A DNA stretch of 64,000 nt from an uncultured Lachnospiraceae bacterium. GTDB taxonomy: Bacteria; Bacillota; Clostridia; Lachnospirales; Lachnospiraceae. The notes under the pieces are model-generated. The model made no database searches, was not told the origin of the DNA, and was given only the letters and a program-made list of their open reading frames with translations. Location: positions 1 through 64,000 of the forward strand of contig CANOCU010000004.1 of assembly GCA_947564645.1 (NCBI GenBank), given 5' to 3'. Each line of letters opens with the position of its first letter. Positions within the stretch are counted from its first letter, which is position 1. Made by a program: the position numbers and the translations under genes. Shown here piece after piece: positions 1 to 64,000 of the stretch.

Positions 1-53
1 CATACCTATTATCTTTCGATCATAGCGTACCTAATTTAAATCGTTACAGTTTA

Positions 54-779
54 ATGACATTTGTACTTATGTTGAGCCTTACTGCCTGTGGCAGCGGAAA
101 GGATGCGGAAGGATCATCCCCCGACAAACAGGAGCAGCCAGGTGAATTGTCCTCTGATGTACAGGAACCGGAACAGTCTGACGAACCGTTATCTGATGTA
201 CAGGAGCCGGAACAGTCTGACGAACCGTCCACCGATGTACAGGAGGAGCAGTCCGATGAACCGTCAGAGGAAGGGGACGGAACAGACGTGAAGGCACTGG
301 TCGTTTATTTTTCGGCTACGGGGAACACAAAGGCGGTTGCGGAGACACTGGCCGGGCTGCAGGGCGCCGATTTGTACGAAATCGTGCCGGAGCAGCCGTA
401 TACGGACGAGGATCTGAACTATAATGACCGCAACACACGCGCCACGATGGAACAGAATGACCCGGATGCCCGTCCTGCCATACAGGGCAGCATAACGGAT
501 TTTGAACAGTATGATGTTGTCTATGTGGGCTTTCCGATCTGGTGGGGCGATATGCCGCGCATCCTGTATACGTTTTTTGATACTTATGATTTTGGCGGAA
601 AGACCATCGCGCCGTTCTGTACCAGCGGCGGCAGCGGGATTTCGGGAACAACGGGGACAATTGCCGGACTGGAAGAAGGCGCAACAGTGCTTGACGGTCT
701 TCGCGTCAGCGATTCCGAGGCAGACAGCGCGGAAAGCAGCGTGTTGGAATGGCTTGGCAGCATCGGGCTTGCGGAATAG
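54..779 (+). CDS. Flavodoxin-domain lipoprotein (5' end uncertain)
   Basis: Probable membrane-anchored, FMN-binding electron carrier. A hydrophobic stretch ends in the lipobox LTAC near residue 11. It is followed by an acidic Gln/Glu/Ser/Pro linker containing about three imperfect copies of DVQEPEQSDEP, and then by a flavodoxin fold. The fold opens with VVYFSATGNTKAVAE (phosphate-binding loop) and includes VGFPIWWGDMPR and FCTSGGSG, as in the Flavodoxin_4 family. The frame stays open to the left edge but has no ATG, GTG or TTG upstream of 54. Starting at 54 leaves a signal peptide that is too short and has no positive charge, so the true N-terminus may be missing. It is followed by an aldo/keto reductase and a CMD-like gene in the same direction, which suggests a redox operon. 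Confidence 0.8.
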   Translation: MTFVLMLSLTACGSGKDAEGSSPDKQEQPGELSSDVQEPEQSDEPLSDVQEPEQSDEPSTDVQEEQSDEPSEEGDGTDVKALVVYFSATGNTKAVAETLAGLQGADLYEIVPEQPYTDEDLNYNDRNTRATMEQNDPDARPAIQGSITDFEQYDVVYVGFPIWWGDMPRILYTFFDTYDFGGKTIAPFCTSGGSGISGTTGTIAGLEEGATVLDGLRVSDSEADSAESSVLEWLGSIGLAE

Positions 780-839
780 GAGGCAGGCATGGCAGTTTAC
801 GGATGCCGGGACAGATAGAGCAGGAGAAAGGAGCAGCAT

Positions 840-1877
840 ATGAAATACACAAAACTGGGAAATTCAGAGTTGAACGTATCCCGTATCTGCATGGGATGTA
901 TGGGGTTTGGAGAGGCGGCAAGCGGGCAGCATTCTTGGACGCTTGATGAGGAACATTCCCGTGAGATCATCAGGCATGGTCTGGAGTTTGGCGTCAATTT
1001 TTTTGACACGGCAATCGCTTATCAGAGCGGCACAAGCGAACAGTATGTGGGAAGGGCATTGCGGGATTTTGCAAAGCGTGACGAGGTGGTTGTGGCGACA
1101 AAATTCCTGCCCCGCACACAGGACGATATTGCAGCGGGAGTGACTGGGCAGCAGCATATCCGGCGTATGATAAATAAGAGCCTTGAAAATCTGGGTATGG
1201 ACTATGTGGATTTATACATTTACCATATGTGGGATTACCAGACGCCGCTTTATGACATTATGGAAGGGTTAGACAATATCGTTAAGGCGGGGAAAGCGAG
1301 ATACATCGGCATTTCCAATTGTTTTGCATGGCAGCTTGCAAAGGCGAACGCATTGGCGGAAAAGGAGGGATTTGCAAAATTTGTTTCCATTCAGGGGCAT
1401 TATAACCTGATTTTTCGTGAGGAGGAGCGGGAGATGGCAAAGTTGTGTGCAGAGGACAATATTGCCATGACGCCGTACAGCGCGCTTGCTGGTGGGCGTC
1501 TGTCAAAGGCTCCCGGCGAGACTTCAAAGCGTCTTTTGGAGGACAGCTATGCAAAATTCAAGTACGATGCAACCGCAGCGCAGGATGGTGTGATCATCGG
1601 ACGCGTGATGGAACTGGCAGAGAAACATGGCGTATCCATGACGGAGATTTCCCTTGCGTGGCTGTTGTCAAAAGTGACGGCTCCGGTGGTCGGGGCGACA
1701 AAGCTGCACCATATCGAAGGCGCGGCTAAGGCGGTAGATCTGATTCTTACGGAAGAAGAAACCGCATATCTGGAGGAGCCGTATGTTCCCCATGCCCTTG
1801 TAGGCGTTATGGCGCAGAATACGGTTTCGACAGCAAAGGAGAAACATGTCTGGTCCACTGGAAATCAGAAAATATAG
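840..1877 (+). CDS. Aldo/keto reductase
   Basis: NAD(P)H-dependent oxidoreductase with a TIM-barrel fold; the substrate cannot be read from sequence. It has the complete family length (345 aa). The catalytic tetrad can be traced: Asp in FFDTAIAY, Tyr a few residues later (AIAYQSGTSE), Lys in VVATKFLP, and His in LYIYHMWD. The C-terminal cofactor-binding region around SLAWLLSKVTAPVVGATK is present. A ribosome-binding site (AGGAGAAAGGAG) lies just upstream of the ATG. It sits 60 bp after the flavodoxin gene and 57 bp before the CMD-like gene, so the three are probably co-transcribed. Confidence 0.92.
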   Translation: MKYTKLGNSELNVSRICMGCMGFGEAASGQHSWTLDEEHSREIIRHGLEFGVNFFDTAIAYQSGTSEQYVGRALRDFAKRDEVVVATKFLPRTQDDIAAGVTGQQHIRRMINKSLENLGMDYVDLYIYHMWDYQTPLYDIMEGLDNIVKAGKARYIGISNCFAWQLAKANALAEKEGFAKFVSIQGHYNLIFREEEREMAKLCAEDNIAMTPYSALAGGRLSKAPGETSKRLLEDSYAKFKYDATAAQDGVIIGRVMELAEKHGVSMTEISLAWLLSKVTAPVVGATKLHHIEGAAKAVDLILTEEETAYLEEPYVPHALVGVMAQNTVSTAKEKHVWSTGNQKI

Positions 1878-1934
1878 AAGTGTACAGACATGAGCAAAAA
1901 ATAGGCAGGCAGTTTTGAAGAATAGGAGGATGAG

Positions 1935-2258
1935 ATGATGGTTAAACAGACGGCAGGAAGGGATCAGCTTGGGGAATTTGCCCCGAAATTTGCACAGCTG
2001 AATGATGATGTATTGTTTGGCGAGGTATGGAACAGGGAGGAAAAACTTTCGTTAAGGGACCGCTCCCTTGTGACGGTCGTATCGCTGATGGCGCAGGGGT
2101 TAGTGGATTCTTCGTTCCAGTATCATCTGATGAGCGCAAAAAATAACGGGATCACAAAAGAAGAGATCGCCGAGATACTGACCCATGCGGCGTTTTACGC
2201 AGGATGGCCGAAAGCCTGGGCGGCATTTAAGATGGCGAAGGAGGTCTGGACGGATTAG
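1935..2258 (+). CDS. Carboxymuconolactone decarboxylase-like protein
   Basis: Small (107 aa) all-helical protein of the CMD/AhpD-like superfamily. The core reads LSLRDRSLVTVVSLMAQG, then a helix containing the conserved His (SFQYHLMSAKNNG), then ITKEEIAEILTHAAFYAGWP. The redox CxxC pair of peroxidase-type AhpD is absent, so it is not expected to be an AhpD-type thiol peroxidase. The start is preceded by AGGAGGATGAG. It is the third gene of the apparent flavodoxin-AKR-CMD group; such trios are common in clostridia, but their substrate is not established here. Confidence 0.85.
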   Translation: MMVKQTAGRDQLGEFAPKFAQLNDDVLFGEVWNREEKLSLRDRSLVTVVSLMAQGLVDSSFQYHLMSAKNNGITKEEIAEILTHAAFYAGWPKAWAAFKMAKEVWTD

Positions 2259-2340
2259 GGCAGGAGAAGAAGCCATGAAGGGAAGATGGAAGTTTCAGAG
2301 AAACGGTACGCTGTCATAGTGTAAAGAGGTCTTGTTGCGA

Positions 2341-2369
2341 TTGTATTAGTGAATGGGAAATGCTATATT
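2341..2369 (+). promoter_or_regulatory. Candidate sigma-A promoter, extended -10
   Basis: A TTGTAT -35-like hexamer at 2341-2346 is followed after 17 bp by TATATT (2364-2369), with the extended -10 dinucleotide TG at 2361. It would drive the small ORF at 2406 and the TauE/SafE gene. The match to the -35 consensus is weak. Confidence 0.4.
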
Positions 2370-2405
2370 ATATTGTGATAGATGATAAGGAGCGGGAGGT
2401 GTATT

Positions 2406-2504
2406 ATGACAGCTTTATGGCGAACAGCAATAAAAGAACCGGAAAAGATAGCGGAAGATAAGTCTTATGATACCGATTCTGCAGGGGGTAAACGGTCTGT
2501 ATAA
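2406..2504 (+). CDS. Possible small protein or leader ORF, 32 aa
   Basis: A short frame starting MTALWRTAIKEPEK and ending at TAA 2502-2504. A strong Shine-Dalgarno (GGAGCGGGAGGTG) and a promoter-like element lie upstream. I do not recognise the product. The N-terminus followed by an abrupt end may mean a truncated remnant of a longer gene rather than a true small protein. It lies 37 bp before the TauE/SafE permease. Confidence 0.35.
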   Translation: MTALWRTAIKEPEKIAEDKSYDTDSAGGKRSV

Positions 2505-2541
2505 TGATGATCAATCAGAAAAGGAAGGAGTACAGTAAGAG

Positions 2542-3309
2542 ATGTTTCGATTTATCATCTGTTTCGTAGCGGGGATCGGGGCAGGGCTTGGCACCGGATT
2601 CGCGGGCATGAGTGCGGCGGCGGTGATCAGTCCGATGCTGATCACTTTTCTGGGGCTGCCGGCCTATGAGGCGGTGGGGATCGCGCTTGCCAGCGATGTG
2701 CTTGCCAGTGCCGTGAGCGCCTATACTTACGGGAAGAATAAGAATCTGGATATCAGGAACGGTATCGTGATGATGGTCTCGGTTCTCTCCGTCACGTTAT
2801 TTGGCAGCTGGGTGGCCAGCAAGGTACCCAACACGACCATGGGAAGCTTTTCTGTTTTTATGACATTGCTCCTGGGCATCAAATTCATCGTGAAACCGGT
2901 TATGACGACCAAGGAGTCCATGAACCAGGTGGACGGCACAAAAAGGATCATCCAGTCCGTGCTCTGCGGTTCCCTGGTAGGATTTATCTGCGGGTTTATC
3001 GGCGCCGGCGGCGGTATGATGATGCTGTTGATCCTGACAAGTGTGCTGGGGTATGAACTGAAGACGGCAGTGGGCACCAGTGTATTTATCATGACGTTTA
3101 CCGCCTTTACGGGGGCGGTCAGCCACTTCATGATCGGCGGCAGACCGGATCTGTGGTGCCTCTTATTCTGCGTGGCTTCCACACTGTTGTGGGCGAGGAT
3201 CGCGGCCAGGTTTGCCAACAAAGCGTCGCCGGCGACGCTGAACCGTGCTACGGGTGTGGTGCTGGCAGTGTTAGGAGCAGCAATCCTTGTCGTGAATTAT
3301 GTGAAATAA
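2542..3309 (+). CDS. Sulfite exporter TauE/SafE family permease
   Basis: Integral membrane protein of 255 aa, the usual size for the TauE/SafE (DUF81) family, which moves small organic sulfur or sulfur-oxyanion compounds. Two homologous halves are visible. The first carries AGIGAGLGTGFAGMSAAAVISP and the second CGFIGAGGGMMMLLILTS. About eight hydrophobic segments occur, with a final helix GVVLAVLGAAILVVNYVK. The ATG is preceded by GGAAGGAGTACAGTAAG. It stands alone between a tiny ORF and a response-regulator gene; the substrate is unknown. Confidence 0.88.
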   Translation: MFRFIICFVAGIGAGLGTGFAGMSAAAVISPMLITFLGLPAYEAVGIALASDVLASAVSAYTYGKNKNLDIRNGIVMMVSVLSVTLFGSWVASKVPNTTMGSFSVFMTLLLGIKFIVKPVMTTKESMNQVDGTKRIIQSVLCGSLVGFICGFIGAGGGMMMLLILTSVLGYELKTAVGTSVFIMTFTAFTGAVSHFMIGGRPDLWCLLFCVASTLLWARIAARFANKASPATLNRATGVVLAVLGAAILVVNYVK

Positions 3310-3317
3310 AACAGCCT

Positions 3318-3347
3318 TTAGACATTCCTGGCAGAGTGTGGTAAAAT
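3318..3347 (+). promoter_or_regulatory. Candidate promoter for the REC-Hpt gene
   Basis: TTAGAC (3318-3323) and TAAAAT (3342-3347) are separated by 18 bp, with an extended -10 TGG immediately before. It is 50 bp upstream of the REC-Hpt start codon. Confidence 0.4.
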
Positions 3348-3397
3348 AGTGTCGCAACGGAACAAAGATTTCACCGGAATCTGTTAAGGAGGGGCTT

Positions 3398-4507
3398 ATG
3401 AATTTCGCGGCACCGGAGGCTTCTGTACTGATCGTAGATGACAATGAAATTAATTTGGAGGTGACGGCGGCTCTTCTGGAACCGCTTAAGATGAAAGTCG
3501 ACCTGGCGGACAGCGGCAAACAGGCGCTGTCCTTAGCGCATCAGAAAAGATATCACCTGATATTTATGGACCAGATGATGCCGGTGATGGATGGCGTGGA
3601 GACGACGAAGAGGCTTCGCCGTCTGCCGGATGCTTATTGCCGCACGGTGCCGGTCATCGCTTTGACAGCCAATGCATTGTCGGAGGTCAGGGAGGAGCTG
3701 CAGCAGGCCGGTATGAATGATTATCTGGCAAAGCCGGTAGAAGCGAAGGCTCTGTACCGCTGTGTGTTAAAGTGGATCCCGCGGAAACTGATCGTGATCT
3801 CGCAGGGAGGACAGAAGGAGCAGGGTCCGGAGGGGAAAAATTCCGGGAATATGCCAGAGAGTGGAAGGACCGGATCAGTAAACGGCGTGACAGGCGAAGG
3901 GCAGAAAGCGGACAGCGGCGCTTTGCCGCAGCTTCCGGGTATCAACCCGGCGGACGGTATCCGCTATACCGGCAGTGAAAAGATGTGGCTGAAGCTGCTG
4001 GGTGATTTCTATAAGCTGATCGATTCCAAAGCAAGAAAGCTGGAAGACTGTGTGGCGGACGGTCTGATCCGGGATTATACGATCGAGGTGCACGCACTGA
4101 AGAATACGGCGCGGATGATCGGGGCGGCGCAGCTGTCCGAATGGTTTTTCAGGATGGAGAAATGTGGTAAGGCAGGAGATGTGGAGACTATCGCGAAGGA
4201 GACGCCGGGCCTGATTAGCGAACTGAAAGGGTATAAGGAAGTCCTGCGTCCCTATGGGGAAGAGAATGATCGGAATAAGCGGGAAGCGCCCGTCTCGGAG
4301 TGGATCACGCAGCTGACCATCCTGCGGGATGCCATGGAGAGATTCAGCCTGGATACGGTGGACGGGGCCATGCAGCAGCTGGAGCAGTACCGCGTGCCAA
4401 AGAAGTGCAGCGAGTCGATGGAACTTCTGCGGGCGGCAGTGGCGGATGTGAAGATGAAGGATGTGATGGATGTTGCGGAGAAGATGATAGAGGAATTACA
4501 GTCCTGA
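3398..4507 (+). CDS. Response regulator with C-terminal Hpt-like domain
   Basis: Phosphorelay protein of 369 aa. Residues 8 to about 125 form a receiver domain: acidic pair VDDNE, phospho-acceptor Asp58 in FMDQMMP, conserved Thr in IALTANA, and Lys in YLAKPVE. After a charged linker, a helical Hpt-like domain carries EVHALKNTARMIGA with candidate phospho-His232. The ending is another helical segment. No kinase, HATPase or DNA-binding output is present, so it resembles the detached C-terminal half of a hybrid sensor kinase and needs a partner encoded elsewhere. The start follows TTAAGGAGGGGCTT. It is convergent with purC. Confidence 0.85.
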   Translation: MNFAAPEASVLIVDDNEINLEVTAALLEPLKMKVDLADSGKQALSLAHQKRYHLIFMDQMMPVMDGVETTKRLRRLPDAYCRTVPVIALTANALSEVREELQQAGMNDYLAKPVEAKALYRCVLKWIPRKLIVISQGGQKEQGPEGKNSGNMPESGRTGSVNGVTGEGQKADSGALPQLPGINPADGIRYTGSEKMWLKLLGDFYKLIDSKARKLEDCVADGLIRDYTIEVHALKNTARMIGAAQLSEWFFRMEKCGKAGDVETIAKETPGLISELKGYKEVLRPYGEENDRNKREAPVSEWITQLTILRDAMERFSLDTVDGAMQQLEQYRVPKKCSESMELLRAAVADVKMKDVMDVAEKMIEELQS

Positions 4508-4548
4508 GCGTTTCCAAACGGTTTTCTGATTATAATGAAGAAAAGAGT

Positions 4549-4596
4549 CCGTATCATGATGCAGGATACAGGAGCAGCATCATGATACGGGCTTTT
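4549..4596. terminator. Bidirectional hairpin terminator
   Basis: A perfect 14-bp stem (CCGTATCATGATGC at 4549-4562 against 4577-4590) with a 14-nt loop. It has GCTTTTCG on the right and an A-rich stretch on the left. It separates the REC-Hpt gene from convergent purC and can serve both. Confidence 0.75.
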
Positions 4597-4652
4597 CGAT
4601 TGGTCGATCCTGCGGTTTTCTCTTGACGGATCAAGCACTGTCCGTCCGCCTG

Positions 4653-5522
4653 TTACAGCTTCTTTCCGGTCAGCAGCTCATATGCCTGCAGGTACTTATC
4701 GATGGTCTTTTGGACGATCTCTTCCGGGAGCGTCCAGTCGTGGCCTTCGTTGCTTTTGAGCCAGTCTCTGGCGAACTGCTTGTCGAAGGAGGGCTGTCCG
4801 TGGCCCGGTTCATAACCTTCCGCAGGCCAGAAACGGGAGCTGTCGGGGGTCAGCATCTCGTCACCCAGAACGATATTGCCGTCCTCGTCCAGTCCGAATT
4901 CGAACTTGGTGTCTGCGATGATGATTCCGCGTGTCAGCGCATATTCCGCACACTTCTGATAGAGGGCGATGGTATAGTCGCGCAGTTTGGAAGCGTATTC
5001 TTCTCCTTTGCCGGGGAATCTTTTTTCCAGGTAGTCCACGCTCTGCTCGTAGGAAATGTTCTCATCATGATCGCCGATCTCCGCCTTGGTGGAAGGGGTA
5101 TAGATGGGCTCGGGCAGCCTGGCTGATTCCTGCAGACCTTCCGGTAATCTGATGCCGCATACGGTGCCGTCTTTCACATAGCTTGCCCAGCCGCTTCCGG
5201 TGATGTAGCCGCGCACGATGCACTCAACGGGCAGCATCTCAAGCTTCCGGCATAACATGCTGTTGCCGTCGAATCTTTCCTGGCGGAAGAATTCGGGCAT
5301 GTCCGCCACATCCACAGAGATCATGTGATTGGGCAGGATATCCCGTGTCATGTCGAACCAGAATTTGGACATCTGCGTTAAGACAGCGCCTTTCTTTGTC
5401 ACCCGGTTCTTTAAGATCACGTCGAAACAGCTGATGCGATCCGTTGCGACCATGATCAGGCTGTCGCCATTGTCATAGATCTCTCGTACTTTGCCTTCTT
5501 TGATGGGTTTTAATTCAGTCAT
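4653..5522 (-). CDS. purC: SAICAR synthase (phosphoribosylaminoimidazole-succinocarboxamide synthase)
   Basis: Catalyses the ATP-dependent condensation of CAIR with aspartate in de novo purine synthesis. The 289-aa product shows the family landmarks: KEGKVREIY at the N-terminus, DRISCFDV, PVECIVRGYITGSGW (SAICAR signature), and IADTKFEFG with DEMLTPDSSRFW. I chose ATG 5522 because GGAGG lies 6 nt upstream; the more distal ATG 5528 abuts the Shine-Dalgarno. No other pur gene is in the window. A small gene of unknown function lies 40 bp upstream in the same direction and may be co-transcribed. Confidence 0.95.
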   Translation of the reverse strand: MTELKPIKEGKVREIYDNGDSLIMVATDRISCFDVILKNRVTKKGAVLTQMSKFWFDMTRDILPNHMISVDVADMPEFFRQERFDGNSMLCRKLEMLPVECIVRGYITGSGWASYVKDGTVCGIRLPEGLQESARLPEPIYTPSTKAEIGDHDENISYEQSVDYLEKRFPGKGEEYASKLRDYTIALYQKCAEYALTRGIIIADTKFEFGLDEDGNIVLGDEMLTPDSSRFWPAEGYEPGHGQPSFDKQFARDWLKSNEGHDWTLPEEIVQKTIDKYLQAYELLTGKKL

Positions 5523-5562
5523 GATCATCCTCCGTGTATTTGTACTGATATTGCATTCGATC

Positions 5563-5730
5563 CTATTCATATTCCAGATCCTGGATATTCACACCGTATA
5601 GCGCTAATTTTGCTTTCGCTTCTCTCAATTGATATTCAAGTTCGGGATTTTCACCTTTTTCAAACTTCTTGATACGCTGCAAATTACAGTAGGTTCTGAT
5701 AGATATATCGATGATTTCTTTTTCATTCAT
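5563..5730 (-). CDS. Small hypothetical protein, 55 aa
   Basis: A 55-codon frame beginning MNEKEIIDISIRTYCNLQR and ending QDLEYE, with a good Shine-Dalgarno (GGGGAAGGAGACTTGCAGGC) before the ATG. It is charged, predicted helical and has no signal or membrane segment. I do not recognise a family. Strong start signals and a position directly upstream of purC on the same strand support it as a real gene. Confidence 0.6.
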   Translation of the reverse strand: MNEKEIIDISIRTYCNLQRIKKFEKGENPELEYQLREAKAKLALYGVNIQDLEYE

Positions 5731-5879
5731 GCCTGCAAGTCTCCTTCCCCTGCTTCGGAACAGATATCGGTGACCGGTTACAGCAAATATTATAGCGGAT
5801 TCTGCAGTGGGTGTAAAGCGTAACGAAACAGGTATTTAAGTTTACCCCCTTCATTGAGAAGCATTTGAGGAACAAAGGG

Positions 5880-7265
5880 CTACGGATTCTCACGGCGTCT
5901 GCGGAAGATCCGGATCTTACTGAAGAAGCAGTAATACACGATAAAGAGCACGCTGGTGATGGTCCAGGTGAGCGGATAACTGAAGGTCACGGTATAGACG
6001 TCCGGTCTTCTGGGTACGGCCAGCATGATCCAAAGGACGCGGATCAGACAGATGCCGCTTAAACAGATGAGCGTGGGGATCCAGCAGTCGCCTACGCCGC
6101 GCAGGGCGCCGGAAAGCACTTCGACACAGACATAGGTGACGAAAGTGGGCACCAGGAAGTGGACGATCTGCATACCGATCCGCAGCACTTCGGGGTCTGA
6201 GGTGAAGAGGCTGTAGAGAAGGTGGCCGCCGATATTTAACAGGGCGCTGATCAGGACAGTGGATGCAAAGCACATGGCCAGGCAGCTGCCGATGCCCTTC
6301 CGTACCCGGTTCATCTTGCCGGCGCCGTAATTCTGCCCGGCGAAGGTGGTAATGGCGATGCCGAAGGAGCTGATGGTCATCCAGAAGAGAGCATCCATCT
6401 TGCCGTATACGGTCCAGGCTGCCACGGTGTCCGTCCCCAGGCCGTTGATGGCGGCCTGGATAATGATGTTGGAAAGGCTGTACATCACGGACTGCAGGCC
6501 GGCGGGAAAGCCGATGCGGACGATCCGGTGCAGCATTTTCCGGTCGATGCGGATCCGGCGCAGATCCAGTCGATGCATGTCCTTCACCCGCACCAGGACC
6601 AGGATCACCAGTACGGCGCTCAGAGCCTGAGAGCAGATGGTAGCGATCGCCGCGCCTGCCACGCCCAGATCAAAGCAGACGATCAGGAGCAGATCGAGCA
6701 GGATGTTGGTAAAGCAGCTGGCGATCAGGAAGTACAGGGGACGCCTGGAATCGCCCACGGCCCGCAGGATGCCTGCGCCCACATTGTAGATCAGATTGCC
6801 GATGGTTCCCACATAATAAATGCGGATATAGAGAATGGCCGGGGTCAGCACGTCCTCCGGGGTATCCATGGCAGTGAGGATGGCCGGTGCGGTCAGGATC
6901 CCGCCCACCATCAGTACGAAGCCGCCCAGGATGCTGAAGGCGATGGCAGTATGCACCGCGTAATCCACTAATTCCGCTTTCTTAGCGCCATAATACTGGG
7001 AGATCACCACGCTTGCGCCGCTGGACAGGCCCACGAAGAAGCCCACTAGCAGGTTGATGACCGTACCGGTGCCGCCGCCCACGGCGGAGAGCGCTTCTTT
7101 GCCCACGAAGCGGCCCACGATCACGGCATCGGCCGCATTGTAGAGCTGCTGGAAAAGTGTCCCGAATAAGATCGGGAAGAAAAACAGGAGCAGCTGTTTC
7201 CAGATGACTCCTTCTGTGATCTTGTTTTCTGTTGTCTGTGTGATCTTCGTGTCTTTTGTGTTCAT
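5880..7265 (-). CDS. MATE family efflux transporter
   Basis: Polytopic membrane protein of 461 aa with twelve hydrophobic segments, the normal MATE size and topology; such proteins export organic cations or drugs in exchange for Na+ or H+. Family features include FPILFGTLFQQLYNAADAVIVGRFVG in helix 1, then KEALSAVGGGTGTVINLLVGFFVGLSSGASVVISQYYG, and the duplicated half starting near RKMLHRIVRIGFPAGLQSVMYS. The substrate is not deducible. It lies downstream of the AraC-type gene on the same strand, 180 bp away, and could be in its regulon. The stop codon is TAG. Confidence 0.92.
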   Translation of the reverse strand: MNTKDTKITQTTENKITEGVIWKQLLLFFFPILFGTLFQQLYNAADAVIVGRFVGKEALSAVGGGTGTVINLLVGFFVGLSSGASVVISQYYGAKKAELVDYAVHTAIAFSILGGFVLMVGGILTAPAILTAMDTPEDVLTPAILYIRIYYVGTIGNLIYNVGAGILRAVGDSRRPLYFLIASCFTNILLDLLLIVCFDLGVAGAAIATICSQALSAVLVILVLVRVKDMHRLDLRRIRIDRKMLHRIVRIGFPAGLQSVMYSLSNIIIQAAINGLGTDTVAAWTVYGKMDALFWMTISSFGIAITTFAGQNYGAGKMNRVRKGIGSCLAMCFASTVLISALLNIGGHLLYSLFTSDPEVLRIGMQIVHFLVPTFVTYVCVEVLSGALRGVGDCWIPTLICLSGICLIRVLWIMLAVPRRPDVYTVTFSYPLTWTITSVLFIVYYCFFSKIRIFRRRRENP

Positions 7266-7445
7266 GAGAAGGGCCTTTCTTATCCTTGGTGATCATGATC
7301 GATCTGATTATTGTGAAAATTGTCTGGTATGTCTGATGCGGGATTCACGCAATTTCCACGATTGTATCACTGTCCGGGAAGACTTTCAAGAGCAATCTCA
7401 ACAACTTTTTTTATTTGCTGTAACGGCACAGCTTTTGGCTCTTTG

Positions 7446-8630
7446 TTACGTTTTGCCGTTGCTTTTCCGGTATTCCAGAGGTGTCATCTGATACTGCTTC
7501 TTAAACAGGGTCTGAAAATGGGGCTGGCTGGAAAAGCAAAGGTAATTGCTGATCTCGGCCAGGCTCCTGTTACTGTAAGCAAGGAGGCTTTTGGCCTCCT
7601 CCAGCTTGCAGCGTGTGATAAAGGCGGCGATGGTAAACCCCAGCTCTTCTTTGAACTTCTTCATAATATAAGAGCTGCTTCTGTGGATCTGGGCGGCTAC
7701 ATCTTCTACACCGATGGGTTCGTTGGTATGGCTCCGTATATAATTTACACAGACAGATACTTCCCTGGAGAGGCCGTCCGGCATCCTGGATTCTCCGGCT
7801 TTGCGGCAGAAGTCGAGGACCATGGAATACTGCAGGGCATGGATGGCATCCAGAGACTGCAGCTTCTCACACTCCTGGATATAGAGGTCGATCAGCTGAT
7901 AGGTTTTCTCCACATCCACACCACCGGGGATCGCGCCCAGCATACCGATCTTCGTGACGGTGCTGATAAAAAGATTCTTCGCCTGACGAAGCGGCGTCTG
8001 CGCCAGCTTCCCTTCCTGAAAGTTGTGCGTGCTGGAAGTCAGAAAGTCATGCAGGACCCGGACATTGCCGTCACGGATATGCTGATAGAGCTCCTGTTCA
8101 AAATAGTAGGTGTTATGTAATAGCTCATTCTCTTTATTGTCCGTAATAGACTGAAGATGCGCCGCTTCCTGCGCAGAGGAAGGCGGCATATTCTGTGCGA
8201 TCAGATCCTGTATGCTGATCTCTTTATGATTCAGGCACTGGTGCAGGAAGACGAGATGCCGGCAGAACTGCGCGTGGGTCAGTCTGGGAATGGAAGAGAG
8301 CGCTTCGGTGACCGCTTCCTTATGATCCAGGGGCGTTGCCTGTTCCCGCATATACTGCCGGATCAACTCGTCCGTGATGGGGATGGAGAAGACCGGCCCC
8401 AGGAAAACATAGCTGCCCGTCTCCTCGATCAGAACGGAACCGTACACAATGTCGGAAGAGAGGGAGCGAAATTCCGGATTGTGTTCTGCCGGCCAGATAG
8501 CCACCGGATTGTTGGCGGGAATATCCAGCAGCTCTCCCAGCGAAGTATACAGGACGCCGTCGTTGTTTACGAGGTTGACGGGCAGCCCGGTGACTGCGAA
8601 GTAATTTCTGCAGAAAGTAATGTGATCCAT
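7446..8630 (-). CDS. AraC family transcriptional regulator
   Basis: DNA-binding regulator of 394 aa. The N-terminal ~270 residues are a sensor region with no clear named domain; they begin MDHITFCRNYFAVTGLPVNLV. The last ~100 residues are the paired helix-turn-helix: CVNYIRSHTNEPIGVEDVAAQ, SSSYIMKKFKEELG, then SLAEISNYLCFSSQPHFQTLFKKQYQMTPLEYR. It is divergent from the GH1 beta-glucosidase operon, so control of that operon is likely. It could also act on the MATE gene downstream. Its own promoter (TTGAAG-17-TATAAT) is readable. Confidence 0.92.
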   Translation of the reverse strand: MDHITFCRNYFAVTGLPVNLVNNDGVLYTSLGELLDIPANNPVAIWPAEHNPEFRSLSSDIVYGSVLIEETGSYVFLGPVFSIPITDELIRQYMREQATPLDHKEAVTEALSSIPRLTHAQFCRHLVFLHQCLNHKEISIQDLIAQNMPPSSAQEAAHLQSITDNKENELLHNTYYFEQELYQHIRDGNVRVLHDFLTSSTHNFQEGKLAQTPLRQAKNLFISTVTKIGMLGAIPGGVDVEKTYQLIDLYIQECEKLQSLDAIHALQYSMVLDFCRKAGESRMPDGLSREVSVCVNYIRSHTNEPIGVEDVAAQIHRSSSYIMKKFKEELGFTIAAFITRCKLEEAKSLLAYSNRSLAEISNYLCFSSQPHFQTLFKKQYQMTPLEYRKSNGKT

Positions 8631-8716
8631 GAAAAACCTCCAAACTTCACCCCCTGCAACTGGTTAGGTTGCTTACTGCAGGCGCTCTGACTGAACAAAT
8701 AGTTGACTCTGTCACC

Positions 8717-8745
8717 ATTATATCGATGTAAAAAAGAATCTTCAA
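8717..8745 (-). promoter_or_regulatory. Promoter of the AraC-type regulator
   Basis: On the minus strand TTGAAG (8745-8740) and a consensus TATAAT (8722-8717) are spaced by 17 bp, 87 bp before the regulator start. The A/T-rich 8631-8886 interval also has to contain the GH1 promoter, which I could not place convincingly. Confidence 0.65.
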
Positions 8746-8886
8746 TATAGAAATCTATAATTCTGTGTTTTATTCTGTAATATTTTCCCTTATATCCTTG
8801 TTATTGTATAGAAAAGAACCGCCGGGGTCATCGTCGGATGATCTGCAACGGAGCAGGAACAGGCAGACGGAAGGAGGGGCAGTAAG

Positions 8887-10215
8887 ATGTGTTTTGAGGA
8901 AGATTTTCTCTGGGGCGCGGCCAGTGCGGCTTACCAGATCGAGGGGGCATATGATGAGGACGGCAAGGGCATGGGAATCTGGGATGCGCTGTCGGAGGGG
9001 CACGTGAAGCATGGAGACAACGGAAATGCAGCATGTGACCATTATCACCGCTATCGGGAGGACGTGGCGCTTATGAAGCAGATGCGCCTGAAAGCCTATC
9101 GGTTTTCGGTAAGCTGGCCCAGGATCATGCCCAGGGAGCATATGGTGAATCAGGAGGGGCTGGCATTTTACAGGAATCTGGTCAGAGAACTGCTGGATGC
9201 GGGGATAACGCCCATGTGTACGCTTTATCACTGGAACCTTCCCATGTGGCTGCATGAGAAGGGCGGCTGGCTCTGCGAGGAGATCAGTGACCGTTTTGCA
9301 GAATTTACAAAGATTGTGGTGGATGCCCTGTCGGATCAGGTAGAGATCTGGATAACCATGAACGAGGCTTCTACATTTACCGGGGCAGGCTATCTGGACG
9401 GTATCCATGCACCGTTTGAGCGGTGTGAGCCGGGCTCGCCGGAGCGTCTGGAACGGATGTGCAGGTTGACGAGGAATGTGCTGCTTGCCCACGGAAAGGC
9501 GGCGGAGGTGATCCGGAAGGAGGCGGTGCGCACGCCGCGGGTGGGAATCGCCATGGACGGTATGCTTTGGATGCCCTGGCAGGAATCGGCAGAAGAGATC
9601 GGGAAGGCGCGGAGCATGACGTTTCGGGATGCGGCGGATCAGCATCAGGTGAACTGGTGGATGGACCCCATCATGCGGGGGAATGTGCAGAAGGAACTGT
9701 CGCGGTATATCAGTGCGGACGATCTGAAGATCATTCACCGGCCTGTGGATTTTATGGGGTATAACTGTTATAAGGCCAACAACTACGATGACGGATGGGG
9801 AGAGAATCCGGCAGTTTATCCGGGGCTGCCTAGGACAGCCATGGAGTGGCCCATCACTCCGGATGCGTTGTACTGGGCGGTGCGCTTTTATCATGAGCGC
9901 TATCGTCTGCCGATCCTGATCACGGAAAACGGTATGGCCAATCTGGATTTCGTCATGAGTGACGGCAATGTTCACGATATCCAGCGGATCGAATACCTGA
10001 AAGGGTATTTGAAGGGATTGAAAAGGGCAGTGCAGGAAGGATATCCGGTGATGGGATATCTTTACTGGTCGATCCTGGATAATTTCGAGTGGGCGGAAGG
10101 CTATGATAAGAGGTTTGGACTGATTTATGTGGACTACAGGACGCAGGAGCGGATCCCGAAGGATTCGGCGATCTGGTATGCGGATCTGATCCGGGAGAAC
10201 GGGAAGGGACTTTGA
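8887..10215 (+). CDS. Glycoside hydrolase family 1 beta-glucosidase/6-phospho-beta-glucosidase
   Basis: Retaining beta-glycosidase of 442 aa. The GH1 N-terminal signature FLWGAASAAYQIEGA is present. The acid/base Glu is in WITMNEAS and the nucleophile Glu in LITENGMA. The terminal motif YLYWSILDNFEWAEGYDKRFG is also there. There is no signal peptide, so it acts in the cytoplasm on an imported beta-glucoside. Next to a GPH-type symporter rather than a PTS, an unphosphorylated substrate is more likely, but sequence alone does not settle it. It is the first gene of a GH1, cellulase-like and symporter operon divergent from an AraC regulator. Confidence 0.93.
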   Translation: MCFEEDFLWGAASAAYQIEGAYDEDGKGMGIWDALSEGHVKHGDNGNAACDHYHRYREDVALMKQMRLKAYRFSVSWPRIMPREHMVNQEGLAFYRNLVRELLDAGITPMCTLYHWNLPMWLHEKGGWLCEEISDRFAEFTKIVVDALSDQVEIWITMNEASTFTGAGYLDGIHAPFERCEPGSPERLERMCRLTRNVLLAHGKAAEVIRKEAVRTPRVGIAMDGMLWMPWQESAEEIGKARSMTFRDAADQHQVNWWMDPIMRGNVQKELSRYISADDLKIIHRPVDFMGYNCYKANNYDDGWGENPAVYPGLPRTAMEWPITPDALYWAVRFYHERYRLPILITENGMANLDFVMSDGNVHDIQRIEYLKGYLKGLKRAVQEGYPVMGYLYWSILDNFEWAEGYDKRFGLIYVDYRTQERIPKDSAIWYADLIRENGKGL

Positions 10216-10289
10216 GGGCAGGCGCTGTGGACGGGCAGGGCCGGAACATGGAAAGAAAACGGGACAATGCAACAGAAAGGGGAGCGTTT

Positions 10290-12722
10290 ATGAAGCAGCA
10301 TATCAGAATCCATAAGACAGAGGCAAATAAGGGGGCGCTCAATTATTCACATCTGCTGGATGCGCCGGCAGGAAAGCATGGGTTTGTGCGGACGAGGGGC
10401 GGGCACTTCTACTTCGAAGACGGAACGAGGGCCAGGTTTCTGGGCTTTAATGTGGCGGCCAGATCCAATACGCCGGATCATGAGACGGCGGAGAAGCTGG
10501 CGGAGCGGTTTGCGGGCATGGGGGTCAATGTGATCCGTCTGCATGCGGCAGATGCGCCGATCGGGGAGGAACCCGGCAGCTGGAGCAGCTGTAAGGAGGC
10601 GCCGCTTCTGGATTATGAGAAAGGAAACGGTCGCTCATTTCACCCGGAGGGGCTGGACCGGTTCGACTATTTTGCGGCCCAGTTGAAGAAGCGGGGAATC
10701 TATCTGCATGTCGACCTGATCGTAGCCAGGGACTTTACACAGGGGGACGAACTGGACTATCCGGGAGCTGCCGGGTCCTGTGTGAAAAGGTTTCCCATGT
10801 ACAATAAACGGATGATCGAGCTGCAGAAGGAATATGCAAAACAGCTGTTATGCCATGTAAATCCATATACGGGGCTGGCATTGATCGACGATCCGGCGGT
10901 GATCACGGTACAGATCAACAACGAGGAGTCGGCCATTAAGGGAACCATGGAGACCGATGGACGGGAGGAGATGCAGCCTTACCGGGATGAGGTACAGGTG
11001 CGCTTTAACCATTTCCTGTTGATGAAGTATGGGACGAGAGAGCGGTTGAAGGAGGCTTGGACGCGGGACGGTGTTTGCGCGCTGGGGGAGGAGGAAGATC
11101 CGGCGCAGGGAACCGTACTGGGTGTGGAAGGGAACTTTTACCAGCCGGTGAATGAGCCGGCTGGAGAATGGAACGGTCCTGTCAGTCCGGCCCGGTATGC
11201 GGATTTCATGGAATACGGCATCCGGATGAACAGACAGTTCTATCAGGATATAAAGGATTATCTTCATGCGCTGGGTGTAAAAGTGCCGATCGTGACCAGC
11301 AATCTGGTGGCCGGGGCGGCGGATGTCTATGGTCATATCGACGGTGATCTGATGGAAAACAATAGTTATTTTAATCATCCGCTGATGCCGCTGCAGGAGC
11401 CGGACACCTATCTGGTGGCGGGACCGGCGGAATATGTATCGACCGATCCGTTGACCATGCAGAAGGGGATCGGTTCCATGGCCACGACACTGCTTAGCCT
11501 GGCGTCGGTGGCCATCGTGAAAGGTAAGCCGTTTATGCTCAGCGAGTGGAACGAGTACGGCGAGCATGCTTTTCACTCCACTGCTTTTGTGCATACGATA
11601 GCCTATGCCTGCCTGAATGACTGGGACGGTCTGATCCTGTACAATCACCATACGTCGGAGAAGGGAGATGACCAGCCTGCGGATGAGATCCGGAATATTT
11701 TTGATGTATATAACGATCCGGCGGTGATCTGCCAGTGGGGCTTTATGGCCACCGTCTTTCTGAAAGGACTGGTATCGCCTGCCAGAAACCGTGTGGATGT
11801 AGTCTATACACAGAATGATTTGCGGACACTGCCCAATATGCATGCTATGCCTATGACCTTCTTACCTTATGTGACCGCCATGAGGAACGTCTTTCTGGAC
11901 GGCGGCGATACCTATCAGGGGGATGCGGATGTGGCTGTCAATGCGGGATTCCTGAACGGTGCGGATCTGTCGGAGGCAAAGCACGGTGTCTATTATGCCT
12001 GGTCGCCTTACCGGGACGTTCTGCGCAACTATAAGGATGAGAACCGTCTGCGCAGGGCAGCGGGAGGGACGAAGGAGATCGCGGAAGGCGTTCATTTAGG
12101 AGAGCGGGCACTGGTCTTTGACGACATCGCGAAGATTGCGGGAAGCGGGGACTACAGGCGGTTTGCGGCGCTTGTGGATCAGGCCATGAAGGCATGGGGC
12201 GTGATGCCGGAAGGCACCGGCCTGGTGGATGGCAGGCTGATATCGGATACGGGAGAGATCTGTTTTGATCCGCAGCATGCGAAATATGAGGTGCATACGC
12301 CATACTGCGCTTATTTCAGCGGTGCGCCGGATGATAAGATCTGCCTTGGGGATCGGATCGAGGTGCGGGCAGAGAATGACCGGATCTCCCTGGCGCTGCT
12401 TCCGGTGGGAGAAGGAACGCTTGCCGGGGCCGGTGAATATGTTCTGACGGCTATGGGTGCTACGGGTATGGATGAGACGACGTATGAGCGTGGGCCGGAA
12501 CTGATGGGGATTCCTTTTACGGCAGTGAAGTTTAGGGGGAAATTATATGCGGAGACGCTGGAGGGCAGTCTGCTTGTCAGGGCCGGTAAGGCAACGCTGC
12601 GGGCGCTTAACCCGGTGGGCGAGGTGATCGGAGAGATTCCGGGAAGAGGAACGGCGGAAGGCATCCGGTTTGCGATGACGGGAGAATTGCCCGGGATACA
12701 GTATCATCTGCAGATTGAATAG
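10290..12722 (+). CDS. Cellulase-superfamily (clan GH-A) glycoside hydrolase, 810 aa
   Basis: Cytoplasmic hydrolase of GH5-like fold; no signal peptide. Start ATG 10290 has AAAGGGGAGCG upstream; an ATG-like extension at 10212 overlapping the GH1 stop lacks that. The barrel begins RFLGFNVAARSNTP, with VNVIRLHAADAP and LHVDLIVARDF. The likely acid/base is the Glu pair in VQINNEES and the likely nucleophile is in FMLSEWNEYGE, followed by a beta-rich C-terminal region of about 250 residues. The exact GH family and substrate cannot be assigned. Its place between GH1 and a symporter suggests action on imported plant-derived glycosides. Confidence 0.8.
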   Translation: MKQHIRIHKTEANKGALNYSHLLDAPAGKHGFVRTRGGHFYFEDGTRARFLGFNVAARSNTPDHETAEKLAERFAGMGVNVIRLHAADAPIGEEPGSWSSCKEAPLLDYEKGNGRSFHPEGLDRFDYFAAQLKKRGIYLHVDLIVARDFTQGDELDYPGAAGSCVKRFPMYNKRMIELQKEYAKQLLCHVNPYTGLALIDDPAVITVQINNEESAIKGTMETDGREEMQPYRDEVQVRFNHFLLMKYGTRERLKEAWTRDGVCALGEEEDPAQGTVLGVEGNFYQPVNEPAGEWNGPVSPARYADFMEYGIRMNRQFYQDIKDYLHALGVKVPIVTSNLVAGAADVYGHIDGDLMENNSYFNHPLMPLQEPDTYLVAGPAEYVSTDPLTMQKGIGSMATTLLSLASVAIVKGKPFMLSEWNEYGEHAFHSTAFVHTIAYACLNDWDGLILYNHHTSEKGDDQPADEIRNIFDVYNDPAVICQWGFMATVFLKGLVSPARNRVDVVYTQNDLRTLPNMHAMPMTFLPYVTAMRNVFLDGGDTYQGDADVAVNAGFLNGADLSEAKHGVYYAWSPYRDVLRNYKDENRLRRAAGGTKEIAEGVHLGERALVFDDIAKIAGSGDYRRFAALVDQAMKAWGVMPEGTGLVDGRLISDTGEICFDPQHAKYEVHTPYCAYFSGAPDDKICLGDRIEVRAENDRISLALLPVGEGTLAGAGEYVLTAMGATGMDETTYERGPELMGIPFTAVKFRGKLYAETLEGSLLVRAGKATLRALNPVGEVIGEIPGRGTAEGIRFAMTGELPGIQYHLQIE

Positions 12723-12829
12723 AAATCTGTAATATTAAATTTATATGTGTAATCATAAAGACTTACGACGTGGTAAGCTGTCAGCATAAGAGAGAAGCAT
12801 TGTATCAGTGGGAAAGGAGAGAAGGTAAA

Positions 12830-14245
12830 ATGAGTAAGAAAGAGACGACAGTCCGTTATGATGCGGACGGCGCAAGACGGGTTATGCGCAAGAGAGATTA
12901 CCTGGCCGATTTCGGCGGTCAGTTTGGTTTGGGCGTGATGGCGAATCTGGTAGGGCAGCTGACCTACTTCTACACCGATAAGGTGGGGCTTGCCGTGGGC
13001 GGTGTGGGAATCGTGATGATGATCGCTAAAGTGCTCGATGCTTTCACGGATGTGATCGTGGGCAATATGGTCGATCATTCGAAGGGCGGCAATAAGAAAT
13101 ATTATACCTGGATGCTGCGCATGGCCGTTCCGGCAGCCGCGGTCATCATCATGATGTTTACGGTACCGGCACAGGCCGGGCAGATGCCGGCGCTGCTCTA
13201 CGCTCTGGTCACAAACCTGCTGCTGACGGCAGTGATCTATACGATGATCGCAACACCTTTCGGCGCGGTGATGATCGTCCGTACCAACAGCCAGAGTGAA
13301 CGCAGCAGCATGGGTGTGTGGCGTGCGGTGGGTAATTACGGGGCAGGTATGGTGGTGGCGATCGCCACGATCCCGGTCACAAACCTTCTGGGAGGCACCC
13401 AGAGCGCCTGGATCAAATATGGAGCGGTCCTGGCGGCGATTGTCCTGCTGCTTTTCCTGCTCTGCTACAATAATGGCAGAAAGGCGAAATTTGCATCGGA
13501 GTTCACACAGGAGGAGGCTTCCGGAGCAGAGGAGCAGGAGGAAGAGCCGGTGCCCTTCGGCGAAGCCATGGGGATGCTGTTCCACAATAAGTACTGGGTC
13601 ATTGTATTGTTGTTCAATCTGATAACAAGTGTTACGACAGGTGTGGCTGCATCTTCCGGCACCTATTACTGCAAGTGGATCTTCGGGAATGACAATCTGG
13701 TCGGTCTGCTCGGCGCGGCGGGAATGCTGGCGACGGTAGTCGGATTCGCGGTCTCTAAGCCGGTCATTTCCAGGCTGGGTGTGCAGAAGACGATCTATGC
13801 GGGACTGCTTGGCGCAGCAGTTACCGCGGCGGTACGATGCGCATTGCCCACGAATTTCGTGATCTATACGGTATGCAGTCTGGTGGGAAGCCTGATCCAG
13901 ATTCCGCTGATGTGCCTGTACGGCGTGTTGACGGCCATGGCAGTGGATTATAATGAGTGGAAGTACGATAAGAAGTTGGTGGCAATGTCCGGCGGCACCA
14001 TCGGCTTCGGCAGTAAGGTGGGCAACGGACTGGGGTCCGTGATCTTAAGCCTGTTCCTGACGCTTGGCGCATACGATGCGACTTTGGAGGCGGCGACCAC
14101 TTCCATGCGATATTCTATTTACGGATTTTCCAATTATCTGCCGCTGGTGATCAATGTGGTCATGTTCCTTATCTTCACAAAGTTCGATCTGGAGAAGAAA
14201 CTGCCGCAGATGCGGGCGGAAGTGGCGGCCAGAAGAGAGAAATAA
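12830..14245 (+). CDS. GPH-family sugar/glycoside:cation symporter (MFS)
   Basis: Membrane protein of 471 aa with about twelve hydrophobic segments. The cytoplasmic start KRDYLADFGGQFG and the loop FTDVIVGNMVDHSKGG are characteristic of glycoside-pentoside-hexuronide:cation symporters (MelB/XynP/UidB relatives). A second conserved loop reads YGVLTAMAVDYNEWKYDK. The start was set at 12830, where GGAAAGGAGAGAAGGT precedes ATG. It ends 6 bp from the convergent macrodomain gene. Operon context suggests it imports the glycoside cleaved by the two upstream hydrolases. Confidence 0.9.
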   Translation: MSKKETTVRYDADGARRVMRKRDYLADFGGQFGLGVMANLVGQLTYFYTDKVGLAVGGVGIVMMIAKVLDAFTDVIVGNMVDHSKGGNKKYYTWMLRMAVPAAAVIIMMFTVPAQAGQMPALLYALVTNLLLTAVIYTMIATPFGAVMIVRTNSQSERSSMGVWRAVGNYGAGMVVAIATIPVTNLLGGTQSAWIKYGAVLAAIVLLLFLLCYNNGRKAKFASEFTQEEASGAEEQEEEPVPFGEAMGMLFHNKYWVIVLLFNLITSVTTGVAASSGTYYCKWIFGNDNLVGLLGAAGMLATVVGFAVSKPVISRLGVQKTIYAGLLGAAVTAAVRCALPTNFVIYTVCSLVGSLIQIPLMCLYGVLTAMAVDYNEWKYDKKLVAMSGGTIGFGSKVGNGLGSVILSLFLTLGAYDATLEAATTSMRYSIYGFSNYLPLVINVVMFLIFTKFDLEKKLPQMRAEVAARREK

Positions 14246-14251
14246 GGTAGT

Positions 14252-15031
14252 TTATCCGAGTATTCTCTCGTAGATGTCATAGTCTTCCTGTTTGAACACA
14301 TTGAAGACCACTCTCTCTATCCTTTCGTCCGTCTGCAGGAGACCGGAGACTGTCCGTACGGCAATTTCAGCCGCGTCCTTCTGCGGAAAATGAAATTCTC
14401 CCGTGGAAATGCAGCAGAACGCAATGCTTTTAAGACCATGATCCGCGGCGAGCTCCATACAGGACCGATAACAGTCCGCAAGCTGTCGGCAGTGCTGTTT
14501 CGTAAGCTGCCCGTGCACGATCGGTCCCACTGTATGCAGGACAAAACGGCATGGGAGATTAAAAGCAGGCGTGATCTTTGCTTTTCCGGTCGGTTCGTCA
14601 TAGCCTTGCTTTGTCATCAGCTCATCGCAGGCCAAACGCAGCTGGATACCGCTGACGCTGTGAATGATGTTGTCCACGCAGGAGTGGCAGGGGATGAAAC
14701 AACCCCTCAATGCGCTGTTGGCGGCATTTACGATCGCATCCACCTTTAATGTGGTAATGTCTCCGCGCCAGAGGATCAGCTTGTGATTGACAGGAGATAC
14801 GGGCAGACAGTCGCTGTCGGTAATTCCTTTATCCGCAACCTCTGTACGCAGATATTCGTCCTGTATGCTTAGAAATTCTTTCCCGATCGGATGGGGCGGG
14901 CGTAGATTCATAAGGCTCCTGAGAAGAAGTTTCTGTTCTTCGATATGGTCCGGAATTTCCAGATCCTTGTATTGCGGCAGCTCCGCCAGAAGCTCTCTGA
15001 TCAGATAGAGTCTTTTCTCGTTGTGTGTCAT
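14252..15031 (-). CDS. Zn-type macrodomain protein (protein-ADP-ribose hydrolase)
   Basis: Predicted to remove ADP-ribose from proteins. A ~80-residue helical N-terminal segment precedes a macrodomain. That domain shows WRGDITTLKVDAIVNAANS, then the zinc-binding region GCFIPCHSCVDNIIHSVSG with its Cys/His cluster, and the phosphate loop CCISTGEFHFPQKDAAEIA. This layout matches the Zn-macro class found beside sirtuin ADP-ribosyltransferases in Firmicutes. No sirtuin, lipoylation or glycine-cleavage gene is adjacent here. Length 259 aa is normal. A truncated paralog with its own upstream region lies at 20158-20387. Convergent with the symporter. Confidence 0.88.
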   Translation of the reverse strand: MTHNEKRLYLIRELLAELPQYKDLEIPDHIEEQKLLLRSLMNLRPPHPIGKEFLSIQDEYLRTEVADKGITDSDCLPVSPVNHKLILWRGDITTLKVDAIVNAANSALRGCFIPCHSCVDNIIHSVSGIQLRLACDELMTKQGYDEPTGKAKITPAFNLPCRFVLHTVGPIVHGQLTKQHCRQLADCYRSCMELAADHGLKSIAFCCISTGEFHFPQKDAAEIAVRTVSGLLQTDERIERVVFNVFKQEDYDIYERILG

Positions 15032-15165
15032 GGCGTCCTCCTTCTATGGATTGATTGTATTTTGCCGCAGTCAGTGCGGCAGTTGTGAGAGTTTGAACGA
15101 CCGGTTATCGTTACACTGTAAGATTATCATAGATCCGTTAAGGCAAAACGTAAAGTGCGCATTTT
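14805..15165 (-). repeat. Duplicated block, copy 1 (5' half and upstream of macrodomain gene)
   Basis: The first ~77 codons of the macrodomain gene plus ~130 bp upstream are repeated at about 20158-20515 in the same orientation. Shared non-coding pieces include CAGTCAGTGCGGCAG and AACGTAAAGT.CGCA. The coding part is about 84% identical as protein. Confidence 0.8.
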
Positions 15166-15319
15166 ATTTCAGGATAAATATTTTACCAGGTGTGAGTGGC
15201 GATCCATAAAATGCAGCCTTTAATCTGTAATCCATTTGGTTTCGGAAGGGTTACAATAGTTACGATGCAGCGTTATCATAATATCTTGACATGGCACAAA
15301 AGGAAGGAGCAGGGCAGAA

Positions 15320-18121
15320 ATGATGAGACTATATGATTTCAAGGTGGAATACAGGGAAAATCCAGCCGGACTGGCGGTAAAAGTTCCGCGGTTTTCCTGG
15401 AAACTGGAGGCAGGGCAGCATAACACGGTGCAGCGCGCCTATCGGCTCTGCATCCGGTGTGCGGGAAGGAAAAGCGTGCCTCCTTTTACGGGTATCTGTA
15501 CTGAAGAAGGAGAGGGGGTGCAAGTATGGGACAGCGGCAGAGTGGAGAGCGGCCGGTCGGTGCTGGTTCCCTATGCGGGGGAAGCGCTGGAAGAGGAGAG
15601 CCGGTATGAGGTAGAATTGACCGTGGAGGATAATCACGGCAACAGAGCCGCGGCGGCGGCCTGGTTTGAGACGGGTATCTTTGATCCTCAGCGGTTTCGG
15701 GCGCAGATGATCACCCATGACCTGTCGGCGGAGGAGACGGCCTGTCCGGTCTTTTACCGGACATTTTCGCTGCGCGGGCCGGTGAAGAAGGCGTGTATCT
15801 ATGCGACGGCGCACGGCGTTTATGAACTGTATCTGAACGGCGGCAGGGTAGGGGACGCTTATATGGCGCCGGGGTGGACCAGCTATCATAAGCGTCTGCA
15901 GTATCAATACTATGATATTACGGAATATCTGCGGGAAGAGAACAGGGTCGGGATGTGCGTGGGGAACGGCTGGTATAAAGGTATCTTAAGCTTCGACTGT
16001 AAGCCGAACCGCTATGGAGACCGGGTGGCGGCTTTTGCCGAGATCCATATCTGGTATGCGGACGGGACGAAGGAAGTCGTGGCTACGGACGAAACCTGGA
16101 AGGTGCAGACCGGCGCCATCCGCTACAGCGAGATCTATATGGGAGAGACGCAGGACACGAACAGTCCGGAAATCCGGGAAGCGGCGGTGCGAACAGTGTC
16201 TTTTGACAAGGCGGTGCTGACGGCGCAGGAGAATGAGCCGGTGCGGGTGACGCAGCGGATAGCGGCCGGAGAAGTGTTCACGGATCCGCAGGGCAATACG
16301 GTGGTGGACTTCGGTCAGAATATCACCGGACTGGTGGAGGTGAAGATCCGGGGAAGGAAGGGGCAGAAGATTTGCATTCATCATGCGGAAGCATTGGACC
16401 GGGACGGCGTCTTCTATCCGGATACGCTGCGCACCGCCATCTCTCACGATACGTATATTCTGAACGGGCAGGAACAGGTATTGATGCCTCACTTTACTTT
16501 TCACGGCTTCCGCTATATCGCCGTGGACGGTGTGGAGGAGGTAAAGAAAGAGATGTTCACGGCCTGCGTGATGCATTCGGATATGGAGAAGACCGGTAGC
16601 TTTGTCTGTTCCAACGAGAAGGTGAACCGCCTGCAGAGCAATATCAGCTGGAGCCTGCGTGATAATTTCTTCGATATTCCGTCGGACTGTCCGCAGCGGG
16701 ACGAGCGGCTGGGCTGGATGGGAGATGCGCAGGTGTTCTCCTGGACGGCGGCTTTTAACCGCAATACGGCGCTGTTTTTTACAAAATGGATGCGGGATGT
16801 GGCGGCGGAATCTTCGCTGGAAAAGGGTGTGCCCCATGTGGTGCCGGACATCCAGGGCACCTACAGTTCGGCGGCGTGGAGCGATGCGGCGGTCATCATT
16901 CCGTGGGTGGTCTATCAGACCTATGGGGATGTGCGGATCCTGGAGGAGTCCTGGCAGTGTATGCATGAGTGGGTGGATTATATTGCGGATAAGACCAATG
17001 AGAACGGCCTGTGGATGACCAACTACCAGTACGGCGACTGGCTGGCGCTGGACCGGGAGGAGGGTGAGAGCAGTGTGGGAGCCACGGACGTATATCTGGT
17101 GGCAAACGCCTGTTATCTTTATGTCACGGACCTGGTGCGGCGCACAGCCAGGGTGCTGGGAAAAAGGGAAGAAGAGCAGTTTTATCAGGCGCTGTATGAG
17201 CGGACGCTTGCATCCTTCCGGGAAGAGTATTATACGGCAAGAGGGCGTATCGTCAGCGAGACGCAGACCGGCTGCGTGCTGTCTTTGCATTTTCACCTGG
17301 CCAGGGAGAAGGACCGGCAGCGGATCCTGCAGGCGCTTATGGAGAATATTGAGAACCATAAGAATCATCTGACCACCGGATTCGTGGGCACGCCGTATCT
17401 GTGCCACGCGTTGTCGGACAACGGCGCCCACGACCTGGCAGGGCTTCTTTTCCTGCGGGAAGATTATCCTTCCTGGCTCTATGCGGTGAAGATGGGAGCG
17501 ACGACGGTCTGGGAGCGGTGGAACGGTATTTATCCGGACGGCACCATGCCGCATCCGGGATTAAATTCCATGAACCACTATGCCAACGGTGCGGTCGGTG
17601 ACTGGATGTACCGGAAGATCGGCGGGATCAATCAACTGGAGGCCGGTTACCGCAGATTTTACATAAGGCCTATGTTTGTCAGGGGCATTGAGGAGGCGAG
17701 GACGGAACTGGAAACGCCTTACGGGAAGATCGTGTCCGCGTGGACCTGCCGAGACCGGAAGATCCGCGTGGAAGTAAGCGTGCCTGCCAATACGACGGCG
17801 TTAGTCTATCTGCCGGAGAGAGCGGATGTGCAGGAGGTGGGCTCCGGCGATTATGTCTACGAATATGACACGGAGACCAGTCTGAGAGAACTACAGTTTA
17901 GTCTGGATAATACCCTGGGGGAGATTATGGAAGAACCGCTGGGGAAACAGATGCTTGACCGGATGGTCCCGGAACTGATGGCCAATCCGATGATCGAGTA
18001 TGCGAAACGGATGACGCTGGCGGAAGGCATCAGCTCTGCGCCGGAGATCCGGGCAGTCTATGAGGCAGTACTACAGGCGCTGAATGCGCAGACGCAGTCG
18101 GCAATATCCACAGAGAGGTAA
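15320..18121 (+). CDS. Glycoside hydrolase family 78 alpha-L-rhamnosidase
   Basis: Inverting enzyme releasing terminal alpha-L-rhamnose, 933 aa. Domain order matches GH78: an N-terminal Ig-like domain (from residue 3), two beta domains with YELYLNGGRVGDAYMAPGWT, then the (alpha/alpha)6 barrel. The barrel motif DCPQRDERLGWMGDAQVF carries the catalytic acid region, and ATTVWERWNGIYPDG supplies a further conserved Glu. A C-terminal beta-sandwich follows. There is no signal peptide, so it is intracellular and acts on imported rhamnosides. The Shine-Dalgarno AAAGGAAGGAGCAGG precedes the start. It is followed 110 bp later by a decayed GH3 gene that probably formed an operon with it. Confidence 0.93.
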   Translation: MMRLYDFKVEYRENPAGLAVKVPRFSWKLEAGQHNTVQRAYRLCIRCAGRKSVPPFTGICTEEGEGVQVWDSGRVESGRSVLVPYAGEALEEESRYEVELTVEDNHGNRAAAAAWFETGIFDPQRFRAQMITHDLSAEETACPVFYRTFSLRGPVKKACIYATAHGVYELYLNGGRVGDAYMAPGWTSYHKRLQYQYYDITEYLREENRVGMCVGNGWYKGILSFDCKPNRYGDRVAAFAEIHIWYADGTKEVVATDETWKVQTGAIRYSEIYMGETQDTNSPEIREAAVRTVSFDKAVLTAQENEPVRVTQRIAAGEVFTDPQGNTVVDFGQNITGLVEVKIRGRKGQKICIHHAEALDRDGVFYPDTLRTAISHDTYILNGQEQVLMPHFTFHGFRYIAVDGVEEVKKEMFTACVMHSDMEKTGSFVCSNEKVNRLQSNISWSLRDNFFDIPSDCPQRDERLGWMGDAQVFSWTAAFNRNTALFFTKWMRDVAAESSLEKGVPHVVPDIQGTYSSAAWSDAAVIIPWVVYQTYGDVRILEESWQCMHEWVDYIADKTNENGLWMTNYQYGDWLALDREEGESSVGATDVYLVANACYLYVTDLVRRTARVLGKREEEQFYQALYERTLASFREEYYTARGRIVSETQTGCVLSLHFHLAREKDRQRILQALMENIENHKNHLTTGFVGTPYLCHALSDNGAHDLAGLLFLREDYPSWLYAVKMGATTVWERWNGIYPDGTMPHPGLNSMNHYANGAVGDWMYRKIGGINQLEAGYRRFYIRPMFVRGIEEARTELETPYGKIVSAWTCRDRKIRVEVSVPANTTALVYLPERADVQEVGSGDYVYEYDTETSLRELQFSLDNTLGEIMEEPLGKQMLDRMVPELMANPMIEYAKRMTLAEGISSAPEIRAVYEAVLQALNAQTQSAISTER

Positions 18122-18230
18122 CAGTAATAACAGGCCTGGCAGTATGGAAAAAGGAAGTGCGATGGGATCGTACAGAGGGAGAATGAAGACAGCATGTTAT
18201 AGTACGCAGAAAGGATCTTAGGAGAAGGAA

Positions 18231-20106
18231 ATGAGTAGGAAGGAAAATCATTTACAATATCAGGATACGGGTAAGACGCCGGAGGAACGCGCGAGACTGC
18301 TGCTTGCGGACCTGAGTCTCGAAGAGAAGATGGCACAGGTCAACTGTATCTTTCCCTTTTGGGAATTTTATGACGATATGGACAGGATTTCGGAAGGCAC
18401 GCCTTACGGGATCGGGGAAGTGAGCACGCTGGAGATGCGAAGGATTAAGACGCTGGAGGAAGCGGCGGCCTGGCAGAGAGACGTGCAGAAGACCGTGATG
18501 GAGAACAGCCCGCATCGCATTCCGGCAATTTTTCATATGGAAGGGCTGTGCGGTGCTTTTATTCAGGATACGACGAGTTTCCCGGCAGGAATCGGCAGGG
18601 GCGCCGGGTTTGATCCGGAACTGGAGGAGAGGATCGCGCAGGTTGTGAGCAGGCAGGAGGCGGCCTGCGGCATTACTCATGTGCTGGCGCCGGTGCTGGA
18701 TATTTCCAGGGATTCCCGCATGGGGCGGCAGGGAGAGACTTACGGGGAGGATCCGGCGCTTGCCTCGGCAATGGGGGCGGCCTATACGAGGGGAATCCAG
18801 CAGGGAGAGACAGCCGGGAGAAGGACGGAGAGTGTGGCCAAGCATTTCCTGTCTTTTCACAATTCCCAGGGCGGAATCCATGGCACTCACAGCGACACGC
18901 CCGCGCGGCTTTTGCAGGAAATATACGGCAAGCCTTTTCAGGCGGCGATAGTGGAGTCGGGGCTTAAGGGAATCATGCCCAGCTATAATTCCATCAACGG
19001 GGAGCCGGCATCTGCATCCGGGACGCTTTTAGGCGGGCTGCTGCGGGAGGAGATGGGCTTCGACGGGCTGTGTGTCAGCGATTACGGGGCAGTCGGCAAC
19101 GTACATCATGTGCAGCATGTGGGAGAGGATGTGACCCAGGCCGGACTTATGTGCATGGAGGCCGGCATGGATATCGAGATGCCGGGGTCCGCAGGCTATG
19201 GGGACGGGCTGCGAGCCATGTTTGAGAGCAGGGAGGCGGACATGGCGCTGCTGGACGCGGCAGTGCTGCGCGTGCTGACGGCGAAGTTCCGGATGGGACT
19301 TTTCGAACATCCCTTTGCGCTGGCGGGAGAGGAACTGCAGAATACGGTCCGCCGGGAGGAAGAGCGGGCGGTATCCCTGCAGTCCGCGCGGCAGTCACTG
19401 GTGTTGTTGAAAAATAACGGCGTGCTGCCGCTGCAGGATAAAGGAAAAGGAAAGAAGATCGCTCTGATCGGGCCGCACGCGGACTGCGCGCGGAAATTTT
19501 TCGGCGGCTATACCCATCTGTGCATGATGGAGTCTACCTATGCGGCGGCCAACTCCATTGCCGCGCTATCCTGCGGCGCCAGAAACCGGATTGTAAGAGC
19601 CTGTTGGAAGAATTAAAAATCAGGATGCCGGAAGCGGAACTCCTGTATGCCTGCGGATATGCCATTGCCGGAGCGGATCAGTCCCGCTTCGCGGAGGCAT
19701 TGCAGGCGGTAGCAGAGGCCGATATCGTCCTTGTGACCCTCGGCGGAAAACACGGCACCTGTTCCATGTCGTCCATGGGAGAAGGAGTGGATGCGAGCAA
19801 TATCAATCTGCCGCCATGCCAGGACGCCTTTATCAAAGCAGCGGCGGAATATGGCAAACCGCTGATCGGCATTCACTTTGACGGCAGACCCATCTCCAGC
19901 GATACGGCGGATGCCTGCCTGGATGCGATCCTTGAGGCGTGGAGCCCGGCGGAGTGCGGGGCCCAGGTGGTGGCGGACGCGCTGCTCGGAGACTACAATC
20001 CGGGTGGCAGGCTGCCGGTTTCGGTGGCGTACCACGCAGGGCAGATTCCGATCTACTATGACCATCCCCACGGTTCGGCCTGGCATCAGGGGGAGAGTAT
20101 CGGCTT
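18231..20106 (+). pseudogene. Glycoside hydrolase family 3 beta-glucosidase, decayed
   Basis: GH3 enzyme remnant. The first frame (18231-19616) contains an intact catalytic domain. It has GLCGAFIQDTTSFPAG, RDSRMGRQGETYGEDP and KHFLSFHNSQGG, with the nucleophile Asp in GLCVSDYGAVGN, then the start of the second domain up to STYAAANSIAA near 19560. The frame then changes and resumes as LRRQKPDCKSLLEELK (frame of 19520-20179) without the expected ~40-residue connection. This is best explained by a small frame-shifting deletion near 19560-19580. The second part runs to HPHGSAWHQGESIGF at about 20106 and then ends in unrelated sequence next to a truncated macrodomain gene, so the C-terminal fibronectin-III-like domain is lost. 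Confidence 0.88.
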
Positions 20107-20157
20107 CGTCAAGCCGGATGTGCTGAGCGCCGTGGTGTGCACCATCGTCGGGGTGGC

Positions 20158-20387
20158 GGCAGGCAGCCGCAGTCGGTGATGCCCTTATCTACAACCTCCG
20201 TGTGCAGATATTCGTCCTGCACGCTCAGGAATTTCTTCCCGATCGGGCGGGGCGGGCGTAGATTCATAAGGCTTCTGAGAAGAAGTTTCTGTTCTTCGGC
20301 ATTGTCCGGAATTTCCATATCCCTGTATTGCGGCAGTTCTGCCAAAAGCTCTCTGATCAGATAGAGTCTTTTCTCGCTGTGTGTCAT
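20158..20387 (-). pseudogene. Truncated paralog of the macrodomain hydrolase
   Basis: Only the first ~77 residues survive (MTHSEKRLYLIRELLAELPQ through DEYLHTEVVDKGIT), about 84% identical to the gene at 14252-15031, with the same Shine-Dalgarno (AGGAGGACGCC) and upstream region. The macrodomain proper, including its zinc site, is missing. The frame runs on into sequence joined to the broken GH3 gene. A single deletion removing the 3' ends of two convergent genes would explain both remnants. Confidence 0.85.
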
Positions 20388-20515
20388 GGCGTCCTCCTTT
20401 TGCGGCCTGTATGTTAGCACAGTCAGTGCGGCAGATGCAAAGCCCTGGCCGGCCGGTCATCGTTACCCTGTAAGAGCATCATAGACCTGTTTAGGCGAAA
20501 CGTAAAGTACGCACT
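20388..20515 (-). repeat. Duplicated block, copy 2 (upstream part)
   Basis: Upstream region of the truncated macrodomain copy, matching 15032-15165: CAGTCAGTGCGGCAG, ATCGTTAC.CTGTAAGA, CATAGACC.GTT.AGGC and AACGTAAAGT are shared. It ends against the stop codon of the YesN-like regulator. Confidence 0.7.
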
Positions 20516-22102
20516 TCATGACAGCGAACCGGAAGAGGAGTGAAGATTCCTTTCATCGGTCGGTGAGAGGCCCATTTTCTTCCGGTAAGCCTGGGAAAAG
20601 TGAGAGAAGTTATCGTATCCTAATTTGGAAGCGATAATACTTACCGGGAGGGATGTGGTCCGCAAAAGCACCTGTGCGGACTGCATTTTTCGCTGCACGA
20701 TATATTCTTTGAGAGTAATGCCCTTTTCATTTTTGAACAGGCGGGAGAGATAGTCCGGGTTCATGAAAAAAGCAGAGGCAACATCGCTCACACCGATCGG
20801 CTGATCGATGTTGTCTTCCACGTACCAGGCAATCTTTTCTGCCAGTTTCTTTTCCGTCCGGTCATTTCGTGTGAAGCAGTCGGTGATCTTTCGAATGGCG
20901 GTCTGCATTTCATGCAGAGACTGTGCATTCCATCCCTTTTCCAAAAGGGGCAGAAAGGATTCGGACCGGAGACCGACAGTCCATGACGCATTTAATGAGA
21001 TTTGTTGAAACTGGATCCAAAAACCGCGCAGAGCATCCCAGGTCAGCTTACCTTTGTCGGCAATCAGCCCAAGATAGCAGGTTGATTCGCTGTAAACGGT
21101 CTCGCCGTGTCCTTTTGCGAGCAGATCCTCCCAATGGCGCAGCTGTGTGACATCCGGCAGACTGGTGATGTGAAACCGATCCGGCTGTCCGGCAGGAGAG
21201 AAGATACCGCTCTCGCGCAGGATATTATTCTGCTTTGCCCTCAGAAGAACATCGGACTGGGTATTGATCTGCTCCAACAAAACAACCGGGGTGACGTAAA
21301 ACGCCAATTTGCAGGGAAAGTGTGCGGCCAGGGTGGAATAGGCTTCTTCCAGGGGCAGCAGTACGTGATCCTGGCAGGCAAAGTGCAGGGCGGGAGCGTA
21401 TACAAACCAGCCGGAAGACATGGAATCGATGGAAAAAGGCAGTATGCCGCAGCGCTTTGCAACATAGACTTCCGACAGGATGTTGTTCATTGTGTAGGTC
21501 CATTCCTGTGCAGGCCAGGGTTCCGTTCGCCAATGAAACAGGTGGACCAGAATGATGAAGCATTCGCTTTTGGGCTGCAGGTCGATGCCCAATCGCTGCA
21601 ACTCGGCACACAGTGCGGAGACCGACAAGGCTTTTCCGGCGCTCCAGTCGAGGAAAAGACTCTGAAAAAGGCTGCCGGTGTGATTTTTGGCCAGGGCGCC
21701 GTATTGTTCCAATTCCTTACGGATCCTGCCTTTTTCCACGCGGGCGATGGCTTTGGCGATGGCCGCCTGGATCTCCTCGTAGCGTGCAGGCTGTAAGATA
21801 TAGTCGAAGCAGTCAAGCTGCATGGCTTCTTTCGCATAAAGGAAATCCGCATGGGAAGTGAGAAATACGCAGACAAGATCCATGTGGTTATTTCGCGCCC
21901 AACGGAGCAGTGAGAGCCCGTTTTCGGCAGGCATTTCAATGTCGCACAGCAGGATGTCAACAGCTTCATTTGTCAGAATCTTCCGGGCCTGCAGGGCATT
22001 GCTTGCGGTCCGGATAGACGTAATGCCCAGAGCATCCCAGTCTATGCCGGAGATCAGTCCGCTTAGTATGCTGATCTGGTCGTCTACCATCAGTACAGTC
22101 AA
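20516..22102 (-). CDS. YesN-like response regulator with AraC-type DNA-binding domain
   Basis: Transcriptional activator half of a two-component system, 528 aa. The N-terminal receiver has MVDDQ and phospho-acceptor Asp in ILLCDIEMPAENG, with Lys replaced or shifted near the end of the domain (YILQPARYEEI). A long middle region follows, and a C-terminal AraC helix-turn-helix pair: GVSDVASAFFMNPDYLSRLF and SIIASKLGYDNFSHFSQAYR. The start overlaps the stop of the sensor kinase gene by 4 bp (translational coupling). Such pairs normally control an adjacent sugar ABC importer, here the divergent binding protein and permease genes. Confidence 0.92.
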   Translation of the reverse strand: MTVLMVDDQISILSGLISGIDWDALGITSIRTASNALQARKILTNEAVDILLCDIEMPAENGLSLLRWARNNHMDLVCVFLTSHADFLYAKEAMQLDCFDYILQPARYEEIQAAIAKAIARVEKGRIRKELEQYGALAKNHTGSLFQSLFLDWSAGKALSVSALCAELQRLGIDLQPKSECFIILVHLFHWRTEPWPAQEWTYTMNNILSEVYVAKRCGILPFSIDSMSSGWFVYAPALHFACQDHVLLPLEEAYSTLAAHFPCKLAFYVTPVVLLEQINTQSDVLLRAKQNNILRESGIFSPAGQPDRFHITSLPDVTQLRHWEDLLAKGHGETVYSESTCYLGLIADKGKLTWDALRGFWIQFQQISLNASWTVGLRSESFLPLLEKGWNAQSLHEMQTAIRKITDCFTRNDRTEKKLAEKIAWYVEDNIDQPIGVSDVASAFFMNPDYLSRLFKNEKGITLKEYIVQRKMQSAQVLLRTTSLPVSIIASKLGYDNFSHFSQAYRKKMGLSPTDERNLHSSSGSLS

Positions 22103-23832
22103 GAGAGAACACCTCCTGGTCTTATTATAGTATCGCGGACGGGAATAAACAGTTCCACACGCGCACCGTAGGAATTGTTTCGAAAGGAAACGGTGGCCTG
22201 TGTGCCGTATAGGAACCGCAGGCGGTGCAGGATATTGGGGATTCCGATATGCCCGTCTTCGGCAGCCGGGGCGTGTGAGGGGTTGTTGAGTGCATCCAGT
22301 TTTTCCGGAGAAAAACCGCCGCCATTATCGCAGATCGTGATATTCAGATAGCTGCCTTCCTTGCTGACAAGCAGAGTGCATTTGATACGGATCACCAGTG
22401 CCGTATCGATCAAAGAGGCATGTTTCACGGCGTTTTCCACGAAGGTGAGGATGCTGAGTGAGGGCACCGGACTATTCGCCGCATCGGGCTGTACGGACAG
22501 GACAAGCTTAGGCGGATACTGCGTTCCGATGCCCTGAATGCGGATGTAGCTTTCCACCGAATTTAGTTCGGAGGACAGCGCGATCAGTTTGGAGTTATCC
22601 TTTAAAGTATTCCGCAGGTAGGCAGACAGATTCAGAGTCAGTTCCTGAAGGGCATGGTATTTCTTTTCTTCGGCCAGTGAGTAGATGAGGTTCAGGCAAT
22701 TCAGGAAAAAATGAGGCCGAAGCTGCAGCTGCAGATACTGCAGCCGCAGATCGCGGACGGATAATTCCTGCTCATATGCCGCAATCTTCTGTTGCTGGAT
22801 GGTATCGAGCATGGTGTTGACGGTTCCGGCGATGGCGTTTACTTCGTATAGATTGGAATCCTGCGGAACCCGGGTGTCGGTATGTCCGGTTTTGATTGCC
22901 TGTGTCGTTTCGGTCAGACTGTCGAGCGGACGCAGGAGGAGATTGCGCAGCAACAGCCAGCTGACAGGAATGGAGAGCAGCAGGCAGAGGGTAAGGATCA
23001 TCAGGAAACGCTGCATGGCGCTTAGCTGTCCGAAAAAGGTTTCGTGCGGGACCGCGTATACGATATAGGCGGAAAGTGGGTGCAGGGACAGGCAGATGAG
23101 ATCGAAGCTGTTCCCTGTATTGCAGCGGTAGACATGGTTCCAGTCTATTGGCGCAGGAAAATCAGGGTCTTTGAAGGCAGCTTCCAGAGAAAGGGGCGTA
23201 CCGTCTTTCATCGTAAAGAAGATCCTGCTGCCTGTTTCCAGACCGGAATAGATCTGCCGGGTAGGATCGGCCATGGTGGAGAGGACGCTGCCTCGTGTCG
23301 TGAACGTATACAGGAATACGGTCCTGTCGGAGAGCGCCAGAGGGATCCATCCGGTGGTGACGCTGTTTAAGGCGGCAGCGCTCCTGACGGCATTCTGGAT
23401 CGTGCTCAGATCCTTGTGCGGATAATTTGCCGTATTGACCGTATGACAGTAATCGAAAGCGGAGGAATAAATATAGAAGCCTCCGATAAGATCGTGTGCC
23501 TGCAGAAGCGTACGGCACTGCTTTTCGAGTTCGTTGGCGGCAAGATAAAATTCTGTTTTGTTTTTGGCATGGACGGCAAGTTGAAAATCAATGCTGTTGG
23601 CCGCAGTCTCCGCAATATAGTTTTGTGCGGTAGTCAGCGAATCCTCTACGACATCCCGGTAGGCAGCAAGCGTGCTGCGGTATGCCGTGCCGATGCTTAT
23701 CCGATGATTTCGGGCGGTGGTCCATTCAAACAGGAGGATTACGATCAGCAGAGGAATGGCAATACCGGACATGACAAGCAGGGCAATCTTTCGAAAAGAA
23801 AGGATGGTCTCGGTTTTTCGATATCGATTCAT
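22099..23832 (-). CDS. YesM-like sensor histidine kinase
   Basis: Membrane sensor kinase of 577 aa. An N-terminal transmembrane segment (LLVMSGIAIPLLIVILLFEW) and a second near residue 290 flank an extracellular sensing region. A HAMP-like segment (LLRPLDSLTETTQAI), the His_kinase domain with phospho-His in LRPHFFLNCLNLIYSLAEEK, and an HATPase domain with FVENAVKHAS and DNGGGFS follow. ATG 23832 was chosen because GGAGA lies 5 nt upstream; an earlier ATG at 23856 has no good ribosome-binding site. It shares a 4-bp overlap with the YesN-like regulator. Confidence 0.92.
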   Translation of the reverse strand: MNRYRKTETILSFRKIALLVMSGIAIPLLIVILLFEWTTARNHRISIGTAYRSTLAAYRDVVEDSLTTAQNYIAETAANSIDFQLAVHAKNKTEFYLAANELEKQCRTLLQAHDLIGGFYIYSSAFDYCHTVNTANYPHKDLSTIQNAVRSAAALNSVTTGWIPLALSDRTVFLYTFTTRGSVLSTMADPTRQIYSGLETGSRIFFTMKDGTPLSLEAAFKDPDFPAPIDWNHVYRCNTGNSFDLICLSLHPLSAYIVYAVPHETFFGQLSAMQRFLMILTLCLLLSIPVSWLLLRNLLLRPLDSLTETTQAIKTGHTDTRVPQDSNLYEVNAIAGTVNTMLDTIQQQKIAAYEQELSVRDLRLQYLQLQLRPHFFLNCLNLIYSLAEEKKYHALQELTLNLSAYLRNTLKDNSKLIALSSELNSVESYIRIQGIGTQYPPKLVLSVQPDAANSPVPSLSILTFVENAVKHASLIDTALVIRIKCTLLVSKEGSYLNITICDNGGGFSPEKLDALNNPSHAPAAEDGHIGIPNILHRLRFLYGTQATVSFRNNSYGARVELFIPVRDTIIRPGGVLS

Positions 23833-24132
23833 AGCAGTCTCCGTTTCTGCACACATTTTGCTTCATCAGGGCAGTTTCTATAGTATACCACATATGCCGG
23901 GATTCTATGGGTGGAAAGTCGGAAACATAACAATGAAAAGTCGCATTATGAACAATGCTGCCGACACAGTGCAGCAAATTTCAGGATTACTGATAATGCA
24001 TAAAGGATAAGCGGCAGAGAAACACTCTGCAAAGAAGATACAATAATGACAACACTGATCGGGAGTTTGTGCCGGCACCGTATGCACAGACCCCGTAAAA
24101 GAATTAAGATACGGTGCAGAAAAGAGGTTACT
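23833..24132. promoter_or_regulatory. Divergent promoter region between sensor kinase and binding protein
   Basis: A 300-bp intergenic region. For the kinase, an extended -10 TGGTATACT is readable on the minus strand at about 23882-23890, with no good -35. This is consistent with activator dependence. I could not place the binding-protein promoter. No structured RNA was recognised. Confidence 0.45.
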
Positions 24133-25680
24133 ATGAAAAAGAAATCCGGAAAGGCCATGCTGCTTGCCGCAGCACTGGCAATGACAACGCTCGCAGGCTG
24201 CGGACAGAATAAAGAAGCAGGTGCGGATGCCGGCAAAGAATCCGACGTGAAGAACGTCGTATCGGATGCCGGAGGTGAGGAGAAGCAGGAAAGGCAGGCA
24301 GCGGACAATGATGAGATCGTGAAGCTTCGCGTATGGGGATACGGGTATACTTCGACATCGGAAGAGTGTGATGCCATTGCGGAAGCAGTCAGTGAGATCA
24401 CACGGGAGAAGATCGGTGTGGAGGTGGAGCTTGTCCGCAACAGTGACGGAGAGAAATTAAATCTGGCGCTTACATCGGGAGAGAAACTGGATCTTGTCAA
24501 TGCACATTCTTACCCGGGTGGTTTGAACGCTCTCGTCAATAACGGTATGGCGATGCCGTTGGATGATCTGGCGGAAGAATATGCGCAGGAAGCCCTGCAG
24601 CTGGTCGGGGAAGACATGATCATCTTTGGTAAAATAAGCAATACCTTATATTCGATTCCAAATCTGAAGGATTTCGCGGTTGGATATGGTACGGCCATGC
24701 GGAAGGATGTTCTGGAAGAACTGGATATCGATCCTGCGGACATTAAAACAATCAATGATGTACATGATGTCTTTGTACGGGTGAAGGAAGAAAGGGAGAA
24801 TCTTTATCCACTCGTTCCCACATGGGAGGGCGGAGGAATGCAGAAGACTTTTGCCTTTGATGCGCTCGGTCCGGGAATCTGGGATGCCTGTGGGGTTCTC
24901 GAGAATGTGTTTGAGGACAGTACGACGGTCGTGAATCTGTTTGAGACGGATTCTTACAGAGAATTTTGTGAGATGATGTATCAATGGAATCAGGAAGGAC
25001 TGATACTGCCTGATGCGACTACTTTTAATGAAGCAAATCCATGTGGTACGGTCGGGTTTGCAAGTTTTGACAATGTGAAACCGGGCAAAGAGAAGGAGCT
25101 TCGTGAGGGATGGAAACGGGAGGGCGTTCTGATCGGTCTGGTGGAACCTTTTATGGCATCTGACGGAGGCGGCAATTCCTTCTTTATCCCTTCGGTATGC
25201 GAGTCCCCTGAGAAAGCCATGCAGCTCTGGAACCTGATGTTTACGGATCCGGAGATCTCCAATCTTTTTGTAAATGGGATTGTTGAGAAAAATTATACCT
25301 ATGTCGACGACAGTGAAAAGGTCATCAGACCTGTTGAGGGCAGTACTTATGACTCCCTGGACTAGGCATGGCCTAACGGGCGGATCACGCCTGTCTTCGA
25401 GGGAGACGATCTGGATAAATGGGAGCAGCTGGAGAAATTCTGCGAGGAAGCGCACCGCAGTCCTGCAATGGGATTCCGCTTCGACAGTTCGGGCGTGGTA
25501 AATGAGATGACTGCCTGCAGAAATGTGATCAGCAAATATGAAGTCGGCCTGCGCTGGGGTGTTCTGGATCCGAAAGAAGCGCTGCCTAAATTTAACGAAG
25601 AACTGAAGGCTGCCGGTATGGATACGATTATTGCCGAGAAACAGTCTCAGCTGGATGCGTTCCTGGCCGGACAGCAATAA
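24133..25680 (+). pseudogene. ABC transporter sugar-binding lipoprotein, interrupted by an amber codon
   Basis: Extracellular solute-binding protein of the LplA type. The start at 24133 gives a clean lipoprotein signal (KKKSGKAMLLAAALAMTTLAGC), then a Gly/Glu/Lys spacer and the binding domain. A TAG at 25363-25365 ends the first frame after TYDSLD. The same frame then continues 104 codons with matching family sequence (AWPNGRITPVFEGDDLDKWE and on to KQSQLDAFLAGQQ). The position corresponds to a Trp in relatives (pattern WxxGN), so TGG to TAG is the likely change. The truncated product lacks the final helix-rich lobe. The gene precedes two permeases. Confidence 0.85.
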
Positions 25681-25751
25681 GGAGTCTGTAGAGCGGACCG
25701 GGGTTCCGGTCCGCGATCACACGGAGAAACGTTTCGGAATGGAGGAGAAAT

Positions 25752-26668
25752 ATGCAAATGAAATGGAAGAGAGCGGGACGTTACTGGCCCATGTATATCA
25801 TGCTTCTGCCCGGGTTTTTCTATCTTGTCATCAATAACTATATTCCCATGGCGGGCATTGTAGTGGCATTTAAGCAGTACAATGTCCGGGACGGCATATA
25901 CAGAAGCCCGTCCGTTGGTCTGAAAAATTTTGCGTTTTTGTTTAAAACGAATGACGCATGGCTGATCACACGCAATACCATCTTGTATAATCTGGCCTTT
26001 ATCGCTCTGGATGTCGTTTTGGCGGTTGCAGTGGCCATCATTCTGAATGAGATCGTCAGTAAAAAGGCCAAGCAGGCTTATCAAACGGTTATTTTGATTC
26101 CCTTTCTGATCTCCATGGTGGTAGTCAGCTATCTGGTTTTTTCTTCCTAAGCAATGGAACCGGATTTGTCAACCAGTCGGTTCTTCCGGCGCTTGGGCTG
26201 ACGTCTGTCGATTGGTACAATCAGGCGAGATACTGGCCGTTTTTGCTGATCTTCGTACATATCTGGAAGGCGCTCGGCTATAACTGTATCCTGTATTATG
26301 CCACGATCTGCGGCATCGATCATAGTCTGTATGAGGCGGCAGCAGTGGACGGGGCGAATCGCTGGCAGCGGATCAGGAATGTGACACTGCCATGCCTGAG
26401 GTCGACGGTTATTATTCTGGTATTGATGAATCTGGGCAATATTTTCCGCTCGGATTTCGGACTGTTCTATCAGGTTCCCATGAATTCCGGCGCATTGCTG
26501 GAGACGACAAACACGATTGACACGTATGTTTACCGGGGACTTATGCAGACGAATAATATCGGTATGTCCTCTGCGGCCGGTGTATACCAGTCTGTCGTGG
26601 GATGTATTCTGGTGCTGACGGCAAATCTGATCGTGCGCAGAATTGACGGGGAGAGCTCGTTGTTTTAA
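25752..26668 (+). pseudogene. LplB-like sugar ABC permease, frameshifted
   Basis: First inner-membrane permease of the importer. The 5' frame (25752-26150) gives the N-terminus with helix YWPMYIMLLPGFFYLVINNY and the conserved PMAGIVVAFKQYN. It stops at TAA 26148 after VVVSYLVFSS. The next frame continues FLSNGTGFVNQ and holds the EAA loop YEAAAVDGANRWQRIRNVTLP, which contacts the ATPase, ending DGESSLF. The switch sits at a T6 run (26137-26142); adding one T restores SYLVFFFLSNGTGFVNQ. This may be a true slippage mutation, a phase-variable tract or a sequencing error. Confidence 0.85.
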
Positions 26669-26707
26669 GGAGAAGTATTTGACATTACGCGGGAGGAGAA
26701 GAAAACT

Positions 26708-27592
26708 ATGGTGGAAAAAGGAAAGGGCTTTCAGATTTTTGCACATATGGTAATGGTGGTGATCGCAGTTTGCTGTCTGGCGCCGTTTGTACTGCTGCTG
26801 ACCTCTTCTTTTACGGAAGAAGAATCCCTGATCATCAACGGCTATTCATTTTTTCCCAGACAGTTCAGTACGTATGCTTATGAGTATCTGCTGTCCGGTT
26901 CGGGAGCGATGTTACGGGCTTATGGCATTTCTATTGTGGTGACTGTGGCGGGGACATTCCTGAATTTGCTGATCACGACTCTTTATGCGTATCCGCTGTC
27001 CAGGAAGGAACTGCCGGGAAGAAGTTTCTTTGCCTTCTTTCTGTTCTTTACGATGTTGTTTAGCGGTGGCCTCGTGCCGTCCTATATCATGTGGACCCGT
27101 ACGTTCCACATACAGAATACGATCTTTGCGTTGCTGATACCGAATCTGCTTCTGAGCGCTTTTAACGTGATTATGATGCGCACTTATTTTAATGCCAATA
27201 TTCCGGATGCGGTGATCGAGGCGGCGCGGATCGACGGGGCAAGTGAATTCAGGATTCTGTATGGGGTCGTTCTTCCCATGGCAATGCCCATCCTGGCGAC
27301 GATAGGATTGCTGGTCGGACTAGGTTATTGGAATGACTGGACGAATGGACTTTATTATATCAATGATGATAAGCTGTACAGCGTACAGGTATTGCTGACC
27401 AATATTCAGCGGAACATGGACGCCCTGAAGAAAACAGCGGCTGCGGGAGGCAGTATTGCGGCGGCCAATATCCCGTCTACATCGGTGCGGATGGCACTTA
27501 CGGTTCTTGGTGTTTTTCCGATCATGGTAGTGTATGCCTTTTTACAGAAATATTTTGTGAAAGGTATTGCGATCGGGGCCGTGAAAGGATAA
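26708..27592 (+). CDS. YtcP-like carbohydrate ABC transporter permease
   Basis: Second permease of the importer, 294 aa, apparently intact. Six hydrophobic segments are visible, starting FAHMVMVVIAVCCLAPFVLLL. The EAA loop IEAARIDGASEFRILYGVVLPMAMP is followed by GYWNDWTNGLYYI and the typical C-terminal FVKGIAIGAVKG. A strong GGGAGGAGAAGAAAACT precedes ATG. It follows the broken first permease by 40 bp. No ATP-binding gene is in the cluster, as is usual for importers that share an MsmX-type ATPase. Confidence 0.92.
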   Translation: MVEKGKGFQIFAHMVMVVIAVCCLAPFVLLLTSSFTEEESLIINGYSFFPRQFSTYAYEYLLSGSGAMLRAYGISIVVTVAGTFLNLLITTLYAYPLSRKELPGRSFFAFFLFFTMLFSGGLVPSYIMWTRTFHIQNTIFALLIPNLLLSAFNVIMMRTYFNANIPDAVIEAARIDGASEFRILYGVVLPMAMPILATIGLLVGLGYWNDWTNGLYYINDDKLYSVQVLLTNIQRNMDALKKTAAAGGSIAAANIPSTSVRMALTVLGVFPIMVVYAFLQKYFVKGIAIGAVKG

Positions 27593-27650
27593 CTTTCCCT
27601 GGCAGGCTAAGGGAGAGAAGACAGCAGTATTTGGAAATAGGGAGGTTGGC

Positions 27651-29198
27651 ATGAGGAAAAAACATATACCGGAAATTCGAAGGGTTCAGGGGATTCCCAC
27701 AATGTACGTGGACGATGAACCGTTCCTGGCATTGGCCGGAGAAGTACATAATTCGGCAGCGTACAGCCTGGAATCCATGGAGACGCAGGTTTGGGCAAAA
27801 ATAGAAGGGATGCATTTGAATACGCTGATCGTCCCCTTATACTGGGAAACGATCGAGCCGGAGAAGGGATGCTACCGGTTTACACTGATAGACGGACTGA
27901 TCGGTCAGGCGCTGGAACGGGGAATGCATCTGATCTTTCTTTGGTTCGGACTTTGGAAGAACGGAGAATCCATGTATGTGCCGGGATGGATGAAAGAGGA
28001 TCAGGCAGTTTACTTCAGGACAGTCACAGCCAGTGGAGAAAGAATGAATGCGATCTCGCCGTTTTGCCGCAGGGCGGTGGAGCGTGATAAGGCGGCATTT
28101 GCGGCAGTGATGGAACATATCCGGACAGTGGATGAAGAGCATACTACGGTGATTGCCATGCAGGTGGAGAATGAGATCGGCCTGCTGGGGACGGACCGGG
28201 ATTATGGAAAGGAAACGGAGAGGGAATTTGCCTGTCAGATTCCGGAGGCGCTGGCGGAGGCGTACAAAGTGAGCGGAGACTGGCGGACTGCCTTTGGTGA
28301 GGATGCCGGGGAGTACTTTATGGCATATTATTTTGCCGTCGCCGTCGAAAGGATAACGGCTGCAGGACAAGAGCGGTATCCGCTGCCCTGCTATACCAAT
28401 GCCTGGTTAAAACAGTTTCCCTGGTATGCAGGGTCTTATCCGTCCGGAGGTCCGGTGAAAGAGGTACACCGGATCTGGAAACTAGCTGCACCGTCCCTGT
28501 TCGCACTGGCGCCGGATATCTATCTGCCCAATACTGCAGAAGTGATGGAGGAATACGGTTATGAGGGGAATCCGCTGTTTATCCCGGAGACCAGAAAGGA
28601 TGCAGTGACCGCTTCCTGTTGTCTGTATGCATTTATGAAATGCCACGCGCTGTGTTACTCTCCTTTCGGGATTGAGGATCTTGGCAGGGAGCAGGAGGAG
28701 ATCCGCAAGCCGCCTTCGGATGTGATGCAGGCGCTGCAGATCGACCCGGCCGTATTTGAAACGGAGGGAGGCAAAAAGTATTTGGGCAGGGTCTATGAAG
28801 TGATCGGACAGATCAGGCCGCTGTATCTGCAGTACCGTGGCACAGAGCGTATGCAGAGTTATATGAAGCGTTCAGGGACGGAGAGAGGGATCTTTCTGCG
28901 GTTTCGGGAATACGATCTTGTGGTTTCCTATTTGCCGCAGATTCCGGCACAGCCGGTCTCCTCCGGGGTGGTCTTTGAACTGGAGAACAACAGATTCCTG
29001 ATCGTGGGCATGATGTGCACGCTGTCCTTTCGGACGAAGCCGGGAGAACGTACACAGGCCGGTATCCTGAAGCTGCAGGAGGGCAGTATGCGCAGTGGAG
29101 AATGGGAGAGTGAGAGAACTCTGAACGGTGATGAACAGATCGTGCTGCATCTTGGAGATGAAGCGGCTTGTCTGTATGTGGAATTGTATCAATATTGA
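27651..29198 (+). CDS. GH35-like beta-galactosidase with DUF5597-type C-terminus
   Basis: Predicted retaining glycosidase of 515 aa with a TIM barrel. It opens FLALAGEVHNSAAYSLESME and has LNTLIVPLYWETIEPEKG. The acid/base Glu is in AMQVENEIGLLG and the nucleophile Glu in NPLFIPETRKD. The C-terminal beta domain resembles DUF5597 found in GH35-type enzymes. No signal peptide is present, so the substrate is taken up first, presumably by the importer encoded directly upstream. A GGGAGGTTGGC ribosome-binding site precedes the start. It is the last gene of the ABC operon. Confidence 0.85.
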   Translation: MRKKHIPEIRRVQGIPTMYVDDEPFLALAGEVHNSAAYSLESMETQVWAKIEGMHLNTLIVPLYWETIEPEKGCYRFTLIDGLIGQALERGMHLIFLWFGLWKNGESMYVPGWMKEDQAVYFRTVTASGERMNAISPFCRRAVERDKAAFAAVMEHIRTVDEEHTTVIAMQVENEIGLLGTDRDYGKETEREFACQIPEALAEAYKVSGDWRTAFGEDAGEYFMAYYFAVAVERITAAGQERYPLPCYTNAWLKQFPWYAGSYPSGGPVKEVHRIWKLAAPSLFALAPDIYLPNTAEVMEEYGYEGNPLFIPETRKDAVTASCCLYAFMKCHALCYSPFGIEDLGREQEEIRKPPSDVMQALQIDPAVFETEGGKKYLGRVYEVIGQIRPLYLQYRGTERMQSYMKRSGTERGIFLRFREYDLVVSYLPQIPAQPVSSGVVFELENNRFLIVGMMCTLSFRTKPGERTQAGILKLQEGSMRSGEWESERTLNGDEQIVLHLGDEAACLYVELYQY

Positions 29199-29234
29199 CT
29201 CTGTATGAAAACAATACATAATATTCGACTACGA

Positions 29235-29281
29235 CCTCCTCTTGTGGTATACTTAACAAAGTATATTTCCACGAGAGGAGG
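29235..29281 (+). promoter_or_regulatory. Hairpin able to sequester the GTPase ribosome-binding site
   Basis: CCTCCTCTTGTGG (29235-29247) pairs with CCACGAGAGGAGG (29269-29281), 12 Watson-Crick pairs plus one wobble. An inner TATACTT/AAGTATA stem (29248-29254 with 29259-29265) continues it, with a 3-nt bulge. The right arm holds the GAGGAGG Shine-Dalgarno that lies 7 nt before ATG 29288, and the left arm is its complement. The same bases contain a possible -10 (TATACT 29248-29253). If transcription starts just downstream of that, the palindrome would be an operator instead. Confidence 0.7.
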
Positions 29282-29287
29282 ATTTTC

Positions 29288-32161
29288 ATGGGCGGACAGG
29301 CAGAGGAAAAGGAATCCCGGGAGCCGGTAAAACATATATGTGCGGGTCTGCTGGCCCATGTAGATGCGGGAAAGACGACGCTGGCGGAGAGCATTCTGTA
29401 TACGGGCGGGCAGATCCGCAGGCTAGGGCGGGTGGATCATGGGGACGCCTTTCTGGATACGGATGTGCAGGAGCGCGACAGGGGCATCACCATCTTTTCC
29501 AAGCAGGCGCAGGTGCAGTGGCGGGGGATGGGGATCACGCTGCTTGATACGCCGGGACACGTGGACTTCTCGGCGGAGATGGAGAGGACGCTGCAGGTGC
29601 TGGATTATGCGGTGTTGGTCATCAGCGCGGCGGACGACCTGCAGGGGCATGTTCTGACGCTGTGGCGTCTTTTGGAGCGTTACCGGGTGCCGGTTTTCCT
29701 TTTCCTCAATAAGATGGACCAGCCGGGCGCAGACGGGGACAGTCTGTTGTCGGAATTGAAAGAAAAGCTGGATGAGCGGATCGTGAAGTTCGGACACAAG
29801 GACGAGGCCTTCTACGAGGAGGTCGCGGTCTGCGATGAAGGGCTTCTGGAACAGTATCTGGAGACGGGAGAGCCGGTCGATGATGCTGCGATCGCCGGAC
29901 TGATCGGAGAGCGCAGGTTATTTCCCTGTTATGGAGGGTCAGCCCTGCAGGCGGAGGGGATTGACAGGCTGTTAGACGGTCTGTTTACCTATACGAAAGC
30001 GCCGGCGTATGGACCGGCGTTTGGTGCGCGGGTCTATAAGATCGCCAGGGACGCCCAGGGAAACCGGCTGACTTATGTGAAGGTGACGGGCGGCACGTTA
30101 CGCGTAAAGCAGGCGATCCCGGTGGGAGAGAGCGCTGAATCCAACAGCGGCGTATCGACACTGCGGGAAGAGAAGGTGGATCAGATCCGCGTCTATTCGG
30201 GCAGTAAATATACGACGGTGCAGGAGGCCTGTGCGGGGATGGTCTGTGCGCTGACAGGACTGTCTTCCACATTCTGCGGGCAGGGTCTGGGTGCGGAACG
30301 GGGGACGGTGCTGCCTGTGACAGAGCCGGTCATGACGTATCGGATCGGACTGCCGGAGGGCTGTGACGTGCACCGTATGTATGAGAAGTTATGTCAACTC
30401 GAAGAGGAGGAACCGCAGCTGCATCTTGTCTGGAAAGAGCAGGTGAATGAGATTCACGCACAGCTGATGGGGGAAGTGCAGATCGAGGTGCTGCGGAATC
30501 TGATCCGGGAGCGTTTTGACGTGGAGGTTTCCTTTGACGAGGGCAGTATCGTCTACAAGGAGACGATCATCGACAGAGTGGAGGGGATAGGTCATTTCGA
30601 GCCGCTGCGGCATTATGCGGAGGTACATCTGATCCTGGAACCGGCAGAGCCGGGATCCGGGCTGCAGTTTGCCACGGCAGTGAGCGAGGATGATCTGGAC
30701 CGGAACTGGCAGCGGCTCGTGCTGACCCATCTGGAGGAAAAGGAACATCCGGGGGTGCTGACGGGTGCCCCGATCACGGACATGCGGATCACACTGGCTG
30801 CGGGGAAAGCCCATAAGAAGCATACCGAGGGCGGGGACTTCAGGCAGGCCACCTACCGGGCAGTCAGACAGGGGCTGTGCAAGGCCCGCAGTGTGCTGCT
30901 GGAGCCGGTCTATTCTTTCCGGCTGGAACTGCCGCTTGCCCTGATCGGCAGAGGGATGACGGATCTGCAGAGCCGGGCGGGGAAGTTCGAGGCGCCGGAG
31001 ACAGACGGCGAGTGTGCCGTCCTGCAGGGTACGGTGCCGGTGTCCGAGATGACGGGCTATCAGGCCCAGGTGCGGGCCTATTCCGGCGGAAAAGGCAGAT
31101 TATTCATGGAATTGAAGGGATATGCGCCCTGCCATAACACGGAGGAAGTGATCGCTGCCATCGGCTACGAGGCGGAACATGACGTGGAGAATCCTTGCGG
31201 TTCCGTTTTCTGTGCCCATGGGGCGGGATTTGTGGTGCCCTGGGATCAGGTGGAGGCGTATATGCATCTGGAAAGCGCGCTGACAGGCTTGCAGGACGGC
31301 GACAGGCAGGACGGATACAGTGCGCAGGATGCGTGGGAAACAGGCGCAGAGGAAGAGAACGGCGGGTACGCGGTCCGGTACGGCAGCAGGCGGGACGTCC
31401 GCAGCCAGGGATCCGTGGCGGATGTGATCGGACAGGATGAGATCGACGAGATCATGGCCCGCACCTATGGAACGAAGGAGCGGAAGAAACAGGGGTGGGC
31501 GAGGACCATACGGCCTTCCGAACCCGTGGGAAAAGAGAGAAACGGAGGCGGCAACAGACAGAGTGCTTTGCCGCAGGAAGAATACCTGTTAGTGGACGGT
31601 TATAACATCATCTTTGCCTGGGATCTTCTGAAGGAACTGGCGCAGGTCAGTCTGGACGGCGCCAGAGGCAGGCTGATGGATATTCTGAGCAATTATCAGG
31701 GGTACCGTAAGATACATCTGATCCTGGTATTTGACGCCTATAAGGTAAAGGGAAATCCGGGCAGTACGGTCCGTTATCACAATATCGATGTGGTCTATAC
31801 GAAGGAGGCGGAGACTGCGGATCAGTACATTGAGAAGGTGACGCATGAGATCGGCAGAAAGCATCATGTCCGTGTGGCCACCTCCGACGGACTCGAACAG
31901 CTGATCATCATGGGCGCCGGGGCAATCCGGGTTTCCGCCAGAGAGCTGCAGGAGGAAGTGATGGAGGCAGGGGAGGAACTGCGGCGGATGTTCCTGCATC
32001 CACAGCTGCAGCAGACAGGCGGACGCAATTATCTGTTGGAAGGCGCCCCGGAGGAAGTGACGGCGTACCTGGAGCAGATAAAGGAGAACGGGTTCGTGGA
32101 GAAGGGGAACCTGGATCAGATGAGGGAGAACAAATCCGTGGAGAAGGGGAACCTGGGGTAG
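29288..32161 (+). CDS. Tet(M)/EF-G-like translational GTPase fused to a YacP/Rae1-type NYN ribonuclease domain
   Basis: A 957-aa two-part protein. Residues 1 to ~690 are a translation-factor GTPase of the ribosomal-protection class: G1 AHVDAGKTT, G2 ERDRGITIFSK, G3 DTPGHVDF, G4 NKMD, then domains III-V ending GSVFCAHGAGFVVPWDQ. After a charged linker, residues ~764-935 match YacP/Rae1 (NYN, PIN-like fold): YLLVDGYNIIFAW, LILVFDAYKVKG, YTKEAETADQYIE and VATSDGLEQLI, so all the acidic catalytic positions are kept. Rae1 of Bacillus cuts mRNA in the ribosomal A site. A fused GTPase suggests ribosome-directed cleavage or rescue; tetracycline protection is not shown. The C-terminal tail is made of 42-bp repeats and ends at a TAG inside one of them. 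A SUV3-like helicase gene follows. Confidence 0.88.
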   Translation: MGGQAEEKESREPVKHICAGLLAHVDAGKTTLAESILYTGGQIRRLGRVDHGDAFLDTDVQERDRGITIFSKQAQVQWRGMGITLLDTPGHVDFSAEMERTLQVLDYAVLVISAADDLQGHVLTLWRLLERYRVPVFLFLNKMDQPGADGDSLLSELKEKLDERIVKFGHKDEAFYEEVAVCDEGLLEQYLETGEPVDDAAIAGLIGERRLFPCYGGSALQAEGIDRLLDGLFTYTKAPAYGPAFGARVYKIARDAQGNRLTYVKVTGGTLRVKQAIPVGESAESNSGVSTLREEKVDQIRVYSGSKYTTVQEACAGMVCALTGLSSTFCGQGLGAERGTVLPVTEPVMTYRIGLPEGCDVHRMYEKLCQLEEEEPQLHLVWKEQVNEIHAQLMGEVQIEVLRNLIRERFDVEVSFDEGSIVYKETIIDRVEGIGHFEPLRHYAEVHLILEPAEPGSGLQFATAVSEDDLDRNWQRLVLTHLEEKEHPGVLTGAPITDMRITLAAGKAHKKHTEGGDFRQATYRAVRQGLCKARSVLLEPVYSFRLELPLALIGRGMTDLQSRAGKFEAPETDGECAVLQGTVPVSEMTGYQAQVRAYSGGKGRLFMELKGYAPCHNTEEVIAAIGYEAEHDVENPCGSVFCAHGAGFVVPWDQVEAYMHLESALTGLQDGDRQDGYSAQDAWETGAEEENGGYAVRYGSRRDVRSQGSVADVIGQDEIDEIMARTYGTKERKKQGWARTIRPSEPVGKERNGGGNRQSALPQEEYLLVDGYNIIFAWDLLKELAQVSLDGARGRLMDILSNYQGYRKIHLILVFDAYKVKGNPGSTVRYHNIDVVYTKEAETADQYIEKVTHEIGRKHHVRVATSDGLEQLIIMGAGAIRVSARELQEEVMEAGEELRRMFLHPQLQQTGGRNYLLEGAPEEVTAYLEQIKENGFVEKGNLDQMRENKSVEKGNLG

Positions 32162-32235
32162 ATGAAGGAGAATAGATCCGTGGAGAAGGGGAATCTGGAT
32201 CAGATGAAGGAGAACGGATCCGTGGAGATGGGAAA
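32084..32235 (+). repeat. Tandem 42-bp repeat across the 3' end of the GTPase-NYN gene
   Basis: About 3.5 copies of a 42-bp unit built around GGAGAACNNATCCGTGGAGA and GGGGAACCTGGATCAGATGA. The unit encodes 14 residues of the type KENGSVEKGNLDQM. Two copies are inside the gene. The second copy carries GGGTAG where the others have GATCAG, creating the stop at 32159-32161. The remaining copies continue in the same frame to a TAG at 32261-32263. Confidence 0.8.
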
Positions 32236-32277
32236 CACGGTATCCGGGACAGAACGATCATAGAATGGAAGATAATT

Positions 32278-34389
32278 ATGGCAAGAAGACACACAAGACA
32301 TGGAAGATATACAAAACAGGATACGATAAGCAGCCGGCAGGAGCAAAATGATCAGCAGGAAACTTCTGACCGGGCGGATGTGGCGGCCAAAGGAGCGGAA
32401 GAGGAGAAGGAGCAGAATCCCGTGGATCTTCCGGAAGCCGTGTGGGCGGTCTATCTGCAGACTTTCCTGGAATTTAGCGATAAGGAGCACCGGCGGTTTA
32501 TCAAGGGCTGCGAGAAGCAGATCGGGCAGCTGGAGCGGCGTATCGCCCGCAAGAAGGGACAGGAGAACCACCAGGTACTGGCCGATATGAAGGAACTGCA
32601 CAAGAAGACGGCGGCGATCGGTTATACGGTGGCAGGCAAAGAGACCAGGCTGCTTAAGAAATACAAACATGTTCTGAGAATGCTGGCCAGACTGGATATT
32701 ACGTTTCTGCATAAGATGGCGGCGGGCGCGAATCCGGAAGATATCGTGCATATGCCGGGTGCGGCGCTGCTGCTGCGGTCCAGGTCTCTCTATGAGATCT
32801 ATAAGGAAGAGTACATGCAGTATCTGGTGGGCCAGCGCATTGAGGAACTGATGGAGGCGGAGCCGGAGAAACAGTATCCGGAGGCCAGAGGTATGCAGCG
32901 CCATTTTATCCTGCACATAGGACCTACCAACAGCGGCAAGACTTATCAGGCGCTGCAGCGGTTGAAGCAGGCATATCATGGTATTTATTTAGGCCCTTTG
33001 CGTCTGCTGGCATTGGAGGTCTATGACCGGATGACGGCGGCAGGCATTCCCTGCAGTATGGTTACCGGAGAGGAATCGATCCGCACGCCGGGCAGTTTCG
33101 TACAGGCGTCCACGGTAGAGATCATGGATATCCGTGAGATTTACGATATCGCAGTGATCGACGAGGCCCAGATGATGGCGGATGAGAACCGGGGCAGTTT
33201 CTGGACGAGGGCCATTCTCGGCATCCGGGCGGAGGAGATCCATGTGTGCTGCTCCGGCACGGCAGAGCCGCTTCTTACTAAGATGATCGAGCGGTGCGGC
33301 GACTCTTACGAGACGGTTTATCATGAGCGCAACACCAGGCTGGAATTTATCCCGAAGCGTTTCGATATGAGCAAGGATGTGGAGCCGGGAGACGCTTTGA
33401 TCGCCTTTTCCAAGAAAAATGTACTGGCCATTGCAGCCACTCTGGAAAGCCGGGGAATCAAGGCCAGCGTCATTTACGGCAATCTGCCGCCTCAGACGAG
33501 ACGGGAACAGGTGCGCCTTTTTACGGAGGGTGTGAATCAGGTGGTGGTAGCCACGGACGCCATCGGAATGGGGATCAATCTGCCGATCCGCCGGGTGGTC
33601 TTCATGAATACGTCCAAGTTTGACGGCACGGACAAGCGGCGCCTTGAGGCGGAGGAGATCAGGCAGATTGCCGGGCGCGCCGGACGGTATGGCTACTATG
33701 ATGTGGGTTATGTGCAGTCGGCGATGGATGTGGAGTATATCGGCAAGAAGCTGGAAGAGCCGCTGCAGCCGCTCACCAAAGCGAGGACGGGATTCCCGGA
33801 GGTGCTTCTGGATATCGACATGGAGTTGGATGAGATCATCGAGGCCTGGGAAGGTACGAAGAATCTGGCTTTCTACGACAAGATCTCCATGGCGGAGAGC
33901 GTGAAGAAGTACCGGTATCTGAAGAATTACCGTAAGAAGCTGTCTTATATGGAGGACAGGAAGTTCGTGCTGTCCCTGATCACCTGCCCCTTCGATGTGA
34001 AGGACAGAGAAGTGCTGCGTCTGTGGCTGTGGTACTGTGAGAAGCCGACGGAGGATCACAACTGTCCGATGCTGCCCCAGGACTTTACGTTGGAAGGATT
34101 GGAGTCCTATTACAAACAGCTTGACCTGTATACCCAGTTTTCCGGCAGGATGAACTGGGAGATCGACAAGGAAGAGGTGGCGGTGAACAGGGAGTGGGCC
34201 CAGTCCGTGATCGGGGAGATGTTGGAGGACGACAAAGGGCAGTTCGAGAAAAAATGCCGGGGCTGCGGCGTGGCACTGCCCTGGGATTACGATTTCCCGA
34301 TCTGCCAGGAATGTTATCACAGCGGTGTCAAGGACGACCGGGTGCGGCGTTCCATGCATCGGTATCCGCATGACCGAAACAGAAGGTAG
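32278..34389 (+). CDS. SUV3-like ATP-dependent RNA helicase
   Basis: Superfamily 2 helicase of 703 aa related to SUV3, the helicase of the mitochondrial RNA degradosome. A ~200-residue helical N-terminus precedes motif I GPTNSGKT. Motif Ib VTGEE and motif II as DEAQ (AVIDEAQMM) follow, then motif III CSGTAEP and motifs V/VI ATDAIGMGINLP and QIAGRAGRYG. The C-terminus ends in a four-Cys zinc-ribbon-like element: CRGCGVALPWDYDFPICQEC. There is no obvious ribosome-binding site beyond GGAAGATAATT before ATG. It lies 116 bp after the GTPase-NYN gene, which suggests a shared role in RNA handling, but that is inference. Confidence 0.9.
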   Translation: MARRHTRHGRYTKQDTISSRQEQNDQQETSDRADVAAKGAEEEKEQNPVDLPEAVWAVYLQTFLEFSDKEHRRFIKGCEKQIGQLERRIARKKGQENHQVLADMKELHKKTAAIGYTVAGKETRLLKKYKHVLRMLARLDITFLHKMAAGANPEDIVHMPGAALLLRSRSLYEIYKEEYMQYLVGQRIEELMEAEPEKQYPEARGMQRHFILHIGPTNSGKTYQALQRLKQAYHGIYLGPLRLLALEVYDRMTAAGIPCSMVTGEESIRTPGSFVQASTVEIMDIREIYDIAVIDEAQMMADENRGSFWTRAILGIRAEEIHVCCSGTAEPLLTKMIERCGDSYETVYHERNTRLEFIPKRFDMSKDVEPGDALIAFSKKNVLAIAATLESRGIKASVIYGNLPPQTRREQVRLFTEGVNQVVVATDAIGMGINLPIRRVVFMNTSKFDGTDKRRLEAEEIRQIAGRAGRYGYYDVGYVQSAMDVEYIGKKLEEPLQPLTKARTGFPEVLLDIDMELDEIIEAWEGTKNLAFYDKISMAESVKKYRYLKNYRKKLSYMEDRKFVLSLITCPFDVKDREVLRLWLWYCEKPTEDHNCPMLPQDFTLEGLESYYKQLDLYTQFSGRMNWEIDKEEVAVNREWAQSVIGEMLEDDKGQFEKKCRGCGVALPWDYDFPICQECYHSGVKDDRVRRSMHRYPHDRNRR

Positions 34390-34396
34390 GAATCTT

Positions 34397-35194
34397 ATGA
34401 TCCACACATACTATATGAATGTGACACAGTTTGAAGACGAGACGCTTTTCCGGAAAAAAGCCAGCCTCCTGTCACCTTACAGGCAGCAGAAGATCGCGCA
34501 GCAAAAACAGGAGACGGATAAGCGCAGGAGCCTGGGTGCGGGCCTTGCCCTGGATTATGCACTGAGATGTTACGGGCAGGGACTTAAGGAGCGGGATATG
34601 GAATACGTGTCTGGCGAGTGGGGAAAGCCGGCGCTTCGGGATTACCCGCAGATCCATTTCTCCCTGTCCCACTCGGGGGACTATGCCATGTGCAGTATCG
34701 GGGATCGTCCCGTAGGCAATGATATCGAGCGGGTAAGGCCGGGGCGGCTTAAGGTGGCGGAACGCTTCTTTACAGCGCCGGAGCGGGCATTTCTATACGG
34801 TGAACAAAGCAGGGCCGGGGAGCCGGTTTTTCTTGATCGTTGTACGCGTTTGTCGCGGAATGCCTGTGCTGCGGATAGCAGAGAATGTGATAGTGGGAAA
34901 AGCACGGCCTGCGATGTACAGGAGTGTGAGGACGAGGAGATTACGCAGAGAATGTTCCGCATCTGGACGATGAAGGAGAGCTTCCTCAAGGTGACGGGTA
35001 GAGGAATGACGCTGCCGCTTAACGCGTTCTCGGCAATCGTGGAGGACGAGAGGGGCATAGTCCGGGTGGAGCATAGCTTTGACGATGCGGTATATCCTAT
35101 GAAGGAATACGGGGAGATCCCCGGATACCGGGCGGCGGTGTGCTGCCAGGGGGATGGCGAGATGGCAGAGAACATGGAGCCGGCGGCGTTTTGA
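34397..35194 (+). CDS. 4'-phosphopantetheinyl transferase superfamily protein
   Basis: Sfp/AcpT-type enzyme that moves phosphopantetheine from CoA to a carrier protein, 265 aa. The two Mg-binding motifs are present: VGNDIERV and, after an insertion, WTMKESFLKVTGRG. Between them is a loop of about 40 residues, Cys- and Ser-rich (SRNACAADSRECDSGKS), not usual for the family. The start at 34397 follows GTAGGAATCTT and lies 7 bp after the helicase stop, so the two are probably co-transcribed. No polyketide, peptide-synthetase or acyl-carrier gene is in the window. Confidence 0.87.
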   Translation: MIHTYYMNVTQFEDETLFRKKASLLSPYRQQKIAQQKQETDKRRSLGAGLALDYALRCYGQGLKERDMEYVSGEWGKPALRDYPQIHFSLSHSGDYAMCSIGDRPVGNDIERVRPGRLKVAERFFTAPERAFLYGEQSRAGEPVFLDRCTRLSRNACAADSRECDSGKSTACDVQECEDEEITQRMFRIWTMKESFLKVTGRGMTLPLNAFSAIVEDERGIVRVEHSFDDAVYPMKEYGEIPGYRAAVCCQGDGEMAENMEPAAF

Positions 35195-35443
35195 CGAACA
35201 GGCGGGAAAGGGCGGAGATTACGGGGAAAATGCAGCATTCGGTTTCACCGCTTTTGTGCAGCGCACCGGAACTGGCCGGGAAGGTGGTATTTGCCCATTG
35301 GATCGTTCCGGCTGCGGGGTATATGGCGGTATGCGTCTGTGAACCGGTTACATGGGTGGTATGCGTTGCTTTTTTCAGGCGCATGCATTATGCACAGGGG
35401 GAATTTCAGAACTACTAACACAGTCATAGTATAGCACTTCATA
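35195..35443 (+). other. Gene-free stretch, probably eroded 5' part of an Fnr-like gene
   Basis: No convincing gene. A frame covers 35140-35418 but has no recognisable product and overlaps the previous gene. Weak echoes of an Fnr cNMP-binding domain (QGEFQNY near 35397) directly precede the Fnr remnant, as expected for a decayed N-terminal half. Confidence 0.4.
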
Positions 35444-35857
35444 GAAGGAAAGGAAATCACGCTTTACCGTCTGCATAGAGGCGACTTGTGTATGCTGTCT
35501 GCCTCCTGCGTGCTGGATGCTGTCACATTTGATGTATTCGCAGACGCGGAGGAGGACATCCGCATATTTGCGCTGGAAACTGCGGTCAGCCGTTTTTCGG
35601 ATGTGATGTGGGTGATGCAGCAGGTTTTGTTTATGAGCATGGATAAACGTCTGGCAATCTTCCTTTCGGATGAATCAGCAAGGACCGGTTCAGATACTAT
35701 TGCGCTGACGCACGGGCAGATTGCCCGGTATATGGGTTCTGCCCGTGAAGTGGTATCCCGGATGCTGAAATATTTTGCCGGTGAAGGGATTGTGGAGGTT
35801 TCCAGGGGCGGCGTTACGATCCTTGACAAAAAGCGCCTCCGTGATCTAGCCCTTTAA
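35444..35857 (+). pseudogene. Crp/Fnr family regulator, truncated remnant
   Basis: C-terminal part of an Fnr-type regulator. It begins EGKEITLYRLHRGDLCMLSA (end of the cNMP-binding beta-barrel), continues VTFDVFADAEEDI, and jumps to SRFSDVMWVMQQVLFMSMDK. A complete helix-turn-helix follows (LTHGQIARYMGSAREVVSRM) and then GGVTILDKKRLRDL. The N-terminal half is missing and about 30 residues are deleted between the barrel and dimerisation helix. The frame contains TTG 35486 as the only possible start, without a ribosome-binding site. Its end overlaps the 3' end of the convergent thioredoxin gene by 12 bp. Confidence 0.82.
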
Positions 35858-36154
35858 CATGGCGAGGATATCTGCTTTCGGTCTTGCGCCTGCCGACTGG
35901 CTTATGACGTTTCCGTTTTTGATCACAGCCAGTGTGGGGATGCTCATGACATGGAATTTCTGTGCCAGTTCCGGTTCTTTATCTACGTTGATCTTGCCTA
36001 TCAGGTACTGCGGGTTTTCCGCCGCGATCTCTTCCACTATGGGGGATACCATGCGGCAGGGACCGCACCAGTCGGCGTAGAAATCCAGGAGCACGGGCTT
36101 TTCGCTGGTTCTTACAGAATCGAAGTTGTCTTTGTTTACATGGATTATAGACAT
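35846..36154 (-). CDS. trxA: Thioredoxin
   Basis: Small cytoplasmic disulfide reductase, 102 aa, full length. The active site is DFYADWCGPCRM with the classic WCGPC, and the cis-Pro loop is VMSIPTLAVIKNG. It starts MSIIHVNKDNFDS with GGAAGGTACTGATT upstream. It is intact although the genes on both sides (Fnr remnant, truncated 4Fe-4S membrane protein) are broken. Confidence 0.95.
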   Translation of the reverse strand: MSIIHVNKDNFDSVRTSEKPVLLDFYADWCGPCRMVSPIVEEIAAENPQYLIGKINVDKEPELAQKFHVMSIPTLAVIKNGNVISQSAGARPKADILAMLKG

Positions 36155-36204
36155 AATCAGTACCTTCCTTTCTTTTTATCTGTTGGCAGAGTATCATATC
36201 CTGC

Positions 36205-36765
36205 TTACTGTTTCTGTGACGCAGTCCCGTTTTTTGCTTTGCATATAAGCTGTGTCATTGTCCTCATGGGGCAGTATACGCACCAGGATCGGGGTTTGAA
36301 TAAGACCATGGTCAAAAATCCCAGTACGGTGGAGGTGAGCATCACGCTGTAGAAGCCGAAAGCGAACTGGGCGACACCGTCAGAGAACAGGGTTCCATGG
36401 TAAGCCCAATGCCATGGGAGCTTGAATGTCCATAGCAGTGTTACTGCGGTGCCAAGATTTTTTGCCCCGGCGAAGACCAGCCAGGTGTTCCACAGCATAA
36501 GGAAGAACATTGCAAAGAAGAATATCAAAAATCCATATCGGAAATAACCGGATCTCATCCAGCCGGGGATATCCTTTTTCCGTGACAGGCCGAACCTGCC
36601 GCCGATCAGGGAAAATAGCTGGCCTCTGCCGCAATATTTGTTGCAGTAAGCCTTATTGCCTTTTACAACCGCTATGGCAAGGGGGATAAAAAAGCAGAGA
36701 AGCCCCAGCCATGCAAGGAGGATATTAAAAAATCCAAGGATCAGGTAGGCCAGTGATTGCGTTTC
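36205..36765 (-). pseudogene. 4Fe-4S membrane protein lacking its start
   Basis: Polytopic protein of about 187 codons with hydrophobic helices (LILGFFNILLAWLGLLCFF, FLIFFFAMFFLMLWNTW) and two cysteine clusters, CNKYCGRGQLF and CVYCPMRTMTQLIC. This resembles NapH/NosR-type iron-sulfur membrane proteins. The frame opens at about 36777 with no ATG, GTG or TTG; the first ATG (36558) would remove the first cysteine cluster and two helices. Its upstream end runs directly into a ferredoxin gene in another frame, so a deletion has removed the start. Confidence 0.75.
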
Positions 36766-36838
36766 GCGGGCAGACTTTTATGCAGCATCCGCAGGCAACG
36801 CATTCCCGGATGCTGACAGCCGCTTTCTTTTTTGCCAT
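36725..36838 (-). pseudogene. 4Fe-4S ferredoxin, truncated
   Basis: A well-initiated gene (AAAAGGAGTTTTACC before ATG 36838) starts MAKKKAAVSIRECVACGCC and completes the first cluster motif CxxCGCCxxxCP. After 25 residues it switches to out-of-frame sequence of the neighbouring membrane protein and stops at residue 37. The second 4Fe-4S half typical of 2x[4Fe-4S] ferredoxins is missing. The junction is close to 36766. Confidence 0.72.
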
Positions 36839-36965
36839 GGTAAAACTCCTTTTGTTTTTCTTTATTATACGGGGAGAAACCTTTTGATTCTGTGACGAAG
36901 TCACATTGATGCTGATTTCCGATAAACCAGGGAGGGAGCAGGTTACTTATAAATTTCATAGTATC

Positions 36966-36994
36966 TTGCATTCTGCGGGGTTCTGGCTTATTAT
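36966..36994 (+). promoter_or_regulatory. Promoter of the chromate transporter pair
   Basis: TTGCAT (36966-36971) and TATTAT (36989-36994) at an ideal 17-bp spacing, 37 bp before the first chrA-like start codon. Confidence 0.65.
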
Positions 36995-37031
36995 GTTATC
37001 GTCATATGACGGAAAAGGAGTGTAGAGACGG

Positions 37032-37619
37032 ATGAAACAGATCATGGATTTATTTCTGACTTTTGGCAGAATAGGGGCGCTTACGTTTGGCGGCGGGTAT
37101 GCCATGCTCTCCCTGCTGGATTATGAATGTGTCGAGAAGAAAAAATGGCTCACAGCAGATGAGCTGATGGATGTCACGGTCATTGCGGAATCCACGCCGG
37201 GGCCGATCGCGATAAACTGCGCCACCTATACGGGATATAAACTGGCCGGTATGAAAGGCGCGTTTTTTGCGACCGTCGGCATGGTTCTCCCATCGTTCCT
37301 TCTGCTTTTTGCCATTTCTGCTTTTTTTGAAAATATGCTGGTTGTCGGGATGATTGAGAAGGCTTTCAGGGGAATCCGGATTGCGGTTTCCATTCTGATC
37401 ATACAGGCGGCAGTCAGGATGATACGGAAGATGATGAAAAAATCCCCGGATAGAAAGGCTCAGATATTCCTTGTCATTTTCTTTTTCCTTGCCGCATTCG
37501 CCATGAATATTGCCGGGATGCATATTTCCACGGTATATTTTATTATCTGCAGCGGTTTCATTGGTCTGGCGTTTTTTGGGAGGCAGGGAAATAAAAAAGC
37601 GGGGAGGGATGTTCTGTGA
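37032..37619 (+). CDS. Chromate transporter, first half-size subunit
   Basis: ChrA-family membrane protein of 195 aa with a single CHR domain. It shows GRIGALTFGGGYAMLSLLD, then ESTPGPIAINCATYTGYKLAG, and about six hydrophobic segments. In two-gene systems of this kind both half-size proteins are needed for anion (chromate/sulfate) transport. The next gene encodes the partner and overlaps the stop codon. The start is preceded by AAAAGGAGTGTAGAGACGG. Confidence 0.9.
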   Translation: MKQIMDLFLTFGRIGALTFGGGYAMLSLLDYECVEKKKWLTADELMDVTVIAESTPGPIAINCATYTGYKLAGMKGAFFATVGMVLPSFLLLFAISAFFENMLVVGMIEKAFRGIRIAVSILIIQAAVRMIRKMMKKSPDRKAQIFLVIFFFLAAFAMNIAGMHISTVYFIICSGFIGLAFFGRQGNKKAGRDVL

Positions 37620-38215
37620 TTTACATAAAGCTGCTAGCTGCTTTTTTGAAAATAGGTTTGTTTTCCTTTGGCGGTGCATACGGCGCGATTCCCCTGATCC
37701 GGGATGTAGTCCTTGAGAACCAGTGGATGGATGCGGAGATGTTTTCAAATCTTATCGCGCTGAGTGAGTCCACGCCCGGTCCGATCATGGTAAATATGGC
37801 TACTTATGTGGGAAGTAAGCAGGGAGGCTTCCTGGGGGCGCTGGCTGCGACAACCGGCGTAGTCCTGCCTTCGTTTTTGATCCTGCTGGCAGTTACGGTC
37901 CTGTTCCATAATTTCCTGAAACGTAAAAAGGTGCAGGCTGTGTTGAAAGGGGTAAAGCCGTGCTTAATGGGGGTGATCCTCGCTACGGGCATCTATATGG
38001 CAGTTTCCATATGTATTCCTTCCGGGGTATCCCGCCATATGGCAGAAACACAGGGTATAGGAAGCGTTTTCTTAGCGATTGACCCGGCGGCATGCGTCCT
38101 GTTGTCTGTGCTGGGGCTTGTCACTGTGTTGTACCAGGCTGTCAGGAAAAAGGATTTCCCGCCTGTCGCGTTGCTGTCACTGGCGGCGGTTCTGGGGTGC
38201 ATTTTTTATTCATGA
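37616..38215 (+). CDS. Chromate transporter, second half-size subunit
   Basis: Paralogous CHR-domain protein of 199 aa with matching motifs: KIGLFSFGGAYGAIPLIRD and ESTPGPIMVNMATYVGSKQGG. It begins with GTG inside the stop codon of the first subunit (GTGA overlap), indicating translational coupling. Upstream GGGGAGGGATGTTCT provides the ribosome-binding site. It ends 13 bp before a DUF134 remnant on the same strand. Confidence 0.9.
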   Translation: MIYIKLLAAFLKIGLFSFGGAYGAIPLIRDVVLENQWMDAEMFSNLIALSESTPGPIMVNMATYVGSKQGGFLGALAATTGVVLPSFLILLAVTVLFHNFLKRKKVQAVLKGVKPCLMGVILATGIYMAVSICIPSGVSRHMAETQGIGSVFLAIDPAACVLLSVLGLVTVLYQAVRKKDFPPVALLSLAAVLGCIFYS

Positions 38216-38228
38216 CAGGGGAGGGTGT

Positions 38229-38729
38229 ATGGCAAGGCCAGTCCGGCGAAGGAGGATCTGTTTTGAGCCAAAATATGACAGTTTTGCCCCATGCGGCGTA
38301 AAGAGCAGGGAGAAGATTGCGGACTGTCTTGTGGGTGGAAAGACGCTTTGTATTTCCGGCGGGAATTATGCGCTCTGTGACGGCTCTGCATGGAGGTGCT
38401 GTGGCAGAAAATGTGACAGAGCCAGAGCTGCTGCGGGATCAGGGCAGGCGGTGGATTTTGATGAATTTCCGGGAGAGGGGCGATCCTTTCATGGCTGCTG
38501 CCACGGGGCGAAGCCTTATCGGAAGCATACCTCCATGGAGATGCATCCTGCCGGGGAGAAGGCGTTTGCGTTCGACTGCGGCTGGGACCGTTACGGACTG
38601 GCGCTTGGGCCGGATGAGTTTGCGGTGTATTCCTTTTCGGGTGCCGGTGGAAAAATCGCGGTGGAAGTTACTTTTGCTGACGGAAGCGACGGGGAGGCGG
38701 AAGGCTTGTTCTGGATCAGATCATGGTGA
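38229..38729 (+). pseudogene. DUF134-type protein with an internal deletion
   Basis: The first 24 residues (MARPVRRRRICFEPKYDSFA and PCGV) match the start of DUF134 proteins. The text then skips in frame to KSREKIADCLVGGKTLCISG, which in intact members lies after the helix-turn-helix. About 50 residues holding the DNA-binding helices are therefore missing. The remaining ~110 residues (to DGEAEGLFWIRSW) are unlike DUF134 and I do not recognise them; they may come from another fused gene. A good AGGGGAGGGTGT precedes ATG, so a shortened protein could still be made. Confidence 0.65.
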
Positions 38730-38758
38730 AGTGTATAGATCAGGTATGATAACAGTGA

Positions 38759-39742
38759 TCACACAGGAATTGTGGAAGGTAACGTCCCTTCGGCCTTTTT
38801 ATAGTATGGTTCCAACAGATTCTGCAGCCGGGAATGCATTTGCAGCAGATACAGTTCTTTTCGGCTGCGGCTGCAGACATCAATCTCTGAACCGTTTTGC
38901 AGCGTATGCTTTTCAGGAATGGAGCAGATCATATTTGTGATCTGTTTCTCTTTCTGTTGAATCAGGGGTACCGTCTTTAACAGGGCGTTACGCAGGCCTG
39001 CATGTGCTTCATACAGATCCAGAAATTTTACGGAAGAAAGCGTATGACCGCCTGTTCCATAGGCGGTTTGCGTGTTACAGGCATTTTTCATGGCCATGGA
39101 CCGGTTGGACAGAACAGCATTTATTTTCTCTTCGGATATCTTGGTTTGAAGACATCCGCCGTTATCAAAGATCGGAGCGAGAGAATCGATCCCTGTGGTG
39201 CTTCTCAAAATTCCCCAGTTACCGTTATTGCGATTGTTGTTATTGATATAAATATCGATCACAGCCTGTTCCCAAAAACGTTCCCGGATGGCGGGCACTT
39301 GTTTTAGAATAGGATTGTAATGCAGATGAAGCAATAATTCTTCCAGATTTACGACATGATTGCTTTCCGTCTCAGAAAAAGATTCTTCCAGAAGGTCTGA
39401 AAGTTCTTTATTTGCATAGTTTTTTATGGTGCGGATCTCTAAGAGCAGACCATGGACTGCAAAATCCTTGCAGGCGACCACCAGCTTGTCATTACGTTCA
39501 CCCAGAAAAGTCTGATGCACGTCATACCCTAAAATATGAAAAACCTGACTGCCTATATACTCTGATAAGGGTGCTGTAGAGTAGGATGCACTGCCTGTAT
39601 TATGCAGATTCTTGATATTTTTAGGATATTTTACAAGCCATAATTCTTCTTGATATAAAATGCCCTCTTTATTACCGGCGGCACCGCCATAGGTACCGTT
39701 TTTAATGCTTAGAGGGCAGTTGTTCAACTGTATGATAGACAT
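38759..39742 (-). CDS. HipA/CtkA-like kinase-fold protein
   Basis: Protein of 327 aa related to HipA-type Ser/Thr or PI-like kinases. It has an N-terminal nucleotide-binding region (GGAAGNKEGILYQEELWLVK) and a metal-binding IFDNGG motif. The catalytic loop reads YINNNNRNNGNWGIL. In relatives I know, this loop is NNDRNNGNWG, so the Asp expected to act as base appears as Asn here; if correct, the protein may be inactive. The start at 39742 has AGGAGAAAGCGC upstream. It follows a 78-aa gene by 11 bp, a two-gene layout like a toxin-antitoxin pair. Confidence 0.72.
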   Translation of the reverse strand: MSIIQLNNCPLSIKNGTYGGAAGNKEGILYQEELWLVKYPKNIKNLHNTGSASYSTAPLSEYIGSQVFHILGYDVHQTFLGERNDKLVVACKDFAVHGLLLEIRTIKNYANKELSDLLEESFSETESNHVVNLEELLLHLHYNPILKQVPAIRERFWEQAVIDIYINNNNRNNGNWGILRSTTGIDSLAPIFDNGGCLQTKISEEKINAVLSNRSMAMKNACNTQTAYGTGGHTLSSVKFLDLYEAHAGLRNALLKTVPLIQQKEKQITNMICSIPEKHTLQNGSEIDVCSRSRKELYLLQMHSRLQNLLEPYYKKAEGTLPSTIPV

Positions 39743-39753
39743 TGCGCTTTCTC

Positions 39754-39990
39754 CTATCCCTGCGGGTATCTTGTTACGATATAGTCCCACTGTGCTTCGG
39801 TGATCAGGCCGTCCGTATAGAAATTCTTGGCATAGACGTCTATGGTGTCAGCCAGATTATCATAGCTGCCGTCATTCCTAATGTCGGCTTCTTCTGCTTC
39901 CAACATAAGATTTCTTAGTCTCTCCGGGACCTTGAAATTGATCTTGTATTCGTCCCGGATATTATGAAACGGCCGATTTTCTGATTTCAT
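39754..39990 (-). CDS. Small partner of the HipA-like protein, 78 aa
   Basis: Acidic, helical protein (FHNIRDEYKINFKVPERLRN, then DTIDVYAKNFYTDGLITEAQ). It has no recognised domain, signal or membrane segment. It is encoded directly upstream of the HipA-like gene on the same strand, with only 11 bp between them, so the two are almost certainly co-expressed. Whether it is an antitoxin, an adaptor or a substrate cannot be told from sequence. Confidence 0.7.
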   Translation of the reverse strand: MKSENRPFHNIRDEYKINFKVPERLRNLMLEAEEADIRNDGSYDNLADTIDVYAKNFYTDGLITEAQWDYIVTRYPQG

Positions 39991-40202
39991 AGGAAGCCCT
40001 CATTTCTATTCTCAATTCCTAGCGTCGTTTACTATAGATCCAGTCTAACATAAAGAACGGCACCCGTAAAGAACTATCACGGGACGTCGGTTTCAGGACG
40101 TCGGTTTTTTACAAGTCCCTGCACGGACAAGTCCATGGTGCAGATTTCCTGATTCCTTATAATGATAGTAACAACAAAATAAATTTCCGTTTCGGTTCCT
40201 GT

Positions 40203-40273
40203 GAAAGCCATATATTTTATGGAAGCTTTCGCAAGACCGGAAACGAAATTTCCAATGTCGTTAACTATAGAAG
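40203..40273 (+). repeat. Dispersed ~70-bp intergenic repeat, copy A
   Basis: GAAAGCCATATA, then AAGCTTTCGC, ACCGGAAACGAAATTTCC, AATGTCGTTAACTATAGAAG. A related copy lies at 56496-56561. It contains a GAAAGC/GCTTTC inverted repeat. It ends 15 bp before the decayed permease start codon. The rest of 39991-40288 holds a direct repeat GGACGTCGGTTT (twice near 40082-40108) and no gene. Confidence 0.6.
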
Positions 40274-40288
40274 ATAAGGGGGTTACTT

Positions 40289-40595
40289 ATGAAAAACAAA
40301 AAGCAGGCGCAGGCCGGCAGAATCGGATCGAAGCAGAGTGTTCAAAGTTATATGAAAAATAACTGGCAGCTTTATGTGATGATCCTTCCGGCAGTCATCT
40401 ATTTTATCGTTTTCAATTACCTGCCAATGTACGGGATCCAGATCGCGTTCAAGAATTATAAGGCGGTGGCAGGGATCGGGGGGGGGGAGTCCGTGGGTGG
40501 GGTTGAAGCATTTTAAAGCGTTCTTCAATGCTTACTATTTCAAAAGGCTGCTCGCGAATACGCTGGTGCTGAATGTGGAGAATTTATTGATCAGC
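40289..40595 (+). pseudogene. ABC sugar permease (LplB-like), 5' fragment with a G10 tract
   Basis: Start of an inner-membrane permease: MKNNWQLYVMILPAVIYFIV, then NYLPMYGIQIAFKNYKAVAG. At a run of ten G (40478-40487) the frame is lost; nine G would give GIGGGSPWVGLKHFKAFFNA and LLANTLVLN in the next frame. After about codon 100 the gene is cut and joined to a binding-protein gene, so the remaining four or five membrane helices and the EAA loop are absent. Confidence 0.82.
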
Positions 40596-41320
40596 TTCCG
40601 TAACTGTATGGAGTGGCTGAACACCTGCTATAACGAGCAGCTTCTGGATCCGGAAATGATCTCTCGGGATCAGAATACAGTAGAGTCAAAATTTAAGGAG
40701 GGCAATGTTGGTTTCTTTACTGCGTGGAGATTGAAAGCTATGGGATTTGATGATGGTGTGGCGGCCACCTGTACGCTGTATACGCCCGGAGATGAAGGGG
40801 CATGCGAATATCGCTATATTGAAATGGCAACCCCGGGAGCATTTCTCACCGCTACGAATGCCTATGTTCCGCAATCTTTGAGACTTTTGGATGCCATGCT
40901 TGAGACAGAAATGATGTATTCTCTGTATTATGGTGAGGAAGGTACTGGTGACCAGGGAACGGGATGGGGGTATGACGAGGATGGTAAGATCAATACAACC
41001 GATAATGGAACAGCAGATATTTTGAATTATCCTGGTTGCAATACTCTTTTCTTCGGTCCTGGCAAATATATTGATTCTGTCTTTAAATGGCCGGTACACA
41101 GGATTGAGAAGACTGAGTATGGTCAGAAATATGAGGATGCGGGCATCATGCAGAAGTATTCCAACGACTATCTGGATCTGGCGCCGTTGACGGCGGAGCA
41201 GCTACAGGCCAACGCACTGGTCGAGACGGATATTGAGAATGCCATGAAGGAAAATATGGCGACCTTTATCAGCGAGGGCGTGACCGACGACAGCTGGAAC
41301 TTTTTTTGCAGCTTTATTCC
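40596..41320 (+). pseudogene. ABC solute-binding protein, C-terminal fragment
   Basis: About 240 codons of the second half of an LplA-type binding protein: RNCMEWLNTCYNEQLLDPEM, then FKEGNVGFFTAWRLKAMGFD, TPGAFLTATNAYVPQSLRLL and TAEQLQANALVETDIENAMK. It is joined upstream in frame to the permease fragment, and after DDSWN at a T7 run (about 41301) the expected C-terminus is lost. The signal peptide and first lobe are missing. Together with the flanking fragments it marks the collapse of a whole importer locus. Confidence 0.82.
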
Positions 41321-41374
41321 GGAGCGATCCATACTGGAAATATGGGTGCCGGTCATGTTAGAATAGGAGAAGCA

Positions 41375-41595
41375 ATGCGGAAATAATCTTGCAGAAATAT
41401 TACGATATGCCGCTGAGCGGAAAGGTGATGACCGTATTCATCATTTTCCTGATTCTCTTCTGCGCCGTTTCACAGGCCGTTCTGCAGGTCTGCCTGGCGG
41501 TCTATGACGATCGGGTTCTTACAGAGAAAAAATCGGGAAATTCCATGCTCCTGCCAGATGGAAAATGCGATACTGGTCATGACCAATGTCATTAA
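41375..41595 (+). pseudogene. Sensor histidine kinase (YesM-like), N-terminal stub
   Basis: A ribosome-binding site (AGGAGAAGCA) and ATG 41375 start a frame that stops after three codons. One extra A would join it to LQKYYDMPLSGKVMTVFIIF and LILFCAVSQAVLQ, a typical first transmembrane helix of YesM-type kinases. The match ends near 41515. The interval from there to the GH115 start (about 41515-41650) holds no recognisable gene. Confidence 0.55.
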
Positions 41596-41657
41596 GTTAA
41601 GCTGGACACTGTGTCCTGGCGTAACTGATGCAAAAACGGCACAGAAACGGAGAGAAT

Positions 41658-44600
41658 ATGGACTTTTACCTGAAAGCGGGAAAGACGGTAACATTACGAT
41701 ACCCCGGTGGGGAATCGGAGGCAGTAAAGACTGCCATAGGAAATCTGGCGCAGGATCTGAAAAAGGTGCTGCCGGGGACAGCAGTCGTTACGGAGGAAGC
41801 GCCTGCGGACAGGATATCTGACGCGGCCGGATCTCCGGCTGTCGTGGTCAGGACTTTAACAGGGGCAGAAGGCGAAGAGGCGGGCTGTTTTCTGGACGAA
41901 AAGGGAACTTGGCGCAAGGAGGCGTACCGGCTTAAGGTGCAGGACGGTACACTGTATATCACGGGCACGGACCGGAGAGGCACGATCTACGGCATCTACA
42001 CATTCTGTGAATGGATGGGGGTTTCGCCCTGGTACTTCTTTGCGGATGTGCCGGTGAGACAGAAGCAGGAACTGATCCTGGAAGAAGGATACTGCCTGAC
42101 GGACTGGCCGTCGGTGGAATACCGGGGAATCTTTATCAATGATGAGGAAGAACTGGAAGCCTGGGTGCAGAATTATGTGGGAGAGGCGACGATCGGTGTG
42201 AAAAGTTATGAGAAGATCTTCGAATTGCTTCTGCGCCTAAAAGCCAACTATATCTGGCCGGCCATGCATGTGAATTCTTTCAATCTGACGCCGGAAAACG
42301 GCGCGCTGGCGGAACGGATGGGAATCGTGGTGGGCACGTCCCACTGCGATATGTTGATGCGTTCCAACAACCGGGAGTGGCAGCCCTGGATTCGGAAGAA
42401 AGGGTACACGGATGCGGTTTATGACTATTCCATTGCGGGCAGGAACCGGGAAATCCTCAAAGAGTACTGGCGGGAGAGCGTGGAGCAGAACAGGGACTAT
42501 GAGGTCTGTTATACGTTAGGGATGCGGGGCATCCACGATTCCGGTTTCGAGACGAAGGATCTGGCCGGAAAGACGGAAGAGGAGATCCGTGACGCCAAAG
42601 TGGCTTTACTGGAAAAGATTATCAGCGATCAGCGGGAGATTCTTCATGACACGCTGGGGCGTGAGACAATGATGACTTTTATTCCCTACAAGGAGGTATT
42701 GGACTTATATGACCATGGCCTGTGCGTACCGGAAGATATGACGTTGGTGTGGGCCAATGACAATTACGGGTATATCCGCCGTTACCCTTCGGCAAAGGAG
42801 AAGAAGCGCACAGGCGGCAACGGGATCTACTACCACAATTCCTACTGGGCGCCGCCGAGCATGTCCTATGTGTTCCTGTGTTCGATTTCGCTTGCGCATA
42901 CGAGGCATGAACTGCAGAAGGCGTGGGATGAGGGAATCCGGAAATTATGGGTGTTAAACAGCGGCGCCATAAAGCCGTTGGAGCAGGAGATCACCTTCTT
43001 CCTGCGGCTGGCCTGGGAGATCGGGAAAGAAGGGGCGCTTACGAAAGACGTGGAGGCTTTTACGGCAGATTGGATCGATCGCATGTTTGACGGAAAGATC
43101 GGGCGAAAGACCGCTGCGCTGCTGCATGATTTCGCGCAGGTGACAAATGTGCATAAGGTGGAAAATATGGAGCAGGATGCCTTTTCCCAGACCGCTTACG
43201 GAGACGAGGCGGCAATGCGGATCCGTCGTTATGAGGAGATGATGGCGGAGGGCAATGCATTGTATGAGAAGCTGCCTGCAAAAGAGAAAGACGCTTTCTT
43301 CCAACTGGTTCTGATGCGGATCCATGCGGCCTATTTTACCAACCTGGCTTACTATTACGGGGACAGGAGTACTTTGATGTATGAGCGCGGTAATATGCAG
43401 GCGGCGGCTTGTTATACGGGCAAGTCCAGGGAGGCGGAGGATGCCAGAAGACGGCTTCTGCATTATTATAATCATGTGATGTGCGGCGGCAAATGGAACG
43501 GCATTCTGAATCCGGAAGGTTTTCCGCCGCCGCGGGCGGCAATGATGCCGGTATGCACACCGCCGCTTAAGGTTGCGGGAGAGCCGGCCATGCGTGTGGA
43601 TGTCTGGAATGAGGAGAAGGAACTTTGCTTTACGACGCCCGGAGAGAAGTGGATCGATATCGGAAATACGGGAGGAGGAGCGTTTGCGGTGCGGCTGTAG
43701 GCGCCGGTATGGGTCAGCCTTTCCGAAGAGCAGTATGTAATCCGTACGGAGAAAAGGATTCTGGTTCGCGTGGCGCAGGTCTGTGGGAACTGTCAGGGAG
43801 AGGTCGTGGTGGAGAATGTTGACGACGGCAGTTTCGTGAAGATTCCGGTCAGGGTAATGGAGATGACGGCAGGCTCAGGCTGCGCGGTGGAAGAGGATGG
43901 GCTGGTGGCACTGGAAACCTGCACCGTGCAGTCCGGGGATTTCAAACGGATCCGCAGGCTGGGGCGTATGCAGGGAGATCTGACGGAAGTCTGCGTGCAG
44001 AGAGAACCGGAGGAACTGACGCGGCAGACAAAACCGCTGTGTTATGATTTTGTAACTTACAGCGCCGGAGCATGTCTGTTGGAGATTCACCGGTTCCCGT
44101 CCTTAAATTCCGTGGGCAGGATCCGGATCGGTATCTCACTGGATGATGGGCCGATCCGGATTGCGGAATCCTTTTCCAATGACGAGTGGAGAGGAAACTG
44201 GAAGAAGAACGTGTTGCATAACGTGGACCGTCTGTACTTAAATCTGCCGGTGGAGAAGCCGGGGAGACACAGAATCTCCGTGTGGGCGGTGAACCGTTAC
44301 TTTGCCTTTTCACGGATGGTGCTCTATACCGGACCGAGAAAAGAAAACAGTCTGGCGGGCATCAGAGGCACGCAGCCGCTGCCTGCCGAATGCAACCTGA
44401 CAGACTGGTGCGAGCATTTCTATGGAAGCTGCCGCCTAAAACCCCGGCCGGTCTATTACAGTGAAGTGCCAGGCGGCGGCAGACAGCCTGACAGCCTTGC
44501 GGTGTCCTGCCGGGTCGTACAGGCGAAGGAGTATGCCGCACAGGTGGAGCCTGGCTGGTATCTGCAGCGCGGGCAGAGTGTGTTTGCGGAAGAGGAGGGC

Positions 44601-45242
44601 GTCGTCAGGATTGATGCGGCGGCAGTGTTGGCGCAGAGTGCGTATGCGTGGTGTGAATCCGGGGAGTCGGCGGCTTTATTTATGGAAGAGGGCATTGTAG
44701 CGGGCGCAGAGAAGCCAGGGGAATTGTGGCGGCACTGTGGCAGCGAATCCTTCGGACGAAGCGGATTGGCCATGTATATCAGGAAGCCTGTACGCAGCCG
44801 GCAGACGGAAACTGCTCCCGGTCTGCATTATCGATTCCAATGTGAGGGAGGACCCTATACCCTCTGGATGCTGTCGAAGTTCAATGTGCAGGGGGAGGAC
44901 AGTTACGGGATCGGCGTGGACGATAAGACCCTGCCGCAGGAGGAATTGTACGGAAACGGCGGGCTGTGGCGCTACGAGGCAGAGCAGATTTACCGCTGGG
45001 TGCCGGCAGCACGTATGCAGTTATCGGCGGGTGAGCACGTGCTGCATGTGTACGCTCTCGCATCCGGTATGCGGTATGACCGGTTCTACCTGACGAAAGG
45101 GATGGAACTTCCGCCGACGGACGAAGCGTGGGGCCGCCAGAGATATGGAAATGCAGGAAATATTACAGAGAGCGGCGCGGAAGGATACGAGAAGTGGTAT
45201 CTGCCCATGATTGAAAGCGCTATGAGGAAATATGCATTATGA
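41658..45242 (+). pseudogene. GH115 xylan alpha-1,2-glucuronidase, interrupted by an amber codon
   Basis: Enzyme releasing (4-O-methyl)glucuronate from glucuronoxylan. The first 680 codons hold an N-terminal domain and the catalytic barrel: RGTIYGIYTFCEWMGVSPWY, VEYRGIFINDEEELEAWVQN, LRLKANYIWPAMHVNSFN, GTSHCDMLMRSNNREW, then IPYKEVLDLYDHG. A TAG at 43698-43700 follows GGAFAVRL. The same frame then continues for 514 codons of beta-rich accessory domains (APVWVSLSEEQ to MIESAMRKYAL). There is no signal peptide. The first product could retain activity; the second part could start at GTG 43770 but lacks a good ribosome-binding site. It heads the polysaccharide deacetylase-uxuA-uxuB group. Confidence 0.85.
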
Positions 45243-45304
45243 TTTATCAGAAAAATCAGTATAAAGATCAGAAAAAAACAGTGTTAAAAGGGGAAACAAC
45301 GGCT

Positions 45305-46153
45305 ATGGAAAGAAAAGAGAAGACACTATCCACTATTTTCACATGTTTTCCGGAAGGAAGGCACAAGGTACTTACAATGAGTTATGACGATGGCAGGACA
45401 TACGACCGCAGGCTTGTAGCTCTCTTTGATCAATACGGTATAAAGGGTACTTTTCATCTTAACGGAGGGACTCTTTTTGGCGGAGCAGAGAGTGACAGGG
45501 TACGGTTTGAGGAGATCAGGGAGCTTTATCAAAGACATGAGGTTTCCTGCCACACTTATACCCATCCTACGATATCCAGATGTCCTCTTTCCCAGGTGGT
45601 GCAGCAGGTGATCGAAGACAGAAAGGTATTGGAAGCAGCCTGCGGTTATCCGGTGCGGGGTATGAGTTATCCGAATGGTTCTTACAGCAAAGACATTATG
45701 CAGATGCTTCCTGCATGCGGGATTGAGTACAGCCGCGTGGTCGGCAATACGGATGATTTCGGATTACCGGAGAATTATCTGGAATGGAAAGCGACTTGTC
45801 ATCACGGCCACAATCTGATGGAAAATGCAGAGCGTTTTCTGGGACTGCATAAGACACAATATCTCTATATGATGTATGTATGGGGACATAGCTATGAGTT
45901 CGGAGACGACGAGAAAGAATGGGCCAGGATAGAAGCGTTTTGCAAATTGATCGGCGGACATGAGGATATCTGGTATGCCACGAATATCGAGATTGTTGAT
46001 TATATGAATGCAGCCGGGAATCTGAAATTTTCAGCGGCCGGGGATATGGCATATAATCCCGGCGCAATTCCGGTATGGATCAGTGTTGACGGAACCGTAT
46101 GGAAGATAGAATCCGGAGAGACGAAGAGATTTTGCCGGCAGGCAGGATTGTGA
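45305..46153 (+). CDS. Polysaccharide deacetylase family protein (CE4/NodB fold)
   Basis: Predicted metal-dependent deacetylase, 282 aa. The NodB motifs are readable: LTMSYDDGRTYD (catalytic and metal Asp), SCHTYTHPTI (metal His pair) and GMSYPNGSYS. There is no signal peptide. ATG 45305 has AAAAGGGGAAACAAC upstream; an alternative ATG at 45239 overlaps the GH115 stop (ATGA) and would add 22 residues. Between a glucuronidase and uxuA, it may remove acetyl groups from xylan-derived oligosaccharides, which is inference. Confidence 0.82.
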   Translation: MERKEKTLSTIFTCFPEGRHKVLTMSYDDGRTYDRRLVALFDQYGIKGTFHLNGGTLFGGAESDRVRFEEIRELYQRHEVSCHTYTHPTISRCPLSQVVQQVIEDRKVLEAACGYPVRGMSYPNGSYSKDIMQMLPACGIEYSRVVGNTDDFGLPENYLEWKATCHHGHNLMENAERFLGLHKTQYLYMMYVWGHSYEFGDDEKEWARIEAFCKLIGGHEDIWYATNIEIVDYMNAAGNLKFSAAGDMAYNPGAIPVWISVDGTVWKIESGETKRFCRQAGL

Positions 46154-46177
46154 CAGGCAGGGGGAAGGAGAGATACT

Positions 46178-47278
46178 ATGGGAATGCAAATGTGTTTTCG
46201 CTGGTACGGCGAGGGAAACGACAACATTAAGCTTTCGGATATCCGGCAGATTCCCGGCGTGACGGGGATTGTCTGGGCGCTCCATGACAAGATGCCGGGC
46301 GAGGTCTGGGAAGTGGAGGAGATCGAGAGGGTGCGCAGGCAGCTTGCGCCCTACGGTTTCAACATGGATGTGGTGGAATCGGTCAATGTCCATGACGATA
46401 TCAAGACAGGCAGGGAGACGAGGGATCAGTATATTGCCAATTATATCCGGACGATCCGGAATCTGTCCGGTTTCGGCGTCAAAGTGATCTGCTATAATTT
46501 CATGCCGGTGTTCGACTGGACGCGCACCGATCTGTTCCATCCGGTGGGAGACGGGTCTACCGCGCTGTATTATGAAGCGGAGAAGATCAAGGAAGATCCG
46601 AAGGAGATGGCGGATTACATCATGAACAATCTAAACGGCATGACCTTTCCGGGATGGGAGCCGGAGCGGATGGCGAAACTGGATGAGTTGTTTGAGGCAT
46701 ACCGTGAGGTCACGAAGGAGAAGTTGTGGGAGAACCTGCGGTATTTTCTGGAGAAGCTGATGCCGGTCTGCCATGAATGTGATATTCGGATGGCGATCCA
46801 TATGGACGATCCGCCATGGGATATCTTCGGACTGCCCCGCCTGCTGGTGGATGAAGCGTCGGTGGACAGATTCTTGAAGCTGGTGGATGACCCGTATAAC
46901 TGTCTGACACTGTGTTCCGGCAGCCTGGGCGCCAACCCCGAGAATGATGTGGCCGCGATTGTGCGCAGGCACTGCGATCGGATCGCCTTCGCCCATATCC
47001 GCAATGTGAAGCACTTCCCGAACGGGGACTTCTCGGAGGCAAGCCACAGGGACTGTGACGGAGATACAGGGATCCTGGAGATTGTGAAGGCTTATCATGA
47101 CGGCGGCTTCACGGGATATATCCGGCCTGACCATGGCAGGCATCTGTGGGGCGAGGGCCCGGGTAATGTGCGCCCCGGCTATGGACTGTACGACAGAGCC
47201 TTGGGAATCATGTATTTGTGGGGGATTTGGGATATGCTGGATAAGCTGGAGAAAGAGAAGCAGAAGGAAGAGTCATGA
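46178..47278 (+). CDS. uxuA: Mannonate dehydratase
   Basis: Converts D-mannonate to 2-keto-3-deoxygluconate, 366 aa. The family start MQMCFRWYGEGNDNIKLSDI is followed by GVTGIVWALHDKMPGEVW, CYNFMPVFDWTRTDL, AIHMDDPPWDIFGLPR (metal site), CSGSLGANPEND, FAHIRNVK and YIRPDHGRHLWGE. Length and all metal-binding regions are normal. A GGGGGAAGGAGAGATACT ribosome-binding site precedes ATG. It lies 24 bp after the deacetylase and 25 bp before uxuB. Confidence 0.97.
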   Translation: MGMQMCFRWYGEGNDNIKLSDIRQIPGVTGIVWALHDKMPGEVWEVEEIERVRRQLAPYGFNMDVVESVNVHDDIKTGRETRDQYIANYIRTIRNLSGFGVKVICYNFMPVFDWTRTDLFHPVGDGSTALYYEAEKIKEDPKEMADYIMNNLNGMTFPGWEPERMAKLDELFEAYREVTKEKLWENLRYFLEKLMPVCHECDIRMAIHMDDPPWDIFGLPRLLVDEASVDRFLKLVDDPYNCLTLCSGSLGANPENDVAAIVRRHCDRIAFAHIRNVKHFPNGDFSEASHRDCDGDTGILEIVKAYHDGGFTGYIRPDHGRHLWGEGPGNVRPGYGLYDRALGIMYLWGIWDMLDKLEKEKQKEES

Positions 47279-47303
47279 AAGAAGCGCAGAAAAGGAGTAG
47301 ACG

Positions 47304-48887
47304 ATGAAATTACTGGATATAAAAGGCGGCATCGACCCGGAGTGGGCAGCCAAAGGCTATGAGATGCCTGAATTTGATATCGGGACAGTGCGCGCCAGAA
47401 CTCATGAGCAGCCTGCCTGGGTGCACTTCGGGGCGGGAAATATTTTCAGGGCGTTTCCGGCGGCCGTCCTGCAGCAGGCGCTTAATGCCGGCGCCTGCGA
47501 CAGAGGCGTTATCGTGGCGGAGGGATTCGACTATGAGATCATCGATCGGGCATACCGCCCCTATGATAACTTAAGTCTGTTGGTCTGCCTGCAGTCCGAC
47601 GGGACGATCCGGAAGAAGGTCATCGCCTCAGTCACGGAGAGCCTGAAGGCGGATCCGCAGTTTGACGGCGACTGGAAACGGCTGAAGGAGATCTTTACCA
47701 GTCCGGGCCTGCAGATGGTTTCCTTTACAATCACGGAGAAGGGCTATGCGGTGTCGTCTGACGATCTTACCCGGGGCCTAGAACCGGCTCTGATCATGGG
47801 GAAGGTGACGGCGCTGCTCTATGAGCGGTATCTGGCAGGCGCGCTGCCGGTCACTTTACAGAGCATGGACAACTGTTCCCACAACGGAGACAAGGTGAAG
47901 GCGGCGGTGACGGCCTATGCTTCCGAATGGGCCGCAGATGGGATTGTCCCACAGGCTTTCCTGTCCTATGTGCAGGATCCTGAGAAGGTGTCCTATCCCT
48001 GGAGCATGATCGACAAGATCACGCCTCGTCCGGACGAAAAGGTGCGACAGATGCTTCTGGCGGACGGATTTGAGGATGCGCAGACCATTGTGACGGACAA
48101 ACGTACTTACACGGCACCCTTCGTCAATGCGGAGGAGACCGAGTATCTGGTGGTGGAGGATGCCTATGTGAACGGCCGTCCGCCGCTCCATGCGGGCGGA
48201 GTGCTCTATACCGACAGAGAGACCGTGGACCGGGTGGAGAGGATGAAGGTCTGTACCTGTCTGAATCCGCTGCATACGGCGATGGCGCTCTTCGGCTGCC
48301 TGCTGGGGTATGATCTGATCTCTGCGGAGATGAAAGACGAAGATATTAAAGAACTGGTCACAAAGCTGGGCCGGATGGAAGCGATGCCGGTCGTGACGGA
48401 TCCCGGGGTGTTGCAGCCGGAGGAATTTATTACCGCGGTGCTGGAGCGGCGGCTGCCCAATCCTTTCATGCCCGATGCACCTCAGAGGATCGCCACGGAC
48501 ACCAGCCAGAAGCTGCCGATCCGATTCGGGGAGACGATCAGGGCTTATAAAGAGCAGGGAAGGAATATGGATGAACTGGTACTGATCCCGCTTGTGCTGG
48601 CCGGGTATGCCCGTTATCTGAAAGGAATCGACGACACCGGAAACCGCTTCGAGCCGTCTCCGGATCCGCTGCTTGCGGAATTGCGGGACATGGTCTCATC
48701 CCTTGACGTCTCGGAAGAAGCACAGGATTTCTCCTGTCTGAAGAAACTGTACGGCCGGCAGGATGTATTCGGTGTGGATCTGTATGCGGCAGGCCTGGGA
48801 GAGCGGATCGAGAAGATGGCGGAGGAACTTTTCGCCGGCCCGGGGGCGGTGCGTCGGACGCTGCACAGGTATGTTTCGGAGAGGTAA
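47304..48887 (+). CDS. uxuB: Fructuronate reductase (D-mannonate oxidoreductase)
   Basis: NAD-dependent reduction of fructuronate to mannonate, 527 aa, polyol-dehydrogenase family. Visible are WVHFGAGNIFRAFPAAVLQQ (Rossmann start), SFTITEKGYAV, LQSMDNCSHNGDKV, the catalytic Lys region MIDKITPRP, and CLNPLHTAMALFGCLLGY. It is distinct from uxaB at 54982. A 55-bp stretch of its 3' end (48729-48783) is matched at 49861-49915 with only synonymous changes. The ribosome-binding site is AAAAGGAGTAGACG. Confidence 0.94.
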   Translation: MKLLDIKGGIDPEWAAKGYEMPEFDIGTVRARTHEQPAWVHFGAGNIFRAFPAAVLQQALNAGACDRGVIVAEGFDYEIIDRAYRPYDNLSLLVCLQSDGTIRKKVIASVTESLKADPQFDGDWKRLKEIFTSPGLQMVSFTITEKGYAVSSDDLTRGLEPALIMGKVTALLYERYLAGALPVTLQSMDNCSHNGDKVKAAVTAYASEWAADGIVPQAFLSYVQDPEKVSYPWSMIDKITPRPDEKVRQMLLADGFEDAQTIVTDKRTYTAPFVNAEETEYLVVEDAYVNGRPPLHAGGVLYTDRETVDRVERMKVCTCLNPLHTAMALFGCLLGYDLISAEMKDEDIKELVTKLGRMEAMPVVTDPGVLQPEEFITAVLERRLPNPFMPDAPQRIATDTSQKLPIRFGETIRAYKEQGRNMDELVLIPLVLAGYARYLKGIDDTGNRFEPSPDPLLAELRDMVSSLDVSEEAQDFSCLKKLYGRQDVFGVDLYAAGLGERIEKMAEELFAGPGAVRRTLHRYVSER

Positions 48888-48914
48888 GAGAGTAACGTTA
48901 TAGGGGGATACATT

Positions 48915-49844
48915 ATGGATTATAGCAGAAAAATATCGGAACGATTATGGAATATGCCGGATAAAGGTGAATTGGAAAGCCGCCGCGAAGCAACCTATAT
49001 GGATGACATTATCCAGAAGAGTCATATAGAAAAAGAACTGCTCTCACATTTGGACGGAATAAAGACAGTGTTTGACGGCGGTGCGGGATGTGGAAGATTT
49101 TCCATTCTCCTTGCAAAAAAGGGCTGCGAGGTTACCCATTTTGATCTGTCGCAGCCTATGATCGATAAGGCAAAGGAATTGGCGGCAAAGGAAGGCGTTC
49201 TTGACAAAATAACCTTTGTGAACGGCGCCCTGGAGGATCTAAAGGGGTTCGGCGATAAAACCTTCGATCTGGTAATTTCCTTTGATGCCCCTGTTTCGTA
49301 TACTTATCCCAATCAGAAAAAGGTTATCGGTGAACTGGTACGTATTTGCCGCAAACAAATTATGATCAGTGTATCGAGCCGTTTGGGTTCTCTTCCCTAT
49401 TTGGCGAATCCAATACAAAAATGTCAATTTATATTAGATGAAACCTGTGATGATCCTTTTGTAAAATGGTGCATTGATCATAAGGAAAATGCAATCGAAG
49501 CATATCACTTCAACAAGGATGCTGCCATGAATCTGTACAAGGAAGGGCTTATGGGAGGGGAGAGTGAGATTGCCGAATATGAAAACGGAGGCACACCGTG
49601 GTGCATCACATATACTTTTATGCCGGATGAGTTAGAGGACATATTGAAACAATACGGCGTCAAAAATATTAAACTGGCAGGTCCCGGGGCATATGCAAGA
49701 ACACTTCCGAGAGAATTGCTTGTGAAGATTATGAATGATCCAAAACAGCGTTCTGACTTCCTGGATTTTTGCCACGATTATGACTCTAATCCGTTCGTAT
49801 GCGGCATGGGAAAAGATAACCTGTTTGCCCGGGGCGAATTATGA
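48915..49844 (+). CDS. Class I SAM-dependent methyltransferase
   Basis: Methyltransferase of 309 aa with motif I VFDGGAGCGRFSILLAKKG, the acidic ribose contact VTHFDLSQPM, motif FVNGALEDL and FDLVISFDAPVSYTYP. The substrate is unknown. It is more A/T-rich in codon use than uxuB upstream. It is flanked on the left by intact uxuB and on the right by a fragment of a second uxuB. This suggests it came to this place by recombination rather than being part of the uronate pathway. Confidence 0.88.
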   Translation: MDYSRKISERLWNMPDKGELESRREATYMDDIIQKSHIEKELLSHLDGIKTVFDGGAGCGRFSILLAKKGCEVTHFDLSQPMIDKAKELAAKEGVLDKITFVNGALEDLKGFGDKTFDLVISFDAPVSYTYPNQKKVIGELVRICRKQIMISVSSRLGSLPYLANPIQKCQFILDETCDDPFVKWCIDHKENAIEAYHFNKDAAMNLYKEGLMGGESEIAEYENGGTPWCITYTFMPDELEDILKQYGVKNIKLAGPGAYARTLPRELLVKIMNDPKQRSDFLDFCHDYDSNPFVCGMGKDNLFARGEL

Positions 49845-49860
49845 TGCTTGAAGAAGGAAC

Positions 49861-49915
49861 TTCTCCTGTCTGAAGAAGCTTTACGGCCGGCAGGATGTAT
49901 TCGGCGTGGATCTGT
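49861..49915 (+). pseudogene. 55-bp remnant of a second uxuB
   Basis: It matches 48729-48783 at 52 of 55 positions. In the UxuB frame it encodes SCLKKLYGRQDVFGVDL, and the three differences (AAA/AAG, CTG/CTT, GGT/GGC) are all synonymous. The fragment therefore came from a selected, divergent copy rather than a fresh duplication. It now also forms, on the other strand, the last codons of the TPR-like gene. Confidence 0.8.
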
Positions 49916-50399
49916 CAGGACCTAATGCATATATCATGTTCAGTCCCGATCTTGCCATCTCGCTGTCGGGGAACTGGCGTAAGGCTTTTTCATAGTATTC
50001 AACAGCTTTTGGGCCGTTTCCTGCCTGTGCATGGCAGAATGCAGCGTTGACCAGAGCCATTTCCGTATAGGAGAGTCTGCTGGAAGATAGTAAGACCAGG
50101 AAACGATACCGGTCGACCCAGGGATGCCGCATGAAAAATGCATAGCTTTTATCAAATTCGGCGATCGCCTGCAGGTAATCGCCGGCTTTATATGCATGTA
50201 TGGCTTTTCTGTGATTACGGGGAACAAGATTTCTTAGCAGGATAAATGCACCCAGATAGAAGCACAGCGCCAGATTGAGAGCATCCGTATAGGACGTAAT
50301 AAAAATATGAAAGACTGCAGCAAGGATAACGATTAGGAGAAACTGCAAAACGACAGAAATCCATGCGATTCGGCGTACGATCATTTTATTCGATGACAT
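49881..50399 (-). CDS. Membrane protein with TPR-like repeats, chimeric C-terminus
   Basis: Protein of 172 aa. Two hydrophobic segments lie near the N-terminus (IAWISVVLQFLLIVILAAVF and ALNLALCFYLGAFILL), followed by a soluble part with tetratricopeptide-like helices (AYKAGDYLQAIAEFDKSYAF, NAAFCHAQAGNGPKAVEYYE, then KALRQFPDSEMARSGLNMIY). The role is unknown. The start follows AAAGGAGCACACAAAT. The last ~11 residues (DRSTPNTSCRP) are read from the antisense strand of a uxuB remnant, so the native end was lost by a deletion. Confidence 0.78.
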   Translation of the reverse strand: MSSNKMIVRRIAWISVVLQFLLIVILAAVFHIFITSYTDALNLALCFYLGAFILLRNLVPRNHRKAIHAYKAGDYLQAIAEFDKSYAFFMRHPWVDRYRFLVLLSSSRLSYTEMALVNAAFCHAQAGNGPKAVEYYEKALRQFPDSEMARSGLNMIYALGPDRSTPNTSCRP

Positions 50400-50463
50400 A
50401 TTTGTGTGCTCCTTTAGGTCTAAATAGTTATGGATATAAGACAAATACAGGCGAAGCTTCCGG

Positions 50464-50500
50464 CACCTGCCAAAGCCGTACGTGAAAGCTTTGGCAGGTG
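50464..50500 (-). terminator. Hairpin downstream of uxaC
   Basis: A perfect 13-bp stem (CACCTGCCAAAGC at 50464-50476 with 50488-50500) and 11-nt loop, 17 bp past the uxaC stop. It lacks a T-run, so it may be a Rho-dependent or processing structure instead of a classical terminator. Confidence 0.5.
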
Positions 50501-50517
50501 TGGAACAACATTCAAAT

Positions 50518-51924
50518 TTACAGATCAAACCCGAAATATTTCACTGCATTGTCATAACAGATCCCTTTCACGATCTTTTCCAGTACTTTCTCGTCATAAG
50601 GATATTCGCCGTCTTCCACCAGGCCGCCGATCAGGTCGCAGAGGATGCGGCGGAAGTATTCGTGTCTGGTGTAGGAGAGGAAGCTTCTGGAATCGGTGAG
50701 CATTCCCACGAAATTCGCAAGCATTCCCAGATTTGCCAGTGAGGTCATCTGCTCGGTCATTCCGGCCTTGTGGTCGTTGAACCACCACGCGGAGCCGTGC
50801 TGCAGCTTGCCCACGGCGGAAGCATCCTGGAAACTGCCGATCACGGAGTCGATGACGGTATTGTCATTCGGATTCAGGGAATATAAGATCGTTTTGGGCA
50901 GTTCGTCCGTGGACGAGAGTGCGTTGAGGAAGCCCACGAGCTGGTCGGCAGGCGCATAGGTACTGATGCAGTCGTATCCGGTGTCGGGGCCGAGTCTGTC
51001 GAACATGACGCTGTTGTTATTGCGGCTGCAGCCAAAGTGGAGCTGCATTACCCAGCCCAGACGGTGGTATTCCCGGCCCAGGAAAAGCATCAGGGCAGTC
51101 TTGTAACCGGCAATTTCCTTAAGGGTAAGCGGTTCGCCGCGCAGCCCCTTCTCAAATACCGTTTCCGCTTCGGCATCGCTGACAGGCGTGTACATCACAT
51201 AGTCAAGGCCATGGTCAGACACCAGGCAGCCTCTCTTATGGAAAAATTCCATACGGCTCCTCAGGGCGGCCTTTAAGTCTTCCAGGGTGTTGAGCGCGAT
51301 ACCGCTTACTGCTTCCAGACGTCTGACATAATCGGCGAAAGCGGGGGCGTTCACGTTCACGGCCTTATCCGGACGCCAGGCCGGAAGCACCTGCACATCG
51401 AAGCTGCCGTCCTCTCTGATCTTATCATGCCATTCCAGGGAATCTGCCGGATCGTCCGTGGTACATAGCAGCGTGACGCCGGACTGTCTGATCAGGCCGC
51501 GGACGCTCATCTGCGGCTCGGACAGCTTCGCATTGCAAAGCTGCCATACCTCCTCGGCAGTTTCGCTGTTTAAATGTCCATAATAGCCGAAATACCGCTG
51601 CAGTTCCAGATGGGACCAGTGATACAGGGGATTGCCGATCAGCTTCTCCAGGGTTTCGGCCCATTTCTGGAACTTCTCCCTGGCCGGGGCATCACCGGTG
51701 ATATAATACTCATCGATGCCGTTAGCGCGCATCTGCCGCCATTTGTAATGATCGCCGCCAAGCCAGACCTGCGTGATATCGGTAAACTGTCTGTCCTGCG
51801 CGATCTCCTGCGGACTGATATGGCAGTGATAGTCCAGAATGGGCATATGCGCTGCGAAATCATGGTAGAGTTTTCTGGCGCATTCCGTGTGCAGTAAAAA
51901 GTTTTCATCCATAAAAGTTTTCAT
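50518..51924 (-). CDS. uxaC: Glucuronate (uronate) isomerase
   Basis: Isomerises D-glucuronate to fructuronate and D-galacturonate to tagaturonate, 468 aa, normal length. Amidohydrolase-fold signatures: PILDYHCHISPQEIAQD (metal His pair), ITQVWLGGDHYKWRQMRANG, LLCTTDDPADSLEWH, SDHGLDYVMY, VMQLHFGCSRNNN. The ribosome-binding site is AAAGGACACGAC. It lies 81 bp downstream of the LacI gene on the same strand, so LacI-uxaC are probably one unit facing away from uxaAB. Confidence 0.97.
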   Translation of the reverse strand: MKTFMDENFLLHTECARKLYHDFAAHMPILDYHCHISPQEIAQDRQFTDITQVWLGGDHYKWRQMRANGIDEYYITGDAPAREKFQKWAETLEKLIGNPLYHWSHLELQRYFGYYGHLNSETAEEVWQLCNAKLSEPQMSVRGLIRQSGVTLLCTTDDPADSLEWHDKIREDGSFDVQVLPAWRPDKAVNVNAPAFADYVRRLEAVSGIALNTLEDLKAALRSRMEFFHKRGCLVSDHGLDYVMYTPVSDAEAETVFEKGLRGEPLTLKEIAGYKTALMLFLGREYHRLGWVMQLHFGCSRNNNSVMFDRLGPDTGYDCISTYAPADQLVGFLNALSSTDELPKTILYSLNPNDNTVIDSVIGSFQDASAVGKLQHGSAWWFNDHKAGMTEQMTSLANLGMLANFVGMLTDSRSFLSYTRHEYFRRILCDLIGGLVEDGEYPYDEKVLEKIVKGICYDNAVKYFGFDL

Positions 51925-52005
51925 TGTGTCGTGTCCTTTCTTTGTTTTCCTGTTTGACAGGAACGTTTCCTTGTCCGTGTTCTACCTGTTGTTTACCGGG
52001 CGGGG

Positions 52006-53001
52006 TCAGAAATCGGTGGTGGATCGTCTGACCAGATGGCATTTGACCAGCTGCCTGCGTTTGACGGTGTTGCCGCCGAGCAATGCCATGACGGAGTCGA
52101 TGGTAGTCCTGCACAGCACCTCAACCCGGGTGTCGATGGTGGTAAGTTCCGGCTCACAGCAGATGGAAAGCTCGGAATTGTTACAGCCGATGACGCTGAT
52201 CTCTCCCGGCACGTGAAGTCCCCTGGCATGGAGATATTTCAGGGCGCCGACGGCAAGCTCGTCTGTGGCGGCGATCACGCTGTCGAAGTGCAGGCCGCGT
52301 CTGCGAAACAGCAGATCCCTGACGGCGTAGACTGCGTTTTCCGGATAGAGGATGAGTTCCTGGTCGACGGGGAGGCCGTGGGCCTTTAGCGCGCTTCCGT
52401 ATCCTTCCAGTTTGCGCATGGCGCTGCAGGAGCGGGAGTTGGAGAGAAAAAGGATCCTGCTTTTTCCCGCAAAGAGCAGCTCTTCGGCCGCGTCATAGAC
52501 CGCCTGCCGGTCATCGGCCAGCACGCTGTAGATATTGTCGCCGTCAAGACTGCCGTTGATGAGAAAAACGGGAAGTCTGACGGCCGCATTGTGCAGATAG
52601 CTGCCCTGTTCCGGTGTGTCATAAGTGTAGTCGGAGCCGACCATGATCAGAGCGTCGATCTGCTTCTTCAGAATGCGTTCTACCGCCTGCTGTTTATCCT
52701 CCTCGTCATAGCCGCTGCAGTAGAGGATACAGTCATAGCCATACCCCTGCAGGTTCTTCTCCAGATAGGAAACGGCCCTCGCCATGTAGATATCCGCCAC
52801 GTCAGGACAGACGATCCCCACGGTATGCATGGAACCGAGGCCAAGGCCGCGGGCAAAGACGTTGGGCGTATAGTCGTGATCTGCCATGATCCGGCGCACC
52901 TTCTCTTTGGTCTGGTCGCTGACTTTCGGGTTGTCGTTTACGACGCGGGATACGGTGGCGATGGACACGCCTGCTAGCTTTGCGATGTCATAAATGTTCA
53001 T
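52006..53001 (-). CDS. LacI family transcriptional regulator of uronate genes
   Basis: DNA-binding repressor of 331 aa. The N-terminal helix-turn-helix is MNIYDIAKLAGVSIATVSRV with the hinge helix RRIMADHDYTPNVFARGLG. The periplasmic-binding-like effector domain follows (TVGIVCPDVADIYMARAVSY; VIAATDELAVGALKYLHARG). ATG 53001 aligns with the family start. It lies between uxaC and divergent uxaA, and two perfect palindromes of the LacI-operator type occur in the intergenic region. This fits autoregulation and control of uxaAB, with a uronate metabolite as probable inducer. Confidence 0.92.
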   Translation of the reverse strand: MNIYDIAKLAGVSIATVSRVVNDNPKVSDQTKEKVRRIMADHDYTPNVFARGLGLGSMHTVGIVCPDVADIYMARAVSYLEKNLQGYGYDCILYCSGYDEEDKQQAVERILKKQIDALIMVGSDYTYDTPEQGSYLHNAAVRLPVFLINGSLDGDNIYSVLADDRQAVYDAAEELLFAGKSRILFLSNSRSCSAMRKLEGYGSALKAHGLPVDQELILYPENAVYAVRDLLFRRRGLHFDSVIAATDELAVGALKYLHARGLHVPGEISVIGCNNSELSICCEPELTTIDTRVEVLCRTTIDSVMALLGGNTVKRRQLVKCHLVRRSTTDF

Positions 53002-53089
53002 GAATACGGGGATCCTTCCTTGTAAATCGTCCGGCACCGGGTACCCGGCAGGGTATCCTGCGGTATATAGCGGGCATATTGTGAAGAGG

Positions 53090-53107
53090 GATGTAAACGT
53101 TTACATC
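53090..53107. promoter_or_regulatory. LacI-type operator 1
   Basis: A perfect 18-bp palindrome, GATGTAAACGTTTACATC, 89 bp upstream of the LacI start. The central CG and flanking ACGTT pattern are typical of LacI/GalR/CcpA-family sites. It could be bound by the local regulator or by CcpA. Confidence 0.8.
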
Positions 53108-53227
53108 ATATAAGTATTATACCATCTGTGCCGGGGAACACAATGATTATTTTATGGTGAGATTAGACAATATTGTATTGAGAAATTTAGACAATACAAC
53201 GAAAACATAAAGAATAGAGAGAAAACA

Positions 53228-53256
53228 TTGACTTTTTTTACCGGAAAAGCTAAATT
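53228..53256 (+). promoter_or_regulatory. uxaA promoter
   Basis: TTGACT (53228-53233), a 17-bp spacer and TAAATT (53251-53256). The start point would fall within operator 2. Confidence 0.7.
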
Positions 53257-53258
53257 AT

Positions 53259-53274
53259 ATGTAAGCGCTTACAT
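53259..53274. promoter_or_regulatory. LacI-type operator 2
   Basis: A perfect 16-bp palindrome ATGTAAGCGCTTACAT immediately downstream of the uxaA -10, where bound repressor would block initiation. It shares the ATGTAA.CG.TTACAT skeleton with operator 1, 152 bp away, so looping is possible. Confidence 0.8.
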
Positions 53275-53381
53275 TGCTGACCGGTATACGCTACGATCAT
53301 GATCCTGCGTGTAAGGTGTGGAGTATGATCGTGGATTATACGGATCAGCTGTTGGTCTTGGACAAACTATGAGGAAGGTAG

Positions 53382-54908
53382 ATGGAAATGCAGACTTTTA
53401 TCAGGATCCGTCCGGAAGATAAGGTGGCAGTGGCGCTGCAGCCGCTGCCCGCACGGAGCACGGTGGTGGTGGACGGCGACAGGATCGTGCTGACAGAGGA
53501 TATCATGCAGGGGCATAAGTTCGCGCTGTGTGACATGGCGGAAGGGGAGCAGGTGATCAAGTACGGCGCGCCCGTGGGGATTGCGAAGAATCAGATCGCG
53601 AAAGGCTCCTGGGTACATACTCACAATATGCGGACAGGGTTGGGAGAGCTGCTTACCTATACGTATGAGCCAGTGCCGGCTGTCGACGCAGATTCCGGGG
53701 ACAAGGAAGTCTCCTGCTCCGGGAAGGAGGCGGATTCCTTCTTCCGGGGGTTCAGGCGGCCGGACGGGAAAGCGGGGGTCCGCAATGAGATCTGGATCAT
53801 CCCCACGGTGGGCTGCGTCAACTCCGTGGCAAAAGCCATCGAGAATCGGGCGCAGGAAGAGATCCGGGAAAAGGGATCGGTGGAGGCGGTGGTGGCGTTC
53901 TCCCATCCTTACGGCTGTTCCCAGATGGGGGAGGACCAGGAGAATACCAGAAAGATCCTGGCAGATCTGGTGCGTCATCCGAATGCAGGCGGCGTGCTGG
54001 TGCTGGGTCTTGGCTGTGAGAACAGCAATGTGGAAGTATTGAAGGAGTATATCGGGCCGTACGATCCGGAGAGGGTGAAGTTCCTGGTCTGTCAGGAAGC
54101 GGAAGACGAGGTGGAGGCCGGTACGGCGCTGGTGCAGGAACTGACAGCGTATGCGGGCGGCTTTATGCGGACGAAGATTCCATGCAGTGAACTGATCATC
54201 GGGATGAAGTGCGGCGGCTCCGACGGGCTTTCCGGCATCACGGCCAATCCCGCGGTGGGAATGTTCTCCGATCTGCTGATCGGGGAGGGCGGTACGACGA
54301 TCCTTACGGAAGTGCCGGAGATGTTTGGTGCGGAGACGCTTCTGATGAACCGCTGTGCGGATCGGGAACTGTTCCTAAAGACGGTGGCGATGATCAATGA
54401 TTTCAAGGAGTATTTCATCCGGCATGACCAGACGATCTATGAGAATCCGTCCCCGGGAAATAAGATGGGCGGCATCTCCACGCTGGAAGATAAGTCCCTT
54501 GGCTGTACCCAGAAGTCGGGCTCGGCGCCTGTCAGAGGGGTGCTGGCTTATGGGGAGACGGTGGAGACAAAGGGCTTAAATCTGCTAAGCGCTCCGGGAA
54601 ACGATCTGGTGGCGGCCACGGCGCTGGCGGCTGCGGGCGCGCAGATCGTGCTGTTTACGACCGGAAGAGGGACGCCCTTTGCGTCTCCCGTGCCGACGGT
54701 GAAGATATCCAGCAATTCGCCGCTTTCACAGCATAAGAGGAACTGGATCGATTTTGACTGCGGCGGTCTGGTGCAGGGAAAGACACTGGAAGAGCTTGCA
54801 GCAGCGCTTTTTGACTATGTGCTGGAGGTCGCCTCCGGGAAGAAAGTGAAGGCGGAAGAAGCGGGCTTTCATGATATGGCAATCTTTAAGCAGGGCGTGA
54901 CCTTGTAG
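53382..54908 (+). CDS. uxaA: Altronate dehydratase
   Basis: Converts D-altronate to 2-keto-3-deoxygluconate, 508 aa. The N-terminal SAF domain (DGDRIVLTEDIMQGHKFALC) and the C-terminal catalytic part are in one chain: FRRPDGKAGVRNEIWIIPTV, PYGCSQMGEDQENT, LGLGCENSNVE, GMKCGGSDGLSGITANPAVG and FTTGRGTPFASPVPTVKISS. The ribosome-binding site GAGGAAGGTAG precedes ATG 53382. It is controlled by the promoter with operator 2 and followed by uxaB. Confidence 0.96.
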   Translation: MEMQTFIRIRPEDKVAVALQPLPARSTVVVDGDRIVLTEDIMQGHKFALCDMAEGEQVIKYGAPVGIAKNQIAKGSWVHTHNMRTGLGELLTYTYEPVPAVDADSGDKEVSCSGKEADSFFRGFRRPDGKAGVRNEIWIIPTVGCVNSVAKAIENRAQEEIREKGSVEAVVAFSHPYGCSQMGEDQENTRKILADLVRHPNAGGVLVLGLGCENSNVEVLKEYIGPYDPERVKFLVCQEAEDEVEAGTALVQELTAYAGGFMRTKIPCSELIIGMKCGGSDGLSGITANPAVGMFSDLLIGEGGTTILTEVPEMFGAETLLMNRCADRELFLKTVAMINDFKEYFIRHDQTIYENPSPGNKMGGISTLEDKSLGCTQKSGSAPVRGVLAYGETVETKGLNLLSAPGNDLVAATALAAAGAQIVLFTTGRGTPFASPVPTVKISSNSPLSQHKRNWIDFDCGGLVQGKTLEELAAALFDYVLEVASGKKVKAEEAGFHDMAIFKQGVTL

Positions 54909-54981
54909 GAAAGCGGAAGGGTATGAGTTGTTCGGGCTGAAAGGAAATCGAAGGGGCGCGATCAGGAGGAGGCAATCAAAA

Positions 54982-56472
54982 GTGAGAAGATTATCGTATG
55001 CGACATTAGACGAAATACAGTATGACGGCTATCTGCTTAAGGAGGCGCCGGAGAGGGTACTGCAGTTTGGAGAGGGAAATTTTCTCCGGGCTTTTGCGGA
55101 TCATTTTATTGACGTGATGAATGAGAAGGCGGATTTTCACGGGAAGGTGGTACTGGTGACGCCTCGCGGCGGTGAGGGCAGAGTCTGGAAAGCCGTCAAT
55201 GAGCAGGAGGGGCTTTATACCTTATTTTTGCGGGGAAACGAGAACGGCAGGAAGGTGAATGAGAAAAGGGTGCTGTCCTGCGTCAGCCGCTGCCTGGATC
55301 CCTGCAGTGAATATGATGCCTATATGGCCTGCGCCGAAAATCCCGATCTGCGGTTTATCATTTCCAATACGACGGAGGCGGGGATCCGGTATGATGAGGC
55401 GTGCCGCCTTGAGGACCGGCCGGCGGCCAGCTTCCCGGGGAAACTGACGCAGTTTCTCTATGCAAGATACCGGAAGTTCGGTGCGCAAAAGGGCAAGGGT
55501 TTCGTGATCCTGCCCTGTGAACTGATCGACGACAACGGGAAAGAACTGGAGAAGTGCGTCCGGCAGTATGCGAAGCAGTGGGAACTGGGAGAAGGATTTG
55601 GCAGATGGCTTCAGGAAGAAAACCTCTTCTGTTCCACGCTGGTGGACCGCATTGTCACCGGTTATCCGGCAAAGGAGGCGGAAACACTGTGTGAACAGCT
55701 GGGCTATCGGGATGAGATCATCGACGCGGGAGAGGTGTTTGCCTTCTGGGTGATCGAAGGACCGGAGCGCCTGTCAGAGGAGCTGCCTTTTGGCCGGGCC
55801 GGACTGCCGGTGCTGATTACGGATGACCACAAACCATATAAACAGCGCAAGGTGCGGATCTTAAACGGAGCGCATACCGCCATGGTGCCGGGGGCTTATC
55901 TGGCGGGCAAGGACATTGTCAGGGACTGTATGCAGGATCCGGTGATCCGGGCCTTTATGGACCGGGCGCTCTATGAGGAGATCATTCCCACCCTGACGCT
56001 GCCGGAAGCGGAGCTGACGGCCTTTGCCGGGGCGGTGGCCGACCGCTTCAACAACCCGTATATCGATCATGAGCTGCTTGCGATCGCGCTGAATTCCACC
56101 TCCAAGTGGAAGGCGAGGGTGCTGCCTTCTTTCAAAGGATATGTGGCCAAGTACGGGAAGCTGCCGGAATGCCTTACGGCTTCTCTGGCTTTCTATATCG
56201 CCTTCTATAAGGGAAGCCGCCTTGAAGAAAAGGGACTGACCGGCAGCCGGAACGGAGAAGAATACACGATCCGGGATGAACGGTTCATCCTGGAATTTTA
56301 TGAAGCGCACAAGGAGGATGCTCCGGTGACGCTTGCCGCCGCAGTGCTCGCCAACAGACAGTTCTGGGGAGAGGACCTGACGGCGTATGAAGGGCTTGTG
56401 GAGAAAGTGGCCGCCGATCTGCAGACGATCGAAACGGCGGGGGCTTATGAGTTGATGAAACGTTGCGGTTAA
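54982..56472 (+). CDS. uxaB: Tagaturonate reductase
   Basis: NAD-dependent reduction of tagaturonate to altronate, 496 aa, polyol-dehydrogenase family. GTG 54982 was chosen because AGGAGG lies 9 nt upstream; the only earlier start is a TTG with no ribosome-binding site. Features: VLQFGEGNFLRAFADHFIDV (Rossmann), IISNTTEAGI, LPCELIDDNGKELEKCVRQY, and the catalytic Lys region KVRILNGAHTAMVPGAYLAG. It pairs with uxaA and differs clearly from uxuB at 47304. Confidence 0.94.
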   Translation: MRRLSYATLDEIQYDGYLLKEAPERVLQFGEGNFLRAFADHFIDVMNEKADFHGKVVLVTPRGGEGRVWKAVNEQEGLYTLFLRGNENGRKVNEKRVLSCVSRCLDPCSEYDAYMACAENPDLRFIISNTTEAGIRYDEACRLEDRPAASFPGKLTQFLYARYRKFGAQKGKGFVILPCELIDDNGKELEKCVRQYAKQWELGEGFGRWLQEENLFCSTLVDRIVTGYPAKEAETLCEQLGYRDEIIDAGEVFAFWVIEGPERLSEELPFGRAGLPVLITDDHKPYKQRKVRILNGAHTAMVPGAYLAGKDIVRDCMQDPVIRAFMDRALYEEIIPTLTLPEAELTAFAGAVADRFNNPYIDHELLAIALNSTSKWKARVLPSFKGYVAKYGKLPECLTASLAFYIAFYKGSRLEEKGLTGSRNGEEYTIRDERFILEFYEAHKEDAPVTLAAAVLANRQFWGEDLTAYEGLVEKVAADLQTIETAGAYELMKRCG

Positions 56473-56495
56473 GCCGTTCACTGACCTCAAACAAA

Positions 56496-56561
56496 GGAAG
56501 CCATATACGAGAGCTTTGGCAGAGCCGAAAGCGACATTTCTAATGTCGTTAACGATAGAAG
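56496..56561 (+). repeat. Dispersed ~70-bp intergenic repeat, copy B
   Basis: GGAAGCCATATA, GAGCTTTGGC, AGCCGAAAGCGACATTTC, TAATGTCGTTAACGATAGAAG. This aligns with 40203-40273 over its full length. It contains the small inverted repeat CGACATT/AATGTCG. It lies about 120 bp upstream of spoVAD, in a 209-bp gene-free gap. Confidence 0.6.
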
Positions 56562-56681
56562 GTATAAAGTAACAAAATAAGAAGCATACTATCTCTATCT
56601 GTAGATCAAAAGCGTAGATGATAAGCCGGAAGGCAATGACTATGGAAACGATTATTTGCAGAAGTTCGGAGGAGATAGAAA

Positions 56682-57698
56682 ATGCTGGGAAAACAGAGTC
56701 TTCAGTTTATGAATAAACCTTACATGATCAGCAGCGGTTCCATCGTGGGGAGTAAGGAGGCGGCAGGTCCCATGGGAAAGCTGTTTGACAAGGTGGGCTA
56801 CGACGATAAATTCGGGGCCGATACCTGGGAGGATGCGGAGAGCAGCCTGCAGAAAGAGGCGCTGGAGATTGCGCTGGAGAAAGCGGGCCTTAAGAAAAAG
56901 GATCTGCAGCTTGTCTTCGCGGGAGATCTGCTGGGACAGTCCATTGCCAGCAGCTTCGGACTGTCAGGCTATCAGCTTCCTCATGTGGGACTGTACGGCG
57001 CCTGTTCCACCTGCGGACTGTCTCTGACTATGGGCAGTATGGCGGTGGCGGGGATGTTCGCAGAGAAGGTGGCCTGCATTACTTCCAGCCATTTTGCCAG
57101 TGCGGAGAAGGAGTTCCGGTTTCCGCTGGCCTATGGGAACCAGCGGCCGAAGTCAGCGACCTGGACGGTGACCGGCAGCGGGGCTTTCCTGCTCTCGGCG
57201 CAGCCGGGCAGCCAGGTACGGGCGGTGATATCCGGCGCTACTGTCGGCAAGATCGTGGATTACGGGTTGAAGGATTCCATGAATATGGGGGCCTGCATGG
57301 CGCCTGCCGCCGCGGATACGATCAGGCAGCATCTGGAAGACTTCGGCAGACAGCCGGATTATTACGACAAGATCATTACTGGCGATCTGGGTACGGTGGG
57401 GCAGCAGCTTCTCTTTGACCTGTTGGCGGAGGCGCAGATCGATATCACGAAGCAGCACATGGACTGCGGCATCGAGATCTTCGACAGCGAAAGGCAGGAT
57501 ACCAATGCGGGCGGCTCCGGCTGCGGGTGCAGCGCGGTGGTGCTGTCGGCCTATATTCTGAAGAAACTGGAAGAGGGCGTCTGGAACCGGGTGCTTTTCC
57601 TGCCGACAGGAGCGCTGCTCAGTAAGACCAGCTTCAATGAGGGGCAGAGCATTCCGGGGATCGCGCACGGAGTCGTGCTGGAGCATTATGCGGGGTAG
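56682..57698 (+). CDS. spoVAD: Stage V sporulation protein AD
   Basis: Thiolase-fold protein of the SpoVA channel that moves dipicolinic acid into the forespore and out at germination, 338 aa. Markers: PYMISSGSIVGSKEAAGPMG, LQLVFAGDLLGQSIASSFGL, YGACSTCGLSLTMGSMAVAG (thiolase-like Cys region) and GSGCGCSAVVLSAYILKKLE. The ribosome-binding site CGGAGGAGATAGAAA is strong. It is separated from spoVAE (62565) by six other genes, and no spoVAC is in the window, so the usual AC-AD-AE order is broken here. Confidence 0.96.
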   Translation: MLGKQSLQFMNKPYMISSGSIVGSKEAAGPMGKLFDKVGYDDKFGADTWEDAESSLQKEALEIALEKAGLKKKDLQLVFAGDLLGQSIASSFGLSGYQLPHVGLYGACSTCGLSLTMGSMAVAGMFAEKVACITSSHFASAEKEFRFPLAYGNQRPKSATWTVTGSGAFLLSAQPGSQVRAVISGATVGKIVDYGLKDSMNMGACMAPAAADTIRQHLEDFGRQPDYYDKIITGDLGTVGQQLLFDLLAEAQIDITKQHMDCGIEIFDSERQDTNAGGSGCGCSAVVLSAYILKKLEEGVWNRVLFLPTGALLSKTSFNEGQSIPGIAHGVVLEHYAG

Positions 57699-57776
57699 TG
57701 CGCGGGGACTTCCCAAGCTGCATAGCAGGTTATGTTTACAGCAAGGGGTATTTCGACAGGTGTTATCGGATAAGAG

Positions 57777-57812
57777 GGACTGTATCGGTGCATGATGCAG
57801 TTCTTTTTTGTT
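57777..57812 (+). terminator. spoVAD terminator
   Basis: GGACTGTATC (57777-57786) pairs with GATGCAGTTC (57794-57803), including G-U pairs, followed by TTTTTTGTTTTT. Confidence 0.7.
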
Positions 57813-57937
57813 TTTATAGCTTTCATGGCCGGAATGGTGATACAATAGTATCGTATCCCCTCAGTGAGCAGGGCATGTGTGCCTTTGTTTACTGTGGAGA
57901 ACGAGAAGCCGACAAAAGAAAGGATGCGTTAGGAGAC

Positions 57938-59323
57938 ATGGAAGATACGAAGAAGACAGCTCTTTTTGAGGAAATGCCGGTACATAAGGCGGTGATGACG
58001 CTGTCTGTCCCGACGGTGCTCAGTTCGCTTGTGATGGTGATTTATAACCTTGCGGACACTTATTTTGTGGGGATGCTGAATAATCCGGTGCAGAATGCGG
58101 CGGTAACGCTGGCGGCTCCGGTACTGTTGGCGTTTAATGCGGTGAACAACCTGTTCGGCGTCGGCACTTCCAGTATGATGAGCCGTGCGCTGGGCAGCAA
58201 AGATTACGGACTGGTGCGTCGAAGCTCCGCCTTTGGGTTTTACTGTACACTGACAGCCGGGGCGTTGTTTTCGCTGCTCTATACCGTCTTTCACAATCCG
58301 CTGCTGCATGTGCTGGGGGCGGATACGGAGACCGTGGCGGCCACGGCGCAGTATCTGAAATGGACGGTGTCCTTTGGGGCGGTTCCCGCGATCCTGAATG
58401 TGGTCATGGCCTATATGGTGCGGTCGGAGGGGGCTTCGCTTCATGCCAGCATCGGGACCATGAGCGGATGTCTGCTGAATATCATCCTCGATCCGTTCTT
58501 CGTGTTGCCCATGGGCCTGAATATGGGAGCGGCCGGGGCCGGACTTGCCACCATGCTTTCCAACTGCGTGGCCTGCGGCTATTTCTTCTTTTTGCTGTGG
58601 CGCAAAAGAGGGGATACTTACGTGTGTATCCGTCCGTCCATGTTCCGGCCGGACAGGAAGGTGGTAGCGGGCGTGTGCGGGGTGGGCATCCCGGCTGCCA
58701 TCCAGAATCTGCTGAATGTGACGGGTATGACGGTCCTGAACAATTTTACGGCCGCCTACGGTTCGGATGCGGTGGCGGCGATGGGGATCGTTCAGAAGGT
58801 CAATATGGTGCCCATGCAGATCGCGTTCGGAATGTCGCAGGGGATTATGCCGCTGATCAGCTACAATTATGCCAGCGGGAATGTGAAGCGTATGAAGAAG
58901 ACGCTGCTTTTTACGGTGCGGATCGCGGTCACTTTCCTGGCAGTGGTGGCGGCGGGCTATTATCTGTGTGCCGGGCAGATCACGGCGCTGTTTATGCGCA
59001 ATGAGGCGATCGTCGCATACGGGGAACGGTTCCTGCGGGGGTTCTGCCTGGAACTGCCGTTTATGTGCATGGATTTTATTGCGGTGGGCGTTTTCCAGTC
59101 CTGCGGTATGGGAGAGAAGTCGCTTGTATTTGCCCTGCTTCGGAAGATCGTGCTGGAGATTCCGGCGCTGTATCTGCTGAATTATCTGTTTCCGCTTTAC
59201 GGTCTGCCCTATGCGCAGCCGGTCACGGAGTGGATCCTGTGTGTGGCGGCGGTGGCGGTGCTTGTGCGGATCTTTAAAAAGATGAGCGCGAATCCTGCGG
59301 AACAGGGTTTATCAAAACCGTAA
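57938..59323 (+). CDS. MATE family efflux transporter (second)
   Basis: Twelve-helix exporter of 461 aa. It begins MEDTKKTALFEEMPVHKAVM and has TVLSSLVMVIYNLADTYFVG, then FGVGTSSMMSRALGSKDYG; the second half starts near VCGVGIPAAIQNLLNVTGM. It differs from the MATE at 5880. An in-frame extension to 57698 runs through the spoVAD terminator and is not family-like. Start 57938 is chosen by homology; AGGAG lies unusually close to it (2-3 nt), so initiation may be weak or lie elsewhere. Confidence 0.88.
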   Translation: MEDTKKTALFEEMPVHKAVMTLSVPTVLSSLVMVIYNLADTYFVGMLNNPVQNAAVTLAAPVLLAFNAVNNLFGVGTSSMMSRALGSKDYGLVRRSSAFGFYCTLTAGALFSLLYTVFHNPLLHVLGADTETVAATAQYLKWTVSFGAVPAILNVVMAYMVRSEGASLHASIGTMSGCLLNIILDPFFVLPMGLNMGAAGAGLATMLSNCVACGYFFFLLWRKRGDTYVCIRPSMFRPDRKVVAGVCGVGIPAAIQNLLNVTGMTVLNNFTAAYGSDAVAAMGIVQKVNMVPMQIAFGMSQGIMPLISYNYASGNVKRMKKTLLFTVRIAVTFLAVVAAGYYLCAGQITALFMRNEAIVAYGERFLRGFCLELPFMCMDFIAVGVFQSCGMGEKSLVFALLRKIVLEIPALYLLNYLFPLYGLPYAQPVTEWILCVAAVAVLVRIFKKMSANPAEQGLSKP

Positions 59324-59470
59324 ATTGGTTTATACTGTTAGGGAACGCGTGTGATACTGATACAGGGAAGGCGATCGCCGTGAGGACGGAATGCAGCATA
59401 AGTGTCGGAAAAGGCTGTAAATGCGGCGGATCTGTGAGTCGGATCATGGGAAAGGTGTGGTTGTCGATCG

Positions 59471-59827
59471 ATGGAAGACGGTAAGGTGATCCTGAAAGGC
59501 GGCGGGACGGGGAAGCGTTCGGCCTTGGGCAGGGATAACGGGCAGATGAAACCGGACAGGGAGAGTGCGAACAAACCGGATAAGGATAGCGTGAATATGC
59601 TGGTTTCCGGGATTCTGCATCACGAGGGCAGGACTTTCGTGCGGGTTTCCTTCCTGCGGGGAAAGGACTGGGCGGAAGGGATCGTTCCGGACGGTGTGAT
59701 CGAGAAGGCGGAAGGCTTTTCCGGCGAGGAGATCGGTCTTATGGAGGCATATCTGGAAGGAGAGAAAGAGACGATCATCCGGCAGGCGAAAGGGATCAAT
59801 CCGATCAGGAATCTCTTTCAGTTATAA
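59471..59827 (+). CDS. Hypothetical protein, 118 aa
   Basis: Basic N-terminal ~40 residues (KGGGTGKRSALGRDNG), then a compact domain starting MLVSGILHHEGRTFVRVSFL and continuing GIVPDGVIEKAEGFSGEEI to RQAKGINPIRNLF. The second part looks like a small conserved domain that I have seen in clostridial hypotheticals but cannot name. ATG 59471 has no strong ribosome-binding site, so the true start may be at the internal Met codon at 59597. No membrane segment. Confidence 0.55.
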   Translation: MEDGKVILKGGGTGKRSALGRDNGQMKPDRESANKPDKDSVNMLVSGILHHEGRTFVRVSFLRGKDWAEGIVPDGVIEKAEGFSGEEIGLMEAYLEGEKETIIRQAKGINPIRNLFQL

Positions 59828-59873
59828 AGCAGGGCGATTGACAAAGGATAAGAGGAAAGGAAGGGAAACGGAA

Positions 59874-60896
59874 ATGAAGGCATTATTTATCGGCGGAACA
59901 GGTACGATCAGCACGGCGATCTCCACCAGACTTCTGGAGGAAGGGCATGAGCTGTGGCTGATCAACCGGGGAACGCGCAATGATGTGCTGCCGCCCGGCG
60001 CGCATATCATCACGGCGGACATCAACGACGAGGAGACGGTGGCGCGGAAACTGGAGGGGCATACGTTTGATGTGGTGGCGGATTTCATCGCCTTTGTGCC
60101 CGAACAGCTGGAACGGGATTACAGACTGTTTCGGGATAAGACGAGGCAGTTTATCTATATCAGTTCGGCTTCCGCATATCAGAAGCCGCTGTCCGACTAC
60201 CGGATCGATGAGGGCACGCCGCTGGCGAATCCTTACTGGAAGTATTCGCGGGATAAGATCGCAGGCGAGGAATATCTGATGAAGCTGTATCGGGAGGAGG
60301 GGTTCCCGGTCACGATCGTGCGGCCCAGCCATACTTACAGCGAGCGTTCCGTGCCGGCAGGCGTTCACGGATCGCAGGGCAGCTATCAGGTGCTCAGGCG
60401 GATGATGGAAGGAAAGAAGGTCATCCTGCACGGAGACGGCACTTCCCTCTGGACGCTGACGTTCAACACGGATTTTGCCAAAGGCTTTATCGGCCTGATG
60501 GGCAATATCCATGCCATCGGGGAAGCGGTGCAGATCACCGGCGACGAGACGCTTACCTGGAACCAGATCTATACCGTGATCGCGCAGGCGCTCGGTGTGG
60601 AGCTTCGGCCATGTTATGTTTCCAGTGAGTTTCTTGCTTCCTGCAGTCCGGCGAAATGGGATCTGCGGGGCGCATTACTGGGAGATAAGTCCAACAGCGT
60701 CGTCTTCGACAACACGAAGTTGAAGCGTCTGGTGCCGGACTTTGTGACGACGGTGCGTTTTGACCAGGGAGTCAGGAAGGCGTTGGCGTATATCAAGGCT
60801 CATCCGGAATGCCAGAAGGAAGATCCGGAATACGATCAGTGGTGCGACAGGGTGATCGCGGCGCAGGAAGAGGCGCAAAAGATCGTGAACGCATGA
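59874..60896 (+). CDS. NAD-dependent epimerase/dehydratase family protein
   Basis: Extended short-chain dehydrogenase/reductase, 340 aa. The Rossmann start is MKALFIGGTGTISTAISTRL, with the third Gly of GxxGxxG replaced by Ser. The catalytic Tyr-Lys pair is in YWKYSRDKIAG, with SSASAYQKPL (active-site Ser) before it and RPSHTYSERSVP after it. Substrates are probably nucleotide sugars or related, but none can be named. The start 59874 follows GGAAAGGAAGGGAAACGG. Confidence 0.87.
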   Translation: MKALFIGGTGTISTAISTRLLEEGHELWLINRGTRNDVLPPGAHIITADINDEETVARKLEGHTFDVVADFIAFVPEQLERDYRLFRDKTRQFIYISSASAYQKPLSDYRIDEGTPLANPYWKYSRDKIAGEEYLMKLYREEGFPVTIVRPSHTYSERSVPAGVHGSQGSYQVLRRMMEGKKVILHGDGTSLWTLTFNTDFAKGFIGLMGNIHAIGEAVQITGDETLTWNQIYTVIAQALGVELRPCYVSSEFLASCSPAKWDLRGALLGDKSNSVVFDNTKLKRLVPDFVTTVRFDQGVRKALAYIKAHPECQKEDPEYDQWCDRVIAAQEEAQKIVNA

Positions 60897-60942
60897 GACC
60901 GGCAGTATTTTAAGGAATTGCAGGAAACAGGAAAGAAGGTGT

Positions 60943-61179
60943 ATGGCAGTGCGGGAGATGGAATTTAAGATGGAGCGTCCCGGATTGCTGAAGGAGGGAG
61001 ATAAGGTCACCGTGACGGAGGGTGTCCTTCCCAGCAATTACTATTATACGATCGATCCGTCTCTGGCCATGTCGGGCAATTTCCCTTTCAGGGAGCGTAT
61101 GCTGGAACGGGAAGGCGTGGTGACGGAAGTGATCGAGAACGCCAGAGGATTTTATGTGCGGGCCAGGTTTGGGGAGTAA
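60943..61179 (+). CDS. Hypothetical protein, 78 aa
   Basis: A small protein beginning MAVREMEFKMERPGLLKEGD and ending FYVRARFGE, with a GAAAGAAGGTGT ribosome-binding site. Its composition suggests a small beta-barrel (KVTVTEGVLPSNYYYTID, REGVVTEVIENARGFYVRAR). No family recognised. It follows the epimerase-like gene by 46 bp and is probably co-transcribed. Confidence 0.6.
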   Translation: MAVREMEFKMERPGLLKEGDKVTVTEGVLPSNYYYTIDPSLAMSGNFPFRERMLEREGVVTEVIENARGFYVRARFGE

Positions 61180-61301
61180 GAAGGATCTTATAGGTGGAGC
61201 ATGAAACAGAACGAAGGCAGTGGGGAGGCGGAAAGCCGAACGGTTGCATAAATCAGTGCTTGCGCTCAAATGCGCGCGTTAAGCAGGAATGGAGGAATAT
61301 T

Positions 61302-61679
61302 ATGTTAACTAAAGTATCTACAGACAAGGCGCCGGCAGCGATCGGGCCGTATTCACAGGGTATCATCGCGGGAGATTTCTTGTTTGCATCGGGGCAGATC
61401 CCCATCGATCCGGCAAGCGGTGAGATTAAGGGAAGCGATATCACGGAGCAGGCCGAGCAGGTGATGAAGAACGTGGGCGCGATCCTGGCGGAGGCCGGGA
61501 CGGACTATGCAAATGTTGTCAAGACCACATGCTTTCTGGCGGATATGGCGGACTTTGCCGCATTTAACGGGGTGTATGAGAAATATTTTACTAAGAAACC
61601 GGCCAGAAGCTGTGTGGCGGTGAAACAGCTGCCAAAGAGCGTGCTGTGTGAGGTAGAAGTTGTGGCTTATCTGAAATAG
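61302..61679 (+). CDS. ridA: RidA family reactive intermediate deaminase
   Basis: Hydrolyses reactive enamines/imines such as 2-aminoacrylate made by PLP enzymes, 125 aa. The sequence shows APAAIGPYSQGIIAGDFLFA and SGQIPIDPASGEI, then the active-site Arg in ARSCVAVKQLPKSVLCEVEV. Start at 61302, where GGAGGAATATT precedes ATG; the longer frame upstream is not family-like. Followed by a structured intergenic region. Confidence 0.95.
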   Translation: MLTKVSTDKAPAAIGPYSQGIIAGDFLFASGQIPIDPASGEIKGSDITEQAEQVMKNVGAILAEAGTDYANVVKTTCFLADMADFAAFNGVYEKYFTKKPARSCVAVKQLPKSVLCEVEVVAYLK

Positions 61680-61680
61680 T

Positions 61681-61872
61681 GTGAGAAGTACTTCTAGCCA
61701 CTCACAGCAGAGGCTGTTTCGTGGAGAAGTACTAAGTCTCACACTGGAGAATGCCTGAAAAGCGGCATTCTCCGCATTGATTTGAGTCACAGCAGAGCTG
61801 TGACATGGAGGTTAGCGTGAGAAGAACCTATAATTACTCGTAGCAAGGGCTGCATCGCGAAGTCAGCATAAC
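61681..61872 (+). repeat. Structured intergenic region with diverged tandem units
   Basis: Unit 1 (61681-61742) forms a three-tier hairpin: GTGAGAAGTACT with AGTACT..TCTCAC, CCAC with GTGG, and ACAGC with GCTGT around AGAG. GGAGAATGCC/GGCATTCTCC (61746-61773) is a perfect 10-bp hairpin. GTCACAGC/GCTGTGAC (61786-61804) is a perfect 8-bp hairpin. GTGAGAAG recurs at 61817, with CAGC-like text (TAGCAAGGGCTG) 24 bp later, the same distance as in unit 1. No ORF. It lies between ridA and aroK and may be a repeat element, attenuator or RNA. Confidence 0.6.
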
Positions 61873-61923
61873 TGGCTTAGAAGTTTTACAACAAGGGAAA
61901 AAGTCAAGAGAGGTTACCGTAAC

Positions 61924-62424
61924 ATGAAACAGAAGAACATCGTCCTGATTGGTATGCCCGGTGCGGGGAAGAGCACGGTTGGCGTGGTACTGGCAAAGAA
62001 GCTGGGGTTCGCCTTTCTGGATTCCGATCTGCTGATCCAGAGCAGGGAAGGAAAACTTTTGCATGAGATCATTGAAGAACAGGGGGTGGAGAAGTTCTGG
62101 GCCATCGAGGAGGAGACGAATCTGTTGATCGATGCAGGACGTACCGTGATCGCCACCGGCGGCAGTGTGATCTATGGCAGCAGGGCCATGGAGCATCTGG
62201 GGCAGAACGGTGTGATCGTATATCTGCAGCTGTCCTGTGAAGAGATTGCAAGAAGGCTCGGCGATCTGAGCGAGCGCGGCGTGACGCTGCGGGAAGGGCA
62301 GACTTTGGAGACGCTTTATGCGGAGCGGGTTCCGTTATATGAAAAATATGCGCATGTGACGATGGCGTGTGAGGGATTGTCCATCCGCGAGATCGTGGAG
62401 GAGATTGTCCGTAAAGTGCGATAA
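61924..62424 (+). CDS. aroK: Shikimate kinase
   Basis: Phosphorylates shikimate in chorismate synthesis, 166 aa. P-loop GMPGAGKSTVGVVLAKKLG, substrate-binding FLDSDLLIQ, Gly-rich TVIATGGSVIYG, and the lid region ERGVTLREGQTLETLYAER. The lid differs from E. coli AroK, so a related small-molecule kinase is possible. The ribosome-binding site AGAGAGG is weak and 10 nt away, directly after the structured repeat region, which may affect its expression. Confidence 0.85.
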   Translation: MKQKNIVLIGMPGAGKSTVGVVLAKKLGFAFLDSDLLIQSREGKLLHEIIEEQGVEKFWAIEEETNLLIDAGRTVIATGGSVIYGSRAMEHLGQNGVIVYLQLSCEEIARRLGDLSERGVTLREGQTLETLYAERVPLYEKYAHVTMACEGLSIREIVEEIVRKVR

Positions 62425-62564
62425 GATATCCGTATAGTTTCTCCCGGAAGTGCAGACAATAACCTTGACAGTCCATGCAGATGCTTTGCGGCGGTGAGAC
62501 CGGAGCCGGACCGCCGCGATGTTCTGCGGATCTACAGAATGGAAGAGAAAGGTGTGGTGTCGGT

Positions 62565-62924
62565 ATGATGGATTATTTCAATGCATTCTGGGTAGGCGGC
62601 CTGATCTGTGCACTGGTGCAGATTCTGCTGGAGAAGACGAAGATGCTGCCGGGGCGCGTGATGGTGCTGCTTGTCTGCCTCGGGGCGGTGATCAGCTTTT
62701 TTGGGTGGTACGAGCCTTTTATGGAATACGCGGGCGCGGGTGCCAGTGTGCCGCTGCTCGGCTATGGCAATATCCTGATGAAAGGCGTGAAGGAGGCAGT
62801 CTCGGAGAACGGCTTTATCGGGCTTTTTCAGGGCGGATTCAAGACCGGGGCGGTGGGATGCTGTGCGGCGCTGGTGTTCGGGTATCTGGCCAGCCTGGTC
62901 TTTAAGCCCAAGATGAAGGGATGA
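62565..62924 (+). CDS. spoVAE: Stage V sporulation protein AE (membrane subunit)
   Basis: Membrane component of the SpoVA dipicolinate channel, 119 aa. Three or four hydrophobic segments are visible: YFNAFWVGGLICALVQILLE, RVMVLLVCLGAVISFFGWYE and VGCCAALVFGYLASLVF. The loop VPLLGYGNILMKGVKEAV is typical for the family. The start at 62565 follows AAAGGTGTGGTG. It is followed by a terminator. Its separation from spoVAD is unusual. Confidence 0.92.
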   Translation: MMDYFNAFWVGGLICALVQILLEKTKMLPGRVMVLLVCLGAVISFFGWYEPFMEYAGAGASVPLLGYGNILMKGVKEAVSENGFIGLFQGGFKTGAVGCCAALVFGYLASLVFKPKMKG

Positions 62925-62974
62925 GGTCCTGATCAGACGGAGATGGAAAGACCGGTGACAAAATAACGGAAGCG

Positions 62975-63012
62975 GAAAGAATGCCTGTACGTGGGTGTTC
63001 TTTCTTTTTTTT
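62975..63012 (+). terminator. spoVAE terminator
   Basis: GAAAGAATGCC (62975-62985) pairs with GGTGTTCTTTC (62994-63004), followed by eight T. Confidence 0.85.
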
Positions 63013-63057
63013 GTCCCGGGCTGCATATAATTGATGAACTAAAAATATAAATTCCAT

Positions 63058-63085
63058 TTGATTTTTATATGGTGTTTGTTATAAT
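63058..63085 (+). promoter_or_regulatory. Promoter of the IclR-type gene
   Basis: TTGATT (63058-63063), 16-bp spacer, consensus TATAAT (63080-63085), 37 bp before the start codon. Confidence 0.75.
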
Positions 63086-63121
63086 GAATTTGTGAAAAAA
63101 TAGAAGGAATACGGAAATAAG

Positions 63122-63916
63122 ATGGAAAAAGCACAGAAAACAGGCACTCAGACAAATCAATCGGCCGAAAAAATGTTAGTCATGATGGAATATCTTGCCG
63201 GGCAGAGGGAACCGATACGTTTACTGGATATTTCGAAAGAGCTTGGGTTGAATGTGAGTACCGCCCTGCGTTTTCTCACGGCGCTGATCAACAAAGGATA
63301 TGTGACGCAGGAGGAGGGAACTTCCCGGTATTATCTGACCTATAAGATCTGCGCACTGGCAAGCCGGGTCAGCGTACATAGGGATCTTCGTTCGATCGTG
63401 AAGCCTTATATGGAGCAGCTTTCACAGATGTTCGGGGAATCGGCATGTCTGGCCATCGAAGAGAACAGGAAAGTTGTCTATATCGAAGTGGTGGAAGGAT
63501 CGGGCCAGATGCTGCGGACGATGCAGCGGATCGGGAATGTGGCGCCGCTTCATTGTACCGGTATCGGGAAGCTGCTGCTGCTTAACTATTCGGATACGGA
63601 ACTGGACCAGCTGATCGAAGCGGAAGGTCTGGAACGATATACGGAATATACGTTAGCCAGCAAATCGCAGCTGACGAGAGAACTTTCGAAGATCCGGAGA
63701 GAGGGGATCGCATATGATAATGAGGAATGTGAACTGGGGGCGCGCTGTGTGGCCGGGCCGGTTTATGATTCCGGCGGGAAGGTCGTTGCCGGGGTGAGTG
63801 TGACCGGGCCGACCAATCATCTTACGGACGAGTTTATTGCGGAGCGTCTGGGGGAATTTAGACGGATCATGGAAGAGATTTCTTTTAAGATGGGGTATAA
63901 GGCATTCGAACAATAA
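63122..63916 (+). CDS. IclR family transcriptional regulator
   Basis: Regulator of 264 aa. The N-terminal winged helix-turn-helix reads EKMLVMMEYLAGQREPIRLL and DISKELGLNVSTALRFLTAL. The C-terminal effector-binding domain includes VAPLHCTGIGKLLLL, EGIAYDNEECELGARCVAGP and VSVTGPTNHL. In Firmicutes with uronate pathways, KdgR-like IclR proteins sense 2-keto-3-deoxygluconate. That role is possible here, since no target gene is visible downstream within the window, but unproven. Confidence 0.92.
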   Translation: MEKAQKTGTQTNQSAEKMLVMMEYLAGQREPIRLLDISKELGLNVSTALRFLTALINKGYVTQEEGTSRYYLTYKICALASRVSVHRDLRSIVKPYMEQLSQMFGESACLAIEENRKVVYIEVVEGSGQMLRTMQRIGNVAPLHCTGIGKLLLLNYSDTELDQLIEAEGLERYTEYTLASKSQLTRELSKIRREGIAYDNEECELGARCVAGPVYDSGGKVVAGVSVTGPTNHLTDEFIAERLGEFRRIMEEISFKMGYKAFEQ

Positions 63917-63941
63917 GCAGCAAGCTGTGAGGCAGAGCAGG

Positions 63942-63967
63942 GGGCCGGCATTTTGCCGGCCCTTTTT
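63942..63967 (+). terminator. IclR gene terminator
   Basis: GGGCCGGCA (63942-63950) pairs with TGCCGGCCC (63954-63962), a 3-nt loop and T5. Confidence 0.9.
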
Positions 63968-64000
63968 CTGTTTCCGGAGAGGGAAGCCCTATGCCACAAA

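Follow-up and report, generated by a model that had tools for sequence, protein, structure and literature searches.

What does a gene do when it joins a translational GTPase and an RNA-cutting domain in one chain: does it protect ribosomes from tetracycline, or direct the cleavage of mRNA at the ribosome? We addressed this question for a gene found in a 64,000-nucleotide stretch of DNA from an uncultured Lachnospiraceae bacterium (GCA_947564645.1, contig CANOCU010000004.1, hereafter “the window”). Its open reading frame runs from an ATG at position 29288 to a TAG at 32161 (+ strand, as for all features below) and encodes a trGTPase–NYN fusion of 957 amino acids in a single frame. Pfam domains follow each other in the order GTP_EFTU, EF-G_D2, EFG_III, EFG_IV, EFG_C, and NYN_YacP, and every match exceeds its cut-off, consistent with the original prediction of a complete GTPase joined to a complete NYN domain. 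The NYN motifs on which that prediction relied for retained acidic residues (VDGYN, VFDAYK, ETADQYIE, and TSDGLEQ) were likewise all found in the translation.

The G domain (GTP_EFTU, residues 15–236; 29330–29995) carries intact G1 (AHVDAGKTT), G3 (DTPGH), and G4 (NKMD) motifs, and these G-motif residues were present in 122–123 of 123 distinct fused proteins. Domains II and III (residues 247–416, i.e., EF-G_D2 at 247–328 and EFG_III at 345–416; 30026–30535) are followed by domain IV (EFG_IV, residues 420–533; 30545–30886), whose tip loop was located by alignment (residues 506–519, GKAHKKHTEGGDFR; 30803–30844), and by domain V (EFG_C, residues 536–617; 30893–31138). With G motifs and domains II–V all present, the protein is a translational GTPase of the EF2/EF-G superfamily. 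Comparison across rows delineated a family-specific C-terminal extension (residues 618–662; 31139–31273) with the motif SVFCxxGxxFxVxW...YMH, while alignment and dN/dS outlined a linker under low constraint (residues 663–763; 31274–31576) that includes a short conserved stretch, EIDxIxxRTYG. The Rae1-type nuclease domain (NYN_YacP, residues 767–931; 31586–32080) was matched at 2.9e-48 over positions 1–164 of the 166-position profile and has acidic residues at D770, D816, D845, and D867. Asp770, Asn773, and Asp816 were found in all 123 distinct fused proteins, and Asp845 and Asp867 in 122; the remaining one, L130, is truncated where its locus ends. By sequence, the nearest solved structures are EF-G, TetO, and TetM for the GTPase (first ~620 residues), and YacP/Rae1 (5mq8, 5mq9) for the C-terminal NYN domain. 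A 42-bp tandem repeat in four copies (32067–32236) encodes the C-terminal tail, with the stop codon lying within the repeat. Upstream of the gene, we noted a promoter-like site identified by consensus match only (TTGACT with CATAAT or TAATAT; 29195–29224), and a leader hairpin burying the Shine-Dalgarno sequence (29235–29281; −33.1 kcal/mol, z −6.9); among the other loci examined, only L198 shares precisely this pattern. The genome contains a single NYN_YacP, that of the fused gene, and three EFG_IV genes: the fusion and two others, with frames 709 and 707 aa long.

The original prediction had also considered that the fusion might be an assembly artefact. When named genome contigs were scanned and the best 80 of more than 80 loci retained, both parts lay in one frame in all 80 (two of these being cut by the locus end), which rules this out. 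Carriers include the cultured Clostridium polysaccharolyticum DSM 1801, Anaerovorax odorimutans DSM 5092, Hungatella hathewayi WAL-18680, Desulfosporosinus acididurans M1, Clostridium punense DSM 28650, and Fusibacter sp. 3D3. Compared with L193, the closest relative, the gene gave Nei-Gojobori dN/dS values (computed with our own script) of 0.10 for the GTPase, 0.006 for the C-terminal extension, 0.075 for the NYN domain, and 0.34 for the linker. Against three further relatives, they were 0.16–0.19 for the GTPase and 0.08–0.14 for the NYN domain, with the linker saturated and the tails too short. Purifying selection hence acts on both the GTPase and NYN halves.

Next, we evaluated the relationship of the GTPase to tetracycline-protection proteins. 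With Tet(M), Tet(O), and Tet(W), it shares the five-domain EF-G-like layout, a G' region shorter than that of EF-G, and about 30–32% identity. With EF-G, it shares the domain layout and a His at the domain IV tip; however, EF-G has a longer G' region and other loops, and identity outside the first G segment is 24–28%. Against the NCBIfam models, the window protein reached 396.8 bits for tet_protect (cut-off 775) and 270 bits for tet_protect_M_W (cut-off 1100) and also fell below the Otr(A), Tet(Q), and Tet(M) cut-offs, i.e., it missed all five Tet cut-offs listed. Three unfused members reached 408–414 bits against the same tet_protect cut-off of 775, and the controls L090 (1308 bits, tet_protect_M_W) and L170 (959 bits, tet_protect) passed.

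In TetM, as described in PMC7456112, domain IV binds the A site and Pro509 overlaps the tetracycline site. The control L090 has a proline at 509, whereas the tip of the window protein, which the original prediction had proposed to compare with Tet(M), carries Lys511-His512 in place of TetM Pro509-Val510. A Lys or Arg at 511 was found in all rows with a fused (43/43), separate (25/25), or no (6/6) NYN domain; the free member from Ligilactobacillus salivarius differs, with Val at 511 and Ser at 509. A Ser-Pro tip occurred in 0/74 family rows versus 3/9 rows resembling ribosomal protection proteins (RPPs), including L090 and L170; the other six RPP-like rows, with His at 509 and 512, likewise lack it and so cannot be told apart from the family by the tip. 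The family instead has features of its own: a GH[FY]EP loop (42/43 fused, 25/25 separate, and 6/6 NYN-less rows) and an SxFC-type motif in the extension (43/43, 24/25, and 6/6, respectively), both absent from all nine RPP-like and seven EF-G rows. The domain IV tip and C-terminal motif are thus found in nearly all of the 74 family rows.

A GTPase tree led to a similar picture. This was a quick tree with SH-aLRT support only and some long branches, built from 91 selected rows (43 fused, 25 separate, 6 NYN-less, 1 intermediate, 9 RPP-like, and 7 EF-G), with one broken protein (L074, from genome G471) omitted. Fused, separate, and NYN-less GTPases formed one clade (SH-aLRT 100), apart from both the RPP-like (91) and EF-G (100) clades, and the RPP-like rows were its nearest other group. 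Within it, the fused GTPases formed a single clade (99), and NYN-less GTPases branched at several places, two of them, from family f59, adjoining the fused clade (84). In an NYN tree of 69 rows, from which three fused rows were excluded by a motif search requiring VDGxN (they read VDSYN or VDAYN), the best topology needs two changes for the fused state. Since forcing all fused NYN domains into one clade worsens the fit by just 0.64 log units and is not rejected (p-AU 0.18), the simplest reading is that the fusion probably arose once.

By the tests run, then, the GTPase is placed outside the tetracycline-protection family, in a separate clade beside the RPPs, and differs from Tet(M), Tet(O), and Tet(W) in Lys511 for Pro509, the loop at 433–445, the C-terminal extension, and the sub-cut-off scores. 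Tetracycline protection by the TetM route appears unlikely, in agreement with the original prediction of something other than simple tetracycline protection. Its description of the GTPase as “Tet(M)/EF-G-like” holds for the five-domain EF-G/RPP-type layout, but membership in the Tet family is contradicted by clade and cut-offs. Such fusions are not new to print: Atkinson 2015 (PMC4342817) describes a YacP-like NYN domain on Tet proteins of ten Clostridiales species, files them under the Tet subfamily, and offers, without experiment, a guess that the fusion could be a resistance mechanism. By that description it is the same fusion, which here falls in its own clade together with unfused members. 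The original prediction knew of no experimental description, and we found no experimental study in the literature searched, some Rae1 papers being outside its reach.

A related alternative is that the GTPase removes a non-tetracycline drug, or tetracycline in another way, while the NYN domain trims mRNA on drug-stalled ribosomes, which would be close to the Atkinson 2015 guess. The kinship to RPPs seen in both the tet_protect score and the tree would fit, as would the RefSeq labels of two of the three annotated members examined: Agathobacter rectalis (fused) and Ligilactobacillus salivarius (free) are named as TetM/TetW/TetO/TetS-type resistance, the third, from Monoglobus, being labelled “translation factor GTPase family protein”. 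We nonetheless regard this as rather unlikely, given how far the Tet cut-offs were missed (397 vs 775 and 270 vs 1100 bits), the lack of Ser-Pro at the family tip (a lack shared by six of the nine RPP-like rows), and the occurrence of the gene as a full-length frame across the window's family (96/120 genomes), unlike a patchy mobile resistance gene. Separately, a mobile resistance gene was considered as the general case and rejected: 370 plasmid records matched at 1e-30, and only two covered 80% of the query. Near-complete copies of the fusion were found in two unannotated “Bacteriophage sp.” records, one in each.

We then examined how the two halves are distributed. Within the window's family, NYN_YacP was detected in 108/120 genomes: in frames of at least 840 aa in 96, in frames of 260–690 aa in five, at least some of which reflect contig breaks, in a genome (G423) where the GTPase and NYN halves occupy adjacent frames of the same contig, and as a free domain of 174–184 aa in six. 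Five of these six free-NYN genomes also encoded an unfused GTPase relative (42–45% identity; frame broken in G471), and none was found in the sixth (G397). The GTPase was found in none of the 12 family genomes without NYN_YacP (best matches ≤130 bits); since simple loss of the fused gene may account for them, they are not independent evidence.

Across the window's class, NYN_YacP was found in 250/393 genomes (in G261 only as a trace of 19 residues), with one copy in 245, two in four, and three in one. The GTPase profile matched 168/393 genomes at 1e-140 (raw cross-table: both 159, GTPase only 9, NYN only 91, neither 134). Removing five RPP-like matches, for which the alignment to the profile stops at position 590–592, and one intermediate (G376) left 162, divided by hand count into 135 with the fusion or broken pieces of it, 21 with a free GTPase and a separate NYN_YacP (for two of which only the GTPase frame, 664 aa, was seen), and six with a free GTPase and no NYN_YacP match. 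Since a stricter family threshold (1e-170) lost two true fusions with inserts, GTPase absence was cross-checked by frame length. Among the 231 class genomes without the GTPase, 94 had NYN_YacP, or 93/230 once a probable cut fusion (G185, 451-aa frame) was excluded, i.e., about 93 of the 393 class genomes have NYN_YacP without this GTPase. The NYN-only genomes had frames of 160–226 aa, save G185, G286 (342 aa), and the G261 trace. NYN_YacP was more frequent in genomes with an unfused GTPase (21/27) than in those without the GTPase (93/230; Fisher p 3.3e-4, kinship ignored), with 14 of the 21 belonging to one family, f37.

Beyond the class, a search of 348 genomes of the phylum yielded matches in 20 genomes belonging to other classes: frames of 877–927 aa in 14, with NYN in the same frame in all seven checked, and of 651–674 aa in six. 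Leaving out one intermediate (G829), four of the five strict free GTPases in these other classes were accompanied by a free NYN_YacP (none in G808). The two-domain architecture, which the original prediction had suggested searching for across Firmicutes, is thus widely conserved: within the class, about 26 family codes have it by hand count, as do 14 genomes outside.

The occurrence of free GTPases in genomes without any NYN_YacP indicates that the GTPase has some function of its own; these genomes (6/27 in the class), like the roughly 93 of 393 with NYN_YacP but no such GTPase, count against NYN delivery as its only job. A rival reading of the fusion is recycling or quality control: the NYN domain would cut first, and the GTPase would then split or translocate the truncated complex, like a recycling EF-G paralogue. 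Along with the existence of the GTPase without NYN_YacP, this would suit the EF-G-like His at 509 (42/43 fused, 25/25 separate, 6/6 NYN-less, and 7/7 EF-G rows) and the difficulty of fitting both halves into the A site at once. Yet no sign of subunit splitting or of a partner factor was seen, and the order of events is unreadable from sequence, so that we consider this scenario unlikely.

The comparison with free Rae1 bears more directly on what the fusion may have changed. The fused NYN resembles Rae1/YacP of B. subtilis (5mq8, 5mq9; phmmer 3.7e-26 over 138 aligned residues) in its NYN domain and acidic residues; unlike it, it is joined to a GTPase, is without the LExxR tail, and is encoded outside the cysS-mrnC-rlmB-sigH locus. 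In nine free-NYN loci fetched, rlmB-, mrnC-, and cysS-like neighbor clusters were each present in six and sigH-like in five (gene names assigned in this analysis and compared with the annotated order), and free rae1 usually lies between rlmB and sigH. In the genome of the window, homologues of cysS, mrnC, rlmB, and sigH retain that order and no NYN was found in the rlmB-sigH interval, i.e., the ancestral locus persists there without rae1. That interval holds a 475-aa open reading frame, SGNH-hydrolase-like by eye. The fused gene had no conserved neighbor, the largest neighbor cluster spanning 14/93 fused loci. An operon with the downstream Suv3-like helicase as an RNA-decay partner was rejected, a relative lying nearby in only 1/93 fused loci, some of them short-flanked.

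For the tail, a feature derived in this analysis rather than from print, we compared 34 free Rae1 rows with 122 fused rows (one duplicating the window), which align poorly in this region. In window numbering, Arg881 was present in 34/34 free versus 68/122 fused rows, Arg932 in 34/34 versus 23/122, and a C-terminal LExxR in 28/34 versus 13/122, despite greater diversity among the free rows (mean pairwise identity 0.45, vs 0.54 among the fused ones). Free Rae1 had LExxR in 15/16 rows with a separate GTPase in the genome and in 13/18 others, the rest being near variants, e.g., LDKIR. The window NYN keeps Arg881, and its tail reads LEQIK, not LExxR. NYN catalytic residues, by contrast, showed no shift between free and fused rows. 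The fused NYN has thus apparently mostly lost the LExxR tail of free Rae1 while keeping its catalytic site, as if the GTPase may have taken over ribosome docking; with the fused rows forming one clade, however, the loss may be a single event followed by drift. To the earlier description, this analysis adds the non-Tet placement, the unfused GTPase members, the probable single fusion, the ancestral locus devoid of rae1, and the mostly lost tail.

Taken together, these patterns lead us to favor, by a slight lean, a ribosome-directed mRNA-cleavage or rescue factor, as the original prediction had suggested, with the GTPase as the part that would target it to ribosomes. Rae1 of B. subtilis is described as acting in the ribosomal A site in a translation-dependent manner, with S1025 (yrzI mRNA) as a known substrate. 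For the fusion, we infer ribosome binding, cleavage, delivery, and the order of action as follows: using its conserved domain IV tip and hydrolysing GTP, the EF-G-like half would bind ribosomes whose A site is open or stalled, providing the targeting that free Rae1 supplies itself; the tethered Rae1-type NYN half would cut mRNA in or beside the A site; and, once the mRNA is cut, the GTPase may in addition clear the ribosome or reset it. As the A site is the presumed binding place of domain IV and of Rae1 alike, simultaneous binding is unlikely, and the two activities would use the same site in turn. A bolder version, which we put forward only tentatively and think less probable than its opposite, is that of an unnamed trGTPase subfamily with Rae1 as its main partner, in which domain IV would open or check the A site and then yield to the tethered NYN. 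This hand-off would have allowed the fused NYN to dispense with a ribosome-docking tail of its own, and the fusion would be the main A-site mRNA-cleavage route of Clostridia commensals, counted in some records as tetracycline resistance. That the fusion is instead incidental, i.e., two co-expressed ribosome-linked proteins acting independently on either side of a mere tether, is quite improbable: the linker is indeed under low constraint (74–132 aa in 11 relatives; dN/dS 0.34 vs L193) and each half exists alone elsewhere, but one fusion has been kept across those 26 or so class family codes and 14 outside genomes, along with the apparent loss of Rae1's own tail.

Overall, the fusion appears to be a translation-control factor in its own right, inherited over a long time, rather than a Tet resistance gene. 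Given that the window protein and three unfused members score below curated Tet cut-offs, some resistance-gene counts in surveys may be inflated. If the ribosome-directed cleavage reading holds, these bacteria would possess a defined, GTP-driven way to bring an mRNA-cutting enzyme to stalled ribosomes, which would in turn raise the question of why Rae1 needs no such partner elsewhere.

The fusion gene is preceded by a predicted leader hairpin (window positions 29235-29281; -33.1 kcal/mol, z -6.9), in which a CCTCCTC motif pairs with the gene's own Shine-Dalgarno sequence. When 44 leaders were compared, the same hairpin pattern, with one compensatory pair, was found in the leader of locus L198, while it was absent from the remaining 42 leaders examined, including that of the closest relative, L193. 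Downstream, the fusion gene adjoins a gene for a bacterial Suv3-like DEXQ-box helicase with a Helicase_C domain (32278-34389), and such a helicase lay near the fusion gene in 1 of 93 fused loci, some of which have short flanks.

Among the GTPases compared, six RPP-like proteins (L163, L165-L168, and L171) carry histidine-rich domain IV tips, e.g., GEHHNEHTHPLDFI. These grouped with the tetracycline ribosomal protection proteins in the GTPase tree, and all four members scanned (L163, L165, L166, and L167) scored under the Tet cut-off. The GTPase family of the fusion includes an unfused member from Lactobacillales, encoded on a 213-kb Ligilactobacillus salivarius plasmid (L359, 4037-5956; 841 bits) and labeled in the database as a Tet-type resistance protein; overall, 36 Ligilactobacillus plasmid records matched the query fusion protein at a threshold of 1e-30.

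Two human faecal sequences deposited without annotation as "Bacteriophage sp.", MT835563.1 and MT835514.1, each contain a near-complete fusion gene as well (54% and 49% identity, respectively); these copies are either borne by phages or located on wrongly labeled host contigs.

Finally, the C-terminal tail of the fusion protein is encoded by a 42-bp repeat present in four copies (32067-32236). Since the stop codon sits within this array, tail length may vary between strains.
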